Below are positions 1-64,000 of a stretch of DNA of 64,000 nt, piece by piece. Source of the stretch: Roseovarius autotrophicus (GTDB taxonomy: Bacteria; Pseudomonadota; Alphaproteobacteria; Rhodobacterales; Rhodobacteraceae); assembly GCF_018069895.1 (NCBI RefSeq), contig NZ_JAGQDH010000001.1, forward strand, positions 1-64,000. Reading direction: 5' to 3'. The stretch's first letter is position 1, and each line of letters starts with the position of its first letter. The notes under the pieces are model-generated. The model ran no database searches, was not told the origin of the DNA, and saw only the letters and a list, made by a program, of their open reading frames with translations. The position numbers and the translations under genes were made by a program.

Positions 1-80
1 CGCCATCTGAGGGTCTTTTTGCGCCAGTTCATCTGGCGGATCGCACTGCTCCGAGGGTTCACGCGGGGTGCTGGCAGCCC

Positions 81-155
81 TCAAGCACTGCAAATCGCCA
101 CCTGAGGCCGTTGTTCAGGATGAACTACATAGGTGATCCAATCCGCTTCCTTCAT
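81..155 (-). CDS. possible 24-residue truncated ORF in mobilisation remnant
   Basis: A short reading frame of 24 codons starts with ATG at 155 and ends with TGA at 81. It is preceded by a strong ribosome-binding site (AAGGAG, about 8 bases upstream). It lies just downstream of the broken relaxase and on the same strand. The peptide (starting MKEADWITYVVHPEQ) is not recognised. It may be the leftover start of the next gene of a mobilisable element whose body has been deleted, or chance. Only the ribosome-binding site supports it. Confidence 0.25.
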   Translation of the reverse strand: MKEADWITYVVHPEQRPQVAICSA

Positions 156-182
156 GCTCGTTTCTCCTTTCTTTGCTATCGT

Positions 183-506
183 TCAAACCCGAAGTCGCGG
201 CCTTTGTCGCGCCCGCGCGAGCGCCTGACCTTCAAGGCCGAGCCTGCGCTCGACCGCGTTCGCCGCCGCCTCGAATTCTTCGGCGCTGACGCTCGCATCT
301 TGCGGCGGGTTCAGACTGATAGAAAACAGATGGTTCGTGCAGCGCGTGCCAGCCGCAACCGCGTCCGCCTCAAGGAGTGCGCTGCGCAGATCATCACTGA
401 CAAAGCCGCGCAGCTCATGCAGCTCGACATGATCGTTGTCCCGCATGGTCAGCAGGTATCGCGCCAATTGCGCCCCGCCGCCACGTTCTTTGGCCTTGAT
501 AATCAC
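183..506 (-). pseudogene. truncated, frame-shifted relaxase (mobilisation nuclease) remnant
   Basis: The N-terminal part of a VirD2/MobA-like relaxase as found on Rhodobacterales plasmids: it begins with GTG at 506 (VIIKAKERGGGAQLARYLL) and continues through the HVELHELRGF and FSISLNPPQ segments typical of these enzymes, which nick DNA at oriT for transfer. The homologous part stops after about 97 residues, before the His-rich metal-binding motif, and runs into a short basic tail ending at 183. A second frame over the same bases reads GRDKGRDFGFER and stops at 176, which looks like a relaxase C-terminus, so an internal deletion that shifted the frame is likely. The GTG overlaps the stop of the MobC-like gene upstream (GTGA). 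Non-functional by inference. Confidence 0.6.
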
Positions 507-862
507 GGCTTCAAATCCGGTCCGGTTTTGGAGCCTGATCCTGCTTGATGCAGCCCGAGCGCGATCAGGAGATCGCGGCGCATCGCCTGCACATCCTTGC
601 AAGCTTGCCGCAAATCCTCTTCGGTTTCGGGTGTGACGGGTAGCGAGCCCGTGTTCACTGCCTTGGCGAGTTGGTTCGGGTTGGCCGACAGGCGCGATGT
701 GCCGAGCGTGCCAAGCACACGCCCAAGGGCGGCGTGATCCTTCACGGGAAACTTGCTTCGTGTCGTGCGCGGGGTCACATCATTGCCGAACAGGCGTTCG
801 CGGATGTATGCCCCTAACGCCTGTCCCGCAGCATCGTGCTCCAGGATGCCCCGCTCATCCAA
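503..862 (-). pseudogene. MobC-like plasmid mobilisation accessory protein, start probably lost
   Basis: About 119 residues resembling the small relaxosome accessory proteins (MobC type) that precede relaxase genes on mobilisable elements: the LGAYIRERLFG segment, then NPNQLAKAVNTGSLPVTPETE and a C-terminal helix. The only usable start is TTG at 862, yet the frame stays open to a TAA at 917-919 and the extra residues (KPIPFSLRLS) look like the genuine N-terminus of the family without any canonical start. The gene is therefore probably decayed or begins at an unusual codon. It overlaps the relaxase start by GTGA, the usual coupling. Family assignment is from pattern recall, not a search. Confidence 0.5.
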
Positions 863-1181
863 GCTGAGCCGCAGCGAGAACGGTATCGGCTTACTTTCGA
901 CTTTCTTGTTTGCAAGTTATTGAAATAAATATGAAAATTCTTCATCTTCACGCTCCCGACCATCAAGGTCTAGTTGCGCGAGATGGTGTCCCCAATCTTC
1001 AAGAACCCTGAAAAGGAGGTTCGATTCCTCTCTCGTCAGGTCCGCCATTTACCGACAACACGGTGTCACATATGGTTGTCGCGGCGCGTCGGAGCCTGTG
1101 GCGGGTCGAGGCGTTTTCCGTCCGTGCCGTGCGAATTCCGGCTTGCGGCGGGGGTGTCGAAACAGTAATCAGATGCCTGTC
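863..1181. other. intergenic stretch between mobilisation remnant and tRNA-Gly
   Basis: About 320 bases without a convincing gene. The first hundred bases, to about 960, are clearly AT-richer than the rest of the window, which suits foreign DNA. A T-arm-like sequence lies at 1015-1047. The remainder, to the tRNA-Gly gene, is GC-rich and shows no reading frame with a ribosome-binding site. Confidence 0.5.
1015..1047 (+). other. T-arm-like tRNA 3' end fragment, possible att scar
   Basis: The bases 1015-1031 fold as a T-arm: five-base stem GGAGG/CCTCT around the loop TTCGATT, followed by a tail ending TCCGCCA at 1047. No matching D-arm, anticodon arm or acceptor 5' strand is visible upstream, and the distance from T-stem to the CCA is not canonical, so this is not an intact tRNA. 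Integrative elements commonly leave such 3' tRNA pieces at their ends, and mobilisation genes lie directly to the left. Confidence 0.3.
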
Positions 1182-1255
1182 GCGGGTGTAGCTCAATGGT
1201 AGAGCAGCAGCTTCCCAAGCTGACGACGAGGGTTCGATTCCCTTCACCCGCTCCA
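1182..1255 (+). tRNA. tRNA-Gly (anticodon CCC)
   Basis: Complete cloverleaf of 74 bases. The acceptor strands GCGGGTG and CACCCGC pair, the D-arm GCTC...GAGC and T-arm GGG-TTCGATT-CCC are canonical, and the anticodon loop TTCCCAA carries CCC, reading GGG codons. The discriminator T and CCA are encoded at 1252-1255. Confidence 0.95.
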
Positions 1256-1282
1256 TCACCCACCGCAGTTTTTGTCCGACTG

Positions 1283-3700
1283 TCAGGCTTGGGTCTGGCT
1301 GATGTCCACCGGCGCCAGAAGGCGGGCGGCTTCTTCGGCCAGAAGGCGCTCCTGTGCGGCACCAGCGACGGGTACGCGCCCTGCCTCGAGGAAGACGGGG
1401 GCGGCGAGGGGGGACACGCGTGGCAGGCGGCGCAGCGAGATGTGCGTGCCGATGCGCGCCAGCATCTCCTCGATGCGGCCGAAATCGACAAGCCCGCGCA
1501 TTGCCTCGGCCCGCGTGATCCGCAAAAGCAGGTGATCGGGGTCGTATTTCACCAGCGTGTCATAGAGGATATCCGAGGATACCGTCGCCTGCCGCCCGCT
1601 CTTGCGCGCGCCCGGACTGTTGCGCTGGATGAGGCCCGCGATGGTGGCTGATGCGCGAAAGGTGCGTTTCATCACCGCGTTGCCCATGAGCCAGTTTTCC
1701 AGCCCTGCGCGCAAGCGATCGGGTGCAAAAAGCGGCGCGGCCTCGATCAGCGGCTCCAGGCCCCAGATCAGCGTGGCGTAATCGGTGGCGACAAAGCCCA
1801 TGGGCGCCAGCCCCTCGGCCTCCATCTCCTTGGTCAGCAAAAGCCCCAGCGTCTGCTGCGCGTTGCGGCCTGCAAAGCCGTAGATGCAGGCATGTTCGCG
1901 CCCCTCATGGGGGAAGCTTTCGATCAGCAGCCGGTCACGGGCAGGCATCTGCGACAGCGCGCGCTGAAGGTGCAGCCAGTCGCGCACCGGCGCGGGCAGG
2001 TCGGGCCAGTCGGGCCGCGCCAGAAGTGCGAGGATACGGTCGGAAAGCTGCGTCGAGGTGGCGAATTTCGTGCCCGTATAGGTGGCGATCCTCGGGGTGC
2101 GCCCCGGATCGCGGCTCACCTCCACCACCATCTCGCGCAGGCCCTCGAACCGCACGACCTGTCCGCCGATGAGAAACGTGTCGCCGGGGCTGAGCGTGGC
2201 AGCGAATCCCTCCTCTATCTCGCCCAGAGGCGCGCCGCCGCGCGCGCGCTTCATCCGCACCTTGAGCGTGTCGGTATCCTGGATCGTGCCGATATTCATG
2301 CGGATCAGCCGCGCGGTGCGGGGGTCGCGCAACTGCCAGCGTCCGTCGGGCCGCCTTTGCAGGCGCTGCCAGCGGTCATAGGCCCTGAGCGCATAGCCCC
2401 CCGTGGCGCAGAACTCGAGGCAGGTGTCGAAATCGTCCTGTGTGAGCGTGGCATAGGGCCCGGCGGCGCGCACCTCCTCGAAAAGCGCGCCCGCGTCAAA
2501 TGCCCCCGCACAGGCGCGGATGAGGATATGCTGGCAGAGCACATCAAGCGGTCCGGGGCCGCGCGGCGCGCCATCGAGATCATGCGCACGGACCGCCTCG
2601 AGCGCGGTCAGGCATTCCAGCACCTCGAAGCGGTTGGCGGGCACCAGCCGCGCCTTGGACGGCGCGTTGTAGCGGTGATTGGCGCGCCCGATGCGCTGCA
2701 CCAGCCGCTTGACGTTCTTGGGCGCGCCGATCTGGATCACAAGGTCCACATCACCCCAGTCGAGTCCCAGATCGAGGCTGCCGGTGCAGACCACGGCGCG
2801 CAGGGCGCCTGCCGCCATTGCGGCCTCTACCTTTGCCCGCTGATCACGGTCAAGGCTGCCGTGATGGATCGCGATGGGAAGCGCGTCGTCATTGGCCAGC
2901 CACAGCTTGTGAAAGAAGATCTCGGCCTGCGCGCGGGTGTTGTGAAAGACCAGCGTGGTGCGGTGCGCGCGAATGGCGTCCAGCACGGCCGGGATCGCAT
3001 GGGCAGCACCCCCCCCGGCCCAGGGCGGTGGCGCGCCCACATCGAGCATGGTGATATCCGGCTCGGGGCCGGGATCGGCGCGGAGGATGTCGCAGGGCGT
3101 GTGCCCATGGGCAAGGAACCGGGCGAGCGCGGGCGGGTCCTCGACCGTCGCCGAAAGCCCCACCCGGCGCAGACCGGGGCAGAGCGCCTGAAGCCGCGAC
3201 AACGCCAGCATCAACTGATCGCCGCGCTTCGATTCGGCGAGTGCGTGGATTTCATCGACGATCACACGGGTGAGGCCGCCAAAGATGCGCCGCGCGTCCT
3301 CGCGGGAGAGAAGCAGCGCAAGGCTCTCGGGCGTGGTCAGAAGGATATGGGGCGGGTCGGCGCGCTGTCGGCGTTTGACATGCGAAGAGGTGTCGCCGGT
3401 GCGGTCCTCGACGCGGATATCAAGGCCCATCTCGGCAATCGGCCCGGTCAGGTTGCGCCTGATGTCGGCGGCGAGCGCCTTCAGCGGCGAGATATAAAGC
3501 GTGTGAAGGCCGGTGCGGGGCCGCTTGCATAGATCCGCAAGCGTCGGGAGAAACCCCGCCAGCGTCTTGCCGCCCCCCGTGGGCGCGATGAGCAGTGTCG
3601 CAGGCGACTGCGCCCGCGTCAGCATCTGCGCCTGATGTGGGTGCAGTTGCCAACCACGGGCAGCAAGCCAGTGTGCGATGGGGGCGGGCAGGGTGTTCAT
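1283..3700 (-). CDS. ligase-associated DEXH-box helicase (Lhr-type)
   Basis: An 805-residue superfamily 2 DNA helicase of the Lhr-like family that is usually encoded with an ATP-dependent DNA ligase and acts in DNA damage response. Walker A APTGGGKT is at residues 39-46, the DEIH box at 149-152, and motif III SAT at 183-185. The second RecA domain has HHGSL and the arginine-finger motif QRIGRANHR, followed by a long C-terminal region. The ATG at 3700 is chosen because the upstream extension has no family-like residues. The partners usually found beside it (ligase, exonuclease, PdeM phosphoesterase) are not in the window; tRNA-Gly lies downstream and purL 46 bases upstream. Family identity is confident; the role in repair is family knowledge. 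Confidence 0.9.
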   Translation of the reverse strand: MNTLPAPIAHWLAARGWQLHPHQAQMLTRAQSPATLLIAPTGGGKTLAGFLPTLADLCKRPRTGLHTLYISPLKALAADIRRNLTGPIAEMGLDIRVEDRTGDTSSHVKRRQRADPPHILLTTPESLALLLSREDARRIFGGLTRVIVDEIHALAESKRGDQLMLALSRLQALCPGLRRVGLSATVEDPPALARFLAHGHTPCDILRADPGPEPDITMLDVGAPPPWAGGGAAHAIPAVLDAIRAHRTTLVFHNTRAQAEIFFHKLWLANDDALPIAIHHGSLDRDQRAKVEAAMAAGALRAVVCTGSLDLGLDWGDVDLVIQIGAPKNVKRLVQRIGRANHRYNAPSKARLVPANRFEVLECLTALEAVRAHDLDGAPRGPGPLDVLCQHILIRACAGAFDAGALFEEVRAAGPYATLTQDDFDTCLEFCATGGYALRAYDRWQRLQRRPDGRWQLRDPRTARLIRMNIGTIQDTDTLKVRMKRARGGAPLGEIEEGFAATLSPGDTFLIGGQVVRFEGLREMVVEVSRDPGRTPRIATYTGTKFATSTQLSDRILALLARPDWPDLPAPVRDWLHLQRALSQMPARDRLLIESFPHEGREHACIYGFAGRNAQQTLGLLLTKEMEAEGLAPMGFVATDYATLIWGLEPLIEAAPLFAPDRLRAGLENWLMGNAVMKRTFRASATIAGLIQRNSPGARKSGRQATVSSDILYDTLVKYDPDHLLLRITRAEAMRGLVDFGRIEEMLARIGTHISLRRLPRVSPLAAPVFLEAGRVPVAGAAQERLLAEEAARLLAPVDISQTQA

Positions 3701-3746
3701 GCAGCGAAAGCTAGCACTCTGCTGCGCCGGGGGAAGGGCGCGCGTC

Positions 3747-5912
3747 TTACCCGAAGACCGCTCCGAACGTGCCGCGATAAAGCGCCGAAAGCTCCGAGAG
3801 AGGGGCCTCGCTACGGCCAAACCGCACCGTGTCTCCGTTGAAGCGGCCCACGGTCGCAAGCGGCACGCCAGCCCTGCCCGCAGCGATCATCAGAGCCTCG
3901 GCCTGATCAAAGTTGCAGGCGATCAGATAACGCCCCTGATCCTCGCCGAAGAGCGTGGCCATGTCGTCGCTTTCAAGCGTCACGCCCACACCCGCGGCTT
4001 CGGCCATCTCGAAGGCGGCCAGCGCCAGCCCGCCGTCGGAAAGATCGGTGCAGGCGCGGATGAGCGCGTGATTGGCGCGGATGAATTCGCCGTGGCGGCG
4101 CTCTGTGTCGAGATCAACTGGGGGCGCGTCGCCTTCCGTGCGGTTGAATACCTCCGCCAGCAACGCCGATTGACCCAGATGACCACGCGTCTCGCCCAGA
4201 AGCAGCGCCACATGCCCCTCGCGCGCCTGACCGAGAATGGCGGTCTCGGGGTCGCGGATGATCCCGACCGCGCCGATGGTCGGGGTGGGCAGGATCGCGG
4301 TGCCGTCGGTTTCGTTATAGAGCGAGACATTGCCTGACACGATCGGCATGTCGAGTGCTGTGCAGGCGGCACCGATGCCCTGAATGGCCCCGACGAACTG
4401 GCCCATGATCTCGGGCTTTTCCGGGTTCCCGAAATTGAGGTTGTCGGTGGTGGCAAGCGGCAGGGCGCCGGTGGCGGTCAGGTTGCGATACGCCTCGGCT
4501 ACCGCCTGCTTGCCGCCCTCGACCGGGTTTGCGCGCACATAGCGCGGGGTGACATCGGAGGTGAAGGCCAGCATCTTGCCGGTGTCGTGCACCCGGATCA
4601 CGCCCGCGCCAAGGCCGGGGGTGCGCACCGTGTCGGCCATCACCATCGTGTCGTATTGCTGATAGACCCATTCGCGCGAGCAGTAATTGACCGAGCCGAT
4701 CAACGCCTTGAGCCCGTCAATGGGGGCGATGGCGGGCACGGTGGTCGCGTCAAGCGGCGGGGGCGGTGTGGTCTCGACGAAGGGCCGGTCGTATTCGGGG
4801 GCGGAGGAAGACAGTTTCGACAGCGGCAGGTCGGCCTTCACCGCATTGCCGTGCAGGATCAGGAAACGGTCCTCGGGGATGGTCTCGCCCACGATGGCGA
4901 AATCGAGATCCCATTTCTCGAACACCGCCCGCGCCTCGGCCTCTTTCTCGGGGCGCAGCACCATGAGCATCCGCTCCTGGCTTTCGGACAGCATCATCTC
5001 ATAGGCACTCATGCCCTCTTCGCGCTGCGGCACCGCGTCGAGCGTGAGCTTGATGCCAAGCCCGCCCTTGTCGCCCATCTCGACCGCCGAACAGGTCAGG
5101 CCTGCCGCCCCCATGTCCTGAATCGAGATCACCGCGCCGGTCTGCATCAGTTCAAGACAGGCCTCCATCAGGCGTTTTTCGGTGAAGGGGTCGCCCACCT
5201 GCACGGTGGGGCGCTTTTCCTCGATGCTGTCGTCGAATTCGGCGCTGGCCATGGTGGCGCCGCCAACGCCGTCGCGGCCCGTCCTGGCCCCGAGATAGAC
5301 CACGGGCATGCCCACACCGCTTGCCGCCGAGTAGAAAATCGCATCGGCATCCGCGAGACCGGCGGCGAAGGCGTTGACAAGGCAGTTGCCGTTATAGGCC
5401 GGGTCAAACCGCACCTCGCCGCCCACACATGGAACGCCGAAGCAGTTTCCGTAGCCGCCCACGCCCTCGACCACGCCATGCACAAGCTGGCGCGTCTTGG
5501 GGTGCGCCACTTCGCCGAAGCTGAGCGCGTTCATCGCCGCTATGGGGCGCGCGCCCATGGTAAAGACATCGCGCAGGATGCCGCCGACGCCGGTGGCGGC
5601 CCCCTGATAAGGCTCGATATAGGAGGGGTGGTTGTGGCTTTCCATCTTGAAGACCACCGCCTGTTCGTCGCCGATATCGACGACGCCCGCGTTCTCGCCC
5701 GGCCCGCAGATGACCTGCGGGCCTGAGGTGGGCAGGGTGCGCAGCCATTTCTTCGACGATTTGTAGGAACAATGCTCGTTCCACATGGCCGAGAAGATGC
5801 CGAGTTCGGTGAAGGACGGCTCCCGCCCGATGATCTCGAGGATGCGCGCGTATTCCTCGGGCTTGAGGCCATGGGCGGCAATGAGATCGGGGGTAATGGC
5901 GGGCTCTTGCAT
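3747..5912 (-). CDS. purL: phosphoribosylformylglycinamidine synthase subunit PurL
   Basis: A 721-residue small-type PurL, the catalytic subunit of FGAM synthase. It uses ATP and ammonia supplied by PurQ, with PurS as the assembly subunit, in the fourth step of purine synthesis. Seen: the N-terminal [15 protein letters not shown] motif, the MESHNHPS substrate-binding loop, and the tandem AIRS-like halves with DMGAAGL and DLSDGGLA. The length matches the three-component enzyme rather than the roughly 1,300-residue fused form. The ATG at 5912 is preceded by GGAG about 8 bases away. purS and purC lie 20 kb away and purQ is not in the window. Confidence 0.97.
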
Positions 5913-5983
5913 GGGTGCGCTCCTGAAGGGGGCTTGATGCGCGCGTCTTTAAAGCAAGGCCGCGGCAGGGGGAAGGGGGGCGC

Positions 5984-6490
5984 TCAGGGCGCGAGATAGC
6001 GTTCGAGCACAAAGGCGGGTATGGCCCCGCGCAGCAAGCGGTCGGGCAGGACGTAGGACGGGGCCAGATCGAGGCCGAGACGGGCCGCGAGATCGCTATG
6101 CTCCGCCATGTCGAGCACGCTAACGCGAAGGTTCAGGTGGCGGGCCAGCACACGCAACTCGGCCTCGGCCTGCGCGCAATCGGGGCAATCGGGCGCGGTG
6201 AAGAAGGCGAGGCGCGTGTCGGCATCCTTGGGACCAAAGCCGGGCAGGTCGGGGGAAAAAAGATCGGGCGCCGCGCGCGACAGGAGCGCGAGATCGCGGG
6301 CGACCTCGTCGGCGTAGAGATCAAGCGGCGCGGGTGTGGTCAGAGGCGCGAGAAGCGCCGGCATGGCGATGAGCGTTTCGCGAATCGCCTCGCCAAGCGG
6401 CGAGCGCGATTGTATCGGCCCCGCCCCGAGTGGCGGGGCCGTGGCCATGAGCACGGCCAGACAGCCTGCCAGACGGGCTTGCCTCTTCAT
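5984..6490 (-). CDS. exported thioredoxin-fold protein with CPDC motif
   Basis: A 168-residue protein with an N-terminal signal peptide (basic MKRQAR, hydrophobic to about residue 22). A thioredoxin-like region follows, with FFTAPDCPDC holding the C102-P-D-C105 redox pair and a later LAPSYVLPD in the place of the cis-Pro loop. It should act in the periplasm as a thiol oxidoreductase or thiol-dependent scaffold. Its ATG overlaps the stop of the ABC ATPase upstream by four bases (ATGA), so the two are translated together. The region between residues 25 and 90 matches nothing I recognise. Substrate unknown; a role in assembling or reducing a partner of the ABC system is only inferred from coupling. 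Confidence 0.65.
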   Translation of the reverse strand: MKRQARLAGCLAVLMATAPPLGAGPIQSRSPLGEAIRETLIAMPALLAPLTTPAPLDLYADEVARDLALLSRAAPDLFSPDLPGFGPKDADTRLAFFTAPDCPDCAQAEAELRVLARHLNLRVSVLDMAEHSDLAARLGLDLAPSYVLPDRLLRGAIPAFVLERYLAP

Positions 6491-7587
6491 CCCTTGACCG
6501 GGAAAACGAAGCAGCGGTCGCGCCGGATCATCAGCCAGAGCACGGTGCCCGCCTTGGGCAGAAACACATTCGGCACGCTGGCCTTGAGCCGCGAGCCGTC
6601 GTGATCCATGCGGAATTCCAGCAGGCTTTCGGCACCCATGAAGCGCGCCCGCTCGACCACGCCGCGCGCGGGCGTGCCGTCTTGCGGGGTGGGGTTGGGG
6701 CCACGCCCGCCACGGTCGAAGTCGATCTTGATGTGTTGCGGGCGGATGACGATCTCTACCTCCAGCCCGTCGGGCGCGCCCGGCACGAGGAACTGGCCAA
6801 AGGGAGTGTCAGTAAGCGCGTTGCGCACCGTGCCGCGAATGACGTTGATCTCGGAGAAGAACGCCATCGCGCTGCGATCCACAGGCGCGTTGTAGACATT
6901 GTAGGGCGCACCTTGCTGAACGATCCGCCCGTCGCGCATCAGCGCGATCTGATCGGCCATGCGCATCGCCTCTTCGGGTTCATGCGTGACCAGAAGAACG
7001 GCGGTGTCCTCTTCGCGCAGGATGTCGAGGGTCTCGTCGCGGATGCCGTCGCGCAAGCGGTTGTCGAGCCCGGAAAACGGCTCGTCCATGAGCATGATGC
7101 GCGGACGCGGCGCCAGCGCGCGCGCCAGCGCCACGCGCTGTTGCTCGCCGCCTGACAGTTCGTGCGGGAAGGCGTCGATATGGTGCAGAAGGTGCACCCG
7201 TTCGAGCAGCTCGCGCACCCGCGCGCGTTTCTCGGGGCGCGACGTGCGCAGGCCGAAAGCCACGTTCTCGGCCACGCTCAGATGCGGGAACAGCGCGAAA
7301 TCCTGAAACATGAGGCCGATCTGCCGCCGTTCAGGCGGCACGCGGAACACCGTATCGCAGATCAGCTTGCCATCGACATGGATCTCGCCAGAATCCTGCA
7401 TCTCGACGCCCGCGATGATCCGCAACGTCGTCGATTTTCCGCAGCCCGAGGGGCCAAGCAGGCAGGTCACCTGACCGGGCATCACCTTGAGCGAGACATC
7501 ATTGACCACCGCGCGCCCGTCATAGCGGCGCACAAGGTTCCTGATTTCTAGCCGGGGGAGCGGGGTCTGCACCGGGGCCTCTTCCAT
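6487..7587 (-). CDS. ABC transporter ATP-binding protein, FbpC/iron(III)-type
   Basis: A 366-residue ABC ATPase counted from the ATG at 7587. Walker A GPSGCGKST is at 45-53, the Q-loop glutamine in MFQDFALFPH at 95, the signature LSGGEQQ at 144-150, Walker B IMLMDEP at 164-170, and a C-terminal TOBE-like domain follows. The sequence is closest in style to iron(III) importer ATPases (FbpC/FutC). No permease or binding protein is next to it, so it is an orphan here. A TTG at 7626 would add 13 residues; neither start has a clear ribosome-binding site. It overlaps the downstream thioredoxin-fold gene by four bases. Confidence 0.85.
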   Translation of the reverse strand: MEEAPVQTPLPRLEIRNLVRRYDGRAVVNDVSLKVMPGQVTCLLGPSGCGKSTTLRIIAGVEMQDSGEIHVDGKLICDTVFRVPPERRQIGLMFQDFALFPHLSVAENVAFGLRTSRPEKRARVRELLERVHLLHHIDAFPHELSGGEQQRVALARALAPRPRIMLMDEPFSGLDNRLRDGIRDETLDILREEDTAVLLVTHEPEEAMRMADQIALMRDGRIVQQGAPYNVYNAPVDRSAMAFFSEINVIRGTVRNALTDTPFGQFLVPGAPDGLEVEIVIRPQHIKIDFDRGGRGPNPTPQDGTPARGVVERARFMGAESLLEFRMDHDGSRLKASVPNVFLPKAGTVLWLMIRRDRCFVFPVKG

Positions 7588-7657
7588 GATCCGAGCGATT
7601 TCGTCGGGTTTTCGTTCCGATATCAAGCCGCCCGATGGGTTGCAAGCTGCGCAGCGG

Positions 7658-8122
7658 TCAGGTGGCGGGCATGTCCATCATCGCGGTGAATTCGGCCTCG
7701 GCGGCCAGTTCGCCCGCGACGAGCGCCCGCCCAGAGAATTTCCAGACCTTCCCGCCGGGCTTGCCACGCCGTGTCTCAAGCTCCATCTCGAGCACATCGC
7801 CCGGCACCACCATGCGGCGGAACTTGGCCGCCTCGATGGCCATGAAATAGACCAGCATGTTGCGATCCGCGAGATCAAGCCCCACGCCCACCAGGATTGC
7901 CGCGGTCTGGGCCATGGCCTCGATTATGGTCACGCCTGGCATGATCGGCTTGCCTGGAAAATGACCCTGGAAATGCGGTTCGTTCATGGTGACGTTCTTG
8001 ATGCCGCGCGCGCTTTGATAGCCGTCGATATCCACCACGCGATCCACCAGAAGGAACGGATAGCGGTGCGGGATGATCCGTTGGATGAGATGGATATCCG
8101 CGGTCTTCAACGGCGCGCTCAT
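7658..8122 (-). CDS. fabZ: 3-hydroxyacyl-ACP dehydratase FabZ
   Basis: A 154-residue hot-dog-fold dehydratase that removes water from 3-hydroxyacyl-ACP in fatty acid elongation. The helix motif [10 protein letters not shown] carries the catalytic histidine (54), and the glutamate (68) is in IIEAMAQ. Length is standard for FabZ. It lies 62 bases downstream of the skp-like gene in the bamA block, the usual order in this group. The next gene normally expected in this direction is lpxA, but an ABC ATPase is found instead. Confidence 0.96.
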
Positions 8123-8184
8123 GGCAGATCCTTTCGGCGTTAGATGAGCTTTGCTATCAAGCGCGCCGCCTCACGGCAAGCGTG

Positions 8185-8775
8185 CTACTCGGCGGGGGCA
8201 GGGGCAAGATTGTCCTCGCTTTCGGTCAGCGGCGGAAGACCGGTCGGGCCGGCCCCGATCCGCGCGTCGATCCGCGCGATGGCAAGATCGGTCACATCGG
8301 CCACGTCGGCCCGCAGGATGACGCTGCGCACGTCCATGAGCACCACCGCGTCCGCCTCTTGCACAAGCTCGGCCAGAACCGGCTGCGCAACGCGCATGAA
8401 CTGGATCGGCCCGAGATCGCGCCGCCGCTCAAGCTCGCGCGAGAGCCGCTCGCTCTCGCGGCGCAATTCGGTCACCTTGGCGTCGAAGTTGTCGGCGAGA
8501 TCGCGGAACGCCTCGGGCGTGGTGAGGGCGCGCTGTGCGGTGAGCGCGCCTTCCTCGGCCTCAAGTTCGGCGGCGATACGGTCGTTGCGCGCGATGAGTC
8601 GCTCGCGCGCGGCATCGAGTTCGGACTGCAGGCGCTTGCCATAAACGGTCTCGTTCAGAAGCCGGTCGATGTCGATCACCAGAATATCGCTCTGCACGAC
8701 TCCCAGAGCCTGGGCGCGCGCATGTGTTCCGGTGATGATCCCGGTCAGCAGCAACAGGATCAACCAGGTGCGCAT
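8185..8775 (-). CDS. OmpH/Skp-family periplasmic chaperone
   Basis: A 196-residue protein with a signal peptide (MRTWLILLLL to about residue 22) and a long charged, heptad-like helix region around residues 45-130 that fits the coiled-coil tentacles of Skp. These chaperones hold unfolded outer-membrane proteins in the periplasm for delivery to BamA. It starts one base after the bamA stop, so it is surely in the same operon. The acidic, proline-rich C-terminus (ESEDNLAPAPAE) is longer than in enterobacterial Skp. Family assignment rests on the helix pattern and context. Confidence 0.85.
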   Translation of the reverse strand: MRTWLILLLLTGIITGTHARAQALGVVQSDILVIDIDRLLNETVYGKRLQSELDAARERLIARNDRIAAELEAEEGALTAQRALTTPEAFRDLADNFDAKVTELRRESERLSRELERRRDLGPIQFMRVAQPVLAELVQEADAVVLMDVRSVILRADVADVTDLAIARIDARIGAGPTGLPPLTESEDNLAPAPAE

Positions 8776-8776
8776 G

Positions 8777-11092
8777 TCAGAAATTGGTGCGTGCCGTCAG
8801 GTTGAAACTTTGCTCGCGGTCCCCCGGTTCGGATTTGAGGACATTGGAAAAATCCATTCGGATCGGCCCGAACGGCGAATTCCAGAACAGCGACAACCCG
8901 ATCACGTGGCGCGGTTCAAAGCTGGTGGAATCAAGTGGCAGAACTGCCGACCCCTTGTCGCCGATTCCCCAGATCGAGCCGATATCGTAGAATGCCCCGC
9001 CCGTGATGCCGAATTCTTCCGGCAAGCCGATCGGGAATTCTGCCTCGAACTTGAGCGCGGCGAAATAGTCGCCGCCAAGATGCTCGTCGCCCTCGACCGG
9101 CCCCATGCCGTTGCTGTCAAAGCCCCGCATGACCGATGTGGCAAAGCGGTCCAGAAAGCGACTGTTCTGCCCGCTGTTGAACTGGATCGCCCCGGCCTCG
9201 AATATGGCGCGCAGCGTCACCTCTTCGCGGAACACGTCGGTTTCCGCGACAGCGCGCGCGGTGGTCTTGATGAACTCGTTGTCGCCGCCGATCCCGGCGA
9301 ATTCCTGCCCGAAGGACAACAGAACGCCCGCCTTGGGATTGAGGCCCTTGCGGCGGGTGTCATAGATGAACTCGTAGCCTGCGGAACTTGTCCAGAGGCC
9401 GCCTCGGGCGATATCGTTCTGAAGGATACCCGACGTTCCCTTGTAGTTGGACATTTCGCTGTAGCCGACGTTGTAGAACACGCCAAAGCGTGTGTTTTCG
9501 CCGGTCGGGAAGGTCAGGCTGGGGCGGAACACGCCGATCGCCGTGTCGAACAGGCTGTTGTCGCGTTCGGTTTCGCGGAATGCGAAATCCAGACCAAGGG
9601 CGACATCGCGGCCCAGAAAGGCCGGTTCGACAAAACCGATATTGTAGTTGATGTTGTCTGCCGTGCCGAGAATATTGAAGGTCAACTGCTGGCCGCGGCC
9701 AAGGAAATTGCGCTCGGAAAAGCCGAACTGAAGGCCAAGGCCGCTATCTGTCGAGAAGCTGGCACCCACCGAGACCGACCCGGTCGTGGTTTCCTCGACA
9801 TCGGCCTTGATGATCACCTGATCGGGGCGCGAGCCCTCGCGGGCGTTTACATCGACATTTGCGAAGAATCGCAGCGCGCGGATGCGTTCGGCCGCCTGCC
9901 GGATGGCGCGCGGGTTGAACGGATCGCCTTCTGCGGTGTCGAACTGGCGCCGGATCACGCGGTCAAGCGTGGTGGTGTTGCCTTCTATGTCGATGCGCTC
10001 GACAAAGACGCGGGGGCCGCGGAGCAACACGAATTCCAGATCGAGCGTCAGGTCGCGCTCATTGCGGGTGACGCGCGGCTCGATGCGCAGGAAATCGACG
10101 CCGTTACTGACCGCAAGCCGTTCCATCCGCGCTATGGAGTTTTCCACCAGCGTCGGCGAATAGATTACGCCGGGGCGGATCTTGAGCGTGTCGTGATATT
10201 CGGCGGCATCGACGCCGGGAAACTCGCTGACCGTGGTGATCTCGCCAAAGCGGAACTGCTGGCCTTCCTGCACGGTGAAGGTGATGAAATAGGCGTCCCG
10301 TTCGCGTGCCAACTCGGCATTGACGCCGGTCACGCGAAAATCGACATAGCCGCGCGAGTTGTAGAAATCGGTCAGCACTTGCCGGTCGAAATTCACCCGG
10401 TCCTCGACAAAGCTGTCGCGCTGGATCAGGGCGCGCAGGAGGCCCGTCTGCTTGCTCTGGATCACGCGGCGCAGGCGGCGGTCCGAGAAGGCGCGGTTGC
10501 CCGAAAAGCCGATCCGCTGCACCTCGATGCCACGCCCCTCGAATATCTCGAACACGAGATCGACGCGGTTATCGCTGCGGCGGATCACCTTGGGGGTCAC
10601 GCGCGCCGCCACGCGGCCGTTCTGGGCATAGGCTTCGGCAATCGTGGCCGCGTCGCGCTCGGCCTGCGTGGGGCTGAATACCTGACGCGCCCGGCTCTGG
10701 ATGAACCCGCCAAGCGCGTCGTCCTTGATGCGGTTGTTGCCCTCGAAGGCGATCCGGTTGATCGTCGGGAACTCTGTCACGCGGATGAGCAGCGTGTTGC
10801 CGCGCGGCTCAAGCTCGACCGTCTCGAAAAGTCCCGATGCAAGAATGCGTTGATAGGCGTCGTTGAGTTGCCCCTGGCTGAGCGACTCGCCGCGCGTAAT
10901 GCCGGCAAAGGACAGGATCGTCGCCCCTTCGATCCGTTGATTGCCCTCGATCGCCACATCCGAGAAGCGGTAGTCTTGCGCGTTTGCGGCACTCCAGACA
11001 CCCGGCAGGGCCATCGACAGCGCAAGGACAACGGCAGCAATCAGGCGCTTGAAACCAGCGGCCCTGAGGCGCGCCGCAAAAAATCCGCTCAT
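8777..11092 (-). CDS. bamA: outer membrane protein assembly factor BamA
   Basis: A 771-residue Omp85 protein that inserts beta-barrel proteins into the outer membrane. A signal peptide ending near ANAQ (about residue 39) is followed by five POTRA domains, each with its GN-R-I pattern (for example IEGNQRIEG and FEGNNRIKD). The C-terminal barrel carries the conserved VRGF-like MRGFDSNGMGP and the terminal signature ending in TNF with a C-terminal Phe. Essential in Gram-negative bacteria by family knowledge. The intramembrane protease gene rseP that often precedes bamA is absent here. Confidence 0.97.
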   Translation of the reverse strand: MSGFFAARLRAAGFKRLIAAVVLALSMALPGVWSAANAQDYRFSDVAIEGNQRIEGATILSFAGITRGESLSQGQLNDAYQRILASGLFETVELEPRGNTLLIRVTEFPTINRIAFEGNNRIKDDALGGFIQSRARQVFSPTQAERDAATIAEAYAQNGRVAARVTPKVIRRSDNRVDLVFEIFEGRGIEVQRIGFSGNRAFSDRRLRRVIQSKQTGLLRALIQRDSFVEDRVNFDRQVLTDFYNSRGYVDFRVTGVNAELARERDAYFITFTVQEGQQFRFGEITTVSEFPGVDAAEYHDTLKIRPGVIYSPTLVENSIARMERLAVSNGVDFLRIEPRVTRNERDLTLDLEFVLLRGPRVFVERIDIEGNTTTLDRVIRRQFDTAEGDPFNPRAIRQAAERIRALRFFANVDVNAREGSRPDQVIIKADVEETTTGSVSVGASFSTDSGLGLQFGFSERNFLGRGQQLTFNILGTADNINYNIGFVEPAFLGRDVALGLDFAFRETERDNSLFDTAIGVFRPSLTFPTGENTRFGVFYNVGYSEMSNYKGTSGILQNDIARGGLWTSSAGYEFIYDTRRKGLNPKAGVLLSFGQEFAGIGGDNEFIKTTARAVAETDVFREEVTLRAIFEAGAIQFNSGQNSRFLDRFATSVMRGFDSNGMGPVEGDEHLGGDYFAALKFEAEFPIGLPEEFGITGGAFYDIGSIWGIGDKGSAVLPLDSTSFEPRHVIGLSLFWNSPFGPIRMDFSNVLKSEPGDREQSFNLTARTNF

Positions 11093-11173
11093 CGATCAAA
11101 CCCAGTCAGACATCCCATTGACCGAAGTCACTACCCCGTCTGCCAAGGCTTGTCAAAACGCGAATCCGTCGTC

Positions 11174-11299
11174 TCAGAACCCGCTCAGATAGCTTGCCGC
11201 TATCAGCGCCACCGCCAGTGCGGCGAGAAAAAGCAGAAGATCGGCATTGAGCCCCAAGAGCACTGACGCCCCGCGATAGCCGTCCTTGATCTGTCGCAT
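11174..11299 (-). CDS. 41-residue single-span membrane protein
   Basis: A short gene with ATG at 11299 and TGA at 11174, preceded by a good ribosome-binding site (AAAGGAGTGAACC). The product begins MRQIKDGYRGASVLLGLNAD and continues as one hydrophobic helix from about residue 20 to 37, ending SYLSGF. The basic N-terminus suggests it stays in the cytoplasm with the helix in the inner membrane. It sits between the aminotransferase and bamA, on the same strand. No family is recognised. The start site and composition make it look real rather than chance. Confidence 0.65.
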   Translation of the reverse strand: MRQIKDGYRGASVLLGLNADLLLFLAALAVALIAASYLSGF

Positions 11300-11385
11300 G
11301 GTTCACTCCTTTCGGGCCCGGATTTCCGCTTCCGGGTCATACGGAAAGGACACTGCCTTTGCCTCGTGGCGGATTTTGGTAGGGA

Positions 11386-12555
11386 CTATGGCAATAATGG
11401 GGCGTTTCCTCGGCCCCGCGACACCATGAACGCCCCCAGCCGCGCCAGCCCTTCCTCGATATCGCCCGTGGCCTGCGCATAGGAAAACCGCAGCGTGCCC
11501 GCCCCGCGCGCAGGATCGAAATCAAGCCCCGGCGTCACGGCCACACCGGCATGTTCGAGGATCTCGGCGGCCAGAGCGCGGCTGTCATCGGTCAGGTGGC
11601 GCACATCGGCATAGACATAGAAGGCGCCATCAGGCGGCGCGATCCGGTCGAACCCGGCCTTTGGCAACCCCTCCAGCATCAGCGCCCGGTTGCGGGCGTA
11701 AACCGCCATGTTGGCCTCCAGCTCCGCGGTGCAGTCCATCGCCGCCAGGGCAGCGATCTGGCTGGCATGGGACGGGCAGATGAACAGGTTCTGCGCCAGT
11801 CGCTCGATGGTGCGGACATGGTCCTCGGGCACCACCATCCAGCCGATGCGCCAGCCGGTCATCGAGAAGTACTTGGAGAAGGAATTGATCACGTAACAGT
11901 CGTCGGTGATCTCGAGCGCGCTTGTGGCGCGCCCCTCATAGGTGATGCCGTGATAGATCTCGTCGCTGACAAAAGACGCGCCCGCCTCCTGCGCCGCACC
12001 GACAAGCGCCGCCAGGGCCGTTGCGTTCAGCATCGTGCCGCTCGGATTCGCGGGGCTCGCCACCAGCAGCCCGGCCAGATCGCGGCCTCTCAGATCTTCG
12101 GGCGCCGGCTGCAGGCGGTTTTCCGCCGAGGTTTCGATGTCCACCGCCACCAGATCGAGAGCGCGCAGGATCTGGCGATAGCTGGGATATCCCGGTGCGC
12201 CGATGCCGACCCGGTCGCCGGCGTCGAAAAGCGCGGTGAAGGCAAGGATGAAGGCCCCCGATGATCCCGGCGTGATCACCACGCGCGCGGGATCGAGATC
12301 GACGCCATACCAATCCTTGTAATGGCGCGCGATGCGCGCGCGCAGCGCGGGCAGGCCGAGCGCCACCGTATAACCGAGTGCGTCGTCTTCCATCGCCTGC
12401 GCCAGCGCCGCGCGCGCGCCTTCGGGCGCGGGCGTGCCTGGCTGGCCCACCTCCATATGGATGATGTGCTGGCCGGCCTCTTCGGCGCGGCGCGCCGCCT
12501 CCATCACGTCCATGACAATGAACGGGTCGACCTTGGATCGGCGGGCAGGGCGCAT
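11386..12555 (-). CDS. PLP-dependent class I aminotransferase
   Basis: A 389-residue fold-type I aminotransferase (aspartate aminotransferase-like). Seen: the GxxxP substrate loop VGQPGTPAP, TPGSSGAF for cofactor phosphate contact, ASPANPSGTM, SDEIYHGI, the cofactor lysine K228 in NSFSKYFSMTGWRIGW, and the C-terminal RFSYA arginine that binds the substrate carboxylate. Substrate cannot be told from sequence; relatives are annotated as aspartate, alanine or aromatic aminotransferases. It starts at ATG 12555 and faces the M48 protease gene divergently across a 61-base gap. Confidence 0.88.
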   Translation of the reverse strand: MRPARRSKVDPFIVMDVMEAARRAEEAGQHIIHMEVGQPGTPAPEGARAALAQAMEDDALGYTVALGLPALRARIARHYKDWYGVDLDPARVVITPGSSGAFILAFTALFDAGDRVGIGAPGYPSYRQILRALDLVAVDIETSAENRLQPAPEDLRGRDLAGLLVASPANPSGTMLNATALAALVGAAQEAGASFVSDEIYHGITYEGRATSALEITDDCYVINSFSKYFSMTGWRIGWMVVPEDHVRTIERLAQNLFICPSHASQIAALAAMDCTAELEANMAVYARNRALMLEGLPKAGFDRIAPPDGAFYVYADVRHLTDDSRALAAEILEHAGVAVTPGLDFDPARGAGTLRFSYAQATGDIEEGLARLGAFMVSRGRGNAPLLP

Positions 12556-12616
12556 TACATTCCTCCTCGATGCAGGGGTTTCGGCCCCGTTTCAACGGGA
12601 AAGGCGGCCAAGGTCA

Positions 12617-13948
12617 ATGCACAGCCTGCGCATATTCGCGGCCTTGATGCTCTTGAGCCTGACATTCGCGGCACCCGCCCGCGCCATCACGCTTCTGCGC
12701 GATCCCGATATAGAGCATGCTCTGCGCACTCTGGCCGCGCCCGTTCTGCGTGCCGCCGGTCTGAGCCCCGAGCGGGTGAACATTCTCATCCTCGATGCGC
12801 CCAGCCTCAACGCTTTCGTGGTCGATGCCGATAACATCTTCCTGCATTCGGGCCTGATCCAGCGGATGGAGACCCCAGCCATGCTGCAATCGGTGATCGC
12901 GCACGAGGCCGCCCATATCGCCAACGGTCACCTGATGCGCCGCCCGATCCACCTGCGCGATGCGCGCAATGCTGCCGCTCTTGGCATGATCCTGGCCGGG
13001 ATTGCCGGGGCGGCGACCGGCAGCGCCGAGCTTGGCGCGGGGGCGGCGGTTGGTCTTCAGGGGGCAGCGATCCGCAGTTTCTTTGCCCATACCCGCGCCG
13101 AGGAGAATGCCGCCGACGAAAGCGGGATGCGCTTTCTGCATCGTGCGGGCATCGACCTCAGTGGCGCCGTGCAGGTGATGGACCTGTTTACCGGGCAGGA
13201 ATCCCTCGCGCTGACCCGGCAGGACGCCTATGCACGCACGCATCCGCTGTCGCGTGACCGCATGCGCCGCATCCGGGCCCTGGCCGAGGCACAAGGTGCG
13301 CAGGCCGCCCCCGACCCGCAAGCTGATTACTGGTTCGCACGCGCCAAGGGCAAACTCTCGGCGTTTCAGCGTGATCCGAAATGGACGCTCACCCGTGCCG
13401 GCGAGTCGGGATTCGAGGATGTGAAACTGATGCGACAGGCGGTTGCGTTTCACCGCCAGGCCGATCTGGGCCGTGCGCTTCCGGCGATCGATGCGGCCAT
13501 CGCGCGCCGCCCGGACGACGCCTATCTTCACGAGTTGCGCGGCCAGATCCTGATGGAAAGCCGCCAGATCAAGGCCGCTGTCGCCGCTTACGCGCGCGCG
13601 GCCAATCTGGCCCCCCGCAACGCACTGATCCTCGGGTCATACGGGCGCGCGCTGCTGGCTGACGGGCAGGTGCGCGAGGCAGCGAAATTCCTGGAAAGCG
13701 CGCGCGCGCGCGACGGACGCGATTTCCGCGTGCTGCGCGATCTGGCGCAGGCCGAGGCGCAGCTTGGCAATCAGGGCATGGCCTCGGTTCTGACCGCCGA
13801 GCGGTATGCCATGGCGGGCCGTCTCAAGGATGCGCGCATCCACGCCGAACGTGCTTCGGGGATGCTGCCACAGGGGTCTCCCGGGTGGCGTCGCGCGCAG
13901 GATGTGCTACATGCTGCTCAGACAGCAGAAAAACGGAGCAAGAGATAG
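12617..13948 (+). CDS. exported M48-family zinc metalloprotease with TPR repeats (BepA-like)
   Basis: A 444-residue periplasmic protease of the BepA/YfgC type, which clears misassembled outer-membrane proteins. A signal peptide (hydrophobic to about residue 23, ending APARA) is followed by the zinc motif HEAAH at 96-100, with the third ligand glutamate in RAEENAADE (about 163). The C-terminal third is helical and TPR-like (ALPAIDAAIARRPDDAYLHEL and repeats). The ATG at 12617 is chosen because it starts the signal peptide. Its TAG shares a base with the GTG of the DsbA-like gene, so the pair is co-translated. Confidence 0.9.
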   Translation: MHSLRIFAALMLLSLTFAAPARAITLLRDPDIEHALRTLAAPVLRAAGLSPERVNILILDAPSLNAFVVDADNIFLHSGLIQRMETPAMLQSVIAHEAAHIANGHLMRRPIHLRDARNAAALGMILAGIAGAATGSAELGAGAAVGLQGAAIRSFFAHTRAEENAADESGMRFLHRAGIDLSGAVQVMDLFTGQESLALTRQDAYARTHPLSRDRMRRIRALAEAQGAQAAPDPQADYWFARAKGKLSAFQRDPKWTLTRAGESGFEDVKLMRQAVAFHRQADLGRALPAIDAAIARRPDDAYLHELRGQILMESRQIKAAVAAYARAANLAPRNALILGSYGRALLADGQVREAAKFLESARARDGRDFRVLRDLAQAEAQLGNQGMASVLTAERYAMAGRLKDARIHAERASGMLPQGSPGWRRAQDVLHAAQTAEKRSKR

Positions 13949-14700
13949 TGCCCTACCGCCTCAGCCTCACCGCCGCCCTTCTTGCCATGATCGTCGCGCT
14001 GCCCGCGCAGGCGCTTGAGATCGAGAATCTCGACGAAAGCGGGCGCGCCGCGCTGCGCGCCGAAATCCGTGCCTACCTGCTTGAAAACCCTGAGGTGATC
14101 ATGGAGGCGGTTGCCGTGCTCGAAGAGCGAGAGGCCGCCGGTCAGGCCGCAGCCGATGTGGATCTGGTGCGCGCCAATGCGGACGCGCTGTTCAATTCGC
14201 CTGGCGACTGGGTGGGAGGCAACCCCGACGGCGACATCACGCTCGTTGAGTTCATGGATTACCGGTGCAGCTTCTGCCGCCGCGCCGTGCCCGAAGTCGA
14301 GGGGCTGCTTGCCACGGATGGCAATATCCGCCTCATCCTAAAGGAATTCCCGATCCTCGGCGAGGAGTCCGTCGCCGCGTCGCGCTTTGCCATCGCCACG
14401 AAGATCGTCGCCGGCGATGACGCCTACAAATCCGTGCATGACGCGCTCATGAGCTATACCGGCTCGATGAACACGGCGGGCTTTACCCGGCTGGCCGATG
14501 CGCTCGGGCTTGATGCCAGCGCGATTGTGGCAGAGATGGACAACGATGCTGTGACTGCGGTGATCGCCGCGAACCACGCCCTCGCACAGCGCCTGCGCAT
14601 CAGCGGCACCCCCTCTTTCGTCATGGGCGAGCACATGCTGCGCGGTTACCTGCCGCAGGCGCAGATGCAGGCCATCGCAGACGAGATCCGCACCAACTGA
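13948..14700 (+). CDS. DsbA-family thiol oxidoreductase (ScsC/Com1-like)
   Basis: A 250-residue exported protein starting at GTG 13948, which overlaps the upstream TAG (TAGTG). After the signal peptide (to about residue 22) comes a short helical N-terminal domain (RAEIRAYLLENPEVIMEA) as in ScsC/Com1 relatives. A thioredoxin domain follows with the redox motif C107-S-F-C110 in MDYRCSFCRR, and the cis-Pro in ISGTPSFVMG. The N-terminal domain in relatives drives oligomerisation, so an isomerase-like role in the periplasm is possible. Coupling with the M48 protease links disulfide handling to outer-membrane quality control, by inference. Confidence 0.88.
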   Translation: MPYRLSLTAALLAMIVALPAQALEIENLDESGRAALRAEIRAYLLENPEVIMEAVAVLEEREAAGQAAADVDLVRANADALFNSPGDWVGGNPDGDITLVEFMDYRCSFCRRAVPEVEGLLATDGNIRLILKEFPILGEESVAASRFAIATKIVAGDDAYKSVHDALMSYTGSMNTAGFTRLADALGLDASAIVAEMDNDAVTAVIAANHALAQRLRISGTPSFVMGEHMLRGYLPQAQMQAIADEIRTN

Positions 14701-14715
14701 GCCGCGGCGCCGCGC

Positions 14716-16023
14716 TCAGAGCTTGCGGATCTTCAGCCGGGTGATGCGGTTGTCCTTGCGCGCCAGCACCTGAAACCGGAAGCCGTGGAAGATGAACACC
14801 TGATCGACTGCCGGGATCATCTGTGCCTCGTGGATGACCAGTCCGGCGACGGTATTGGCCGCGTCGTCGGGCAGCGACCAGTCATTCGCGCGGTTGAGGT
14901 CGCGAATCGTCATCGCCCCTTCCACCAGATAATCCCCCTCGGGGGTGCGCCGCAGGATATGGTCGGCCTCGATGTCGAATTCGTCGGCGATCTCGCCGAC
15001 GATCTCTTCGAGGATATCTTCGAGCGTGATCAACCCCTGAAGCGAGCCGTATTCGTCCACCACCAGCGCAAAATGGCTGCGCATCCGCAGGAACTGGCGC
15101 ATCTGGTCGTCCAGCGTGGTGGTTTCGGGCACGAAATAGGGTTTGCGCGCGATCGCGCGCACGTCGAAATCATCGAGCGCGGCGGCGCCCTTGTCGCTGC
15201 TTGTCACAAGGCCGTGGATGGCGCGCAGCACGTCGCGCGCATGAACCACGCCGATGATGTTGTCGGGATCGCCCAGATAGAGCGGCAAGCGGGTGTGGTT
15301 GCTTTTCAGGCATTGATCGAGGATTGCCTGCGGATCGGCCTCGGCGTCGATCATCTCGATGCGCGAGCGGTGGAGCATGATCTCTTCAACCGCACGCTCG
15401 TCGAGATCGAGCGCCCCAAGAATGCGGTCGCGGTCCTCCTTCTCGACCACGCCCTCGGAATGGCCCAGATAGAGCGCGCCGGCGATTTCCTCGCGCACGG
15501 CAAGGATATGGCTGTCGGGATCGGCCTGCACACCGAAACCGCTCAGGATCAGCCGCACCAGCCAGCGCACGGCCCCCACGACCGGATCAAAGACGCGGAT
15601 CACCCAGACGATCAGCGGCGCGGTGCGCGCCGCGGCGGTCTCGGCATTGGTGATGGCATAGGTCTTGGGCAGAACCTCGGCAAAGATCAGCACCAGCAGC
15701 GTCATCACGAGCGTCGCCACGACGACGCCGCTTTCCCCGAAAAGCCGGGTGAAAAGCGCGGTTGCCAGAGAGGCGGCGAGGATGTTGACAAGGTTGTTGC
15801 CCAGAAGCACCGAGCCGATGAGCCGCTCGTTGTCCTCGGTGATGCGCAGCGCCGTGTCGGCCCCGGCCGAGCCTTTCTCGGCCTGCGCGCGCAGCTTGGC
15901 GCGAGAGGCCGCCGTCAACGCCGTCTCGCTTCCCGAGAAGAACCCGGACAGCACCAGCAGCCCGAAGATCGAGGCCACGGTGATCCAGAAGGTCAGGTCA
16001 AGAAGGGTGTCGCTCGCATTCAT
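14716..16023 (-). CDS. HlyC/CorC family (CNNM-type) transporter with CBS pair
   Basis: A 435-residue membrane protein of the 'hemolysin-related' CorB/CNNM family, implicated in magnesium or cobalt efflux. The N-terminal CNNM domain has several membrane spans (residues about 10-150, with FFSGSETALTAAS and IFAEVLPKTYAI, both family hallmarks). A tandem CBS pair (about 200-325) and a C-terminal CorC_HlyC domain (GDYLVEGAMTIRDLN) follow. The old name hemolysin is historical. The ATG at 16023 is well placed before the first span. It stands alone, facing the DsbA-like gene. Confidence 0.92.
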   Translation of the reverse strand: MNASDTLLDLTFWITVASIFGLLVLSGFFSGSETALTAASRAKLRAQAEKGSAGADTALRITEDNERLIGSVLLGNNLVNILAASLATALFTRLFGESGVVVATLVMTLLVLIFAEVLPKTYAITNAETAAARTAPLIVWVIRVFDPVVGAVRWLVRLILSGFGVQADPDSHILAVREEIAGALYLGHSEGVVEKEDRDRILGALDLDERAVEEIMLHRSRIEMIDAEADPQAILDQCLKSNHTRLPLYLGDPDNIIGVVHARDVLRAIHGLVTSSDKGAAALDDFDVRAIARKPYFVPETTTLDDQMRQFLRMRSHFALVVDEYGSLQGLITLEDILEEIVGEIADEFDIEADHILRRTPEGDYLVEGAMTIRDLNRANDWSLPDDAANTVAGLVIHEAQMIPAVDQVFIFHGFRFQVLARKDNRITRLKIRKL

Positions 16024-16141
16024 TGGTCACATTCCCTTGTCGCGTGGCGCGGTTATGGGGGTTTGCGCCCATGCGATCAAGGCGGCGGGCGCGCCCCGGT
16101 GTCACCCTTCCTGAATGGTCACGTCGCGACGCGGGCCGATG

Positions 16142-17305
16142 TCATGCCCACTCGCCGGTAAAGCCCTTCGGGATCAGCAGCATGTCCCGATCCAGATCGT
16201 GCACGTCGCGCCGGCCGCACAGCCCCATCGATTTGTCGAGTTCGTCGCGGATCAGCTCGAGTGCGCGTGTCACTCCCGCCTCGCCCAAGGCGCCCAGCCC
16301 GTAGACGAAGCTGCGTCCGACATAGGTGGCTCTGGCGCCAAGGGCGAGCGCCTTGAGCACGTCCTGACCCGAGCGGATGCCGCTGTCGAGATGCACCTCG
16401 ATTCTGTCGCCGACCGCCTCGACAATCTCGGGCAGGGCGCGGATGGACGAAAGCGCGCCGTCAAGCTGCCGCCCGCCATGGTTCGACACGATGATGGCGT
16501 CGGCGCCCACATTGAGCGCCTCGCGCGCATCGCGCACATCCATGATCCCCTTGATGATGAGCGGGCCGTCCCACATTTTGCGAAACACCCGGATACGGTC
16601 CCAGTCGAGTGCCTGATCGAACGCTTCAGCCGTCCATGCGCTCAACGAGGAGGGGTCCGTCACCCCCTTGGCATGGCCGACGATATTGCCGAAAAACCGC
16701 CGCTTGGTGCCCAGCATCCCAAGGCCCCAGTGCACCTTGGTCATCATGTTGGCGACGGATTTCATGGTGAGCTTGGGCGGGGCGGAAAGCCCGTTTTTCA
16801 GATCCTTGTGGCGCTGCCCAAGCATTTGCAGGTCCACCGTGATCATCGCCGCCGAGCAGTTCGCCGCCTTCGCGCGGTCGAACAGGCGTTGCATGAAATC
16901 ATCGTCCTTGAGGGTGTAGACCTGAAACCAGAACGGTTTTTCGGTGTGCTCGGCCACGTCCTCGATGGAGCAGATCGACATGGTCGAGAGGGTGAACGGC
17001 ACACCGAACTTCTCTGCGGCGCGGGCCGCCTTGATCTCGCCATCGGCGCATTGCATCCCCGTCAGCCCGACAGGGGCCAGGCCCACCGGCATCGCCACCT
17101 TCTGGCCGATCATCGTCGTCGCCAGATTGCGGCCCGTCATGTCGATGGCAACGCGCTGCCTGAGGTGCAGCTTTTCGAAATCGGTGGTGTTCTCGCGGAA
17201 TGTCTGTTCGGTCCAACTGCCCGATTCCGCGTAATCGTAAAACATCTTGGGGACGCGGCGACGGTAGATCTGCTTGAGATCGTCGATGCAGGTGATGACG
17301 GGCAT
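16142..17305 (-). CDS. lldD: FMN-dependent L-lactate dehydrogenase
   Basis: A 387-residue alpha-hydroxy-acid-oxidising flavoprotein. Motifs: PVGLAPVGLTGM for FMN binding, the active-site SNHGGRQLDGALSS with the catalytic histidine and arginine, and HLDSGIRSGQDVLKALALGA for FMN phosphate. These enzymes oxidise L-lactate to pyruvate and feed electrons to the respiratory chain at the inner membrane. The start is placed at ATG 17305, behind GGAG, because the longer frame adds residues unlike the family. Related enzymes act on other 2-hydroxy acids such as glycolate or mandelate, so the substrate is probable, not certain. No lactate permease is adjacent. Confidence 0.88.
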   Translation of the reverse strand: MPVITCIDDLKQIYRRRVPKMFYDYAESGSWTEQTFRENTTDFEKLHLRQRVAIDMTGRNLATTMIGQKVAMPVGLAPVGLTGMQCADGEIKAARAAEKFGVPFTLSTMSICSIEDVAEHTEKPFWFQVYTLKDDDFMQRLFDRAKAANCSAAMITVDLQMLGQRHKDLKNGLSAPPKLTMKSVANMMTKVHWGLGMLGTKRRFFGNIVGHAKGVTDPSSLSAWTAEAFDQALDWDRIRVFRKMWDGPLIIKGIMDVRDAREALNVGADAIIVSNHGGRQLDGALSSIRALPEIVEAVGDRIEVHLDSGIRSGQDVLKALALGARATYVGRSFVYGLGALGEAGVTRALELIRDELDKSMGLCGRRDVHDLDRDMLLIPKGFTGEWA

Positions 17306-17418
17306 GGGCGGCACTCCGGAAATTGGTAAGATCGCCTTACCAGCATGGTGCCGCGCGCGCAATCGCTGCGGTTGCCGCCGCTTCTCTGGCTCTCGCTCGG
17401 CGGACCTGCCTCACGCCC

Positions 17419-18078
17419 TCAGGAAGCGAACAGCGGCTGCGCTTCGCGCAGAACGGTATAGGTCAGAAGCGCGGCGCCGATCGGGGGCACATGCAGAAAC
17501 AGGGTCAGCCCCAGCGTCACGATGGTCAGCCGCAACGGCACCGAGGGGATGGCGGGCAGGTTGCCCGGTTCGAGCGCGCCGCTGGCCCAGCTATCCGTGA
17601 CCGCCATGGTGCGCCTGTTGCGCGCCTCGGCCAGGATCTCGGCCGAGAGCCTGGGTGCGGTCGCGGACAGCAGGTCAAAGCTGCGGTCGATCAGCGCGCT
17701 GCCCACAGGTTCTGCCGCCGGGCCACGCAGGATCGCGTCAAACGGCAGATAGCCCTGCACCCGCTCGATGGCGCGGTTCAGCAGCTCGGAATAGGCTGAG
17801 GGGTCAAAGGCCGCGCGGCGCTTGCGTGCGGGCGCCCCGACCGCGATGACAAGGTAATGCGGGTTATCCTCGTGGGCGGGCGGCAGCCAGCCAAGCGCGA
17901 AGCGCACGCGCTCGCGGTCGATGAGCGCGATGTCATCGCCATCCCATGTCAGCCGACGCACCTGGGTCGCCAATGCCAGCGACGCGATGTCGAATTCCTC
18001 GACAATGTCGGGAAAGCCCATCTGCGGGGGTGCATGGTATTCCAGAGCAGCGATCTCGCCGAAATTCTGCCTGTTCAT
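17419..18078 (-). CDS. unknown membrane-anchored protein A
   Basis: A 219-residue protein that I cannot assign. The first 170 residues are soluble and mixed in character, including ERVRFALGWLPP and a basic patch PARKRRAAF. The C-terminus has a likely hairpin of hydrophobic segments (TIVTLGLTLFL and IGAALLTYTVL) preceded by PLRL. The gene about 1 kb upstream on the same strand (19094-19945) has a very similar C-terminal arrangement. The two flank a lytic transglycosylase gene. A tail-anchored inner-membrane protein is the best description. Confidence 0.7.
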   Translation of the reverse strand: MNRQNFGEIAALEYHAPPQMGFPDIVEEFDIASLALATQVRRLTWDGDDIALIDRERVRFALGWLPPAHEDNPHYLVIAVGAPARKRRAAFDPSAYSELLNRAIERVQGYLPFDAILRGPAAEPVGSALIDRSFDLLSATAPRLSAEILAEARNRRTMAVTDSWASGALEPGNLPAIPSVPLRLTIVTLGLTLFLHVPPIGAALLTYTVLREAQPLFAS

Positions 18079-18171
18079 CTGCGGCCCCTTGGCTCATGCA
18101 TGATCGTCATTATGGGAATTCGTTTAACCGCTTGCCAAACTGATGCTTCCAACCCGTCACGTCCGGTGCCG

Positions 18172-18987
18172 CTAGCGCCGGTCGATTTGTGCCGCCATAA
18201 TGGCGATTGCCTTCTGATAGACACCGGCGGCATTCCATTGCTGGATCACCGCGAAATTCGGTTCGCCTTCCTGATAGCCCTGGCCAGGTTGCCAGCCCTT
18301 CTGGCGCAGGAAATTCGCGGTCGAGGCCATGGCATCGGCGAGGTTGTAGAAATCCACCCGCCCGTCGCCATCGGCATCGACCCCGTAGCGCAACGCATTG
18401 CCGGGCAGGAACTGGGTATGACCCAACTCGCCGTGGCGCGCGCCAAGGGTCGCGCCGGTGATCGCGCCCTGATCCACCAGCTTGAGCGCGCCGATGGCGT
18501 GGGGGCGGAAGAAATCCGAGCGGCGGCAATCATAGGTCAGCGTCACGATGGCCGAGACCACCGAGGTATCGCCCATGAACCCGCCAAAGCCCGTTTCCAT
18601 CCCGTGAATGGCAATAAGCACCCCGGCAGGCACGCCATAATGCCGCTCCAGCGCGTCATAAAAGGCCGCGTCGCGGGCGCGCCGCTTGCGTCCCTGCGCG
18701 ACGATGGTGGAAGACCCGCGCAATTCCATGAACCTTTCCAGGCTGTAGCGAAAGCTTTTCTGGTTACGGTCCGCCGCGATGGTACGATGTGTGTATTGCG
18801 CCGCCCCGAGGGCCGCAAGCCCGCGCTGCCCGACGCCCGAGGCTGCCGCTTCGCGGGCGAAACCGGCCTTCCACGCCTCGAATCCCTGGGCGGTGTCGCC
18901 GCATGGGGCGGCTTGGGCTGTTCCCGCCATCAGCAGGATCGCGACCCCAAAACCGGCGATCCGGCCGCCGCACACCCCAGACATCAT
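18172..18987 (-). CDS. lytic murein transglycosylase, MltB-like
   Basis: A 271-residue exported peptidoglycan-cleaving enzyme. A signal peptide ends near AQAAP (about 27). The SLT_2/MltB fold is shown by the catalytic glutamate E131 in AIHGMETGFGGF, then GHTQFLPGNALRYGVDADGDG, which matches the MltB substrate and metal loop region, and a C-terminal NFLRQKGWQPG. It cuts the MurNAc-GlcNAc bond with 1,6-anhydro product formation. No lipobox is seen, so it is probably soluble in the periplasm. It lies between two unknown membrane-anchored genes on the same strand. Confidence 0.88.
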   Translation of the reverse strand: MMSGVCGGRIAGFGVAILLMAGTAQAAPCGDTAQGFEAWKAGFAREAAASGVGQRGLAALGAAQYTHRTIAADRNQKSFRYSLERFMELRGSSTIVAQGRKRRARDAAFYDALERHYGVPAGVLIAIHGMETGFGGFMGDTSVVSAIVTLTYDCRRSDFFRPHAIGALKLVDQGAITGATLGARHGELGHTQFLPGNALRYGVDADGDGRVDFYNLADAMASTANFLRQKGWQPGQGYQEGEPNFAVIQQWNAAGVYQKAIAIMAAQIDRR

Positions 18988-19093
18988 CGCTCTCCTGCTG
19001 ACATGTAAGGCAATGCGCTCAGTCTAACGCCCCACGACTGTCGGGCAAGGCCCGTTGCCCGCCATAAGCGGTAGGCAGATGCGGGGCGGGCGA

Positions 19094-19945
19094 TCATGGC
19101 ACGAGGCTTTGCACCAGCTCTGCCGCCTGCGCGATCTGACCGGTGGTGCTCAGCACCATGAAGAATCCCGTGAGCGCCGAAACCTGTGACGTCAGGCGCA
19201 GATTCTCGCCACGCAGCAGGTTGAACACCACAAGCGCCGCGGCGGCGGGAAGGGCAAAGAGCCCCAGTGTGATCGTCATCATCCAGACGGCAAGGCGCAG
19301 CGGCGCAGTCGGTTCGCGCACCGACGCGGTTTCCTCGTGCGGTTCCGGTGCCGGATCGGGCTCGCGAAACGCGGCGCGCAAGGCATCGAGACGCGACTGG
19401 TCATCGCCTGGGATTGTATTTTCCGGCATGTGCTCGCACAGCGCGGCATAGGCGCTCTCGACATCGGGCAGTTGCTTGCGTTTCCGTTTGATGTTCGAGG
19501 CCATCCGGGGCGGGGTGGGCAGGGCGGCCGTGCCGGTCACCGCGGCGCAGAACTCGGCGCGGGTCAGCACCGCGTCGGGATCGGTCCATTGCACGAAATC
19601 GGGCGCAAGCACGCCCTGAAGATCGGCCAGAAGATGCGCGATCATCGCCTGCATTCGCCTCTGATCCGACGGTTGCGGCCCCTCGCACATCAGCGTTACC
19701 ATGAGGCGCTGCGCCGCCGTCTTGTCGACGCGCGCTACATGGCACGCCCCGGCGATCCGCAGGCGGCAATCGAGATCGCCGGTGCGGATGACCGCAAGTT
19801 CTTCAGAGAGGCAGCGCCGTTCACGTACGCGCGCGTCCAGACGCTCCAGTGTATCGCCCACACGGCAGACCATCGCCGCCATGTCGAACGGCCTGTTACC
19901 CAGGAAGATCAGCCCAGCCGTAACCTTGTGAGATGTGGTGGTCAT
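19094..19945 (-). CDS. unknown membrane-anchored protein B
   Basis: A 283-residue protein of unknown function. An N-terminal region of about 140 residues (starting MTTTSHKVTAGLIFLGNRP) is followed by a basic linker (NIKRKRKQ), an acidic proline-rich stretch and two hydrophobic segments (WMMTITLGLFALPAAAALVV and, near the C-terminus, SALTGFFMVLSTTGQIAQ). The PLRL-hydrophobic-AAL-LLR pattern near residue 225 mirrors the C-terminus of protein A at 17419-18078. Its promoter must lie in the 220-base gap shared with the glnA terminator. Confidence 0.7.
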   Translation of the reverse strand: MTTTSHKVTAGLIFLGNRPFDMAAMVCRVGDTLERLDARVRERRCLSEELAVIRTGDLDCRLRIAGACHVARVDKTAAQRLMVTLMCEGPQPSDQRRMQAMIAHLLADLQGVLAPDFVQWTDPDAVLTRAEFCAAVTGTAALPTPPRMASNIKRKRKQLPDVESAYAALCEHMPENTIPGDDQSRLDALRAAFREPDPAPEPHEETASVREPTAPLRLAVWMMTITLGLFALPAAAALVVFNLLRGENLRLTSQVSALTGFFMVLSTTGQIAQAAELVQSLVP

Positions 19946-20099
19946 GGTGGTTTCCGTTTCTCGTTGCTCGATCGTCTTCGGAGTTAACCTTGATCTGCAA
20001 TCAGGGAGTCAGTTTGTTTCAAATTTGATTACATTTGGGCAATCAGCGCATTTCCCTGATTTTGGTTCCGAAGTGGCAACGGTATCGCCCAGAAAGGAA

Positions 20100-20124
20100 A
20101 AGGCGCCCCGGCACGGGACGCCTT
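20100..20124 (-). terminator. rho-independent terminator of glnBA
   Basis: Hairpin with arms AAGGCG-x-CCCG and CGGG-x-CGCCTT (one C/A mismatch) around a 3-base loop. Read on the minus strand it runs into TTTTCCTTT. It lies 42 bases after the glnA stop, in the right orientation. Confidence 0.7.
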
Positions 20125-20165
20125 ATGATTGTGTGATGTGGCCTGATTGTGGCAGGATGGCTGCC

Positions 20166-21572
20166 TCAGCAGCTGTAATACATCCCGAACTCGACCGGGT
20201 GCGGGGTGTGCTCGAACTTGTGCACCTCGTCCATCTTGAGGGCGATATAGCCCTCGATCTGGGCCTTGGTGAACACGTCGCCTGCAAGCAGGAAGTCGTG
20301 ATCGCGCGCCAGCGCGTCAAGCGCCTCTCGCAGGCTGCCGCAGACGGTCGGGATGTCCTTCAACTCCTCGGCCGGCAGGTCGTAGAGGTTCTTGTCCATC
20401 GCCTCGCCCGGATCGATCCGCGACTTTATCCCGTCAAGCCCCGCCATCAGCAATGCGGCGAAGGCCAGATAGGGGTTGGCCGCCGGATCGGGGAATCGGG
20501 CCTCGACGCGCTTGGCCTTGGGGCTTTCGGTCCACGGGATACGGATACAGCCCGAGCGGTTGCGCGCCGAATAGGCCCGCAGCACCGGTGCCTCGAAGCC
20601 CGGCACCAGCCGCTTGTAGCTGTTGGTGGTGGGGTTGGTGAAGGCGTTGAGCGTCTTGGCGTGCTTGAGGATGCCGCCGATGAACCACAGCGCCTCCTGG
20701 CTCAGATCGGCATATTTGTCGCCCGCGAAAAGCGGCTTGCCGTCCTTCCAGATCGACATGTTGACATGCATGCCGCTGCCATTGTCGCCATAGATCGGCT
20801 TGGGCATGAAGGTGGCCGACTTGCCATAGGCATGGGCCACGTTGTGGATGACGTATTTGTATTTCTGGATCTCGTCGGCCTGTTTCACGAGCGTTCCGAA
20901 GATGAGTCCAAGCTCGTGCTGGCAGGACGCCACCTCGTGATGGTGCTTGTCCACCTTCATGCCCATGCGCTTCATGGTCGAGAGCATCTCGGCGCGCAGG
21001 TCCTGCGCGTCATCGACCGGGTTCACCGGGAAATAGCCGCCCTTGAGGCCGGGCCGGTGACCGGTATTGCCGGTCTCGAACTCGGCGTCGGTATTCCACG
21101 ATCCGTCAACGGCATCGACCTCGTAGGACACCTTGTTGATGGTGTTGGAGAACCGCACGTCGTCGAAGAGGAAGAATTCCGCCTCGGGGCCGAAATAGGA
21201 CACATCGCCCACACCCGACGCCTTGAGATAGGCCTCGGCCTTTTCGGCGGTACCGCGCGGGTCGCGCTCATAGGGCTCGCCCGTGTCCGGTTCCACCACC
21301 GAGCAGTGAATGCACAAGGTTTTCTCGGCATAGAACGGATCGACATAGGCGCTTTCGGTGTCGGGCATGAGCTTCATGTCGCTGGCTTCAATGCTTTTCC
21401 ATCCGGCGATGGAGGAGCCGTCGAACATGAACCCTTCTTCAAGGAAATCCTCGTCCACCAGGTCGGCCACCACCGTCACGTGTTGCAGTTTGCCACGCGG
21501 GTCGGTGAAGCGGATGTCGACATAGTCGATCTCCTCGTCCTTGATCTGCTTGAGGAGCGCGTCTGTGCTCAT
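20166..21572 (-). CDS. glnA: glutamine synthetase type I
   Basis: A 468-residue dodecameric GSI-beta enzyme that makes glutamine from glutamate, ammonia and ATP. Seen: the N-terminal [20 protein letters not shown], the nucleotide loop [27 protein letters not shown], and the adenylylation site Tyr in [10 protein letters not shown] near residue 400, so it should be regulated by GlnE. It lies 29 bases downstream of glnB, the classic alphaproteobacterial glnBA operon, and is followed by a terminator. Confidence 0.98.
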
Positions 21573-21601
21573 GGAAAAATCCCTTTCTTCCTTTGGGTGT
21601 G

Positions 21602-23628
<2,027 letters not shown>

Positions 23629-23662
23629 TCGCGTGCCGCTGGATTGCGCGGTCGGGCAGGAG

Positions 23663-23683
23663 ATCCCGGATCAAGTCCGGGAT
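23663..23683. repeat. dispersed palindrome between nnr and bmt
   Basis: Arms ATCCCGGA and TCCGGGAT enclose TCAAG. The flanks GAG- and -GACG are shared with the copy at 32636-32655, so both belong to one repeat family. It lies between two convergent genes and could also end transcription from both sides, though no T-run follows. Confidence 0.6.
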
Positions 23684-23708
23684 GACGTGGCTTTGCGACA
23701 CGCGCGCT

Positions 23709-24719
23709 CTAGGCCCGCCGTCGCCGTGCCCGTCGCGTCGGCGCGGTATCGTCTCCGGTGCCATCGGTGGCCGAGGAGAAGGGGCCGAGCACATCCGTGA
23801 TCTGTTCGAGCGTCGGGCGCGGGCCGTGACGCCGCTCTTCCAGCGCCGCGCGCATTTTCGAGAGGTGCTCGGGCATGGTCCCGCAGCAGCCGCCGATGAT
23901 CGTCGCGCCCGCGTCGCGCGCCAGCACGGCATATTCGGCCATCAGCTCCGGCGTGCCGTCATAGTGGATATGCCCGTCATGGTATTTCGGGATGCCCGCA
24001 TTGCCCTTGGCGATTACGGGCCGCTCGGTGCCCTGCGCGGCAAAACCCAGCACCGTGCGCAACAGGTCCGACGCGCCCACGCCGCAATTGGCCCCGAAGG
24101 CCAGCGGCGGGTTGGCCAGTTTTTCCACCAGTTTCGCCAAGTCCTCGGAGGTTACGCCCATCATCGTGCGCCCCGCCGTGTCGAAACTCATCGTGCCGCA
24201 CCACGGCATTTCGGCCAGCGCGAACGCCTCGGCGGCGGCGCGGTATTCCTCGGGCGCACTGATCGTCTCGAGCCAGAGCACATCGGCGCCGCCCTCTTTC
24301 AGCCCCTCGGCCTGCTCGTGGAAAATCTCCACCGCCAGTTCATGCGTGAGCGCGCCCATCGGGGCCATGATCTCTCCGGTCGGGCCGACGGAACCGGCCA
24401 CGATCACCGCACGCTCACAGGTATCGGCCACCTCACGCCCGATCTCGGCTGAGATGCGCGACAACTCGCGCGCGCGCTTCTGTGCGCCGTGCAGCTTCAG
24501 CCGCGCGGCGTTGCCGCCAAAGGAATTGGTCAGGAACAGATCGCTGCCTGCATCGACCGCGCTCTTGTAAAGCGCGCGGATGCGGTCGGGGTGCTCGTCG
24601 TTCCACATCTCGGGCGCGTCGCCCGATTGCAGCCCCATGTTGAACAGGTTGGTGCCCGTCGCGCCATCGGCGAGAATCCAGTCGCGGGTGGCGAGCATCT
24701 TGGTGAGCGCGTCGGTCAT
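23709..24719 (-). CDS. bmt: betaine/homocysteine S-methyltransferase
   Basis: A 336-residue homocysteine S-methyltransferase that makes methionine, with the three zinc cysteines C212 (GANCG) and C278-C279 (GGCCG). The N-terminal ILADGATGTNLFNMGL and SFGGNAARL are also conserved. Similar genes in Rhodobacterales are annotated bmt, with betaine as the likely methyl donor; other donors cannot be excluded. The C-terminus is a charged tail ending RRARRRRA. It stands alone and convergent with nnr. Confidence 0.88.
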   Translation of the reverse strand: MTDALTKMLATRDWILADGATGTNLFNMGLQSGDAPEMWNDEHPDRIRALYKSAVDAGSDLFLTNSFGGNAARLKLHGAQKRARELSRISAEIGREVADTCERAVIVAGSVGPTGEIMAPMGALTHELAVEIFHEQAEGLKEGGADVLWLETISAPEEYRAAAEAFALAEMPWCGTMSFDTAGRTMMGVTSEDLAKLVEKLANPPLAFGANCGVGASDLLRTVLGFAAQGTERPVIAKGNAGIPKYHDGHIHYDGTPELMAEYAVLARDAGATIIGGCCGTMPEHLSKMRAALEERRHGPRPTLEQITDVLGPFSSATDGTGDDTAPTRRARRRRA

Positions 24720-24754
24720 AACGGGGGTTCCCTGTCTTTAACAGACCTGCACCC

Positions 24755-24774
24755 TTGCCCGCGCGCGCGGGCAA
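24755..24774. repeat. perfect 20-base palindrome between zeta inhibitor and bmt
   Basis: TTGCCCGCG and its exact complement CGCGGGCAA meet around CG. It lies 36 bases upstream of bmt and downstream of the zeta gene on the same strand. It may be the zeta terminator (no T-run is present) or an operator or leader hairpin for bmt. No known S-adenosylmethionine riboswitch pattern is seen here. Confidence 0.4.
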
Positions 24775-24838
24775 AGGCAAATGCGAAATCTTCATGTAAA
24801 TGGTGAGGCGCGTTTGAACGAATTGCGCCGCGACCGCC

Positions 24839-25153
24839 TCAGACTTCCTTGACCAGTTGCGCCTTGGCGACAAGCAGCAGTTCGTCCATCTTGGCGCGGA
24901 TCGTGTCGGCATCGGCAATATCGCCCAGATCCGCCGCCACCTTGCGCACCACGTCCTCATGGCCGGGTTCCTCGAAATCGGCCTTGACCACCTCGAGTGC
25001 GTAGGTGTTGGCGTCCTCGCCGGACTTGCCCAGCAATTCTGCGGCCCAGAGCCCCAGCAGCTTGTTGCGGCGCGCCACGGCGCGGAACTTCATTTCCTCG
25101 TCATGGGCGAACTTGTTCTCAAACGCGCTTTCGCGCTCGTCAAAGGTGGTCAT
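24839..25153 (-). CDS. F1-ATPase inhibitor zeta subunit (DUF1476)
   Basis: A 104-residue alphaproteobacterial zeta subunit, which plugs the F1 motor and blocks ATP hydrolysis, as described in Paracoccus denitrificans. The N-terminal [28 protein letters not shown] inhibitory stretch and the C-terminal four-helix part ([21 protein letters not shown]) are typical, and the length is standard. It is not near ATP synthase genes; it faces purC divergently, an arrangement common in this group. Confidence 0.94.
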
Positions 25154-25322
25154 CGGGCCGGTTCCCTTGCACTTGTTGGTGTTGCCTCCGATATGCCGTC
25201 TGCGCGCTCCGAGGGCAAGGGGGCGGGCGCGGTTGCGACACCTTGCGACGGACCGGGCCTTGCACTATGAGAACGCATCGGCGCGCAGCGAGACGCCCCC
25301 CACCCCCAGCGACGGAGTTTCC

Positions 25323-26084
25323 ATGGCACGGCGCAAGAAAATCTACGAAGGCAAGGCCAAGGTTCTCTATGAAGGCCCCGAGCCGGGCACGATCATCCAG
25401 TATTTCAAGGATGACGCCACCGCCTTCAATGCCGAGAAGAAGGCCGTGATCGAAGGCAAGGGCGTGCTCAATAACATGCTCTCGGAATATTTCATGACCG
25501 GGCTCAACAATATCGGCGTGCCCACGCATTTCTTACGCCGGGTGAACATGCGTGAACAGCTTGTGCGCGCCTGCGAGATCATCCCGCTTGAGGTGATCGT
25601 GCGCAACTATGCCGCGGGGAGCATGGCCAAGCGTCTGGGGATGGACGAGGGCACGCAACTGCCGCGCCCGATCGTGGAATATTGCCTCAAGGACGACAAG
25701 CTGGGCGATCCGCTGGTGACCGAGGAACATATCGCTGCTTTCGGCTGGGCCAGCCAGCAGGACATGGACGATATCCTCAGCCTCGCGCTGCGGGTGAATG
25801 ATTTCATGGCCGGGGTCATGTATGGCGTGGGCATCAAGCTCGTCGATTTCAAGATCGAGGTGGGCCGCGTCTACGAGGGCGATTTCCAGCGCCTGATCGT
25901 GGCCGACGAAATCAGCCCCGACAGTTGCCGCCTGTGGGACATCAAGACCGGGCAGAAGCTTGACAAGGACGTGTTCCGCCGCGATCTGGGCAGCCTCACC
26001 GACGCCTATACCGAAGTGGCCACGCGCCTTGGCGTGATGCCCAAGGGTGCTACGCCCATGGCGCGCCCGACGCTGATCAACTGA
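25323..26084 (+). CDS. purC: phosphoribosylaminoimidazole-succinocarboxamide synthase
   Basis: A 253-residue SAICAR synthetase joining aspartate to CAIR in purine synthesis. Motifs: [10 protein letters not shown] (ATP site), [27 protein letters not shown], and [16 protein letters not shown] 25323 is preceded by GGAG and fits the family N-terminus. purS follows after 12 bases. Confidence 0.97.
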
Positions 26085-26096
26085 AGGAGACCGCCG

Positions 26097-26336
26097 ATGA
26101 AGGCCCGCGTGCATGTGATGCTCAAGAATGGCGTGCTCGACCCGCAGGGAGAGGCGGTGCGTCACGCGCTTGGATCGCTCGGATTTGACGGGGTGTCGGG
26201 GGTGCGTCAGGGCAAGGTGATCGACCTTGATCTGACCGAGACCGATGCCGACAAGGCCCGCGCCAGTGTGACCGAAATGTGCGAGAAGCTGCTCGCCAAC
26301 ACGGTGATCGAAAGCTACACGATCGAACTGGGCTGA
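26097..26336 (+). CDS. purS: phosphoribosylformylglycinamidine synthase subunit PurS
   Basis: A 79-residue PurS, the small subunit that holds PurL and PurQ together. Seen: the N-terminal KARVHVMLKNGVLDPQG and the C-terminal LLANTVIESYTIEL. A GGAGA site precedes the ATG. It is the last gene of a purC-purS pair closed by a strong hairpin; purQ, usually next, is not here. Confidence 0.96.
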   Translation: MKARVHVMLKNGVLDPQGEAVRHALGSLGFDGVSGVRQGKVIDLDLTETDADKARASVTEMCEKLLANTVIESYTIELG

Positions 26337-26401
26337 ACGGAGGTTTCGCTTGCCACACCTGCGGGCGGCCTTGTCCGGGGCGATACCCGATGTCGGAACC
26401 A

Positions 26402-26428
26402 AAAGGCCGGGCTGATCGCCCGGCCTTT
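26402..26428. terminator. bidirectional terminator between purS and icd
   Basis: Perfect 11-base arms AAAGGCCGGGC and GCCCGGCCTTT around TGATC. The minus-strand side runs into TTTT and so ends icd; the plus-strand side ends with TTT after the stem and can end purCS. Confidence 0.85.
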
Positions 26429-26450
26429 CGCGTTCTTGCCTCTGCCGGGA

Positions 26451-28649
26451 TCAGCCGATGATCCCGTTCAACGTCGCCGAGGGCCGCATCACGGCGGCGA
26501 GTTTTTCCGCATCGGCGTGGTAGTAGCCGCCGATATCGGCAGGCGCGCCCTGTGCCGCGGCCAGTTCTGCCACGATGGCCGCCTCGTTATCGGCCAGTGC
26601 CTTGGCGAGCGGCGCGAATTCGGCGGCCAGCGCAGCGTCCTCGGTCTGTGCCGCGAGCGCCTCGGCCCAGTAGCGGGCGAACCAGTAATGGCTGTCGCGG
26701 TTGTCGGGCTGGCCCACCTTGCGCGAGGGCGAGTGGTTGTGATCGAGGATGCCTTGCGTCGCCGCCTCGACCGCTTCGCCGAGGATACGCGCGCGGCTGT
26801 TGTCCCTGGTGTCGGCGAGGAACTTCAGGCTTTCGCCCAATGCGCAGAACTCGCCCAGGCTGTCCCAGCGCAGGTGGTTTTCGGCCACGAGTTGCTGCAC
26901 ATGCTTGGGCGCCGAGCCGCCTGCGCCGGTCTCGAACATGCCGCCGCCATTCATCAGCTTGACGATCGACAGCATCTTGGCCGAGGTGGCAAGCTCCAGG
27001 ATCGGGAACAGATCGGTGAGGTAGTCGCGCAGCACGTTGCCGGTGATGGCAATCGTGTTCTCGCCCTTGGTGATGGTCTCAAGGCTGGCGCGGGTGGCCT
27101 CGCGCGGGGCCATGATCTCGAACCTGTCGGCAACCCCCCCGGCTTCGAGGATCGGCTTAACATAGGCGATCAGTTCGGCGTCATGGGCGCGGGCGGCGTC
27201 GAGCCAGAAGATCGCGCGAAAGCCCGTGGCCTTCTGCCGTTCGATGGCAAGGTTCACCCAATCCTCTACGGGTGCCTTGCGCGCCGAGGCCGAGCGCCAG
27301 ATGTCGCCCTTTTTCACCTCATGCGAATGCAGCACGGTGCCGTCGTCGAGAATCATGCGCACGGTGCCGTCTTCCGGGATCTCGAAGGTGGTGGGGTGGC
27401 TGCCGTATTCCTCGGCCTTTTGCGCCATCAGGCCGATATTCTGCACCGTGCCGGCGGTGGCCGGGTTGAGCTTGCCATTGGCCTTGAAGAAGCGGATCGT
27501 CTCGTCATAGACCGGGGCATAGGAATTGTCGGGGATGACGCAAACGCAATCATGCTCCTTGCCGTCCGGGCCCCAGCCCTTGCCGCCCGCGCGGATGAGG
27601 GCGGGCATGGAGGCATCGACGATCACATCCGAGGGCACATGCAGGTTGGTGATGCCCTTGTCCGAATCGACCATATAGAGTGGCGGACGCTCGGCCAGGC
27701 AGGAGTCGATGGCCGATCTGATGTCGGCGCGGTCCTTGACGCGCGCCAGCAGGTCGCCCAGCCCGAAATTGGGATTGACGCCGAGCGCGGCCATGTCACC
27801 CCCGAATTGCTCGAATACGGGCGCCAGGAAGGTGCGGACCGCATGGCCGAAGATGATGGGGTCGGAGACCTTCATCATCGTGGCCTTGAGGTGGAGCGAA
27901 AACAGCGTGCCTTCGGATCTGGTGCGCTCGATCTCCTGCATGAAAAAGGCGTCAAGTGCTTCGGCGCTCATGTAGGTGGCATCGACCACGGTGCCTGCGG
28001 GATAGCTCACCGCGTCCTTGAGCACGGTCTCGCCATCCGCCGTTTCCAACACGATCTTCGCGGTCGCGGCCTTGGCGAGGGTGGCGGAACGCTCGTTCGA
28101 GAAGAAATCGCCCCCCGCCATGGCGGCGACACGGGTCTGGCTCGCTGCGGTCCACTCGCCCATGGAATGGGGGTTGGCTTGTGCGTAGTTCTTGACGGCG
28201 CTCGCGGCGCGGCGGTCGGAATTGCCCTCGCGCAGGACCGGGTTCACGGCTGAGCCCTTGATCGCGTCATAGCGCGCGCGGGCGTCCTTTTCAGCCTCGG
28301 TGGTGGGCGTCTCGGGGTAGTCGGGGATGGTGAAGCCTTTTGCCTGCAACTCCTTGATCGCGGCGACAAGCTGCGGCACCGAGGCCGAGATGTTGGGCAG
28401 CTTGATGACATTGGCCTCTGGTGTCTTGACCAGTTCGCCAAGTGCGGCGAGGTCGTCACTGACGCGCTGATCCGCGCTCAGATATTCGGGGAAGGCGGCG
28501 AGGATGCGCCCGGCAAGCGAGATGTCGCGCGTCTCGACCGACACACCGGCCGCGGCGGCAAAGCGGCGGATGATCGGCAGGAGAGAGGCCGAGGCAAGTT
28601 CGGGCGCTTCATCGACCTTGGTATAGATGATGTCGGGGGTATTGGCCAT
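26451..28649 (-). CDS. icd: NADP-dependent isocitrate dehydrogenase, monomeric type
   Basis: A 732-residue monomeric IDH, which oxidises isocitrate to 2-oxoglutarate with NADP in the TCA cycle. Typical stretches are [11 protein letters not shown], the [17 protein letters not shown] segment, [16 protein letters not shown] and [17 protein letters not shown]. The length and the absence of the dimeric-IDH fold motif fit this class, unlike the roughly 400-residue dimeric enzyme. ATG 28649 is behind AAAAGGAG. A shared terminator separates it from purS. Confidence 0.96.
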
Positions 28650-28766
28650 TGGGGGCTCCTTTTGTCGATCCGGTCGCGGGTGCGAGACTCGTTCATTCGC
28701 CCGCCTCATAGACCAAAACCAACGCCGGGAAAAGATAGTATGCGACGGTATACATAATTATTCCAC

Positions 28767-29984
28767 TCATGCGGTCTCGGCCAGAGCGGCGCGCAGCGGG
28801 TGCAGGACCACAAGCCCCGCCAGAACCGCGCCCAGTACGCCCAGATGAGCGGGCATCGGCGTGCCGGCGAAGGCCTGCCCGATGGGAATGGCCAGCGCCA
28901 CGCTGCCCACGGTGGCCACCGCGCCGGTGACGCTTGCGGCCATGCCCGCGATCGCCCCCATGGGCGCCATGGCCAGTGCGTTGAGATTTCCAAGCGTAAA
29001 GCCCGCCTGCATGAACACGCCCGTTTGCCAGATCAGAAAGACGGCGAATTGCGCGCCGGGCGGCAGACCGACCCGCCAGGCGAGGATGGCCAGCACCGAA
29101 AGCACCACCTGCGCCAGAAGCGCCGCGTGCACCATCCGCACCATGCCCAGCCGCATCACGAGGCGACTGTTCACAAAGCTGCCACAGCCTGCGATGAGCG
29201 CCATGCCGAAGAACCAGAACGGAAACTCCACGCCGCGCCCGAACGTTTCGTCAAACACCGGCTGCACCATGGATAGTGATGTGAAAAGCGTGGTCATCGC
29301 CAGCATTTGTACGATGATCGCGCGGCGGGTGACGGGATGGGCCACCACCTCGCGCGCGGCGCGCGCGAGGGGCCGCAGGCGGAAGGGGCGGCGGCGCTCG
29401 GACGGCAGCGGCTCGGGCAGGCGCAGCATCATCCATGTGGAGAGGACAAGCGCGAAGAGCACGAAAGCGGCAAAGACCGCGCGCCAGCCCGCCAGCGCGA
29501 TCAGCCCCGCGCCGATAAGCGGCGCGAAGGCAGGCGTGAGCGCAAAGACCATCATCACGAAGGACATGAGCCGCGCCATCTCGCGCCCCGAGGTCATGTC
29601 GCGGATGATGGCGATGGAGACGATGCGGAATGCCGCCGCGCCCAACCCCTGCACCGCGCGCGCGACCAGAAGCGCCTCGAGCGAGTGTGCCGCCATGGCC
29701 AGTGCCGCGCCGCCCATGTAGATCGCCGCCCCCCAGAGGATCACCCTGCGCCGCCCGAAACTGTCCGAAAGGGGCCCGGCAAGGAAGGTGCCCACGCCCA
29801 GCCCCGCCAGAAAGGCGGTGATGATAAGCTGTGCGCGGTTCGGGGCCTCGGGGCTGAGCGCATCGGCGATATGCGGCAGGCCGGGCAGCATGGCGTCGAT
29901 GGAAAAAGCCACGGTCGCGGCCATCATCGCCATGAGGGCGATGAATTCGGCGGGTCTGAGGGGCAGGGCGGGAGAGCCGGACAT
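28767..29984 (-). CDS. Bcr/CflA-type MFS efflux transporter
   Basis: A 405-residue inner-membrane drug:proton antiporter with 12 predicted spans. The motif A loop after the second span is GPLSDSFGRRRVILWG, and the motif C-like ARAVQGLGAAAFRIVSIAIIRD in span 5 is typical of Bcr/CflA pumps. The substrate is unknown. It lies downstream of nothing on its strand and is divergent from the DegT aminotransferase. Confidence 0.88.
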   Translation of the reverse strand: MSGSPALPLRPAEFIALMAMMAATVAFSIDAMLPGLPHIADALSPEAPNRAQLIITAFLAGLGVGTFLAGPLSDSFGRRRVILWGAAIYMGGAALAMAAHSLEALLVARAVQGLGAAAFRIVSIAIIRDMTSGREMARLMSFVMMVFALTPAFAPLIGAGLIALAGWRAVFAAFVLFALVLSTWMMLRLPEPLPSERRRPFRLRPLARAAREVVAHPVTRRAIIVQMLAMTTLFTSLSMVQPVFDETFGRGVEFPFWFFGMALIAGCGSFVNSRLVMRLGMVRMVHAALLAQVVLSVLAILAWRVGLPPGAQFAVFLIWQTGVFMQAGFTLGNLNALAMAPMGAIAGMAASVTGAVATVGSVALAIPIGQAFAGTPMPAHLGVLGAVLAGLVVLHPLRAALAETA

Positions 29985-30105
29985 GGGGGACTTTCAACGA
30001 CGTGCCGTCCCCTTAGCACGGCACGCACGGCTGGCCCAGAGTGCCGGGCGTGAAAGCGGGGCGCTGCCCATTGACGCGCCGCCGTGCCCGCGCCAAAACT
30101 GACCT

Positions 30106-31335
30106 ATGACCGAGGTGTTCAAGGGCTCATTCACGCAGCAGGAACCGATCCCCGAGGAGGGGATAGCGGCGGCGCTGGACGTGCTGCGCTCGGGCAGGCT
30201 GCATCGCTACAATCTTGTCGGGGACGAGGTGGGCGAGGTGGCGTTGCTTGAACGCGAATTCGCCGCCTATACCGGCGCGCGCCACGCGCTTGCCGTCACC
30301 TCGGGCGGCTATGCCATGGCCACGGCGCTGCGCGCGCTCGGGGTGGCGCCGGGCGAGGCGGTGCTGACCAATGCCTTTACGCTTGCCCCTGTGCCGGGGG
30401 CGATTGCCAGTGTCGGTGCGGTGCCGGTCTATGTGGGCGTGACCGAGGGGTTGACCATCGACCTTGATGATCTGGCGGCCAAGGCGGGGCAAGGGCAGGC
30501 GCGCGTGCTGATGCTCAGCCACATGCGCGGGCATCTGGCGGATATGGAGCAGTTGATGGCAATCTGTGATGCGGCGGGCGTCACCGTGATCGAGGATTGC
30601 GCGCATACGATGGGGGCGGCCTGGCGTGGCGTGCCTTCGGGGCGGTGGGGCAAGCTGGGCTGCTATTCGACGCAGACCTACAAGCACATGAATTCGGGCG
30701 AGGGCGGGTTTCTTGTCACCGACGATGACGAGGTGATGGCGCGTGCGGTGATCCTGTCCGGCTCCTACATGCTCTATGCGCGACACGGCACGGTGCCGCC
30801 CGCCGAGGTGTTCGAGCGGGTGAAATACGACACGCCCAATGTCTCGGGGCGGATGGACCATCTGCGCGCGGCGATTTTGCGGCCGCAACTGCGCGCGCTC
30901 GATCAGCAATGCGAGAACTGGAATGCGCGCTACCGGGTGGTCGAGCGCGGATTGCGTGGCACGCCGGGGCTGCGGATCGTGGAGCGTCCCGAGGCGGGGC
31001 GCTTTGTCGGTTCGTCCATTCAGTTTCTTCTGCTCGACTGGGCTGGCGACCGGATCGAGGAGGTTCTGGCGCGCTGTGCCGCGCGGGGGGTGGAACTCAA
31101 GTGGTTCGGCGGGGCCAAGCCGAAGGGCTTTACCAGCCGCTATGACAGCTGGCGTTATGCGCCCCATCCGGCCATGCCCGAGAGCGACCGGATTCTGTGC
31201 GCCATCCTCGACATGCGCCTGCCGCTGACCTTCAGCCTTGAGGATTGCGCGCAGATCGCGCGGATCATCCGCGCCGAGGTGGGGGCGGTCTGGCAGGCCG
31301 TTGCGCCACATGGGAAACGCGCGGCAAGCCTATGA
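30106..31335 (+). CDS. DegT/DnrJ/EryC1-type aminotransferase
   Basis: A 409-residue fold-type I PLP enzyme of the sugar aminotransferase family. Seen: VTSGGYAMATALRALGV, IEDCAHTMGA for the cofactor ring, the Schiff-base lysine K193 in CYSTQTYKHMNSGEGGF, and SGRMDHLRAAIL. Relatives aminate nucleotide sugars or other ketones. No sugar genes surround it, so the substrate is open. The final residues (GKRAASL) are not family-like. Confidence 0.82.
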   Translation: MTEVFKGSFTQQEPIPEEGIAAALDVLRSGRLHRYNLVGDEVGEVALLEREFAAYTGARHALAVTSGGYAMATALRALGVAPGEAVLTNAFTLAPVPGAIASVGAVPVYVGVTEGLTIDLDDLAAKAGQGQARVLMLSHMRGHLADMEQLMAICDAAGVTVIEDCAHTMGAAWRGVPSGRWGKLGCYSTQTYKHMNSGEGGFLVTDDDEVMARAVILSGSYMLYARHGTVPPAEVFERVKYDTPNVSGRMDHLRAAILRPQLRALDQQCENWNARYRVVERGLRGTPGLRIVERPEAGRFVGSSIQFLLLDWAGDRIEEVLARCAARGVELKWFGGAKPKGFTSRYDSWRYAPHPAMPESDRILCAILDMRLPLTFSLEDCAQIARIIRAEVGAVWQAVAPHGKRAASL

Positions 31336-31337
31336 TT

Positions 31338-31517
31338 TCAAGGGCGAAGAATTGATCGACGCGGCTCCAGCGTGAGGGCCTCTGGCCAACCGAGCAAGAC
31401 TTCGATTCCGGCAATCGTCAGCGCAATGCCGATCACGATCAGCCAGAGCCGCACGGTGCGTGGCCCCGGAGGCCGCCGCGCCCAACGGGACAGCTTTAAA
31501 AGATGTATTATATTCAT
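31338..31517 (-). CDS. 59-residue single-span membrane protein coupled to hpt
   Basis: A short gene whose ATG overlaps the hpt stop by four bases (ATGA, 31514-31517), so it is translated with hpt. The product has a basic start ([20 protein letters not shown]), one hydrophobic helix (about residues 24-42) and a GWPEALT end. I recall similar short basic-plus-helix proteins in other Rhodobacterales but no function. It ends two bases from the convergent DegT gene. Confidence 0.7.
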
Positions 31518-32056
31518 GAGCCTACAAAGCGAACCTTGCCGATATAGGGCAGGTTTCGGTTGCGCTGCGCGTAGTCGATGCCATAGCCTACGACGAATTC
31601 ATCGGGGATCTCGAACCCGATCCAGTCGGCGCGGATAGGGGCCTCGCGGCGTGAGGGCTTGTCGAGCAGTGCGATGGTCCGCAGCCGCGCGGGGCGGCGG
31701 CTTTCCAGAAGGTGGAGGACATGGAAAAGCGTGTGGCCGGTATCGACGATATCCTCGACCACAAGCACGTCACGCCCTTCAATATCCCCGCGCAAGTCCT
31801 TGAGAATCCGCACTTCTCGACTGCTTTCCATGGCATTGCCATACGAGGAGGTTTCAACGAAATCGACCTCCACCGGCAGGTCCAGTTCGCGCACGAGATC
31901 GGCGATGAAGATGAAGGAGCCGCGCAGGAGGCCCACAACGATGAGCTTATGCGTGCCCGCGAATTCCGCCTCGATCTCGTGCGAGAGCGCCTCGACCCGC
32001 GCCGCGATGCTCTTGGCGGAAATGAGCTTGTCGATGACATAGTTGCGCTGCGTCAT
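31514..32056 (-). CDS. hpt: hypoxanthine phosphoribosyltransferase
   Basis: A 180-residue purine salvage enzyme that converts hypoxanthine (and often guanine) plus PRPP to the nucleotide. The PRPP motif [13 protein letters not shown] is clear, along with [13 protein letters not shown] and the substrate loop [18 protein letters not shown] 32056 is preceded by GAGGAAG and gives the usual length. A longer frame upstream has no family match. Confidence 0.95.
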
Positions 32057-32127
32057 GTCTTCCTCTTGCATATCCGGGGTTAGTCTAGGAAAAACCGCGT
32101 CACTGTCACGAGAAATCCGGGTGCACC

Positions 32128-32574
32128 ATGCCGTCACATGCCGAAACGCGGATCCTGCCCTATACGGCGGATCAGATGTATGGGCTGGTCGCCGATGTGG
32201 CACACTATCCGGAGTTCCTGCCCTGGACGGCGGCGGCGCGGGTGCGCAGCGTCACCCCGCATGAGGACGGTTCCGAGGTGATAGAGGCCGATCTGGTGAT
32301 CAGCTTCAAGGTGTTTCGCGAGCGATTCGGCAGCCGTGTCGTGCTCTGGCCAAAGGCGCAACGGATCGAGACGGAATATCTTGACGGGCCGTTCAAATAC
32401 ATGCGCTCGAACTGGGCGTTCCGCGATGTCGAGGGCGGTTGCGAAGTGGCCTTCGACGTGGATTTCGCGTTTCGCAACAGGCTGTTGCAATCGGCGGCCG
32501 AGATGTTCTTTCACGAGGCGATGAAGCGGATCGTGCGCGCCTTCGAGGCGCGGGCGCAGACGCTTTATGGTTGA
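32128..32574 (+). CDS. COQ10/RatA-type polyketide cyclase-dehydrase (START-like) protein
   Basis: A 148-residue START-fold protein of the COQ10/RatA family. N-terminal [22 protein letters not shown] is the family hallmark, and the C-terminus has the long amphipathic helix ending [12 protein letters not shown]. Relatives bind ubiquinone and aid respiration; the E. coli member was reported as a translation-blocking toxin. No antitoxin partner is next to it, so the quinone role is more likely. Confidence 0.9.
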
Positions 32575-32596
32575 GGCCGGCCTGTCGCGCGCCGTC

Positions 32597-32655
32597 ATCC
32601 TCGGGCGTGACCCGAGGATCCCTGGTCGCCGGGAGATCCCCGCCTTCGCGGGGAT
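32597..32655. repeat. pair of dispersed palindromes before the pncC stop
   Basis: Two hairpins in tandem: ATCCTCGGG/CCCGAGGAT around CGTGA (32597-32619) and ATCCCCGC/GCGGGGAT around CTTC (32636-32655). The second, in its GAGATCCC...GGGATGACG frame, matches the copy at 23663-23683. Both families are the familiar GTCAT-CC-type repeats of high-GC bacterial genomes. They sit between convergent genes and may act as terminators. Confidence 0.6.
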
Positions 32656-32663
32656 GACGGGGG

Positions 32664-33137
32664 TCAGGAGGTGAGCGCGTCACGCAAAAGCCGCAAGGCA
32701 TGATCGCGGCTGAGGCGGCGGACCTCGGCGCGGCCTGCTGCGCCGAACTCCTGCGTTTCCGCGTGTGTCGGGCGGCCCGCCATGGCGAGGCCGAAGCAGA
32801 CGCGCCCCTCGGGCTTGTGCTCGGACCCGCCCGGCCCGGCGATGCCCGTGATCGAGACCGCAAGTGCCGCGGCGCTATGGGCGAGCGCGCCTTGGGCCAT
32901 CTCGCGCGCGACCGCCTCCGACACCGCGCCATGGGTGGCGAGGGTGGCGGGCGAGACGCCCAGCATCTCGATCTTGGCGGCGTTGGAATAGGTGACAAAG
33001 CCACGCTCTACCACCGCAGAGGAACCCGCCACATCGGTGAGCGCGACCGCGACCATGCCGCCGGTGCAACTTTCCGCGGTGGCGATCATGATTTCTTTTG
33101 ATATTGCAATATCAAGAATTTGCGATGCAATATTCAT
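32664..33137 (-). CDS. pncC: nicotinamide-nucleotide amidase (CinA C-terminal domain)
   Basis: A 157-residue CinA-type amidohydrolase that recycles nicotinamide mononucleotide. Seen: ATAESCTGGMVA with the conserved Ser, GFVTYSNAAKIEMLGV, and ITGIAGPGGS. Only the amidase domain is present, the usual stand-alone form. ATG 33137 overlaps the pgpA stop by four bases (ATGA). Last gene of the ispDF-pgpA-pncC run. Confidence 0.92.
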   Translation of the reverse strand: MNIASQILDIAISKEIMIATAESCTGGMVAVALTDVAGSSAVVERGFVTYSNAAKIEMLGVSPATLATHGAVSEAVAREMAQGALAHSAAALAVSITGIAGPGGSEHKPEGRVCFGLAMAGRPTHAETQEFGAAGRAEVRRLSRDHALRLLRDALTS

Positions 33138-33628
33138 GTGAAAACCACATGCGCGAGAAACGCGCCCAGCATCACGCAGAGCGCCGCTGCTATCCCGGCG
33201 AGGATGTCGTCGAGCATCACGCCAAGCGCGTCGCCGCGCCGGTCGGCCCAACCGATCGGCCCCGGCTTCCAGATGTCGAACAGGCGAAAGGCGAGAAAGG
33301 CGGTGATCCAGCCCGGCCAGAGCGCGGTGAGCGACACGCCTGCATGGGCCGCGCCGATCGAGACCGGCAGGAAGGCGAGCCATTGCCCCGCCACCTCGTC
33401 AATCACGATCTCGGACGGATCATGATCCTCTTTTCCTTTCGTTTCCAGATAGGTGGCCCACCATCCTGAGGCAAACGCCACGGCCACGCCAAGCGCCAGA
33501 AGGCCCGGCCCGCCAAGCGCGTGAAGCACCCAGGCCACGGGAAAGGCCGCAAGCGAGCCCCATGTGCCGGGGGCGGGCCGCAGGTGACCGACATGAAAGA
33601 ACGTGGCGATGAGATGGGTCAGGCGCAT
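33134..33628 (-). CDS. pgpA: phosphatidylglycerophosphatase A
   Basis: A 164-residue inner-membrane phosphatase that makes phosphatidylglycerol from its phosphate. Seen: [26 protein letters not shown], the [17 protein letters not shown] core and a C-terminal span. The start at 33628 overlaps the ispDF stop by 10 bases, and the stop overlaps pncC by four. Confidence 0.94.
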
Positions 33629-34752
33629 GGCTTCACCAGCGTCACGACGGCTTGCGCGGCGATGCCCTCTTCGCGGCCGGTAAATCCGAGGCGCTCGGTC
33701 GTGGTGGCCTTGACCGAGATGCGGTCCAGGGCCACGCCGGTGATGGCGCTGAGCGCCGCGCGCATGGCCTGCGCCTGCGGGCCGATCTTGGGGCGTTCGC
33801 AGAGAAAAGTGATATCCATATTGCTGATGGAAAAGCCTTTTTCTGTCGCCAACCTGACCGCGTGGCGCAGAAAGACATGGCTTTCGGCGCCTTTCCATTG
33901 CAGGTCGGAGGGCGGGAAATGCCGCCCGATATCGCCCTCTGCCAGCGCGCCATAGATCGCATCCGCGAGCGCGTGCAGCCCCACATCGGCATCGGAATGG
34001 CCTTGGAGGCCCCGCTCATGCGGCACGGCTATACCGCAAAGCATACAGTGATCGCCCGGCCCGAAGCGGTGCACGTCAAAGCCGGTGCCGGTGCGAATAT
34101 CCATCTGCCCCCCCAATATGCGGCTGGCCCGGTCGATATCGCCGGGATGGGTGATCTTGAGATTGTCGGCGTGCCCTTGGGTGATCGTGACCGGCTGGTG
34201 CGCGGCGCGGGCGATGGCGACATCGTCGTCGGCGTCGCCCTCATGGGCGCGGTGCGCGGTCAGGATTGATGCAAAATCAAAGCCCTGCGGGGTCTGCGCG
34301 GCAAAAAGACCGGTGCGGTCCTGTGTGCCGGTGACGTAGTCCTCATGGCCGGTCCAGAGCGCGTCGGTGACGGGCAGCGCGGGCGCGGCGGCGGGCGCAC
34401 CGGCGTGCAGCGCGTCGAGCACGTCCCTGACCACAGCGGGCGGCAGGGTGGCGCGGGCGGCGTCGTGGATGAGCACATAGCGCGGCGGCGTGCCTGTATG
34501 CGCGAGATGTTCCAGCCCGTTCAGCACCGAGGCGCGCCGTGTCGCGCCACCCGTCGTGACCTCTATGCCCGCAGGGGCGAGGGCCATGTCATCGGGGTGG
34601 AGCACGAGCACGGTGCGGCTGACGAAGGGGGAAAGCGCGGCCAGCGTCCAGTCGATCACGCGGCGGCCCGCGAGGGGCTGCCATTGTTTCGGCTGCTCCC
34701 CGCCCGCGCGGGTGCCCCGGCCTGCGGCGACGATGAGGGCGGCGATTGTCAT
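33619..34752 (-). CDS. ispDF: bifunctional IspD/IspF isoprenoid enzyme
   Basis: A 377-residue fusion. The N-terminal cytidylyltransferase (Isp[34 protein letters not shown]) makes CDP-ME. The C-terminal cyclodiphosphate synthase (IspF; from about residue 220, [39 protein letters not shown]) makes MEcPP in the MEP pathway. Fusion is common in alphaproteobacteria. Later-pathway ispG is also in this window at 54283. Confidence 0.96.
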
Positions 34753-34912
34753 GGCCCCTGATTACGGCGCGACGCGGAAGAGCGCAATGCCGGGGCACAT
34801 GCCCAAATAATAGGCAACCTCATCGATGAGGGCGTGAATATGGTGCGTATTGCGTTGTTCGCGCAAGGCGGGCCAGATAAAACGGCGGTGTTGCACAAGG
34901 AATAGGCAAACC

Positions 34913-35896
34913 ATGCTGACATTGGCCCAAAGGCCCCTGATCCCGCCGGTCCTGCTCGCCCCCATGGCCGGAATCACCGATCTGCCGTTCCGGGATCTGG
35001 TGAGCGGTTTCGGCGCGGGGTTGGTGGTGAGCGAGATGATTGCCAGCCGCGAGATGCTGAGCGCGCGCCCCGGCGTGCGCGAGAAGGCGGAACTGGGCCT
35101 CGGGGGGGCGAATACCTCGGTGCAGATTGCGGGCTGCGAGGCGGGGCCGATGGCGGAGGTGGCGCGCAGGCTCGAGGCCGAGGGGGCGCGGATCATCGAC
35201 ATCAACATGGGCTGCCCGGCGAAGAAGGTGACGCGGGCGCGCGGCGCGGGGGCGTCGGGCTCGGCGCTGATGCGGGCGCCCGATCATGCATTGCGGCTGA
35301 TCGAGGCGGTGGCGGGGGCGGTATCGGTGCCCGTCACGCTCAAGATGCGGCTGGGATGGGATGACACAAGCCTGAATGCGCCCGAGATCGCCGCGCGCGC
35401 CGAGGGCGCGGGCGTGGCGATGATCACGGTGCACGGGCGCACCCGTTGCCAGTTCTACCAGGGGCGAGCCGACTGGGCCGCGATTCGGGCGGTGAAGGAA
35501 GCGGTGCGCGTGCCGGTCATCGCCAATGGCGACATCGTGGACGCGGCCTCGGCGCGGCGTGCGCTTGCGCTTTCGGGCGCGGACGGGGTGATGATCGGGC
35601 GCGGCGCGCGGGGGCGGCCCTGGTTGTTGGCCCAGGTGGCGGCGGCGATTTGGGGCACGCCTGCGCCGCGGGTGCCGCAAGGGGCGGCGCTGGCCGATCT
35701 GGTGGCCGGGCACCATGAGGCGATGCTTTCCTTTTACGGAACAGGTCTGGGGGGGCGCGTCGCGCGCAAGCACCTGGGCTGGTATATGGATGAGGCCGCG
35801 ACGCCGGTGCAGTTGCGCCGTCTGGTGCTGACCGCCACGCCGGCGCAGGTGGCGCGGCTTTTGCCCGAGGCGTTCGGGCTGAGGTGCGCGGCATGA
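34913..35896 (+). CDS. dusB: tRNA-dihydrouridine synthase DusB (NifR3)
   Basis: A 327-residue FMN enzyme that reduces uridines in tRNA. LAPMAGITDLPFRDL, the catalytic cysteine in DINMGCPAKKVT, TVHGRTRCQFYQG and GDIVDAASA are typical. ATG 34913 is behind AAGGAATAGG. It opens the nifR3-ntrB-ntrC locus as in Rhodobacter capsulatus; its ATGA overlap with ntrB couples the two. Confidence 0.95.
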   Translation: MLTLAQRPLIPPVLLAPMAGITDLPFRDLVSGFGAGLVVSEMIASREMLSARPGVREKAELGLGGANTSVQIAGCEAGPMAEVARRLEAEGARIIDINMGCPAKKVTRARGAGASGSALMRAPDHALRLIEAVAGAVSVPVTLKMRLGWDDTSLNAPEIAARAEGAGVAMITVHGRTRCQFYQGRADWAAIRAVKEAVRVPVIANGDIVDAASARRALALSGADGVMIGRGARGRPWLLAQVAAAIWGTPAPRVPQGAALADLVAGHHEAMLSFYGTGLGGRVARKHLGWYMDEAATPVQLRRLVLTATPAQVARLLPEAFGLRCAA

Positions 35897-36963
35897 GCGC
35901 GGACGAGCCGCTCTGGGCCTCGCTGCCGGTTCCGGCGCTGGTCATCGACGCCGAGGAACGCATCGCGCGGCTCAATCCTGCGGCAGAGGGCTTCCTGCTC
36001 GGCTCGGCACGCACGCTGGTGGGAGAGCCGGTCTGGGACCGGCTCGCCATTGATGCGCCGCTTGAGGCGGCATTTGGCCGTGCGAGAGCAAGCGGCGCTC
36101 CGCTGTTCATCAACGATGTTGACGTGGGCACGGGCACGCGGCCACCGGTGATATGCAACCTTCAGGTGGCGCCGCTCGCGGGTGCGCCGGGGCACATGCT
36201 CCTGCTCATCGCGCCGCGCGAACTGGCGGGGCGGGTCGGACAGAACAGCACCGTCAAGGCCGCTGCGCGCTCGGCCATCGGCATGGCCGAGATGCTGGCG
36301 CACGAGATCAAGAACCCGCTCGCGGGGATCACCGGGGCGGCGCAGCTTCTGTCGATGACGCTCGGGGCGGAGGATCGGGAACTGACCGACCTCATCGTGA
36401 GCGAGAGCCGCCGGATCGTCGCGCTTCTCGAGCGGGTCGAGCAGTTCGGCAACATGAGCGCGCCCGCGCTGCGCGCGGTCAACCTGCATGATGTGCTCGA
36501 CCGGGCGCGGCGCTCGGCGATGCTGGGTTTTGCCGGGGAAATGCGGTTTGTCGAGGATTACGATCCCTCGTTGCCGCCCGCGCTCGGCGACGGGGACCAG
36601 CTCTTGCAGGTGGTGCTCAACCTTCTGAAAAACGCCGCCGAAGCCGCGTCGATCGGGCAGGGCACGATCCGGTTGCGCACATTCTACGATGCTGCATTGC
36701 GGGTGCGGCGCGAGGGCGGCGCGCGGTCGCTGCCGCTGCATCTTGAGGTGATCGACGACGGGCCCGGCCTGCCGACCGACATCGCGTCCGACGTGTTCGA
36801 GCCGTTCGTTTCCGGGCGCGAGAATGGCACCGGGCTGGGGCTGGCGCTGGCGGCCAAGATCATCTCGGACCATGGCGGCTGGATCTCGGTCGAGTCGGTG
36901 CCGGGGCGCACGGTGTTCCGGATTTCACTGCAACGCGCGGATGCGCAAGGCAAGGAGGGCTGA
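35893..36963 (+). CDS. ntrB: nitrogen regulation sensor kinase NtrB
   Basis: A 356-residue cytoplasmic histidine kinase. An N-terminal PAS domain (about 10-110) is followed by the phospho-acceptor H137 in MLAHEIKNPLAG, the N-box (VVLNLLKNAAEAAS) and G-boxes (DDGPGLPTDI, GTGLGLALAAKI). It phosphorylates NtrC under PII control (glnB at 21602). The ATG overlaps the dusB stop (ATGA). ntrC starts three bases after its stop. Confidence 0.95.
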   Translation: MSADEPLWASLPVPALVIDAEERIARLNPAAEGFLLGSARTLVGEPVWDRLAIDAPLEAAFGRARASGAPLFINDVDVGTGTRPPVICNLQVAPLAGAPGHMLLLIAPRELAGRVGQNSTVKAAARSAIGMAEMLAHEIKNPLAGITGAAQLLSMTLGAEDRELTDLIVSESRRIVALLERVEQFGNMSAPALRAVNLHDVLDRARRSAMLGFAGEMRFVEDYDPSLPPALGDGDQLLQVVLNLLKNAAEAASIGQGTIRLRTFYDAALRVRREGGARSLPLHLEVIDDGPGLPTDIASDVFEPFVSGRENGTGLGLALAAKIISDHGGWISVESVPGRTVFRISLQRADAQGKEG

Positions 36964-36966
36964 CGC

Positions 36967-38328
36967 ATGGATGGCACGGTTCTGGTGGCCGATGACGACC
37001 GCACGATTCGCACGGTTCTGACGCAGGCGCTGACGCGAGCGGGGTGCAAGGTTCATGCCACCTCATCGCTGACCACGCTGATGCGATGGGTGGCCGAGGG
37101 GCGCGGCGATGTGGTGATCTCGGATGTTATGATGCCCGATGGCAACGGGCTCGAGATGCTGCCCAAGATCGCGCTCGACCGGCCGGGCCTGCCGGTGATC
37201 GTGATTTCGGCGCAGAACACGATCATGACCGCGATCAAGGCGGCGGAGGCAGAGGCGTTCGACTATCTGCCCAAGCCTTTCGATCTGCCCGACCTGATGA
37301 AGCGCACCGCCCGCGCGCTGGCCGCGCGCGAGCGCAAGGGCACGCGCGAAGTGCCCGACGAGCGGCCCGAGGAATTGCCGCTCATCGGGCGCAGCCCGGC
37401 GATGCAGGCGCTCTACAAGGTGGTGGCGCAGGTGATGCATGCCGATCTGCCGGTGATGATCTGCGGTGAATCGGGTACGGGCAAATCGCTGGTGGCGCGC
37501 GCGGTGCACGATTATTCGGATCGGCGCAGCCTGCCTTTCGTCACCGTGACGGCGGCGGATCTGAACGATCTGGAAGGACCGGCGCAGGTCATGGCGCGGG
37601 TGCGCGGCGGCACGCTGGTGCTCGACGAGGTGAGCGACCTGCCGCCCGAGATACAAGGCCGTGTGGTGCGGATGATGGAGGCACCGGGCGAGAACGCGCC
37701 ACGCTTCATGGCCACAAGCCGGGTGCCGCCGGCGGTGGCGCTTGAGGAGGGGACCTTGCGTGAGGACCTCTATTACCGGCTCAGCGGCGTGGTGATTGAC
37801 GTGCCCGCCCTGCGCGAGCGGATCGAGGATATCGCGCTGCTGGCCACCCATTTCCTCGCGCGCGAGGACCGGCCCGGCGCACCCGAGCGGCGGCTTTCGG
37901 ATGAGGCAGTAGAGCTTGTGCGCGCCTATAGCTGGCCGGGCAATGTGCGCCAGCTTGAGAATGCCATGCGGCAGCTGGCGCTGACCGCGCAGAGCGAGGT
38001 GATCGGGCGGGCCGAGATCGCCGCCATCCTTGGCACGCAGCCCAAGGCCGAGCCGGTGATGCGGCCCGGTCGGGGCGAGACGCTGAGCACGTCGGTGGCC
38101 GCCCATCTGCGGCGCTATTTCGACCTGCATGGCGGAGAGTTGCCGCCGCCTGGTCTGCATGGCCGCATCCTGCGCGAGGTGGAGACCCCGCTGATCGAGA
38201 TCGCGCTCGAGGCGACGGGTGGCAACCAGATCCGCTGCGCCGATCTGTTGGGGATCAACCGCAATACCCTGCGCAAGAAGATGAGCGATCTGGATATTCG
38301 CGTGACACGTCGCCGCAAGTTGATGTAA
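36967..38328 (+). CDS. ntrC: nitrogen response regulator NtrC, GAFTGA-less
   Basis: A 453-residue response regulator: receiver (phospho-site D53 in VISDVMMP), AAA+ domain (Walker A GESGTGKS 167-174, Walker B GTLVLDE 215-221), and a C-terminal Fis-type helix-turn-helix ([18 protein letters not shown]). The segment between F191 and the Walker B is only about 22 residues and lacks the GAFTGA loop that contacts sigma-54. This matches R. capsulatus NtrC, which activates with the housekeeping sigma factor. Controls nitrogen-assimilation genes, probably including glnBA. Confidence 0.95.
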
Positions 38329-38420
38329 AACTGCAACAGCACTGTGGCGTGATCAGCGAAAAGCGCCATTTGAGTCTGCATCTTGCGGGGCGGCGTCGGT
38401 CGCCTACAACCTGACGGGGG

Positions 38421-40691
38421 GTGGGCGTGGCAACTCAGACGCGAAATTTGGGCGGATCGGCCCGCGCCAGGTTCGGAGCGGTGCGGCTGCGCAGGCTCCG
38501 GGGCTGGGGTGCACTTGGCCTCGTGCTGCTTGGCCCGGTGCTGGCGGTGCTCACCTATCTGGTGATGGGACCGCTCGATCGGGGCAGCGGATCGGATGTG
38601 CTGCGCCTCGTCCTGCTGGCGGACATGGTCTATGTTCTTGTCGTTGCGGGGCTTGTTCTGCAACGGGTGGCGCGGATGGTGGCGGCGCGACGTTCGCGCT
38701 CGGCGGGCTCGCGGCTGCATCTGCGGCTCACGGGTGTCTTCGCGGTCATGGCGCTTTTGCCGACGGTTTCGGTCGCGGTTTTCGCGATGCTGTCGATCAA
38801 CATGGGGCTGGAGGCGTGGTTTTCCGAGCGGGTAGGGCGCGTGGTCGATAGTTCCGTCGCCGCCGCGCAGGCCTATGAGGAAGAACATCGCCGCGATCTG
38901 GTGGCCGATGCTCAGGTTCTGGCGCGCGTGATCGACGCCACGCGGCGGGTGACGGTCTTCATGGGCGATGGCGATATCCGGCAGGTGCTTTCGTCCGGGC
39001 AGCGCGAAATCCAGCGCGGCCTCAAGGAGGCCTTCGTGATCGACGGGACGGGGGAAATCCGAGCGCGCGGTGAACGCTCCTATCTCTTCGATTACGAGCG
39101 CCCGACGCCCGAACAGATCGCACAGGCGCGCGAAGAGGGTGTCATCGTGATCCGCGACTGGGACAATGACGAGTTTCGCGCACTCCTGCCCCTCGACGCC
39201 TTTCCCGACCGGTTGCTTTATGTGAGCCGCACGGTGGATGGCGCGATCCTCAACCTGCTGGATGAAACGCAGGAAACCGCGACCTTCTACAAGCAACGCG
39301 AGAGCGAACGGGGCCGCGTCCTGTTCGAGTTCGGGGTGGTCTACCTTGGCTTTGCCGTGATTCTCATCCTCGCCGCTATCTGGCTGGGGATGTGGTTCGC
39401 AGAGCGGCTGTCGCGGCCCGTGGGGCGGCTGACCTCTGCGGCGCAACGGGTGGGCGAGGGTGATCTGGACACGCAGGTGCGCGAGGAGGAGGGCGACGAC
39501 GAGATCGCCCAACTGAGCCGCTATTTCAACCAGATGACCCGTCAGTTGAAGGGGCAGCGCGACCGGCTTCTGGCCAATACGCGCCAGATAGAGCGGCGGC
39601 GGCGGCTGTTCGATTCGGTGCTGGGATCGGTCTCATCGGGAGTGGTGGGTCTTGACGCCGAGGGGCGCGTGACCTTCGTCAACCGCGCGGCCGAGCGCCT
39701 GCTCGACTGGCAGGAGGATCAGCAATCGCTGGCGCTCTCGATGGCGGTGCCCGAGTTCGGCGCGCTGTTCGACCGGCTGATGCAAAGCCCCGGCGGCTTT
39801 GTTCAGGAGGAGATCCGCGTCACCCGAGGGCGGCGGCAGGAGAACCTGCTGGTGCGCATGTCCACGCGGCGCACCGAGGGCGGACAACGAGAGGGCTATG
39901 TTGTGGCCTTTGACGATGTGACCGATCTGGTGAGCGCGCAGCGCATGGCCGCCTGGGGCGACGTGGCGCGCCGCATCGCGCATGAGATCAAGAACCCGCT
40001 CACCCCCATTTCGCTGAGCGCCGAGCGCATCAAGCGCAAGTTCGCCCGCCAACTGCCCGAGGAAGAGGCGGCAAAGCTCGAGGAGTTGACCGATGTGGTG
40101 GTGCGCCAGACCAACGATCTGCGCCGGATCGTCGACGAATTCTCCAAGTTTGCCCGGATGCCGGAGCCGCAGACCCGCACCGAGAGCCTGAGCAAGGTTT
40201 TGCGCGAGGCGGTTCTGTTGCAGGAGGCAGGGCAGCCCGAGGTGCGTTTCGATCTGGCGCTTGACGCAGGCGTTCTTGCGGCGCGGATTGATGCGGCGAT
40301 GATCGGACAGGCGTTGACCAACCTCATCAAGAACGCGGGTGAGGCCATTGAAAGTCTTCAGGAAAAGGGCGTACCAGAGGGGCACGCGCCCGTGATCCGC
40401 GTCGAAAGCGGCGAGGAGGACGGCCATGCGGTCATTGCCATTTCCGACAATGGCATCGGCCTGCCCGAGGATCGCGCGCGGCTTTTCGAGCCGTATGTGA
40501 CGACGCGAGACAAGGGCACCGGGCTTGGCCTGCCTATCGTCAAGAAGATCATCGAGGAGCATGGCGGCACGCTCACACTGGAGGATGCCGAGCCCTTCGC
40601 GGCGGGCGCGCATCCTGGCGCGCGCGCGGTGGTGCGGCTGCCGCTGCTTCCGGAAAACGAAACGACTGATGAGGCCCGCGCGGCCGAGTGA
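38421..40691 (+). CDS. ntrY: membrane sensor kinase NtrY
   Basis: A 756-residue sensor. Three or so spans lie within residues 30-130, a periplasmic region follows, then another span (about 310-335), HAMP (RLSRPVGRLTSAAQRVGEG), PAS, the phospho-acceptor near H521 in RRIAHEIKNPLTPISLSAERI, and the ATPase domain (NLIKNAGEA, GTGLGLPIVKKI). Starts at GTG 38421; a second GTG at 38427 is possible, and neither has a clear ribosome-binding site. Pairs with NtrX 9 bases downstream in nitrogen and redox control. Confidence 0.94.
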   Translation: MGVATQTRNLGGSARARFGAVRLRRLRGWGALGLVLLGPVLAVLTYLVMGPLDRGSGSDVLRLVLLADMVYVLVVAGLVLQRVARMVAARRSRSAGSRLHLRLTGVFAVMALLPTVSVAVFAMLSINMGLEAWFSERVGRVVDSSVAAAQAYEEEHRRDLVADAQVLARVIDATRRVTVFMGDGDIRQVLSSGQREIQRGLKEAFVIDGTGEIRARGERSYLFDYERPTPEQIAQAREEGVIVIRDWDNDEFRALLPLDAFPDRLLYVSRTVDGAILNLLDETQETATFYKQRESERGRVLFEFGVVYLGFAVILILAAIWLGMWFAERLSRPVGRLTSAAQRVGEGDLDTQVREEEGDDEIAQLSRYFNQMTRQLKGQRDRLLANTRQIERRRRLFDSVLGSVSSGVVGLDAEGRVTFVNRAAERLLDWQEDQQSLALSMAVPEFGALFDRLMQSPGGFVQEEIRVTRGRRQENLLVRMSTRRTEGGQREGYVVAFDDVTDLVSAQRMAAWGDVARRIAHEIKNPLTPISLSAERIKRKFARQLPEEEAAKLEELTDVVVRQTNDLRRIVDEFSKFARMPEPQTRTESLSKVLREAVLLQEAGQPEVRFDLALDAGVLAARIDAAMIGQALTNLIKNAGEAIESLQEKGVPEGHAPVIRVESGEEDGHAVIAISDNGIGLPEDRARLFEPYVTTRDKGTGLGLPIVKKIIEEHGGTLTLEDAEPFAAGAHPGARAVVRLPLLPENETTDEARAAE

Positions 40692-40700
40692 GGGGAAAGC

Positions 40701-42083
40701 ATGAGTGATATTCTGATTGTCGATGACGAGCGCGATATCCGCGAACTGATTTCGGATATTCTGGAGGATGAGGGCTATGCCACCCGTCGGGCGGGCAATT
40801 CCGACGAGGCGATGGCGGCCATTCGGGCCGAGCAGCCTGGCCTTCTCATTCTCGATATCTGGCTCAAGGACAGCCAGATGGACGGCATCGACATCCTCAA
40901 GGCGGTCAAGCGCGATTACCCCGATGTGCCGGTGGTGATCATCTCGGGCCATGGCAATGTCGAGATCGCCGTGGCGGCGATCAAGCAAGGCGCCTATGAC
41001 TTCATCGAAAAGCCCTTCAACATCGACCAGTTGATGGTGGTGATTCGGCGCGGCATGGAGACAAGCCGCCTGCGCCGCGAGAATCAGGCGCTCAGGCGGC
41101 GCGAGACCACCCCTTCGGAGATGCTGGGCGAGGCGCCCGCCTTTCGCGCGCTGCTGGGGCAGTTGGAGAAGGTCACGAAATCGAATGGCCGGGTGATGCT
41201 GACCGGGCCGGCCGGATCGGGCAAGGAACTTGCGGCACGCTATATCCACGCCAATTCGGCGCGTGGCAAGAACCCGTTTGTCACCGTCGCCTGCGCCTCG
41301 GTGGCACCGGAGCGAATGGAGGAGGTTCTGTTTGGGCGCGAAAGCCCTGAGGCGGGCCCAACCCCCGGTCTGATGGAAGAGGCCAATGGCGGGGTGATCT
41401 ATCTCGACGAGGTGGCCGACCTGCCCGAGGGCACGCAATCCAAACTCTTGCGCGTTCTGGTCGATCAGACCTTTCTGCGGTTGGGGGGCAGCGCCAAGGT
41501 CAAGGTCGATCTGCGGGTAATTTCTTCGACAAGCCGCGATCTTGAGGCCGAGATTGCCGTCGGCCGCTTCCGGCGCGAGTTGTATCATCGGCTCAACGTC
41601 GTGCCGGTGCGCGTGCCGGGGCTGGACGAGCGGCGCGAGGACATTCCGCGTCTGGCCGAGTATTTCATCGCCCTGCTGCACGCCACGCAGGGCTTGCCGC
41701 AGCGCGCGCTTTCGGACGAGGCGGCGGCGCTCTTGCAGACGATGACGTGGCCTGGCAACGTGCGGCAGTTGCGCAACGTGATCGAGCGGGTGCTGATCCT
41801 TGGCGAGGGAGGCGGGCCGATTGCCGCATCGGAACTTCCCGGCGAGAGTTCCGCACCGGTCGAGCAGGGTCGCGTGGTGATCTCGGGCACGATCGCGGCG
41901 CTGCCGCTGCGCGAAGCACGCGAGGCGTTCGAGCGCGAATACCTGATGACGCAGATCAACCGTTTTGGCGGCAATATCAGCCGCACTGCGGAATTCGTCG
42001 GCATGGAGCGCAGCGCGCTGCACCGCAAGCTCAAGTCGTTGGGAGTGGTGGGCAGCGCCCGGGAAAACGAGGCGGCGGAATGA
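40701..42083 (+). CDS. ntrX: response regulator NtrX
   Basis: A 460-residue regulator: receiver with D52 in ILDIWLKDS, degenerate AAA+ domain (Walker A GPAGSGKE 169-176, Walker B VIYLDEVADLP), and Fis-type helix-turn-helix (GGNISRTAEFVGMERSALHRKL). Where GAFTGA would be, it reads LFGRESPEAGPTPG, so like NtrC it should not remodel sigma-54 polymerase. Cognate partner of NtrY. In relatives trkA follows directly; here three minus-strand genes intervene. Confidence 0.94.
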   Translation: MSDILIVDDERDIRELISDILEDEGYATRRAGNSDEAMAAIRAEQPGLLILDIWLKDSQMDGIDILKAVKRDYPDVPVVIISGHGNVEIAVAAIKQGAYDFIEKPFNIDQLMVVIRRGMETSRLRRENQALRRRETTPSEMLGEAPAFRALLGQLEKVTKSNGRVMLTGPAGSGKELAARYIHANSARGKNPFVTVACASVAPERMEEVLFGRESPEAGPTPGLMEEANGGVIYLDEVADLPEGTQSKLLRVLVDQTFLRLGGSAKVKVDLRVISSTSRDLEAEIAVGRFRRELYHRLNVVPVRVPGLDERREDIPRLAEYFIALLHATQGLPQRALSDEAAALLQTMTWPGNVRQLRNVIERVLILGEGGGPIAASELPGESSAPVEQGRVVISGTIAALPLREAREAFEREYLMTQINRFGGNISRTAEFVGMERSALHRKLKSLGVVGSARENEAAE

Positions 42084-42101
42084 TCCGTCGCCCCCGGATA
42101 C

Positions 42102-42497
42102 TCAGAGCGTGTCGCGCACCCGCCAGCCGCCGGGATGAAGGCGCAGCCGCCCACCACCGGTAAAGGCGAGGATTGCAACCGCCACCAGTGCCGCGCCACG
42201 CTCGGGTGTGAAAACCGATCCGGCATAAAGCGCCGCAGAGGCCGTGCAGATCACGATACCGACCAGCGCCACGACACGACTGTAGATCCCGAACAGGAGC
42301 CAGATCGCTATCAGCGCCAGAATGCCGATAACCCCTGCGTCAAGCAGAACCGTGCCGCTTGTCATCTTTTGGTTGGACAGCCCGAACAGGCCGGCCGTCG
42401 TACCGGGGGCTATGTATGCCGCGACGTGGAACATGAAGAATGCTGCCAGCCAGAGCCGGCAGATGAGCCCGGTGGTCTGGATCAGAGCCTGTTGCAT
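42102..42497 (-). CDS. small integral membrane protein, possibly DoxX-like
   Basis: A 131-residue protein with four hydrophobic segments (around residues 8-28, 48-68, 72-92 and 98-113) and a basic tail GGGRLRLHPGGWR, in the style of DoxX/SURF4 small membrane proteins. I am not sure of the family. It is convergent with ntrX across 18 bases and is the first of three minus-strand genes breaking the ntr-trk arrangement. Confidence 0.6.
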   Translation of the reverse strand: MQQALIQTTGLICRLWLAAFFMFHVAAYIAPGTTAGLFGLSNQKMTSGTVLLDAGVIGILALIAIWLLFGIYSRVVALVGIVICTASAALYAGSVFTPERGAALVAVAILAFTGGGRLRLHPGGWRVRDTL

Positions 42498-42566
42498 CTA
42501 ATGCCTCATGTGCCAGCGCAAGTTGGGCCTTGCCTGTCGACATAGTGGTGTAATCCGTGAGATCAG

Positions 42567-43481
42567 TCAACCGCTGCTTGCGCAAGTCTGGTTTTTCGAT
42601 TTCCGCAACGATAACGGTGATTCCGAGGGGGTGCGGGAAATCTGCTGGCAGATCCAGTCGATCACGCAGCGCAGGTCAGCATCCTCGCTGCGGCTCTCGT
42701 GATAGATGAGATGCAGATCGCGCGTCAGGTCAAGCCCGCTGCCGGGAATGTGGACAAAGTCGGGCTCGGGGCCGCCGACAACCACGGGCAGGATTCCTGC
42801 CAGCCCAAGTGCGCGCATCGCCGCGACCGCCTGGGCAAAGCTGTCGACCTTGAGGGTGGGATTGCAACCGAACCACGCGCGCCGGGCCTCGGCATAGCGC
42901 GCGGCATAGCGATCGGTCAGGCTGACCCAGCCGTGCCCCCGTGTCCAGCAGGGCGGTGCATAAAGCGCGAAGGCAAGGTCGCCACAGCGTCGCGCCTTGA
43001 TCCGCCCGCCTTCTGGCAGCGAAAAGACCAGTGCCACGTCGCTCATGCCGAGGCCGACCTCGTGGACGCGGTTCTCGAAGATGGGGCGCAGATTGCGCGC
43101 ACCGGTCCGCAACTCGCCGAGCGCAGGAATGAGAATGTGCGAAATGACCGAGGGCAGCGCCCCGATGCGGATTTCGCGCGGTTCTTCGGGGGCGGCCTCG
43201 ATCAGACGGCCAAGTTCCGACTCGATCATGCCATTGGCGTGTTCTACCGCGTTAAGCAGGGCTGCCATACGCGGGTTGAGCAGCCAGTCGCCTTCGGACT
43301 TGATGAAGGGCGAAAGGCCAAGCGTCCCGCGCAACCGGGAAATCTGACGCGACACGGTCGATGTGGTCGTATCCAGTTCGACCGCCGCGCGGGTCATCGA
43401 GCCGCAGCGATGCACCGCGAGCGTCACCCGCAGATCGTCGAAGAGACGGGCGTAAGAAACTTTCGGGCGAGAGGTGGACAA
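42567..43481 (-). CDS. LysR-family transcriptional regulator
   Basis: A 304-residue regulator starting at TTG, with AGGAAG about ten bases before it. The N-terminal winged helix-turn-helix (SMTRAAVELDTTTSTVSRQISRLRGTLGLSPF) and the effector-binding domain (REIRIGALPSVISHILIPAL, IYHESRSEDADLRCVIDWI) are clear. The C-terminal 20 residues are extra. The target is unknown; the adjacent DoxX-like gene is downstream on the same strand and is a natural guess. Confidence 0.85.
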   Translation of the reverse strand: MSTSRPKVSYARLFDDLRVTLAVHRCGSMTRAAVELDTTTSTVSRQISRLRGTLGLSPFIKSEGDWLLNPRMAALLNAVEHANGMIESELGRLIEAAPEEPREIRIGALPSVISHILIPALGELRTGARNLRPIFENRVHEVGLGMSDVALVFSLPEGGRIKARRCGDLAFALYAPPCWTRGHGWVSLTDRYAARYAEARRAWFGCNPTLKVDSFAQAVAAMRALGLAGILPVVVGGPEPDFVHIPGSGLDLTRDLHLIYHESRSEDADLRCVIDWICQQISRTPSESPLSLRKSKNQTCASSG

Positions 43482-43721
43482 GGCGAAGATCTTCCTTCTC
43501 GGTTCTTGTTGTGCCTTGCCGCAGGGCGCGGCAGTTAGGCAAATTCACACGCAGATGAGGGGGCGCGCGCCGAAATCAAGGGGGTTGATGGCAAGCTAGC
43601 GTCGCTCTCGGCAGGGCCTCGGAGATGATACCGGAAAGATACGGCAGGGACTATCCCGCTTCTCAGACTCAGGTTTACGTTCGTCTTCTTCCGTGGACCA
43701 CCTGCCCCTTCGGATAGGGGG

Positions 43722-44177
43722 TCAGCCCGGTGTCACAATTTGCCAGCCGCCCCCCGGCATGCGCCGCGCGCAGCTGGTCCGTTCCAGCGGCGGGATCGGG
43801 CTGCCCACCTCGGGCGCGGGGGTGCCATCGGCGCAGGCCGGCAGTCGCACGGGTCGGAATCCCGCCTCGGCCACGCATTGATCGACCACGCGGGCGCGCA
43901 GATCAGCATTGGCGTCGTATGACTCGGTGCGGCCCGGTTCGATCAGGACAACCCCGCCGTGATGGCGCCCGTGCAGCCCGTAATAGGCCCGCGGCACATA
44001 GCGCGGCGGCACATAGGTGGTGCGGATGTCGCGCGGCACGTCCCGCAGCGCCGCCACCTCGCAGCGCGTGCGCAGGGCCTCAAGCTGCGCCGGATCGGCC
44101 CCCGCCTTGTGATAGAGCGGCGGTGGCGCACAGGCGACAAGGCCCGCCAGAAGCAGAACGGGGGCGGCGCGTTTCAT
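43722..44177 (-). CDS. putative lipoprotein of unknown function
   Basis: A 151-residue protein with a lipoprotein signal (LLLAGLVAC, acylated Cys16). The mature part has a YVPPRYVPRAYYG stretch, a His-rich HGRHHGG, and paired cysteines (ACADG, SCARR). No family is recognised. It has no same-strand neighbour within 230 bases and is divergent from trkA. Confidence 0.72.
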   Translation of the reverse strand: MKRAAPVLLLAGLVACAPPPLYHKAGADPAQLEALRTRCEVAALRDVPRDIRTTYVPPRYVPRAYYGLHGRHHGGVVLIEPGRTESYDANADLRARVVDQCVAEAGFRPVRLPACADGTPAPEVGSPIPPLERTSCARRMPGGGWQIVTPG

Positions 44178-44275
44178 GAAGTCATCCTATCAGGCCGCGT
44201 GGGCGGGGACAAAGCGATTGACCGGTTTGGTGCCTTCTGTCATGGAACGGCCTCAGTCAGGATGGGGCAAATGGC

Positions 44276-45655
44276 ATGAAGGTCATCATCTGCGGGGCCG
44301 GTCAAGTGGGCTGGCAGATCGCGCGCCACCTCTCGGGCGAAAACAACGATGTGACGGTTGTGGACAGCAACCCCGATCTGGTGCGCCGCGCGACCGACAC
44401 GCTGGATGTGGCCGGGATTATTGGCTTTGCCTCGTATCCCGACGTGTTGGATCAGGCGGGCGCGCGCGACGCGGAAATGATCATCGCCGCCACCTATTCC
44501 GACGAAGTCAACATGGTGACCTGTCAGGTGGCGCATTCGGTCTTCGGCATCAGGCGCAAGATCGCACGGCTGCGAAGCCAGACCTATCTCGACCCGGCCT
44601 ATTCCGATCTTTACCGCCGCGATCACATGCCCATCGACGTGATGATCAGCCCCGAGCGTGAGGTGGCGCAGGCGGCGTTGCGGCGGCTTTCGGTGCCGGC
44701 GGCCTTCGACACCGAACTGTTCATGGACAGCGCGGCGCAGCTCATGGGGCTTCGGCTCGAGGAGGATTGCCCGGTTCTCCACACGCCGCTGAAGCAGCTC
44801 AACGATCTGTTCTCGACCTTGCGGGTGGTGGTGCTGGCGGTGCGCCGCGAAGGGCGGCTGTTTGCACCCGAGGCGGGGGATCAGCTCTTTGAGGGCGACG
44901 AGGTCTATCTTTTTGCGCCGATCGAGGATGTGCCGCGCACGCTCGAGGTGTTCGGCAAGTCACAGAAGAAACAGGAGCGCGTGGTGATCATCGGCGGCGG
45001 AAATATTGGCCTGTCGGTGGCGCAATCGCTGGAGAAGCGGCAAGGCGGGCGCATCCGCGCCAAGCTGATCGAACTGAACCGCGCCCACGCCGAGCGGGCG
45101 GCGGATGCACTGGAGAAGACCATCGTTCTCAACGGCGACGGGCTGAACGCCGCGATCCTTGCCGAGGCGGGGATCGCGCGCGCCGACGCGGTTCTCGCCG
45201 TCACCGACGACGACAAGACCAACATGCTTGCCGCTGTGCGCGCCAAGGCCGAGGGCTGCCCCTTTGCCATCTCGCTGATCAATGACCCGACGCTGGTGCC
45301 GCTGCTGGAGCCCTTGGGGATCGACGCCTATATCAACCCGCGCGCCACCACCGTCAGTTCGATCCTGCGCCATATCCGGCACGGGCGGGTGCGCGGGGTC
45401 TATTCCATCGGCGATGCCGAGGGTGAGGTGCTCGAGGCCGAAGTGCTCTCGACCTCGTCGATCGCCGGCGCGGCGCTGCGCGACATCGACTTTCCAGAGG
45501 GTGTTCTGGTGGGCGGCGTGCGCAAGGGCGCGGTGATCCACAAGCCTTCGGGCGGGCTCAGGATCGACGCGGGCGATGTGGTCGTGATCTTCGCGCTGGC
45601 AGCGGACGTGGCGGCGGTCGAGCGGCTGTTGCAGGTCTCGGTCGATTATTTCTGA
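44276..45655 (+). CDS. trkA: Trk potassium uptake regulatory subunit TrkA
   Basis: A 459-residue cytoplasmic gating ring protein with two RCK halves. Each has an NAD-binding motif (IICGAGQVGWQIARHL at the start, VVIIGGGNIGLSVAQSL near 240) and a TrkA-C domain. It controls the TrkH channel, encoded four bases downstream. Association with ntrYX is typical of this group. Confidence 0.96.
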   Translation: MKVIICGAGQVGWQIARHLSGENNDVTVVDSNPDLVRRATDTLDVAGIIGFASYPDVLDQAGARDAEMIIAATYSDEVNMVTCQVAHSVFGIRRKIARLRSQTYLDPAYSDLYRRDHMPIDVMISPEREVAQAALRRLSVPAAFDTELFMDSAAQLMGLRLEEDCPVLHTPLKQLNDLFSTLRVVVLAVRREGRLFAPEAGDQLFEGDEVYLFAPIEDVPRTLEVFGKSQKKQERVVIIGGGNIGLSVAQSLEKRQGGRIRAKLIELNRAHAERAADALEKTIVLNGDGLNAAILAEAGIARADAVLAVTDDDKTNMLAAVRAKAEGCPFAISLINDPTLVPLLEPLGIDAYINPRATTVSSILRHIRHGRVRGVYSIGDAEGEVLEAEVLSTSSIAGAALRDIDFPEGVLVGGVRKGAVIHKPSGGLRIDAGDVVVIFALAADVAAVERLLQVSVDYF

Positions 45656-45659
45656 CGCC

Positions 45660-47183
45660 ATGACCGCGCGGATCCTCCGATTCCCCCTGATCCTGATCCT
45701 TGCGGGGCTGGCGGCGCTGTTGATGTTCCTGCCGGCCATCGACGCGACGATGCGGGGCAATTCGCAGGTCGGCCGCGCGTTTCTCTATTCCGGCGGACTT
45801 GGGCTGGCGGCGGTGACCTGTCTGGGGCTGGCGATCTCGAACCGGGTGGCCGCGCGCGAGCCCACCGATGTGCAGAACCTCGCATCGCTGCTGCTGGCCT
45901 ATTTGCTGCTGCCGCTCTATCTGGCTCTGCCCTTCTATCTGGGGGTGCGCAACACCACCTTTCTGAATGCCTGGCTGGAGATGGTGTCGAGCCTGACCAC
46001 CACGGGCGCAAGCATGTTTGACGCGCCGGGCCGGATCAAGGAGAGCCTGCACCTGTGGCGCGGGCTGGTGGGCTGGGCCGGGGGGCTGCTGATCTGGATT
46101 TCCGCCTTCGCGGTGCTCGCGCCCATGAGCCTTGGCGGCTTCGAGGTGACGGTGCGCGCCGAGCCGGGGCAGGATGACGCGGTGCTGGGCCGGTTTCAGC
46201 GTGCACGCCCGGCGCGGCGGCTGGCTCTGGCGGCCCGCAGCCTGGCGCCCATCTATGCCGGGCTGACGCTGGTTCTGTGGATTGCGCTGATGGCGGCGGG
46301 AGAGCGCTCCTTTGTGGCGTTGATCCATGCCATGTCCACGCTGGCGACAAGCGGGATTTCCCCCATCGGCGGCTTTCAGAATGGCGCGGCGGGGTTTGGG
46401 GGCGAGCTTGTCGTGTTTTTCTTTCTTGTCTTCGCGCTGTCTCGGTTGACCTTCTCGTCGGATACTGTGCCGACGGCGCGACCGGGCCTGTTGAACGATC
46501 CCGAGTTTCGGCTTGGCGTGCTGATCGTGGCGGTGGTGCCGTTGATCCTGTTCCTGCGCCACTGGATCGGCGCGATCGACATCGACGAGCGCGCGACCGT
46601 CACCGAGGCTCTGCGCGCGCTCTGGGGATCGGTGTTCACGGTGCTGTCCTTCCTCTCGACCGCAGGGTTCGAAAGTGCAGACTGGCAGGCCGCGCGCGCC
46701 TGGTCGGGGCTGGGCACGCCGGGGCTGATCCTGATCGGTCTGGCGATGGTGGGGGGCGGTGTGGCCACCACAGCGGGCGGCGTCAAGCTGTTGCGCGTCT
46801 ATGCGCTTTACCTGCACGCGCAACGCGAGATGGAGCGACTGGTGCACCCCTCCTCGGTCGGGCGCGCTTCGGATACCGGGCGGCGGATCCGCCGACGAGG
46901 GGCCTATGTGGCGTGGATCTTCTTCATGCTGTTCGCGTTGTCGCTTACCGGGATGACGGTGGCGCTGTCGCTTGCGGGGCTGAATTTCGAGACCGCGCTC
47001 ATTCTCGCGCTGTCGGGCCTGTCCTCGACCGGACCGTTGATTCACAGCGCCGCCGAGGTGCCCATCCGCCTTGTGGAACTAGGGCCGGGGGCCAAGATCA
47101 TCTATGCCGGCGCGATGGTGCTGGGGCGGGTCGAGACGCTGGCCCTCATCGCGCTTCTCAATCCAGCCGCCTGGCGCGAGTGA
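45660..47183 (+). CDS. trkH: potassium transporter TrkH/TrkG family
   Basis: A 507-residue inner-membrane potassium channel subunit with the repeated pore-loop motifs (SSLTTTGASMF, STLATSGISPIGG, SFLSTAGFESAD, SGLSSTGPLIH) and about ten spans. It works with TrkA, whose stop is four bases upstream. A stable hairpin follows it before hfq. Confidence 0.95.
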   Translation: MTARILRFPLILILAGLAALLMFLPAIDATMRGNSQVGRAFLYSGGLGLAAVTCLGLAISNRVAAREPTDVQNLASLLLAYLLLPLYLALPFYLGVRNTTFLNAWLEMVSSLTTTGASMFDAPGRIKESLHLWRGLVGWAGGLLIWISAFAVLAPMSLGGFEVTVRAEPGQDDAVLGRFQRARPARRLALAARSLAPIYAGLTLVLWIALMAAGERSFVALIHAMSTLATSGISPIGGFQNGAAGFGGELVVFFFLVFALSRLTFSSDTVPTARPGLLNDPEFRLGVLIVAVVPLILFLRHWIGAIDIDERATVTEALRALWGSVFTVLSFLSTAGFESADWQAARAWSGLGTPGLILIGLAMVGGGVATTAGGVKLLRVYALYLHAQREMERLVHPSSVGRASDTGRRIRRRGAYVAWIFFMLFALSLTGMTVALSLAGLNFETALILALSGLSSTGPLIHSAAEVPIRLVELGPGAKIIYAGAMVLGRVETLALIALLNPAAWRE

Positions 47184-47190
47184 CAGGGCA

Positions 47191-47224
47191 TTGCAATTCG
47201 GGCTGGAAACCCGGCCCGTTGCAA
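47191..47224. terminator. hairpin between trkH and hfq, possible terminator
   Basis: Outer arms TTGCAA (47191-47196 and 47219-47224) and inner arms CGGGCTGG/CCGGCCCG around AAAC form a stem of about 14 pairs with a two-base bulge. No T-run follows, so it could be a weak terminator or an mRNA-stabilising element before the hfq leader. Confidence 0.4.
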
Positions 47225-47299
47225 GACATACTCGCATCACCAGCGGTGGATTTCCGCGTCGGCAGGCGGCGCGCGCAAGAAAAAGGGCAGGGGTAAGTA

Positions 47300-47539
47300 A
47301 TGGCTTCGGATCGACAGAATTTGCAGGATGCTTTTCTCAACCATGTGCGCAAGACCAAGATTCCGGTCACGATCTTTCTCATCAACGGCGTGAAATTGCA
47401 GGGCGTCATTACCTGGTTCGACAATTTCTGCATATTGCTGCGCCGCGACGGACAATCGCAGCTTGTCTACAAGCACGCGGTCTCGACCATCATGCCGTCG
47501 CAGCCTGTTTCGCTCTATGAAGGCGACGGCGAGAATTGA
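47300..47539 (+). CDS. hfq: RNA chaperone Hfq
   Basis: A 79-residue Sm-like hexamer subunit that pairs small RNAs with mRNAs. [29 protein letters not shown] is Sm1 and [10 protein letters not shown] is Sm2. The short alphaproteobacterial length, without the long C-terminal tail, is normal. Its stop overlaps the TTG start of hflX (TTGA), so the two are translated together. Confidence 0.98.
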
Positions 47540-48813
47540 GGGAACACGCGCGCCCGATCACACGGGCCTTTGTCATCCATCCAGAGATTGTCGGGGCCGA
47601 GCGGCTTCGCGACCCTGATCTTGCGCTGGAGGAGGCGGTATCGCTGGCGCGCGCGCTGCCCGATCTGGAGGTCGTGGGCGCCATGGCCGTCCGGTTGCGC
47701 AAGCCCGACGCTGGCAGGCTGTTCGGCAAGGGCAAGCGCGAGGAGTTGCACGCCGCGATCGAGGCGGCGGAGGTCGAACTGGTACTGGTCGATGGCCCCC
47801 TCAGCCCGGTGCAGCAGCGAAACCTTGAAAAGCTCTGGGACGTGAAGATCCTCGACCGGACGGGCCTTATCCTGGAGATATTCAGCGATCGGGCGGCCAC
47901 GCGCGAGGGCGTCTTGCAGGTGGAGATGGCGGCGCTGTCGTATCAGCGCACGCGGCTGGTGCGGGCCTGGACCCACCTTGAGCGGCAGCGCGGCGGGCTG
48001 GGATTCGTCGGCGGCCCCGGCGAGACGCAGATCGAGGCCGACCGGCGCGCCATCGACGAGCAGCTTGTGCGCTTGCGGCGGCAACTGGAAAAGGTGGTCA
48101 GGACCCGCACCCTTCACCGTGCCGCGCGCGCCAAGGTGCCGTTCCCGATCGTGGCGCTGGTAGGCTATACGAACGCAGGCAAATCGACGCTGTTCAACCT
48201 GCTGACCGGGGCCGAGGTGATGGCCAAGGACATGCTCTTTGCCACGCTCGATCCGACCATGCGGCGCGTGGCGCTGCCCGATGGCGGCCCCGAGGTGATC
48301 CTGAGCGACACGGTGGGGTTCATCAGCGATCTGCCGACCGAACTGGTGGCGGCCTTTCGCGCCACGTTGGAGGAGGTGCTTGCGGCCGATCTGATCGTGC
48401 ATGTGCGTGACATCTCGCATCCCGAGACGCAGGCGCAGGCAGGCGACGTGGCGGCGATTCTCGAAAGCCTCGGGGTCGCGGACGAAACGCCCCGGCTTGA
48501 GGTCTGGAACAAGATCGACCGGCTTGACGAGGCGGCGCGCGCCATGGTGCTGACGCAGGCGGCGCGCAGTGACGGGGTGTTGCCGGTCTCGGCGGTGACA
48601 GGCGAGGGGATCGGCGCGCTCGTCGTGGCAATGGGCGCGGCGCTGGCGGAGGTCACGCATCGGAGCGTGCTGCATCTGCGCTTTGACGAGGGGCGCAAGC
48701 GTGCCTGGCTGTTCGAGCGCGATCTGGTCGAGGAAGAGCGCCAGGGCGAGGCCGGGTTTGATCTGACCGTGCGCTGGAATGCGCGCCAGGAGGCGCGCTT
48801 TCGTGCGCTCTGA
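47536..48813 (+). CDS. hflX: ribosome-associated GTPase HflX
   Basis: A 425-residue OBG-type GTPase that rescues stalled ribosomes. An N-terminal HflX domain ([25 protein letters not shown]) and the [19 protein letters not shown] helix precede the G-domain ([25 protein letters not shown]). Start is TTG 47536, overlapping the hfq stop; no later start keeps the N-terminal domain. Confidence 0.95.
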
Positions 48814-48925
48814 GTCCGGCGGCGGGGGCCTGATGGAAAATACGCAAAACGCGCGCGCGGCGCTTGACGAGGGCGCGGGCTGCGCTTAGAAGCGCCACAC
48901 GCCCGAGGGATCGGGCGGGCAGTGA

Positions 48926-49002
48926 GCGGTTGTAGCTCAGTTGGTTAGAGTACCGGCCTGTCACGCCGGGGGTCGCGGGTTCGAGCCCCGTCAACCGCGC
49001 CA
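48926..49002 (+). tRNA. tRNA-Asp (anticodon GTC), copy 1
   Basis: 77-base cloverleaf with acceptor GCGGTTG/CAACCGC, anticodon loop CTGTCAC (GTC), T-arm CGGG-TTCGAGC-CCCG and encoded GCCA end. Identical to the copy 32 bases downstream. Confidence 0.96.
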
Positions 49003-49034
49003 CCACTGCCCAGATGATCCCGAGACGCGATTGC

Positions 49035-49111
49035 GCGGTTGTAGCTCAGTTGGTTAGAGTACCGGCCTGTCACGCCGGGGGTCGCGGGTTCGAGCCCCGT
49101 CAACCGCGCCA
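49035..49111 (+). tRNA. tRNA-Asp (anticodon GTC), copy 2
   Basis: Exact duplicate of the tRNA at 48926. Flanking bases differ on both sides, so the duplication (or later homogenisation) covers the gene body only. Confidence 0.96.
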
Positions 49112-49186
49112 TTTTCCTTTATCTTCAATCCTGTGTCTGCGCACCTGTGGCGCGGTGGGATTTGAGTATTTGGGGAACAGTGAAGC

Positions 49187-50041
49187 TCAGGGGGTGAAAA
49201 AATCGAGCAACGCGGCGGCGGTTTCGTCGGGTGCGGTGTCGGGGAAGAAATGTCCGCCGGGAATGGCGCGGGCCCGGATGTCCGCGCATTTCGGGGCCCA
49301 TGTGGCGGGCACGTCGTAATGTTTGGCCATGGCTCCCGTCGCCCCGTATAGGATAAGCGTAGGGCATGCGAGGCGCGCGTTCGCGTCGGCGCTGTCATGA
49401 TCCATGTCGAGGGCGAGCGTGGCGCGGTAATCGTTGCACATGCCGCGGATGGTGTCGGGGTCGTGCCAGGCGGCGCGATACTGCGCCAGTTGGGCGCTGT
49501 CGAAATCCGTCAGCTGCGCGCCGCCCCATCCGAGCAGGCAGGACTCGTAATAGCTGTCTGGATCGGCGGCGATCATGCGGTCGGGGAATGGTTCAGGCTG
49601 GGCGAGGAAGAACCAGTGGTAATAGGCCTGCGCCACGGGCCAGGGCAGATCGCTGAGCAGCGTGTGGGTGGGGATGATGTCCATGAGCGCGAGGTGCTGC
49701 ACCCGGTCGGGCGCATCCAGCGTCAGGCGATGCGCCACCCGCGCACCCCGGTCGTGGCCGACGAGGGCAAAAGTCGTGTGACCGAGCTGGTCCATGAGGG
49801 TGGTCATGGCGCGCGCCATGGCGCGAAAGCTGTAGGCGGCGAGATCCCGTGGCTTGGCCGAGGCGCCATAGCCGGGCAGGTCGGGGCAGATCACGGTATG
49901 TGTCTGCGCCAAGGCGGGGGCGATATGCGCCCACATGGCGCGGCTCTGCGGAAAGCCGTGCAGCAGCAGCAGCGGTGGGCCATCGCCGCCGCTGCTATAG
50001 GCGAGGGGGCCGGTGTGGTGATTGGTGAAGCCGGGGATCAT
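49187..50041 (-). CDS. alpha/beta hydrolase, fluoroacetate dehalogenase-like
   Basis: A 284-residue hydrolase. The nucleophile is an aspartate, D97 in GHDRGAR, not serine, which marks haloacid dehalogenase or epoxide hydrolase chemistry. Compared with the fluoroacetate dehalogenase of Rhodopseudomonas palustris (D110, R111, R114, D134, H155, W156, Y219, H280), the matching residues here are D97, R98, R101, D121, H142, W143, about Y205 and H264, with nearly the same spacings. A haloacetate or related substrate is likely, though family members also act on other esters. Its ATG overlaps the M20 dipeptidase stop (ATGA). Confidence 0.8.
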   Translation of the reverse strand: MIPGFTNHHTGPLAYSSGGDGPPLLLLHGFPQSRAMWAHIAPALAQTHTVICPDLPGYGASAKPRDLAAYSFRAMARAMTTLMDQLGHTTFALVGHDRGARVAHRLTLDAPDRVQHLALMDIIPTHTLLSDLPWPVAQAYYHWFFLAQPEPFPDRMIAADPDSYYESCLLGWGGAQLTDFDSAQLAQYRAAWHDPDTIRGMCNDYRATLALDMDHDSADANARLACPTLILYGATGAMAKHYDVPATWAPKCADIRARAIPGGHFFPDTAPDETAAALLDFFTP

Positions 50042-51429
50042 TTCGCCGGATGCCCTTCTGTCAGGGCGTCAAGCACGCGCGCCCAGCTTCGGATCCCCTT
50101 GTGGAAGCTCTCGACATTGTATTTCTCATTGGGGGAGTGGATGGCGTCATCCTCTTGGGCAAAGCCGATGAGCATCGCATCCAGCCCGAGGATTTCCTTG
50201 AAGAACCCCGCGATGGGGATGGAGCCGCCCATGCCGGTAAAGACCGCCTCGCGCCCCCATTCGTCGGAGAGCGCACGGCGCGCGGCCTCGAATTCAGGGC
50301 GGTTGATGTTCATCACCGCAGCAGGGGAACCGTCAAGGTTCTGGTCCCAGCTGATCCTGGCATCGGGCGAGAGGCGATCCTCGACATGGTTGCGGATTCT
50401 CCGGCGCAATGCGTCCGGGTCCATGTCGCCGACAAGGCGGCAGGTCAATTTGCAATGGGCCTCTGACGGGATCACCGTTTTTGTGCCGGCCCCCTGATAG
50501 CCGCCCCACAGGCCGTTGATTTCCAGCGTGGGGCGCGCCCATTGCTGGACAAGGGTGGAATATCCCGCCTCGCCATGCGCCCGCGTCATGCCCACGGAGG
50601 AGAGGTAGTCGTGCTCGTCAAAGCCGCAGTTTTCCCATTGGCGCAGAAGATCGGCGGGCACCTCGTGGACGCCCTCATAGAAGCCCTCGACCGCGACGCG
50701 CCCCGTCTCGTCGTGGAAAGAGGCGATGAGGCGGGAGATTTCGCGCAAGGGGTTGAGCGCGGGGCCGCCGTAATGGCCGGAATGCAGGTCGATGCGCGGG
50801 CCGGTGATGGTAAACTCGTCCTTGAGCATGCCGCGCAGTTGCGAGGCGATGGAGGGCACGCCGGGGGCGACCATGGAGGTATCGCAGATGAGGGCAAGAT
50901 CGGCGGAAAGCTCGGCGGCATTGGCGCGCATGAAGGGGATGAGCGAGGGCGAGCCGGATTCCTCTTCGCCCTCGAAGAAGAACGTGATGGCGCAGGGCAG
51001 GGTGCCGTGAACCGCTTTCCAGGCGCGGCAAGCCTCGATGAAGGTCATGAGTTGGCCCTTGTCATCTGAGGCGCCGCGTGCGCGGATCACCTTGGCGTGA
51101 GGCGTGTCCTGAAGTTCTGGCACGAAGGGATCGGTGTGCCACAGGTCGAGCGGATCCACGGGCTGCACGTCGTAGTGGCCATAGAACAGAAGATGCGGCC
51201 CATTCCCCTCGACATGTCCCACCACCATCGGGCGGCCCGGTGTTGCCCGCTTTTCCGCCCTGGCGCCAAGGCTTTGCAGGTCGGCCACAAGCCAGTCGGC
51301 GGCCGCGTCGCAATCGGCGGCATAAGCCGGGTCGGTGGAAATCGACGGGATTCGCAAGAGGCCCATGAGCCGCTCAAGCGCCTCGGGCAAGGTGTCGTCG
51401 ATGCGGGAAAGGGTGGCGGTAAGGGACAT
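50038..51429 (-). CDS. M20-family dipeptidase/carboxypeptidase
   Basis: A 463-residue zinc-dependent peptidase of the CNDP-like M20 group. Seen: the metal motif FYGHYDVQPVDP, RGASDDKGQL, FEGEEESGSP with the catalytic glutamate pair, and SGHYGGPALNPLREI in the dimerisation lid. The substrate is unknown. It is upstream in a two-gene operon with the dehalogenase-like hydrolase, and divergent from hemA, sharing the 216-base gap that holds an FNR-type box. Confidence 0.9.
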   Translation of the reverse strand: MSLTATLSRIDDTLPEALERLMGLLRIPSISTDPAYAADCDAAADWLVADLQSLGARAEKRATPGRPMVVGHVEGNGPHLLFYGHYDVQPVDPLDLWHTDPFVPELQDTPHAKVIRARGASDDKGQLMTFIEACRAWKAVHGTLPCAITFFFEGEEESGSPSLIPFMRANAAELSADLALICDTSMVAPGVPSIASQLRGMLKDEFTITGPRIDLHSGHYGGPALNPLREISRLIASFHDETGRVAVEGFYEGVHEVPADLLRQWENCGFDEHDYLSSVGMTRAHGEAGYSTLVQQWARPTLEINGLWGGYQGAGTKTVIPSEAHCKLTCRLVGDMDPDALRRRIRNHVEDRLSPDARISWDQNLDGSPAAVMNINRPEFEAARRALSDEWGREAVFTGMGGSIPIAGFFKEILGLDAMLIGFAQEDDAIHSPNEKYNVESFHKGIRSWARVLDALTEGHPAK

Positions 51430-51495
51430 GACTGGCCTTTGCGCTTGGGGTATGGTTCGGGAAAGGGTATCAGGCGCGGCGCCACTGTCCAGAGC

Positions 51496-51509
51496 TTGAC
51501 CGAGGTCAA
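51496..51509. promoter_or_regulatory. FNR/CRP-type box upstream of hemA
   Basis: TTGAC-CGAG-GTCAA, a perfect 5-4-5 inverted repeat fitting the FnrL/Dnr consensus (TTGAY-N4-RTCAA). It lies 67 bases from the M20 dipeptidase start and 137 from the hemA start. hemA is a known FnrL target in Rhodobacter sphaeroides, which supports oxygen control. Confidence 0.6.
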
Positions 51510-51567
51510 GGCGGCGGGAGCGGCAATTTGTAATCTGGCGTCATCAATGAGAAACGGTATACATATG

Positions 51568-51581
51568 TTCAACAAGTTGAA
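51568..51581. promoter_or_regulatory. palindrome in hemA leader
   Basis: TTCAAC and GTTGAA are perfect inverted repeats around AA, 65 bases before the hemA start. It resembles the TTCAA...TTGA palindrome at 22049 but a common binding protein is speculative. Confidence 0.4.
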
Positions 51582-51645
51582 TATGTGACGCCGAATACGC
51601 AGGAGACCGGTGACAGGAGCCGGTTCAAAGGGAAGGAAGACGCCA

Positions 51646-52875
51646 GTGAACTACGCGGCCAGGCTCGACCAAGCGATCAATCGTCTGCACGAAGAGGGGC
51701 GCTATCGCACCTTTATCGACATCGAGCGCAAGAATGGCAATTTCCCTCATGCGGTCTGGCGGCGGCCTGACGGGACGGAAAAACCCATAACCGTCTGGTG
51801 CGGCAACGATTATCTGGGCATGGGGCAGCACACAGAGGTGCTGCGCGCGATGCACGAGGCGATTGATGCCACCGGCGCAGGTTCGGGTGGGACGCGGAAC
51901 ATCTCGGGTACCACGGTCTATCATAAACGGCTGGAGGCGGAGCTGGCCGATCTGCATGGCAAGGAGGCGGCGCTTTTGTTCACCTCCGCCTATATCGCCA
52001 ATGACGCCACGCTCTCGACCCTGCCCAAGCTGTTTCCCGGCCTGATCATCTATTCGGACGAATTGAACCATGCCTCGATGATCGAAGGCGTGCGGCGCAA
52101 TGGCGGGGCCAAGCGGATTTTCCGCCACAATGACGTGGCGCATCTGCGCGAATTGCTCGCGGCCGACGAGCCGGGCGCGCCCAAGCTTATCGCCTTTGAA
52201 TCGATCTATTCTATGGATGGCGATTTCGGACCGATCGAGGCGATCTGCGATCTGGCGGACGAGTTCGGCGCACTGACCTATATCGACGAGGTGCACGCGG
52301 TCGGCATGTATGGCCCGCGCGGCGCGGGAATCTGCGAACGCGACCGGCTCATGCACCGCATCGACATCATCAACGGCACGCTGGCCAAGGCCTATGGCGT
52401 GATGGGTGGCTATATCGCGGCGAGCGCAAAAATGTGCGATGCAGTTCGCAGTTACGCGCCGGGTTTCATCTTTTCGACCTCTCTCGCGCCGACGCTGGCG
52501 GCGGGGGCCACGGCCTCGGTCGCGTTTCTCAAGACCTCTGAAGGGCAAAAGCTGCGCGAGCGGCATCAGACGCAGGCGAAGATCCTCAAGACCCGGCTCA
52601 AGGGGCTGGGCCTGCCGCTCATCGATCACGGCTCTCATATCGTGCCGGTGATCGTGGGCGATCCGGTGCACACCAAGAAGCTGTCGGACATGCTGCTGGA
52701 GGGCTACGGCATCTATGTGCAGCCGATCAATTTCCCGACCGTGCCGCGCGGCACCGAGCGCCTGCGCTTTACCCCCTCGCCGGTGCACGGACCCGAGGAG
52801 ATGGACCGGCTGGTCAGAGCGATGGATGAACTTTGGTCACATTGCGCGCTCAACCGCGCAGAATTGGCGGGGTGA
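51646..52875 (+). CDS. hemA: 5-aminolevulinate synthase
   Basis: A 409-residue PLP enzyme condensing glycine and succinyl-CoA, the first step of tetrapyrrole synthesis (Shemin pathway). Seen: [38 protein letters not shown], and the cofactor lysine in NGTLAKAYG, which falls at K248 when counted from GTG 51646, the same number as in R. capsulatus; this decides the start. A GGAAG site lies before the GTG. An FNR-type box is upstream. Confidence 0.96.
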
Positions 52876-52888
52876 CGCCGGAGCTGAT

Positions 52889-52959
52889 GCAATCGTGATT
52901 GCGTTGTGTTAATCTCGTGTGAACAACAGGGCAGGGGCCGAATCGAGCATCTCGGCCCC
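52889..52959. promoter_or_regulatory. two inverted repeats between hemA and the RodZ-like gene
   Basis: GCAATC-GT-GATTGC (52889-52902) is a perfect palindrome, operator-like. GGGGCCGA...TCGGCCCC (52934-52959) has 8-base arms around ten bases and no T-run after it. The first may be a site for a regulator of the downstream gene, the second a hemA end hairpin. Confidence 0.3.
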
Positions 52960-52991
52960 AAGCCACGGGACACGGAAGAGGCACAGGGCGC

Positions 52992-54212
52992 ATGATCGGG
53001 CGGCGTAGCACGCGCAAGGCGGAAGCCGAGGAAGCTGATAGACGTGGCTTTGACGCCTACGAACTTCGGCTGGGTGACATCATGCGTGGCGAGCGGGCGA
53101 CGCTCGGCAAGTCTCTTCTTGATGTGGAGCGCGAATTGCGCATCCGCGCCAATTATGTCGCCGCCATAGAAAACGCCGATCCGTCCGTGTTCGACACGCC
53201 CGGCTTCATCCCCGGATATGTGCGGTCCTACGCCCGCTATCTCGGCATGGACCCGGACGATGCGTTTGCCGCCTTTTGCGCCGAATCGGGCTTTTCCATC
53301 GCTCATGGCATGTCAGACGAGGCCTCGTCCCGGCGCGCGGCGGATCGCACCGTGATCGCGCGCCCGCGCGTCCAGGACCCGCTTCTTGGCAACGGCACCC
53401 CCTTTGTCCCGGCAACCGAAAGCTATTTGGCGCGGATCGAACCGGCAGCGGTCGGATCCGCGCTTGTTCTGGTCGCGCTGATCGGGGCGATCGGCTATGG
53501 CGGCTGGAGCGTGTTGCGGCAGGTGCAGCAGGTGCAACTGGCCCCGGTCGAAAACACGCCGGTGGTGCTCGCGGATCTCGACCCGCTGACGCAGGTGAGA
53601 AAGGGCGACAGCATCGAAGGAGCGGGCGTGTTTCAGGCACCGCGCGAGGACCGGCTGAGCCGTCTCTACCGTCCCAAGGCGCTTGACGTGCCGGTGATGG
53701 TGGCGCGCGATGCGCCGATCTCGACGCTTGATCCGCGCGAGGTGGGCACGCTCAGCCCCGCCGCGCCGCAAGCCGACCGCGAAAGTGCCATCGCGCTTGC
53801 CCTGCGCGAGGCGCAGGAGGGCGCGCCTGACATGACGCCAGAGGCGCCTTTTTCACCGCAGGTCGTCGCCAATGACCGCGCCGATGTGCAGGTCGTCGCG
53901 GTGCGTCCGTCCTGGGTTCGGGTGAACTCTGCCGATGGGTCGGTCATTTTCGAAGGCATCATGAACGCGGGCCAGACTTATGACGTGCCCGCCACCGAAG
54001 AGCCGCCGGTGCTGCGTGTGGGCGAATCTGGCGCGGTCTATTTCGCGCTGAACGGCGCGCTTTACGGCCCTGTGGGGCAACGCGGGGCGGTGACCTCGAA
54101 TGTAGCGCTGTCTGCGGACGATCTCACGGCGCGTTTTGCCTTGGCCAATCCCGAAGCCGACCGCGATCTTCAGCGCCATGTCGCGGAACTTTCGCAGGGC
54201 GCGCGCGACTGA
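52992..54212 (+). CDS. RodZ-like helix-turn-helix membrane protein
   Basis: A 406-residue protein with the RodZ layout: a cytoplasmic helix-turn-helix (about 25-95, with [25 protein letters not shown] and [17 protein letters not shown]), one span (about 155-177, [18 protein letters not shown]), and a periplasmic C-terminus ending in a DUF4115-like domain ([20 protein letters not shown]). RodZ links MreB to cell-wall synthesis. It precedes ispG by 70 bases, the arrangement seen in other Rhodobacterales. Confidence 0.85.
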
Positions 54213-54282
54213 GCGTGATTGTCTCGCACACCGCTGCGGTCTATCTGTAGGCGATCGCATCCCAATCAAGCGGGGCAACGCC

Positions 54283-55407
54283 ATGTCGCATAATACCATC
54301 CGTCCCTGGCGCAATATCGAGCGCCGCAAGTCGCGTCAGATCATGGTGGGGCCGGTCCCGGTTGGGGGCGGCGCGCCGATCACCGTGCAGACCATGACCA
54401 ACACGCTGACCACCGACGTGGCTGCGACCGTGGCGCAGGTGCAGGCCGCCGCCGAGGCGGGGGCCGATATCGTGCGCGTCTCGGTGCCCGACGAGGCAAG
54501 CGCGAAGGCGCTGCGCGAGATCGTGCGCGAAAGCCCGGTGCCGATCGTGGCGGACATCCATTTCCATTACCGGCGCGGAATCGAGGCCGCCGAGGCGGGT
54601 GCGGCCTGCCTGCGCATCAACCCCGGCAATATCGGTAGCCCCGAGCGCGTCCGCGAGGTGATTCAGGCGGCGCGGGATCACGGCTGTTCCATGCGCATCG
54701 GTGTCAATGCTGGCAGTCTCGAAAAGCATCTTCTGGACAAATACGGCGAGCCATGCCCCGAGGCGATGGTGGAATCCGGCCTCGATCATATCCGCATTCT
54801 TCAGGACAACGATTTCCACGCGTTCAAGATCAGCGTGAAGGCGTCGGATGTGTTCATGGCCGCCGCCGCCTACAGCCAACTGGCCGAGGCGACCGATGCC
54901 CCCATCCATCTCGGGATCACCGAAGCGGGTGGGCTGAGGACTGGCACGATCAAGAGCGCGATCGGGCTGGGCAACCTGCTCTGGTCCGGGATTGGCGACA
55001 CGATCCGGGTAAGCCTTTCGGCCGATCCGGTCGAGGAGGTGAAGGTCGGCTATGAGATCCTCAAGGCGCTCGGGCTGAGGCATCGCGGGGTGAACATCAT
55101 TTCCTGCCCAAGCTGCGCTCGGCAGGGGTTCGACGTGATCCGGACGGTGGAGCGCCTCGAAGAACGGCTTGCGCATATCAAGACGCCGATGAGTCTCTCG
55201 ATCATCGGTTGCGTGGTGAACGGCCCCGGCGAGGCGCTGATGACCGATGTAGGCTTTACCGGCGGCGGGGCGGGCAACGGGATGGTTTACCTTGCCGGCA
55301 AGCAGAGCCACCGGATGGACAACGACCGCATGATCGAGCACATCGTCGAACAGATCGAGCGCCGGGCCGCCGAGATCGAGGCGGCAGGGGCCAAGGCGGC
55401 GGAGTAG
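54283..55407 (+). CDS. ispG: (E)-4-hydroxy-3-methylbut-2-enyl-diphosphate synthase
   Basis: A 374-residue iron-sulfur enzyme (GcpE) converting MEcPP to HMBPP in the MEP pathway. Motifs: [31 protein letters not shown], and the cluster cysteines in [13 protein letters not shown] and [13 protein letters not shown] 54283 gives the standard N-terminus. Follows the RodZ-like gene. Confidence 0.96.
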
Positions 55408-55410
55408 CGC

Positions 55411-56229
55411 CTAACTGCCCACGCCCTTCGGCAGAACCTGCTCGAAGCGGTTGCCCTCGGTATCGGTCGCCAGAACCCGCAGCGCGGGCGCGCCATTGTC
55501 GGAATACGAGAACCGGAACACCGGGTTTTCCGAGATCGAAATGCCGCCATCCATGGTAAAGAGCAACGCCTCGCCTTGCCATACCTCCAGATGGTCGATG
55601 AAATGGGCCGGGATGAAGAGATGGGTGATCTGGTCGCGTTGCAGGCCCGAGTAGTTTGGGTGGCGCACCATGATCTGCGCTTCGCGGCGGGCGGGCGAGA
55701 TCTGCGGCGCAGCTGCGCCGGCAAGGAAGCTGCGCAGCTTCATCTGCCCCATGTTGGCCAGCGCCTCTTCAGGCGCGCGCGAGGCAGGGGCCGAACAGCC
55801 ACCCGACGCCTTGACGAAACGGCCGGTCATGAAAAGGCCCGCATCGGTCTCGGCGATCACGCGGACGTTGGAATACTGGTTCACCCGCACACGCAATTCG
55901 AAATCGAGCGGCGCCATCGCCGCGCCAAAGCCCAGTTCGGCGGCGACGGGGGCGGGGTTCTCGTCGATCACCACGGTGGCCTTGCGGATCGCTGCGCTCG
56001 GATCGGTCTGGCGCAGCACGATCGGAACCGTAGCCGCGTCATGGGCGCGATAGGGCGCATCAAGGCTGAGCAGGTCCGCACCGTCACCGATTGGCGCCGT
56101 GCCGATGATATCCTCGCGCAGCATCTCCCACTGGGTGCTTTCGGTCAGGGGATTGGGCGCCTCCTGGGCCTGAACGGCAAGCCCGAGCGCGAGCGCAATG
56201 GCGGTGGCGCAGATCAGGCTGCGGGACAT
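55411..56229 (-). CDS. SoxYZ-like carrier fusion of quinoprotein systems
   Basis: A 272-residue exported protein (signal to about residue 22) that joins a SoxY-like half and a SoxZ-like half. The carrier motif, which in SoxY is a C-terminal GGCGG arm, is here internal: KASGGCSAPA with Cys145 between the halves. Such proteins are annotated as quinoprotein dehydrogenase-associated SoxYZ-like carriers because they co-occur with PQQ dehydrogenases. What is carried on the cysteine is not known. Divergent from the metallo-beta-lactamase gene at 56361 and 4.5 kb from xoxF. Confidence 0.85.
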   Translation of the reverse strand: MSRSLICATAIALALGLAVQAQEAPNPLTESTQWEMLREDIIGTAPIGDGADLLSLDAPYRAHDAATVPIVLRQTDPSAAIRKATVVIDENPAPVAAELGFGAAMAPLDFELRVRVNQYSNVRVIAETDAGLFMTGRFVKASGGCSAPASRAPEEALANMGQMKLRSFLAGAAAPQISPARREAQIMVRHPNYSGLQRDQITHLFIPAHFIDHLEVWQGEALLFTMDGGISISENPVFRFSYSDNGAPALRVLATDTEGNRFEQVLPKGVGS

Positions 56230-56360
56230 GGGTGATGCCTCCTCGTGATGGCGGGTGCTTCATAGCACGGATTGCCCTTTCCAAGAAGCCCGACCAAAGT
56301 TGGCATGGATCAACTCTGCGTGCAGGCCAAGGATAGGCCCGTGCGACAGCGGAGCGCGCC

Positions 56361-57380
56361 ATGTTCGAGGTGATCCTGACCCTTTGCCTTGCCGGGGCCG
56401 ACGACCCCTGCCGCGACGTGCTGTTGCCGGGTTACGAGGCGGCGACGCGCGCGGGTTGTGAGGCGGCGCTTGTGGCGCGCCCGCCCGCGACGGCGGCAGA
56501 GGCGCGCTGCGTCCCGCTGGGCGAGGCCCTTGCCGTGGAGGAGATCGCGCCGGGGGTGTTCGTCCATCTCGGGAAGATCGCCGAGCCCGATGCGGCGAAC
56601 CGGGGCGACGCCGCCAATCTGGCCTTTGTCGTGGGTCACGCGGGCGTGGCGGTGATCGATACCGGCACGGCCCCGTGGATGGGCGAGGCGCTCTGGCGCG
56701 CTGTGCGGGCGCGCACTGATCTGCCGGTGTCCCATGTGATCGTGACCCATATCCACCCCGATCACATTCTGGGAACTGCGCCCTTCGTAACGGCGGGCGC
56801 GCGGGTCTGGGGGCATGAGAGGTTCAACCGGGCGCTGGCGGACCGGGCCGGGAACTACCTTGAGAGTCTCAACCGAGAGATCGGGCCGCGTGCGATGGTC
56901 GATGCGCAGGTGCCCGTGGTCTCGGATCCGGTGGTGCATCGCGCCGAAATCGACCTTGGGGGTCGGGTGCTGGTGCTGGAAGCCTGGCCGATGGCGCATA
57001 CCGGCACCGATCTGACGGTGCACGACCTGTCAAGTGATACGCTTTTCGCGGGCGATCTGGTCTTTGACACCCATGTGCCCGCCCTGGATGGCAGCCTGCG
57101 CGGCTGGCGTGCGGTTCTGGCCGGGTTGCAGGGGCGCGCGTTTTCCCGCGTCGTGCCGGGACATGGCGGGCCGTCGCTCGACTGGCCAGAGGGCGGCGCG
57201 GCCACGGCGCGCTATCTTTCGGTGCTGGAGCGCGACACGCGCGCGGCGATTGCCGAAGGCGTGCGGCTTGGCGAGGCGGTGACGCGGATCGCGGTCGGAG
57301 AGGCGGGGGCGTGGACACTTTTCGAGGCCTATAATGCGCGCAACGCCACGGTGGCCTTTACCGAACTAGAATGGGACTAG
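56361..57380 (+). CDS. metallo-beta-lactamase-fold hydrolase of quinoprotein relay type
   Basis: A 339-residue zinc hydrolase with the H130-x-H-x-D-H135 motif (THIHPDHILG), further ligands in WPMAHTGTD and PGHGGP, and GDLVFDTHVP. The N-terminal 50 residues hold three cysteines (CLAG, DPCRD, AGCEA) and a weak signal. It fits the 'quinoprotein relay system zinc metallohydrolase' group found beside PQQ dehydrogenases and SoxYZ-like carriers; by analogy with SoxB or persulfide-handling enzymes it may act on the carrier-bound group. This role is inference. Confidence 0.8.
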   Translation: MFEVILTLCLAGADDPCRDVLLPGYEAATRAGCEAALVARPPATAAEARCVPLGEALAVEEIAPGVFVHLGKIAEPDAANRGDAANLAFVVGHAGVAVIDTGTAPWMGEALWRAVRARTDLPVSHVIVTHIHPDHILGTAPFVTAGARVWGHERFNRALADRAGNYLESLNREIGPRAMVDAQVPVVSDPVVHRAEIDLGGRVLVLEAWPMAHTGTDLTVHDLSSDTLFAGDLVFDTHVPALDGSLRGWRAVLAGLQGRAFSRVVPGHGGPSLDWPEGGAATARYLSVLERDTRAAIAEGVRLGEAVTRIAVGEAGAWTLFEAYNARNATVAFTELEWD

Positions 57381-57387
57381 GCACCCG

Positions 57388-58032
57388 TCATTGCGGCAAG
57401 CGGATGCCCTCCTGCAACATCCGCGCCAGCGCAAAAAGGCGCTGTTCGATCAGCACCGGCGTCTCGCACAGATAGGTGATCGTGGTCTGGCGGTCGGCAT
57501 GGATCGTCTGATCCCAGTCGATCTGTTCCTCAAGCCCATCGACCTTGTCGAAATCGGGGGTATCGGTCTGCATGAGCCGGGTCATCTCGGTGCGTGCCGC
57601 CTTGATCCGCTCGGCAAGCGCGATCTGGCTGAGAGAGAAGGTCTCGATCCCGCCAATGACCTGTGTGCGCCGCGCGGACAGCACCTCGAAGGTTTGCGCG
57701 ACAACACGCCCGAGAATGTCGGGGGCACCATCGTGGCGGGCGGCAAAGGCACTGATCTCAGGGCGTAATTCCTCCGGGGCAAGACGGCGCAGCGCAAGGC
57801 GCGCGGCGAGATCCCTGATCTCTGCGGCCAGCGCGGCGTCTTCAGGGGCGCCTTCCGGGATCGGGTGGGGCCACATCAGCCCGATTGACAGCACCGCCAC
57901 CTTGCGCTGGATGCAGGGCCATGTGGGATCGGCGTAATCAGCGGCCAGTCCCGGTCCGGCAGACAACACGAAACCCGCCAGAACGAGCGCGGCAAGGTGG
58001 CCAAGCGGGGCGGGCCTTGGGCCATGGATCAT
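57388..58032 (-). CDS. exported protein of unknown function in the xox region
   Basis: A 214-residue protein with a strong AGGAGG site before ATG 58032 and a signal peptide (hydrophobic to about residue 30, ending GLAA). The mature part starts [15 protein letters not shown] and is mostly helical, with two cysteines (C40 and C189 in ITYLCET) that could pair. No domain is recognised. It lies between the metallohydrolase and adhI, convergent with the former and divergent from the latter, so a link with methanol oxidation or the relay is plausible but unproven. Confidence 0.7.
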
Positions 58033-58209
58033 CGCGGCACCTCCTTCGTTTCGACTATGGTGAAGCATGCCCGTCCTGTCCACCGGACCCAATACCCACC
58101 AATGTCGCAATTGTTCGGCGTGCGGACGCGCTCGCATACTGGCGTGGACAGTGATGGTCTGTCGCGTCATCATCTCGACGTTGTCAGACACCAAATCAAA
58201 GAGGATTTC

Positions 58210-59322
58210 ATGCGTACGAGAGCGGCAGTTGCAGTAGAGGCGGGCAAGCCTCTGGAGATCATGGAAGTGAATCTCGACGGCCCCAAGGCAGGCGAGGTTC
58301 TGGTCGAGATCAAGGCCACTGGTCTGTGCCATACCGATGAATTCACCCGTTCGGGTGATGACCCCGAGGGGATTTTTCCGGCCATTCTGGGCCATGAAGG
58401 TGCGGGTGTGGTGATCGAGGTCGGCGAGGGGGTGACGAGCCTTGAAGTGGGCGATCACGTCATCCCGCTCTACACGCCGGAATGCCGCGAATGCGAATAC
58501 TGTCTCAACCCAAAGACCAATCTGTGCCAGTCGATCCGCTCGACGCAGGGTCAGGGCCTTCTGCCCGATGGCACCACGCGGTTTTCCATGCTCGATGGCA
58601 CACCCATTCATCACTACATGGGCTGCTCGACCTTCGCCAATCACACCGTGGTCCCTGAAATCGCGCTGGCCAAGGTGCGCAAGGACGCGCCATTCGACAA
58701 GATCTGCTATATCGGTTGCGGTGTGACCACGGGTATCGGCGCGGTGATCAACACCGCCAAGGTGGAACTGGGCAGCCGCGCGATCGTCTTTGGCCTCGGC
58801 GGCATCGGATTGAACGTCATTCAGGGTCTGCGGCTGGCGGGCGCGGCGCAGATCGTCGGGGTCGATCTCAACCCCGGCAAGGTCGAGATGGCGACGCATT
58901 TCGGCATGACCGATTTCGTCAATCCCAAGGATGTCTCGGGCGATCTGGTGGCGCATCTGGTCGAACTGACCGGCGGCGGGGCGGATTACACCTTCGACGC
59001 CACGGGCAACGTCAATGTCATGCGCACGGCACTTGAGGCCGCGCACAAGGGTTGGGGCGAGAGCGTCATCATCGGTGTGGCGCCTGCGGGGGCCGAGATC
59101 AGCACGCGCCCCTTCCAGCTTGTCACTGGCCGGGTCTGGCGCGGCACGGCCTTTGGCGGCGCGCGGGGCCGCACCGATGTGCCGAAGATCGTCGATATGT
59201 ACATGAACGGGATGATCGAGATCGATCCGATGATCACCCACAAGCTGACGCTCGACGAGATCAATCACGGCTTTGACCTGATGCACCGGGGCGAGTCGAT
59301 CCGCGCGGTTGTGGAGTATTGA
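58210..59322 (+). CDS. adhI: S-(hydroxymethyl)glutathione dehydrogenase (class III alcohol dehydrogenase)
   Basis: A 370-residue zinc enzyme (adhI/flhA) that oxidises the formaldehyde-glutathione adduct with NAD. Catalytic zinc ligands are in GLCHTDE, GHEGAG and CYIGCG; the structural zinc cysteines are in [15 protein letters not shown]; the NAD fold is [13 protein letters not shown] 58210 is behind AGAGGA. Its stop shares a base with the fghA start (TGATG). Cytoplasmic; follows periplasmic methanol oxidation. Confidence 0.96.
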
Positions 59323-60176
59323 TGGTGGAGACCGTTTCGGAAAACCGCAGCTTCGGCGGCGTACAGGGTGTCTATCGGCACCGCTCGACCGCCTGCGCCT
59401 GCGATATGACCTTTGGCCTCTACCTGCCCCCACAGGCAGGGGCCGGACCGGTCCCGGTGCTGTGGTATCTCTCGGGGCTGACCTGCACCCATGAGAATGC
59501 CATGGTCAAGGGCGGGTTTCAGGAACACGCCGCGCGGCATGGTCTGGCGGTGATCTTTCCCGACACCTCGCCCCGGGGCGAGGGCGTGGCCGATGACGGC
59601 GCCTATGACCTGGGCCAGGGGGCGGGGTTCTACGTGAACGCCACCCGCGCGCCCTGGGCCCCGCATTTCCGCATGTATGACTATGTGCTGACAGAGTTGC
59701 GCGGGCTGGTCATGGGTGCGTTTCCGCTGGCTGATCGGCATGGCATCACCGGTCATTCCATGGGTGGGCATGGTGCGCTGACACTGGCGATGAACAACCC
59801 AGAGATGTTTTTATCCCTCTCGGCCTTCGCGCCGATCGCGCATCCCACCCGTTCGGACTGGGGACGCAAGCAGCTTGGCGCCTATCTTGGCGAGGACGAG
59901 AGCGCCTGGGTCGGATACGATTCGGTGTTGCTTCTGGAAGAGCGGGGCTGGATCGGGGATATTCTTGTAGATCAGGGAGTTGATGACAATTTCATTGATC
60001 TTCTCATGCCCGAGTCGCTGGCTGCGGCAATGGCGCGCAAACGCATCCCCGGTCAGTTCCGGCTTCAGCCGGGATATGATCACTCTTACTTCTTCGTAAG
60101 TTCATTTGCCGGCGACCATGTCACGTGGCATGCTGAGCGCCTGAAAGCAAGACAACCTAAGGGAGTAACCGAATGA
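59322..60176 (+). CDS. fghA: S-formylglutathione hydrolase
   Basis: A 284-residue serine esterase giving formate and glutathione. The nucleophile is in GHSMGGHGAL, the oxyanion region in YLSGLTCTHENAM, and the histidine in DHSYFFVSSF. ATG 59322 overlaps the adhI stop; its own stop overlaps the cytochrome c start by four bases. Second step of glutathione-linked formaldehyde oxidation. Confidence 0.95.
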   Translation: MVETVSENRSFGGVQGVYRHRSTACACDMTFGLYLPPQAGAGPVPVLWYLSGLTCTHENAMVKGGFQEHAARHGLAVIFPDTSPRGEGVADDGAYDLGQGAGFYVNATRAPWAPHFRMYDYVLTELRGLVMGAFPLADRHGITGHSMGGHGALTLAMNNPEMFLSLSAFAPIAHPTRSDWGRKQLGAYLGEDESAWVGYDSVLLLEERGWIGDILVDQGVDDNFIDLLMPESLAAAMARKRIPGQFRLQPGYDHSYFFVSSFAGDHVTWHAERLKARQPKGVTE

Positions 60177-60553
60177 AACGATTGACGTTCGCCAGTATCT
60201 GCCTTGCTGCCCTGCCAGTCATGGCCGCGGCGGAAGGCGATGCCGCCAACGGTGAAAAGGTGTTCAACAAGTGCAAGGCCTGCCACATGGTCGGCGACGA
60301 TGCCAAGAACCGGGTCGGGCCGGAACTCAACGGGATCGTGGGCCGCGCGGTCGGCGCGGTCGAAGGGTTCGCCTATTCCGACACACTCAAGGAGATGGGC
60401 GCGTCTGGCGCGGTCTGGTCCGAGGACGTGCTTGCCGCCTTCCTCGAGAAGCCACGCGACTTTGCGAAAGGCACCAAGATGGCGTTTCCGGGGCTGCGCA
60501 AGGAGGAAGAGCGCGCCGACGTGATCGCCTATCTCGCGACCTTCTCGGAGTAG
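60173..60553 (+). CDS. periplasmic class I cytochrome c
   Basis: A 126-residue protein with a signal peptide (to about 20) and one haem motif C34-K-A-C-H38; [11 protein letters not shown] and the axial methionine in KMAFPGL complete a cytochrome c2/c550-type fold. It overlaps fghA by ATGA and precedes xoxF, so it probably passes electrons from methanol dehydrogenase to the oxidase. Confidence 0.92.
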
Positions 60554-60613
60554 GTCGCACCGGAATTGCTGTTACGGGCCGTTGGAGAGACCGGCCCGAA
60601 GCGGCAAGCGAAG

Positions 60614-60642
60614 GACGACCGTTTCCACTGGAAACGGTCGTC
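60614..60642. promoter_or_regulatory. perfect 13-bp hairpin upstream of xoxF
   Basis: Arms GACGACCGTTTCC and its exact complement enclose ACT, 42 bases before the xoxF start. No T-run follows. It may end transcripts from adhI-fghA partially, protect the xoxF mRNA 5' end, or bind a regulator. Confidence 0.6.
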
Positions 60643-60684
60643 ACAAACCGCGGCCCCCGTGCCGCAGCTCAGGGAGGAGCAGGA

Positions 60685-62487
60685 ATGAGAAAGCTGACGC
60701 TTTTGACCTCCGGGATCGCGCTTTGCACGGCCAGCATGGCCATGGCAAACGATGATCTCGTCGCCAAGATGAATGACCCCAAGCAATGGGTTATTCAGAC
60801 CGGCGATTACAAGAACCAGCGTTATTCGGAACTGGACCAGATCAACGCCGACAACGTGGGCAAGCTTCAGGTTGCCTGGACCTTCTCGACCGGCGTGCTG
60901 CGTGGGCACGAGGGTTCGCCGCTGGTGATCGGCAACACGATGTATGTGCATACGCCATTCCCGAATATCGTCTACGCACTCGATCTGGCCGACGAAGGCA
61001 AGATCATCTGGAAATACGAGCCGCGCCAGGACCCCGATGTGATCCCGGTGATGTGCTGTGACACTGTCAACCGCGGCGTCGCCTATGCCGATGGCAAGAT
61101 CATCCTGCACCAGGCCGATACCAAGATCGTCGCGCTCAACGCCGATACCGGCCAGGTCGAGTGGGAGGCCGTCAATGGCGATCCCGCCATCGGCGAGACC
61201 AACACCGCCACTGTGCTGCCGGTCAAGGACAAGGTGATCGTGGGTATCTCGGGCGGCGAGTTCGGTGTTCAGGGCCATGTGACCGCCTATGACCTTGTCA
61301 CCGGCGAGCGCCTGTGGCGTGCCTACTCGGTCGGCCCCGACGATCAACTCCTGTTCGATCCCGAAAAGACCACCGCGCTTGGCAAGCCGGTCGGGCCTGA
61401 CAGCTCGCTCAACAGTTGGGAAGGCGATCAGTGGAAAATCGGCGGCGGCACAACCTGGGGCTGGTATTCGGCCGATCTCGAGGAGAACCTGTTCTATTAT
61501 GGCTCGGGCAATCCCTCGACCTGGAACCCGGCGCAGCGTCCGGGCGACAACAAGTGGTCGATGACCATCTTTGCGCGTGACATCGATACCGGCGTGGCCA
61601 AGTGGGTCTATCAGATGACGCCCCATGACGAATGGGATTACGACGGCGTCAACGAGATGATTCTGACCGAGCAGGAGGTGAACGGCGAGACGCGCAAGCT
61701 GCTCACCCATTTCGACCGCAACGGTCTGGCCTATACCATGGACCGGGTGACCGGCGAGCTGCTCGTGGCCGAAAAATTCGACCCGGCGGTGAACTGGACC
61801 ACGGGCGTCGATATGGATCCCAACTCGTCCAGCTACGGGCGTCCGGCGGTGGTGGCGCAGTATTCGACCGCGCAGAACGGCGAGGACGTCAACACAACCG
61901 GCATCTGCCCGGCGGCGCTTGGCACCAAGGATCAGCAGCCAGCAGCCTATTCGCCCAAGACGGGGATCTTCTATGTCCCGACCAATCATGTCTGCATGGA
62001 TTACGAGCCGTTCCGCGTGAGCTATACCGCCGGTCAGCCCTATGTGGGCGCGACGCTGGCGATGTATCCTGCGCCCGACAGCCATGGCGGCATGGGCAAC
62101 TTCATCGCCTGGGACAATATCGAGGGCAAGATCAAGTGGTCGATCTCCGAGAAGTTCTCGGTCTGGTCGGGTGCTCTGGCCACCGCGGGCGACGTGGTGT
62201 TCTACGGCACGCTCGAAGGCCATCTCAAGGCTGTGCACGCCGAGACGGGAGACGAGCTTTACCGCTTCAAGACCCCCTCGGGCATCATCGGCAACGTGAT
62301 GACCTACGAGCAAGACGGCAAGCAGTATGTCGGCATCCTGTCGGGTGTGGGCGGCTGGGCCGGGATCGGCCTTGCGGCGGGTCTGACCAATCCCAATGAC
62401 GGTCTGGGTGCTGTGGGCGGCTATGCCGCGCTCAGCGACTATACCGCACTGGGCGGCCAACTCACCGTTTTTGCCTTGCCTGACTGA
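60685..62487 (+). CDS. xoxF: lanthanide-dependent methanol dehydrogenase XoxF
   Basis: A 600-residue PQQ enzyme of the periplasm. After the signal peptide (to about 21) the eight-bladed propeller shows the vicinal disulfide C124-C125 (MCCDTVNRG), metal ligands E192 (SGGEFG) and N276 (GSGNPSTW), the catalytic D318 and the extra D320 in DEWDYDG. This second aspartate binds the rare-earth ion and separates XoxF from calcium MxaF, which has Ala there. Good AGGAG site. Heads the xoxFGJ run. Confidence 0.97.
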
Positions 62488-62562
62488 TCGGGCCTGACAC
62501 CGGACCGGCGCGCGGGCCAGGATGCCCCCGTGCCGGTCCCCCAAGACCAGACAGAGGACAGC

Positions 62563-63057
62563 ATGACCTTCATTCCACGGCTTCTCGCCACCGGGCTGGC
62601 CGCCGGTCTCGCCACCGCCGCCGCCGCGCAAGACAACATCACCGCCGCCTATGACGAGGGCGGGCGCTACTACACTGAGGACGACATCCCGACCTTCAAT
62701 GTGGCCGAGGATGGCACGGTCGACTGGCTGACCTTCTCGGGTTTCCGCCGCTACCATTCGGAATGCCATGTCTGCCACGGCCCCGACGGCGAAGGCTCGA
62801 CCTATGCGCCGGCGCTGAAGAAATCGGCGCTGAACATGGATTACTACGATTTCGTCGATGTCGTCGTGAACGGCCGTGTGAACGGCACTTCGGTCATGCC
62901 GCATTTCGGCGATAACCTGAACGTCATGTGCTACCTTGACGATATCTACGTCTATCTCAAGGCGCGCGGTGTCGAAGGCGTGGCGCGGGGCCGCCCCGCG
63001 AAGAAGGATGCCAAATCCGATGAGATCGCGGAGGCCGAACTTGCCTGCATGGGCTGA
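62563..63057 (+). CDS. xoxG: cytochrome c XoxG (electron acceptor of XoxF)
   Basis: A 164-residue cytochrome cL-like protein: signal peptide to about 22, haem motif C68-H-V-C-H72, then VNGRVNGTSVMPHFGDN with a likely axial methionine and a C-terminal LDDIYVYLKARG helix. Position right after xoxF fits its role as the acceptor of methanol electrons. Confidence 0.92.
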   Translation: MTFIPRLLATGLAAGLATAAAAQDNITAAYDEGGRYYTEDDIPTFNVAEDGTVDWLTFSGFRRYHSECHVCHGPDGEGSTYAPALKKSALNMDYYDFVDVVVNGRVNGTSVMPHFGDNLNVMCYLDDIYVYLKARGVEGVARGRPAKKDAKSDEIAEAELACMG

Positions 63058-63886
63058 GGGATTGCGCCGTGCGGCGGCAGGTCTCGCGCTTGGCGCGGGG
63101 CTTGCGGCGGGCGCTCTGGCGCAGACCTCGGATCTGGTGGCGGTGGATGCGCTGCGCGTCTGCGCCGACCCCGCGAATGCGCCCATGTCGTCGGAGGATG
63201 GCAGCGGATATGAGAACGTGCTTGCCGAACTGATCGCCGAAAAGCTGGGCGTGTCGGTCACTTACGAGTGGTATCCGATGTCCACCGGCTTTATCCGCAA
63301 CACGCTGCGCGACAAGAAATGCGATGTCGTGATCGGTTACGCGCAGGGGCACGAACTGGTGCTCAACACCAATCATTACATGACCTCGGTCTATACGCTG
63401 ATCGTGCCTGCGGGTGGCGATCTGGCGGAGGTGGAAACACTCGCCGATCCGCGCCTCAAGGGGCGGCGCATCGGCATTGTCGCGGGCACGCCGCCCGGTG
63501 CCCATCTGGCGCGGCACGGGCTGATCGCGCGCTCCAGAGGCTACCCGCTCATCGTGGACCGCCGCCATCAAAGCCCGGCGCAGGACATGCTGGCCGATCT
63601 GGAGGCGGGCGAGATCGACGCGGCGATCCTGTGGGGGCCTTTGGGCGGGCCGTTGGTCAAGCGCGCGCATCCCGGCCTCAAGGTCATTCCGATGGTGCGC
63701 GAAGAGGGCGCGCCGCGCCTATTCTACCGCATCACGATGGGCGTGCGGCAGGGTGAGAAGGTCTGGCAGCGCAAGCTCAATTCCCTCATCCGCCGCCACC
63801 AGGGCGAGATCGACGCGCTGTTGCACGAGGCGGGCGTACCCTTGGCCAATGACATGGGCACGGCGCTTGTCGTGCCGGGTCCATGA
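63020..63886 (+). CDS. xoxJ: XoxJ-type periplasmic binding-protein-like partner
   Basis: A 288-residue exported protein of the solute-binding fold (LRVCADPANAPMSSEDGSGYENVLAELIAEKLG, KKCDVVIGYAQGHE, DMLADLEAGEIDAAILWGP), the 'quinoprotein dehydrogenase-associated binding protein' group. In methylotrophs XoxJ is thought to help activate or mature XoxF. Start at 63020 is chosen for the signal peptide; 63008 is possible. It overlaps the end of xoxG by about 38 bases in another frame. Confidence 0.87.
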   Translation: MRSRRPNLPAWAEGLRRAAAGLALGAGLAAGALAQTSDLVAVDALRVCADPANAPMSSEDGSGYENVLAELIAEKLGVSVTYEWYPMSTGFIRNTLRDKKCDVVIGYAQGHELVLNTNHYMTSVYTLIVPAGGDLAEVETLADPRLKGRRIGIVAGTPPGAHLARHGLIARSRGYPLIVDRRHQSPAQDMLADLEAGEIDAAILWGPLGGPLVKRAHPGLKVIPMVREEGAPRLFYRITMGVRQGEKVWQRKLNSLIRRHQGEIDALLHEAGVPLANDMGTALVVPGP

Positions 63887-64000
63887 GACACGCGGCCTTT
63901 CTCGCCGCGCTTCTCGCGCTCTCGGTGACGGCTGTGGCGCAGGGTGTGCGAGGGCCCGAGGGCTACCGGATGGACAATTACCGCGCGCCGGTGCCCGACA
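63883..64000 (+). CDS. PQQ-associated CXXCW-motif protein, partial at window edge
   Basis: The first 39 codons of a gene that continues past the window. ATG overlaps the xoxJ stop by four bases. A signal peptide (MRHAAFLAALLALSVTAVAQ) is followed by PEGYRMDNYRAPVP, which is the usual mature start of the rhodanese-like CXXCW proteins of PQQ-dependent catabolism clusters. The defining motif lies outside the window, so the call rests on this start and context. Confidence 0.6.
   Translation, partial: MRHAAFLAALLALSVTAVAQGVRGPEGYRMDNYRAPVPD

Follow-up and report, generated by a model that had tools for sequence, protein, structure and literature searches.

A SoxYZ-like carrier, a metallohydrolase and a rhodanese-like protein in the xoxFGJ cluster of Roseovarius autotrophicus: an accessory set of PQQ alcohol dehydrogenases

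The 64 000 nt stretch of Roseovarius autotrophicus DNA analysed here (contig NZ_JAGQDH010000001.1, positions 1–64 000; 'the window') ends in a methanol dehydrogenase cluster that includes genes for a SoxYZ-like carrier and a metallohydrolase, and this raises the question of how an exported carrier and a neighbouring hydrolase without an ordinary signal cooperate. Lanthanide-dependent methanol oxidation is widespread, and 33 of the 38 genomes in which an XoxF-type enzyme was read, as defined by a self-chosen threshold of about 850 in profile score, carry this carrier, the remainder being G014, G189, G356, G400 and G418. A preliminary description of the locus regarded it as a candidate for an undescribed system, but the system has already been reported: the passages on these genes in a paper from 2024 and a review from 2026 (PMC11237559, PMC12997753) place them next to PQQ dehydrogenases, and both sources propose roles for the set, without proof of a reaction. 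The locus belongs to this accessory set, already known for PQQ alcohol dehydrogenases. New here are counts that tighten the link between carrier and dehydrogenase, and a hydrolase with an N-terminal module that, in this lineage, appears from its sequence to lack an ordinary signal.

Gene content of the cluster

The carrier gene (55411–56229, minus strand) encodes a fused protein with a leader and with C145, in the motif GGCSAP, between its SoxY and SoxZ domains. It scored 273.3 bits against TIGR04557 (cut-off 140) and matched both PF13501 (SoxY) and PF08770 (SoxZ), in agreement with the SoxY–SoxZ fusion with an internal GGC that had been described. There are two cysteines, C7 within the leader and C145 within SGGCSAP, and the motif around the latter aligns with the arm GGC of the solved SoxY 2ox5. 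Conservation of Cys145, on which the preliminary description had made its proposal depend, was found throughout: the arm cysteine was invariant in 53 of 53 aligned carriers and was kept in 113 of the 114 carrier-profile ORFs of the named loci, the exception being a fragment of ~100 aa. The carrier was also considered as the canonical carrier of thiosulfate oxidation; this was rejected because a canonical SoxY is encoded separately in the genome, at C80. Against the SoxY_true model the protein scored 49.4 bits (cut-off 125), and its SoxZ domain follows the cysteine.

The relay-type zinc metallohydrolase 2 (56361–57380, plus strand), SoxH-like and of the metallo-β-lactamase fold, scored 360.4 bits against TIGR04559 (cut-off 280). 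Residues H130, H132, D134, H135, H213, D232 and H268 were invariant in all 56 aligned hydrolases and, judging from the fold, are putative metal ligands; the first four make up the HxHxDH motif by which the enzyme had correctly been recognized.

Four genes had been absent from the preliminary list. An ORF on the minus strand (57388–58032; 214 aa, with a leader and predicted to be all-helical) matched no NCBIfam or Pfam family, although it is conserved, with homologues in 73 of 80 named loci; its model had a mean pLDDT of 91.3, and the fold search gave a best E of 0.054, with solely helical matches among those listed. The others, all on the plus strand, are flhA for S-(hydroxymethyl)glutathione dehydrogenase (58210–59322; TIGR02818, 601.3 bits), fghA for S-formylglutathione hydrolase (59322–60176; TIGR02821, 409.5 bits) and a c-type cytochrome gene (60173–60553; PF00034, with a match to NF043008 below its cut-off), for which the name cycB is borrowed from Paracoccus.

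The xoxF gene (60685–62487, plus strand) encodes a protein of 600 aa with a vicinal CC at 124–125, which scored 766.8 bits against TIGR03075 (cut-off 480.05). By motif reading, D318 and D320, which the preliminary description had also seen, form the extra-Asp (DxD) pattern of lanthanide-type enzymes, and family profile and DxD together identify XoxF as a predicted lanthanide-type methanol dehydrogenase. The earlier assignments of the two following plus-strand genes also held, namely xoxG for a cytochrome (62530–63057; TIGR03874, 236.2 bits) and xoxJ for a periplasmic binding-protein-like protein (63050–63886, with a putative start at 63050; TIGR03871, 290.9 bits).

The last plus-strand gene, which encodes the rhodanese-like CXXCW protein, lies inside the window with no more than its initial 118 bases (63883–64000; the gene runs to 64422 on contig C11). 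The preliminary description, which had seen a CXXCW-type start, was right about the family (TIGR03865, 223.5 bits; cut-off 128.05), whereas the CxxxCW motif itself lies beyond the window. In the full motif, CxxxCWxSWN, the C, C, W, S, W and N were each invariant in 45 of 45 sequences, and there is one residue more between the cysteines than the family name implies. Kinship to rhodanese was weak (PF00581, 20.7 bits; cut-off 22.2), and the loop of the first cysteine aligned marginally (E 0.095) with chain 1qxn, presumably the Sud polysulfide transferase; its database entry reads sulfide dehydrogenase.

Distribution of the carrier and possible roles of the set

Among 329 genomes across the phylum, searched with E limits of 1e-30 or 1e-100, a methanol/ethanol-type PQQ dehydrogenase was present in all 37 genomes with the fused carrier, and the carrier was present in none of the 252 genomes without such an enzyme. 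The carrier is therefore not found mostly apart from PQQ dehydrogenases, an outcome that would have counted against the earlier proposal. Seventeen phylum genomes above the cut-off, with stops in their carrier matches, were left out of the fused-carrier count; all 18 of their matches lie in ORFs that end a few residues past the GGC and represent separate canonical SoxY, and none of the 17 is among the PQQ-dehydrogenase genomes. Phage contigs were an exception, nine of them having the carrier but none of the other cluster genes on the piece examined; one phage carrier gave no match to named phages.

The CXXCW gene follows the carrier closely. All 33 CXXCW genomes in the phylum sample also have the fused carrier, and in Rhodobacterales the two genes were found in the identical 18 of 121 genomes (the order and phylum samples overlap in some genomes, e.g. 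G000, G006, G015 and G019). Within this order the carrier tracks XoxG, being present in 16 of 17 XoxG genomes and in 2 of the 104 others (G053 and G103); the link is the safer because, inside genera g1, g7 and g24, gain or loss of one goes with that of the other. Canonical SoxY matches were commoner in Rhodobacterales genomes with the carrier (16/18 vs 54/103; Fisher P 0.004), an excess that was weak within the PQQ-dehydrogenase genomes (16/18 vs 12/20; P 0.067), and these values, from tables tallied by hand, overstate independence because the genomes were drawn without weighting for relatedness. The genome's two SoxT/YeeE-like proteins had no relatives in the order, phylum or named-loci searches, the last of which recovered, as a control, both source ORFs; such a search could overlook PmpAB-like proteins, which are short. 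Outside Rhodobacterales the recurrent unassigned neighbours read as pqqB-like, cytochrome and binding-protein ORFs, along with many reading-frame artefacts, and included nothing decisive.

We tentatively favour, with a probability of about 0.4, an accessory set for the handling of sulfur or thiol adducts that would keep XoxF and its PQQ usable. Such adducts would be taken off, carried and disposed of by the set: the rhodanese-like protein may load sulfane sulfur or a thiol group onto the carrier cysteine or take it over from there, and the hydrolase may free it. The kinship of the carrier to SoxY and SoxZ and the weaker one of the CXXCW protein to rhodanese are consistent with this, as are the invariance of CxxxCWxSWN, the co-occurrence of the CXXCW gene with the carrier, the greater frequency of canonical SoxY in carrier genomes, and the inhibition of methanol use by thiosulfate in Hyphomicrobium denitrificans, which is cited in the relevant parts of PMC12997753 and PMC11237559. 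Several points argue against it: the weakness of the SoxY excess among PQQ-dehydrogenase genomes, the lack of SoxT/YeeE-like relatives near carriers, a hydrolase without an ordinary signal whose nearest folds are not those of sulfur-carrier enzymes, the presence of carriers in bacteria not living on thiosulfate, which PMC11237559 describes in a passage that leans to carbon metabolism, and the minimal phenotypes of Pseudomonas putida transposon mutants, without rare earths, given in PMC12997753.

Oxidation of formaldehyde on a protein thiol is a somewhat unlikely alternative, in which formaldehyde from XoxF would form an S-hydroxymethyl group on the carrier, the dehydrogenase would convert this to S-formyl and the hydrolase would release formate. 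The association of the carrier with XoxG fits such a route, as do the full hydrolase-type set of metal ligands and the presence in the cluster of flhA and fghA, whose products do the same chemistry on glutathione. However, the rhodanese-like partner would be left without a role, carriers also stand beside non-XoxF dehydrogenases and are missing from five XoxF-type genomes, and the hydrolase, besides its lack of an ordinary signal, scored 21.1 bits against the glyoxalase II (GloB) model, for which the cut-off is 200.8.

The dehydrogenases themselves were compared between genomes with and without the carrier, 1 to 3 being read per genome (that of G328 is a fragment). The CC pair was present in all 57 carrier-less genomes with dehydrogenases read, and the lanthanide Asp was found in at least one dehydrogenase read in 50 of 51 carrier genomes vs 37 of the 57 carrier-less ones; in the carrier genome G174 the enzymes read were all DxS or DxT. 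Nineteen Rhodobacterales genomes have a dehydrogenase 34–38 % identical to this XoxF, with both CC and DxD, and no carrier, and carriers also adjoin dehydrogenases that their profile scores place outside XoxF, presumably ExaF/PedH-like enzymes. A tie of the set to the vicinal CC or to the lanthanide Asp was rejected: neither feature predicts the carrier, since both are common in genomes without it, and by themselves they cannot explain the presence of the set.

These counts bear on maturation, a role suggested in a passage of PMC12997753, by which the set would help to form the vicinal disulfide or to stabilize the cofactor of lanthanide-type dehydrogenases. The placing of the genes within the dehydrogenase cluster, the conceivable thiol–disulfide exchange by a CxxxC protein and the higher frequency of the lanthanide Asp in carrier genomes agree with such a role, but it is unlikely given that neither feature requires the set, the CC occurring in every carrier-less genome and the Asp in 37 of them, and given the 19 Rhodobacterales genomes that combine CC and DxD without a carrier.

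The hydrolase and its N-terminal module

The start of the hydrolase gene at 56361 is the first start codon past the preceding in-frame stop, the two being eight codons apart. The protein begins with an N-terminal module (56361–56531, plus strand) that has four cysteines, C9, C17, C33 and C50, invariant in 56 of 56 aligned hydrolases; a Pfam search with an E limit of 1 gave no match for the module. In the AlphaFold2 model (mean pLDDT 96.1) the nearest solved folds among the matches listed were 8d2z (Z 32.9, rmsd 2.2, 273 residues) and 6uxu (Z 31.9, rmsd 2.4, 275 residues), a metallo-β-lactamase protein of Burkholderia cenocepacia and a chlorothalonil hydrolytic dehalogenase, respectively, at 22 % identity. 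Both matches begin at hydrolase residue 55 or 57 and therefore leave out the module. Several kinds of hydrolases were among the nearest folds listed and none was a sulfur-carrier enzyme; neither glyoxalase II nor persulfide dioxygenase was among the best 50 matches listed.

A simple export test was passed by none of the 73 module hydrolases with the same start vs 28 of 34 from outside the clade, for which, as for the secreted ORF, the best Met was picked, a bias in their favour; outside hydrolases with no usable Met (three) were omitted, and the carrier control comprised 28 ORFs fitting the anchor pattern. In this crude sequence test the region ahead of the hydrophobic stretch was without net positive charge in all 73. 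A signal peptide read from an upstream start was rejected, as 29 of the 73 lack any in-frame upstream start and the rest were judged by eye. The hydrolase of this lineage thus appears to have no recognizable ordinary signal peptide, while most relatives outside the clade have a predicted export leader where the four-Cys module sits here. The opening stretch of the module is about as hydrophobic as the exported controls (mean 2.32 vs 2.41 to 2.45) and could serve as an export signal of an unusual kind; the hydrolase may either reach the periplasm by an unusual route or work in the cytoplasm. The preliminary description had proposed that a thiol-bound one-carbon or sulfur group may be moved between XoxF-related proteins and the zinc hydrolase; both proteins are present, but because the hydrolase seems to lack an ordinary signal peptide a carrier-to-hydrolase relay in the periplasm is doubtful in this lineage and, as drawn, is not supported.

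The export results would also suit an improbable history in which the Rhodobacterales hydrolase left the relay, losing its leader, gaining the four-Cys module and turning to cytoplasmic work, e.g. with a glutathione thioester as its substrate alongside FlhA and FghA, and the carrier came to function without it. The lack of upstream starts in the 29 module hydrolases agrees with this, as do the 5 of 80 named carrier loci with no hydrolase beside the carrier (of these five genomes, one encodes a full-scoring hydrolase elsewhere, three give lower-scoring matches only, and a search at 1e-20 found nothing in the fifth). Against it stand the hydrophobicity of the module stretch, the four invariant cysteines without a CxxC knuckle, which fit disulfides and an oxidizing compartment, and the spacing of carrier and hydrolase, at most 2.5 kb apart in 74 of the 75 named loci with both, which argues for a common task. 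It is highly doubtful that the carrier is a periplasmic protein stand-in for glutathione, taking up formaldehyde on its cysteine for XoxF to convert to a thioester and the hydrolase to formate, with the Rhodobacterales hydrolase reaching its partner via the four-Cys module; if true, two parallel thiol-dependent formaldehyde routes would exist, a periplasmic one on protein and a cytoplasmic one on glutathione.

Comparison with known systems

The set described here has its counterpart in the ped cluster of P. putida, where, according to the relevant part of PMC12997753, the same three kinds of gene lie beside PQQ dehydrogenases (PP_2666 rhodanese, PP_2677 SoxYZ-like and PP_2678 SoxH-like). The ped-cluster hydrolase is listed there as non-cytoplasmic, whereas that of the window is of type 2, with the four-Cys module and apparently no ordinary signal. 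The same review added the rhodanese gene to the set, a gene of this kind being listed also in the Fig. 4 legend of PMC11237559, and named homologues near xoxFGJ in M. extorquens AM1. In the passages of PMC11237559 on these genes, a fused SoxYZ is close to soxH, to genes for a PQQ alcohol dehydrogenase or a formate dehydrogenase, and to xoxF, as in the window; that work is built on phylogenetic trees of SoxY from symbiotic and free-living bacteria, whereas the carrier of the window was compared by gene content. With the canonical SoxYZ of thiosulfate oxidation the carrier has the fold and the arm cysteine in common, but the cysteine of the canonical protein is close to the C terminus and that of the window's carrier is internal.

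Gene layout and conserved residues of the cluster

A cluster with the SoxYZ-like fused carrier (TIGR04557), the relay-type, SoxH-like zinc hydrolase (TIGR04559) and xoxFGJ filled the final 8.6 kb of the window. The carrier gene was leftmost (55414-56229, minus strand), followed to the right by the hydrolase gene (56361-57377, plus strand) and by an ORF with a leader but no Pfam or NCBIfam family (57388-58032, minus strand; the secreted ORF). Between the secreted ORF and xoxF (60685-62484) lay flhA, fghA and a c-type cytochrome gene, in that order, and xoxF was followed by xoxG and xoxJ. The rhodanese-like CXXCW gene (TIGR03865), named by profile score and forming 'the set' together with the carrier and hydrolase genes, was represented in the window by its first 118 bases and ended at 64422 on the contig; the ORFs beyond it, named by reading, comprised two beta-propeller ORFs, an SRPBCC-like ORF, binding proteins and ABC transporter ORFs.

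D318 and D320, reported for XoxF in the preliminary description, were present, as was a vicinal cysteine pair at positions 124-125. The internal GGC claimed for the carrier was also found, C145 (in GGCSAP) being the sole cysteine outside the leader. This cysteine was invariant in all 53 carriers from the order and phylum loci, and G[GA]C was kept in 113 of 114 carrier-profile ORFs from the loci around carriers in named genomes (best 80 of 588 relatives found). A profile built from 12 carriers matched solved SoxY and SoxZ (2ox5, E 2.3e-14), the carrier GGC aligning with the arm GGC of SoxY. The HxHxDH motif earlier read in the hydrolase was confirmed and, with further ligands, was invariant in 56/56 sequences; the whole-hydrolase model was confident (pLDDT 96.1), and fold comparison gave 8d2z and chlorothalonil dehalogenase as best matches for the core. 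The CXXCW protein was weakly rhodanese-like (PF00581 score just under the cut-off). Each of the C, C, W, S, W and N residues of its CxxxCWxSWN motif was invariant (45/45), the first cysteine falling on the cysteine of 1qxn in a marginal alignment (E 0.095).

Six Rhodobacterales clusters (L080:13131-14084, L085:4110-4982, and L079, L083, L084 and L103) had a second, diverged carrier close to the CXXCW gene, 33-38 % identical to that of the window and with GAC replacing GGC in all six; none was found in the window's own genome with the TIGR04557 profile. At nine non-Rhodobacterales loci, a small secreted Cys-containing protein (by reading) was encoded approximately 1 kb from the carrier (e.g. 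L130:9495-9923, minus strand).

Co-occurrence with PQQ dehydrogenases

Among 121 Rhodobacterales genomes, TIGR04557 and TIGR03865 exceeded their cut-offs in the same 18 genomes and TIGR04559 in 16; in G053 and G103 the hydrolase adjoining the carrier scored under the cut-off. XoxG (TIGR03874) was found in 17 genomes, 16 of which had the carrier, and the methanol/ethanol PQQ dehydrogenase family in 38, of which 20 lacked it. The association of carrier and XoxG gave Fisher p values of 7e-17 over the Rhodobacterales tallies and 1.5e-7 within the PQQ genomes of this order, relatedness being ignored in both. In three genera (g1, g7 and g24), XoxG and the carrier were present or missing jointly across member genomes.

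In the phylum sample (329 genomes), 54 exceeded the TIGR04557 cut-off. Matches in 17 of these contained stops; all 18 such matches had an ORF ending a few residues past the GGC and therefore represent separate canonical soxY and soxZ genes, so these genomes were rejected as holders of fused carriers. The 37 remaining fused-carrier genomes were all among the 77 with the PQQ dehydrogenase family. All 33 CXXCW genomes also had the fused carrier, and the carrier genomes without CXXCW were G139, G341, G353 and G429.

Dehydrogenases were read from 108 genomes of the combined samples, 51 with and 57 without the carrier. None of the 57 carrier-less genomes lacked the vicinal CC pair, which was also seen in 50 of the 51 carrier genomes, the remaining one being a fragment. 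The lanthanide Asp was present in 37/57 compared with 50/51; one carrier genome (G174) had only DxS and DxT dehydrogenases. The set thus does not depend on either feature. In 19 of the 20 carrier-less Rhodobacterales PQQ genomes the enzyme was 34-38 % identical to the window's XoxF and had both the CC pair and the lanthanide Asp; we take these enzymes to be of the ExaF/PedH kind. The remaining genome, G014, had xoxFGJ and lacked the set. By a score threshold chosen in this work, an XoxF-type enzyme occurred with the carrier in 33 genomes and without it in five (G014, G189, G356, G400 and G418). The set is therefore accessory, and XoxF predicts the carrier well but imperfectly.

Linked genes and the start of the hydrolase

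Among the named carrier loci (best 80 of 588 relatives), the hydrolase was present in 75/80, in 74 within 2.5 kb of the carrier. Of the loci without it, L271 had a full-scoring hydrolase elsewhere in its genome; the L259 genome gave no hydrolase match at E 1e-20 and retained a stretch matching hydrolase residues 1-29; the other three genomes gave lower-scoring matches only. The secreted ORF, predicted to be all-helical, was found in 73 of the same 80 loci and in G014, with WPC and a second cysteine invariant in 44/44 aligned sequences, and is possibly a new xox-cluster family.

All 16 above-cut-off Rhodobacterales hydrolases started directly as MFEA...C...C...C...C or similar, as did those encoded by the same cluster in rhizobia, Roseibium and elsewhere. 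By eye, the hydrolase N-termini of two genomes marked as congeneric with the window's genome (G434 and G440) seemed identical to those of Roseovarius atlanticus and Roseovarius sp. MMSF_3350, which makes Roseovarius the probable genus of the window. In the named loci (best 80 of 588), 73 of 75 hydrolases fitted this pattern, the other two being similar by eye, and all 73 had four cysteines ahead of the core (the module). Their start codons were ATG (66) or GTG (7), and in 29 of the 73 there was no in-frame ATG, GTG or TTG upstream. A simple export test, requiring a hydrophobic stretch with net positive charge ahead of it, was passed by none of these 73 compared with 28/34 hydrolases outside the clade, 64/71 secreted ORFs, 23/28 carriers and 0/47 FlhA controls; relatives outside the clade had, as judged by eye, leaders resembling Sec, Tat or lipoprotein signals. 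The module's hydrophobic stretch scored 2.32, against 2.41 to 2.45 for exported controls and 0.96 for FlhA, so that charge alone, not hydrophobicity, differs from exported controls. An unusual export signal is therefore possible, which counts against our reading that the signal is missing in these hydrolases.

In two related genomes, stand-alone small ORFs with a similar four-Cys pattern were tentatively noted in the neighbourhood of the hydrolase, both as weak matches: L315:1396-1701 (plus strand, E 0.0013), approximately 2 kb from the hydrolase gene of G430, and L313:1477-1686 (minus strand, E 4.9e-4), approximately 19 kb from that of G440.

Putative chemistry and known systems

Together, the parts would suit a thiol carrier on which a sulfur-transfer-like protein and a hydrolase act. 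The strict link to PQQ dehydrogenases points to that enzyme as the putative cargo or beneficiary. Handling of sulfur or thiol adducts is the favoured putative chemistry, at a probability of roughly 40 %. A C1 thioester route is a distinctly weaker candidate. A role of the set in maturation is improbable, as is, to the same degree, the departure of the hydrolase from the relay in the window's lineage.

The window's genome also carried, at L004 (G000:C80:50000-69000), a separate canonical SoxY gene with a SoxH-like hydrolase nearby (both profile-scored), among neighbours that by reading look like soxB, soxCD and SoxT/YeeE-type ORFs. Fused SoxYZ carriers were also seen on nine viral contigs (L316-L324; e.g. 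L319:9920-10711), where 20 cluster profiles detected no cluster gene but the carrier in the stretches scanned. Of four viral carriers scored with TIGR04557, three were above the cut-off (L319, 264.5; L316, 241.6; L321, 149.9 bits) and L322 (134.2 bits) was below. On the two contigs scanned for other genes, L319 encoded phage tail sheath, terminase, helicase and ssDNA-binding proteins, and L317 UvsX- and DnaB-like proteins.

For PP_2666, PP_2677 and PP_2678 of Pseudomonas putida, transposon screens run in the absence of rare earths are reported to have given minimal phenotypes, the proposed roles being disulfide formation, cofactor stabilization or shielding of PQQ from sulfur nucleophiles (PMC12997753). 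Sulfur regulators and PQQ genes are dealt with in PMC12423496, and proteins of this kind serve only as an outgroup in the passages covered of PMC6382920. Fused SoxYZ clades, viral members included, are already mentioned in PMC11237559, where they adjoin PQQ alcohol dehydrogenase, xoxF and soxH genes and a function in carbon metabolism or protection from thiosulfate is suggested.
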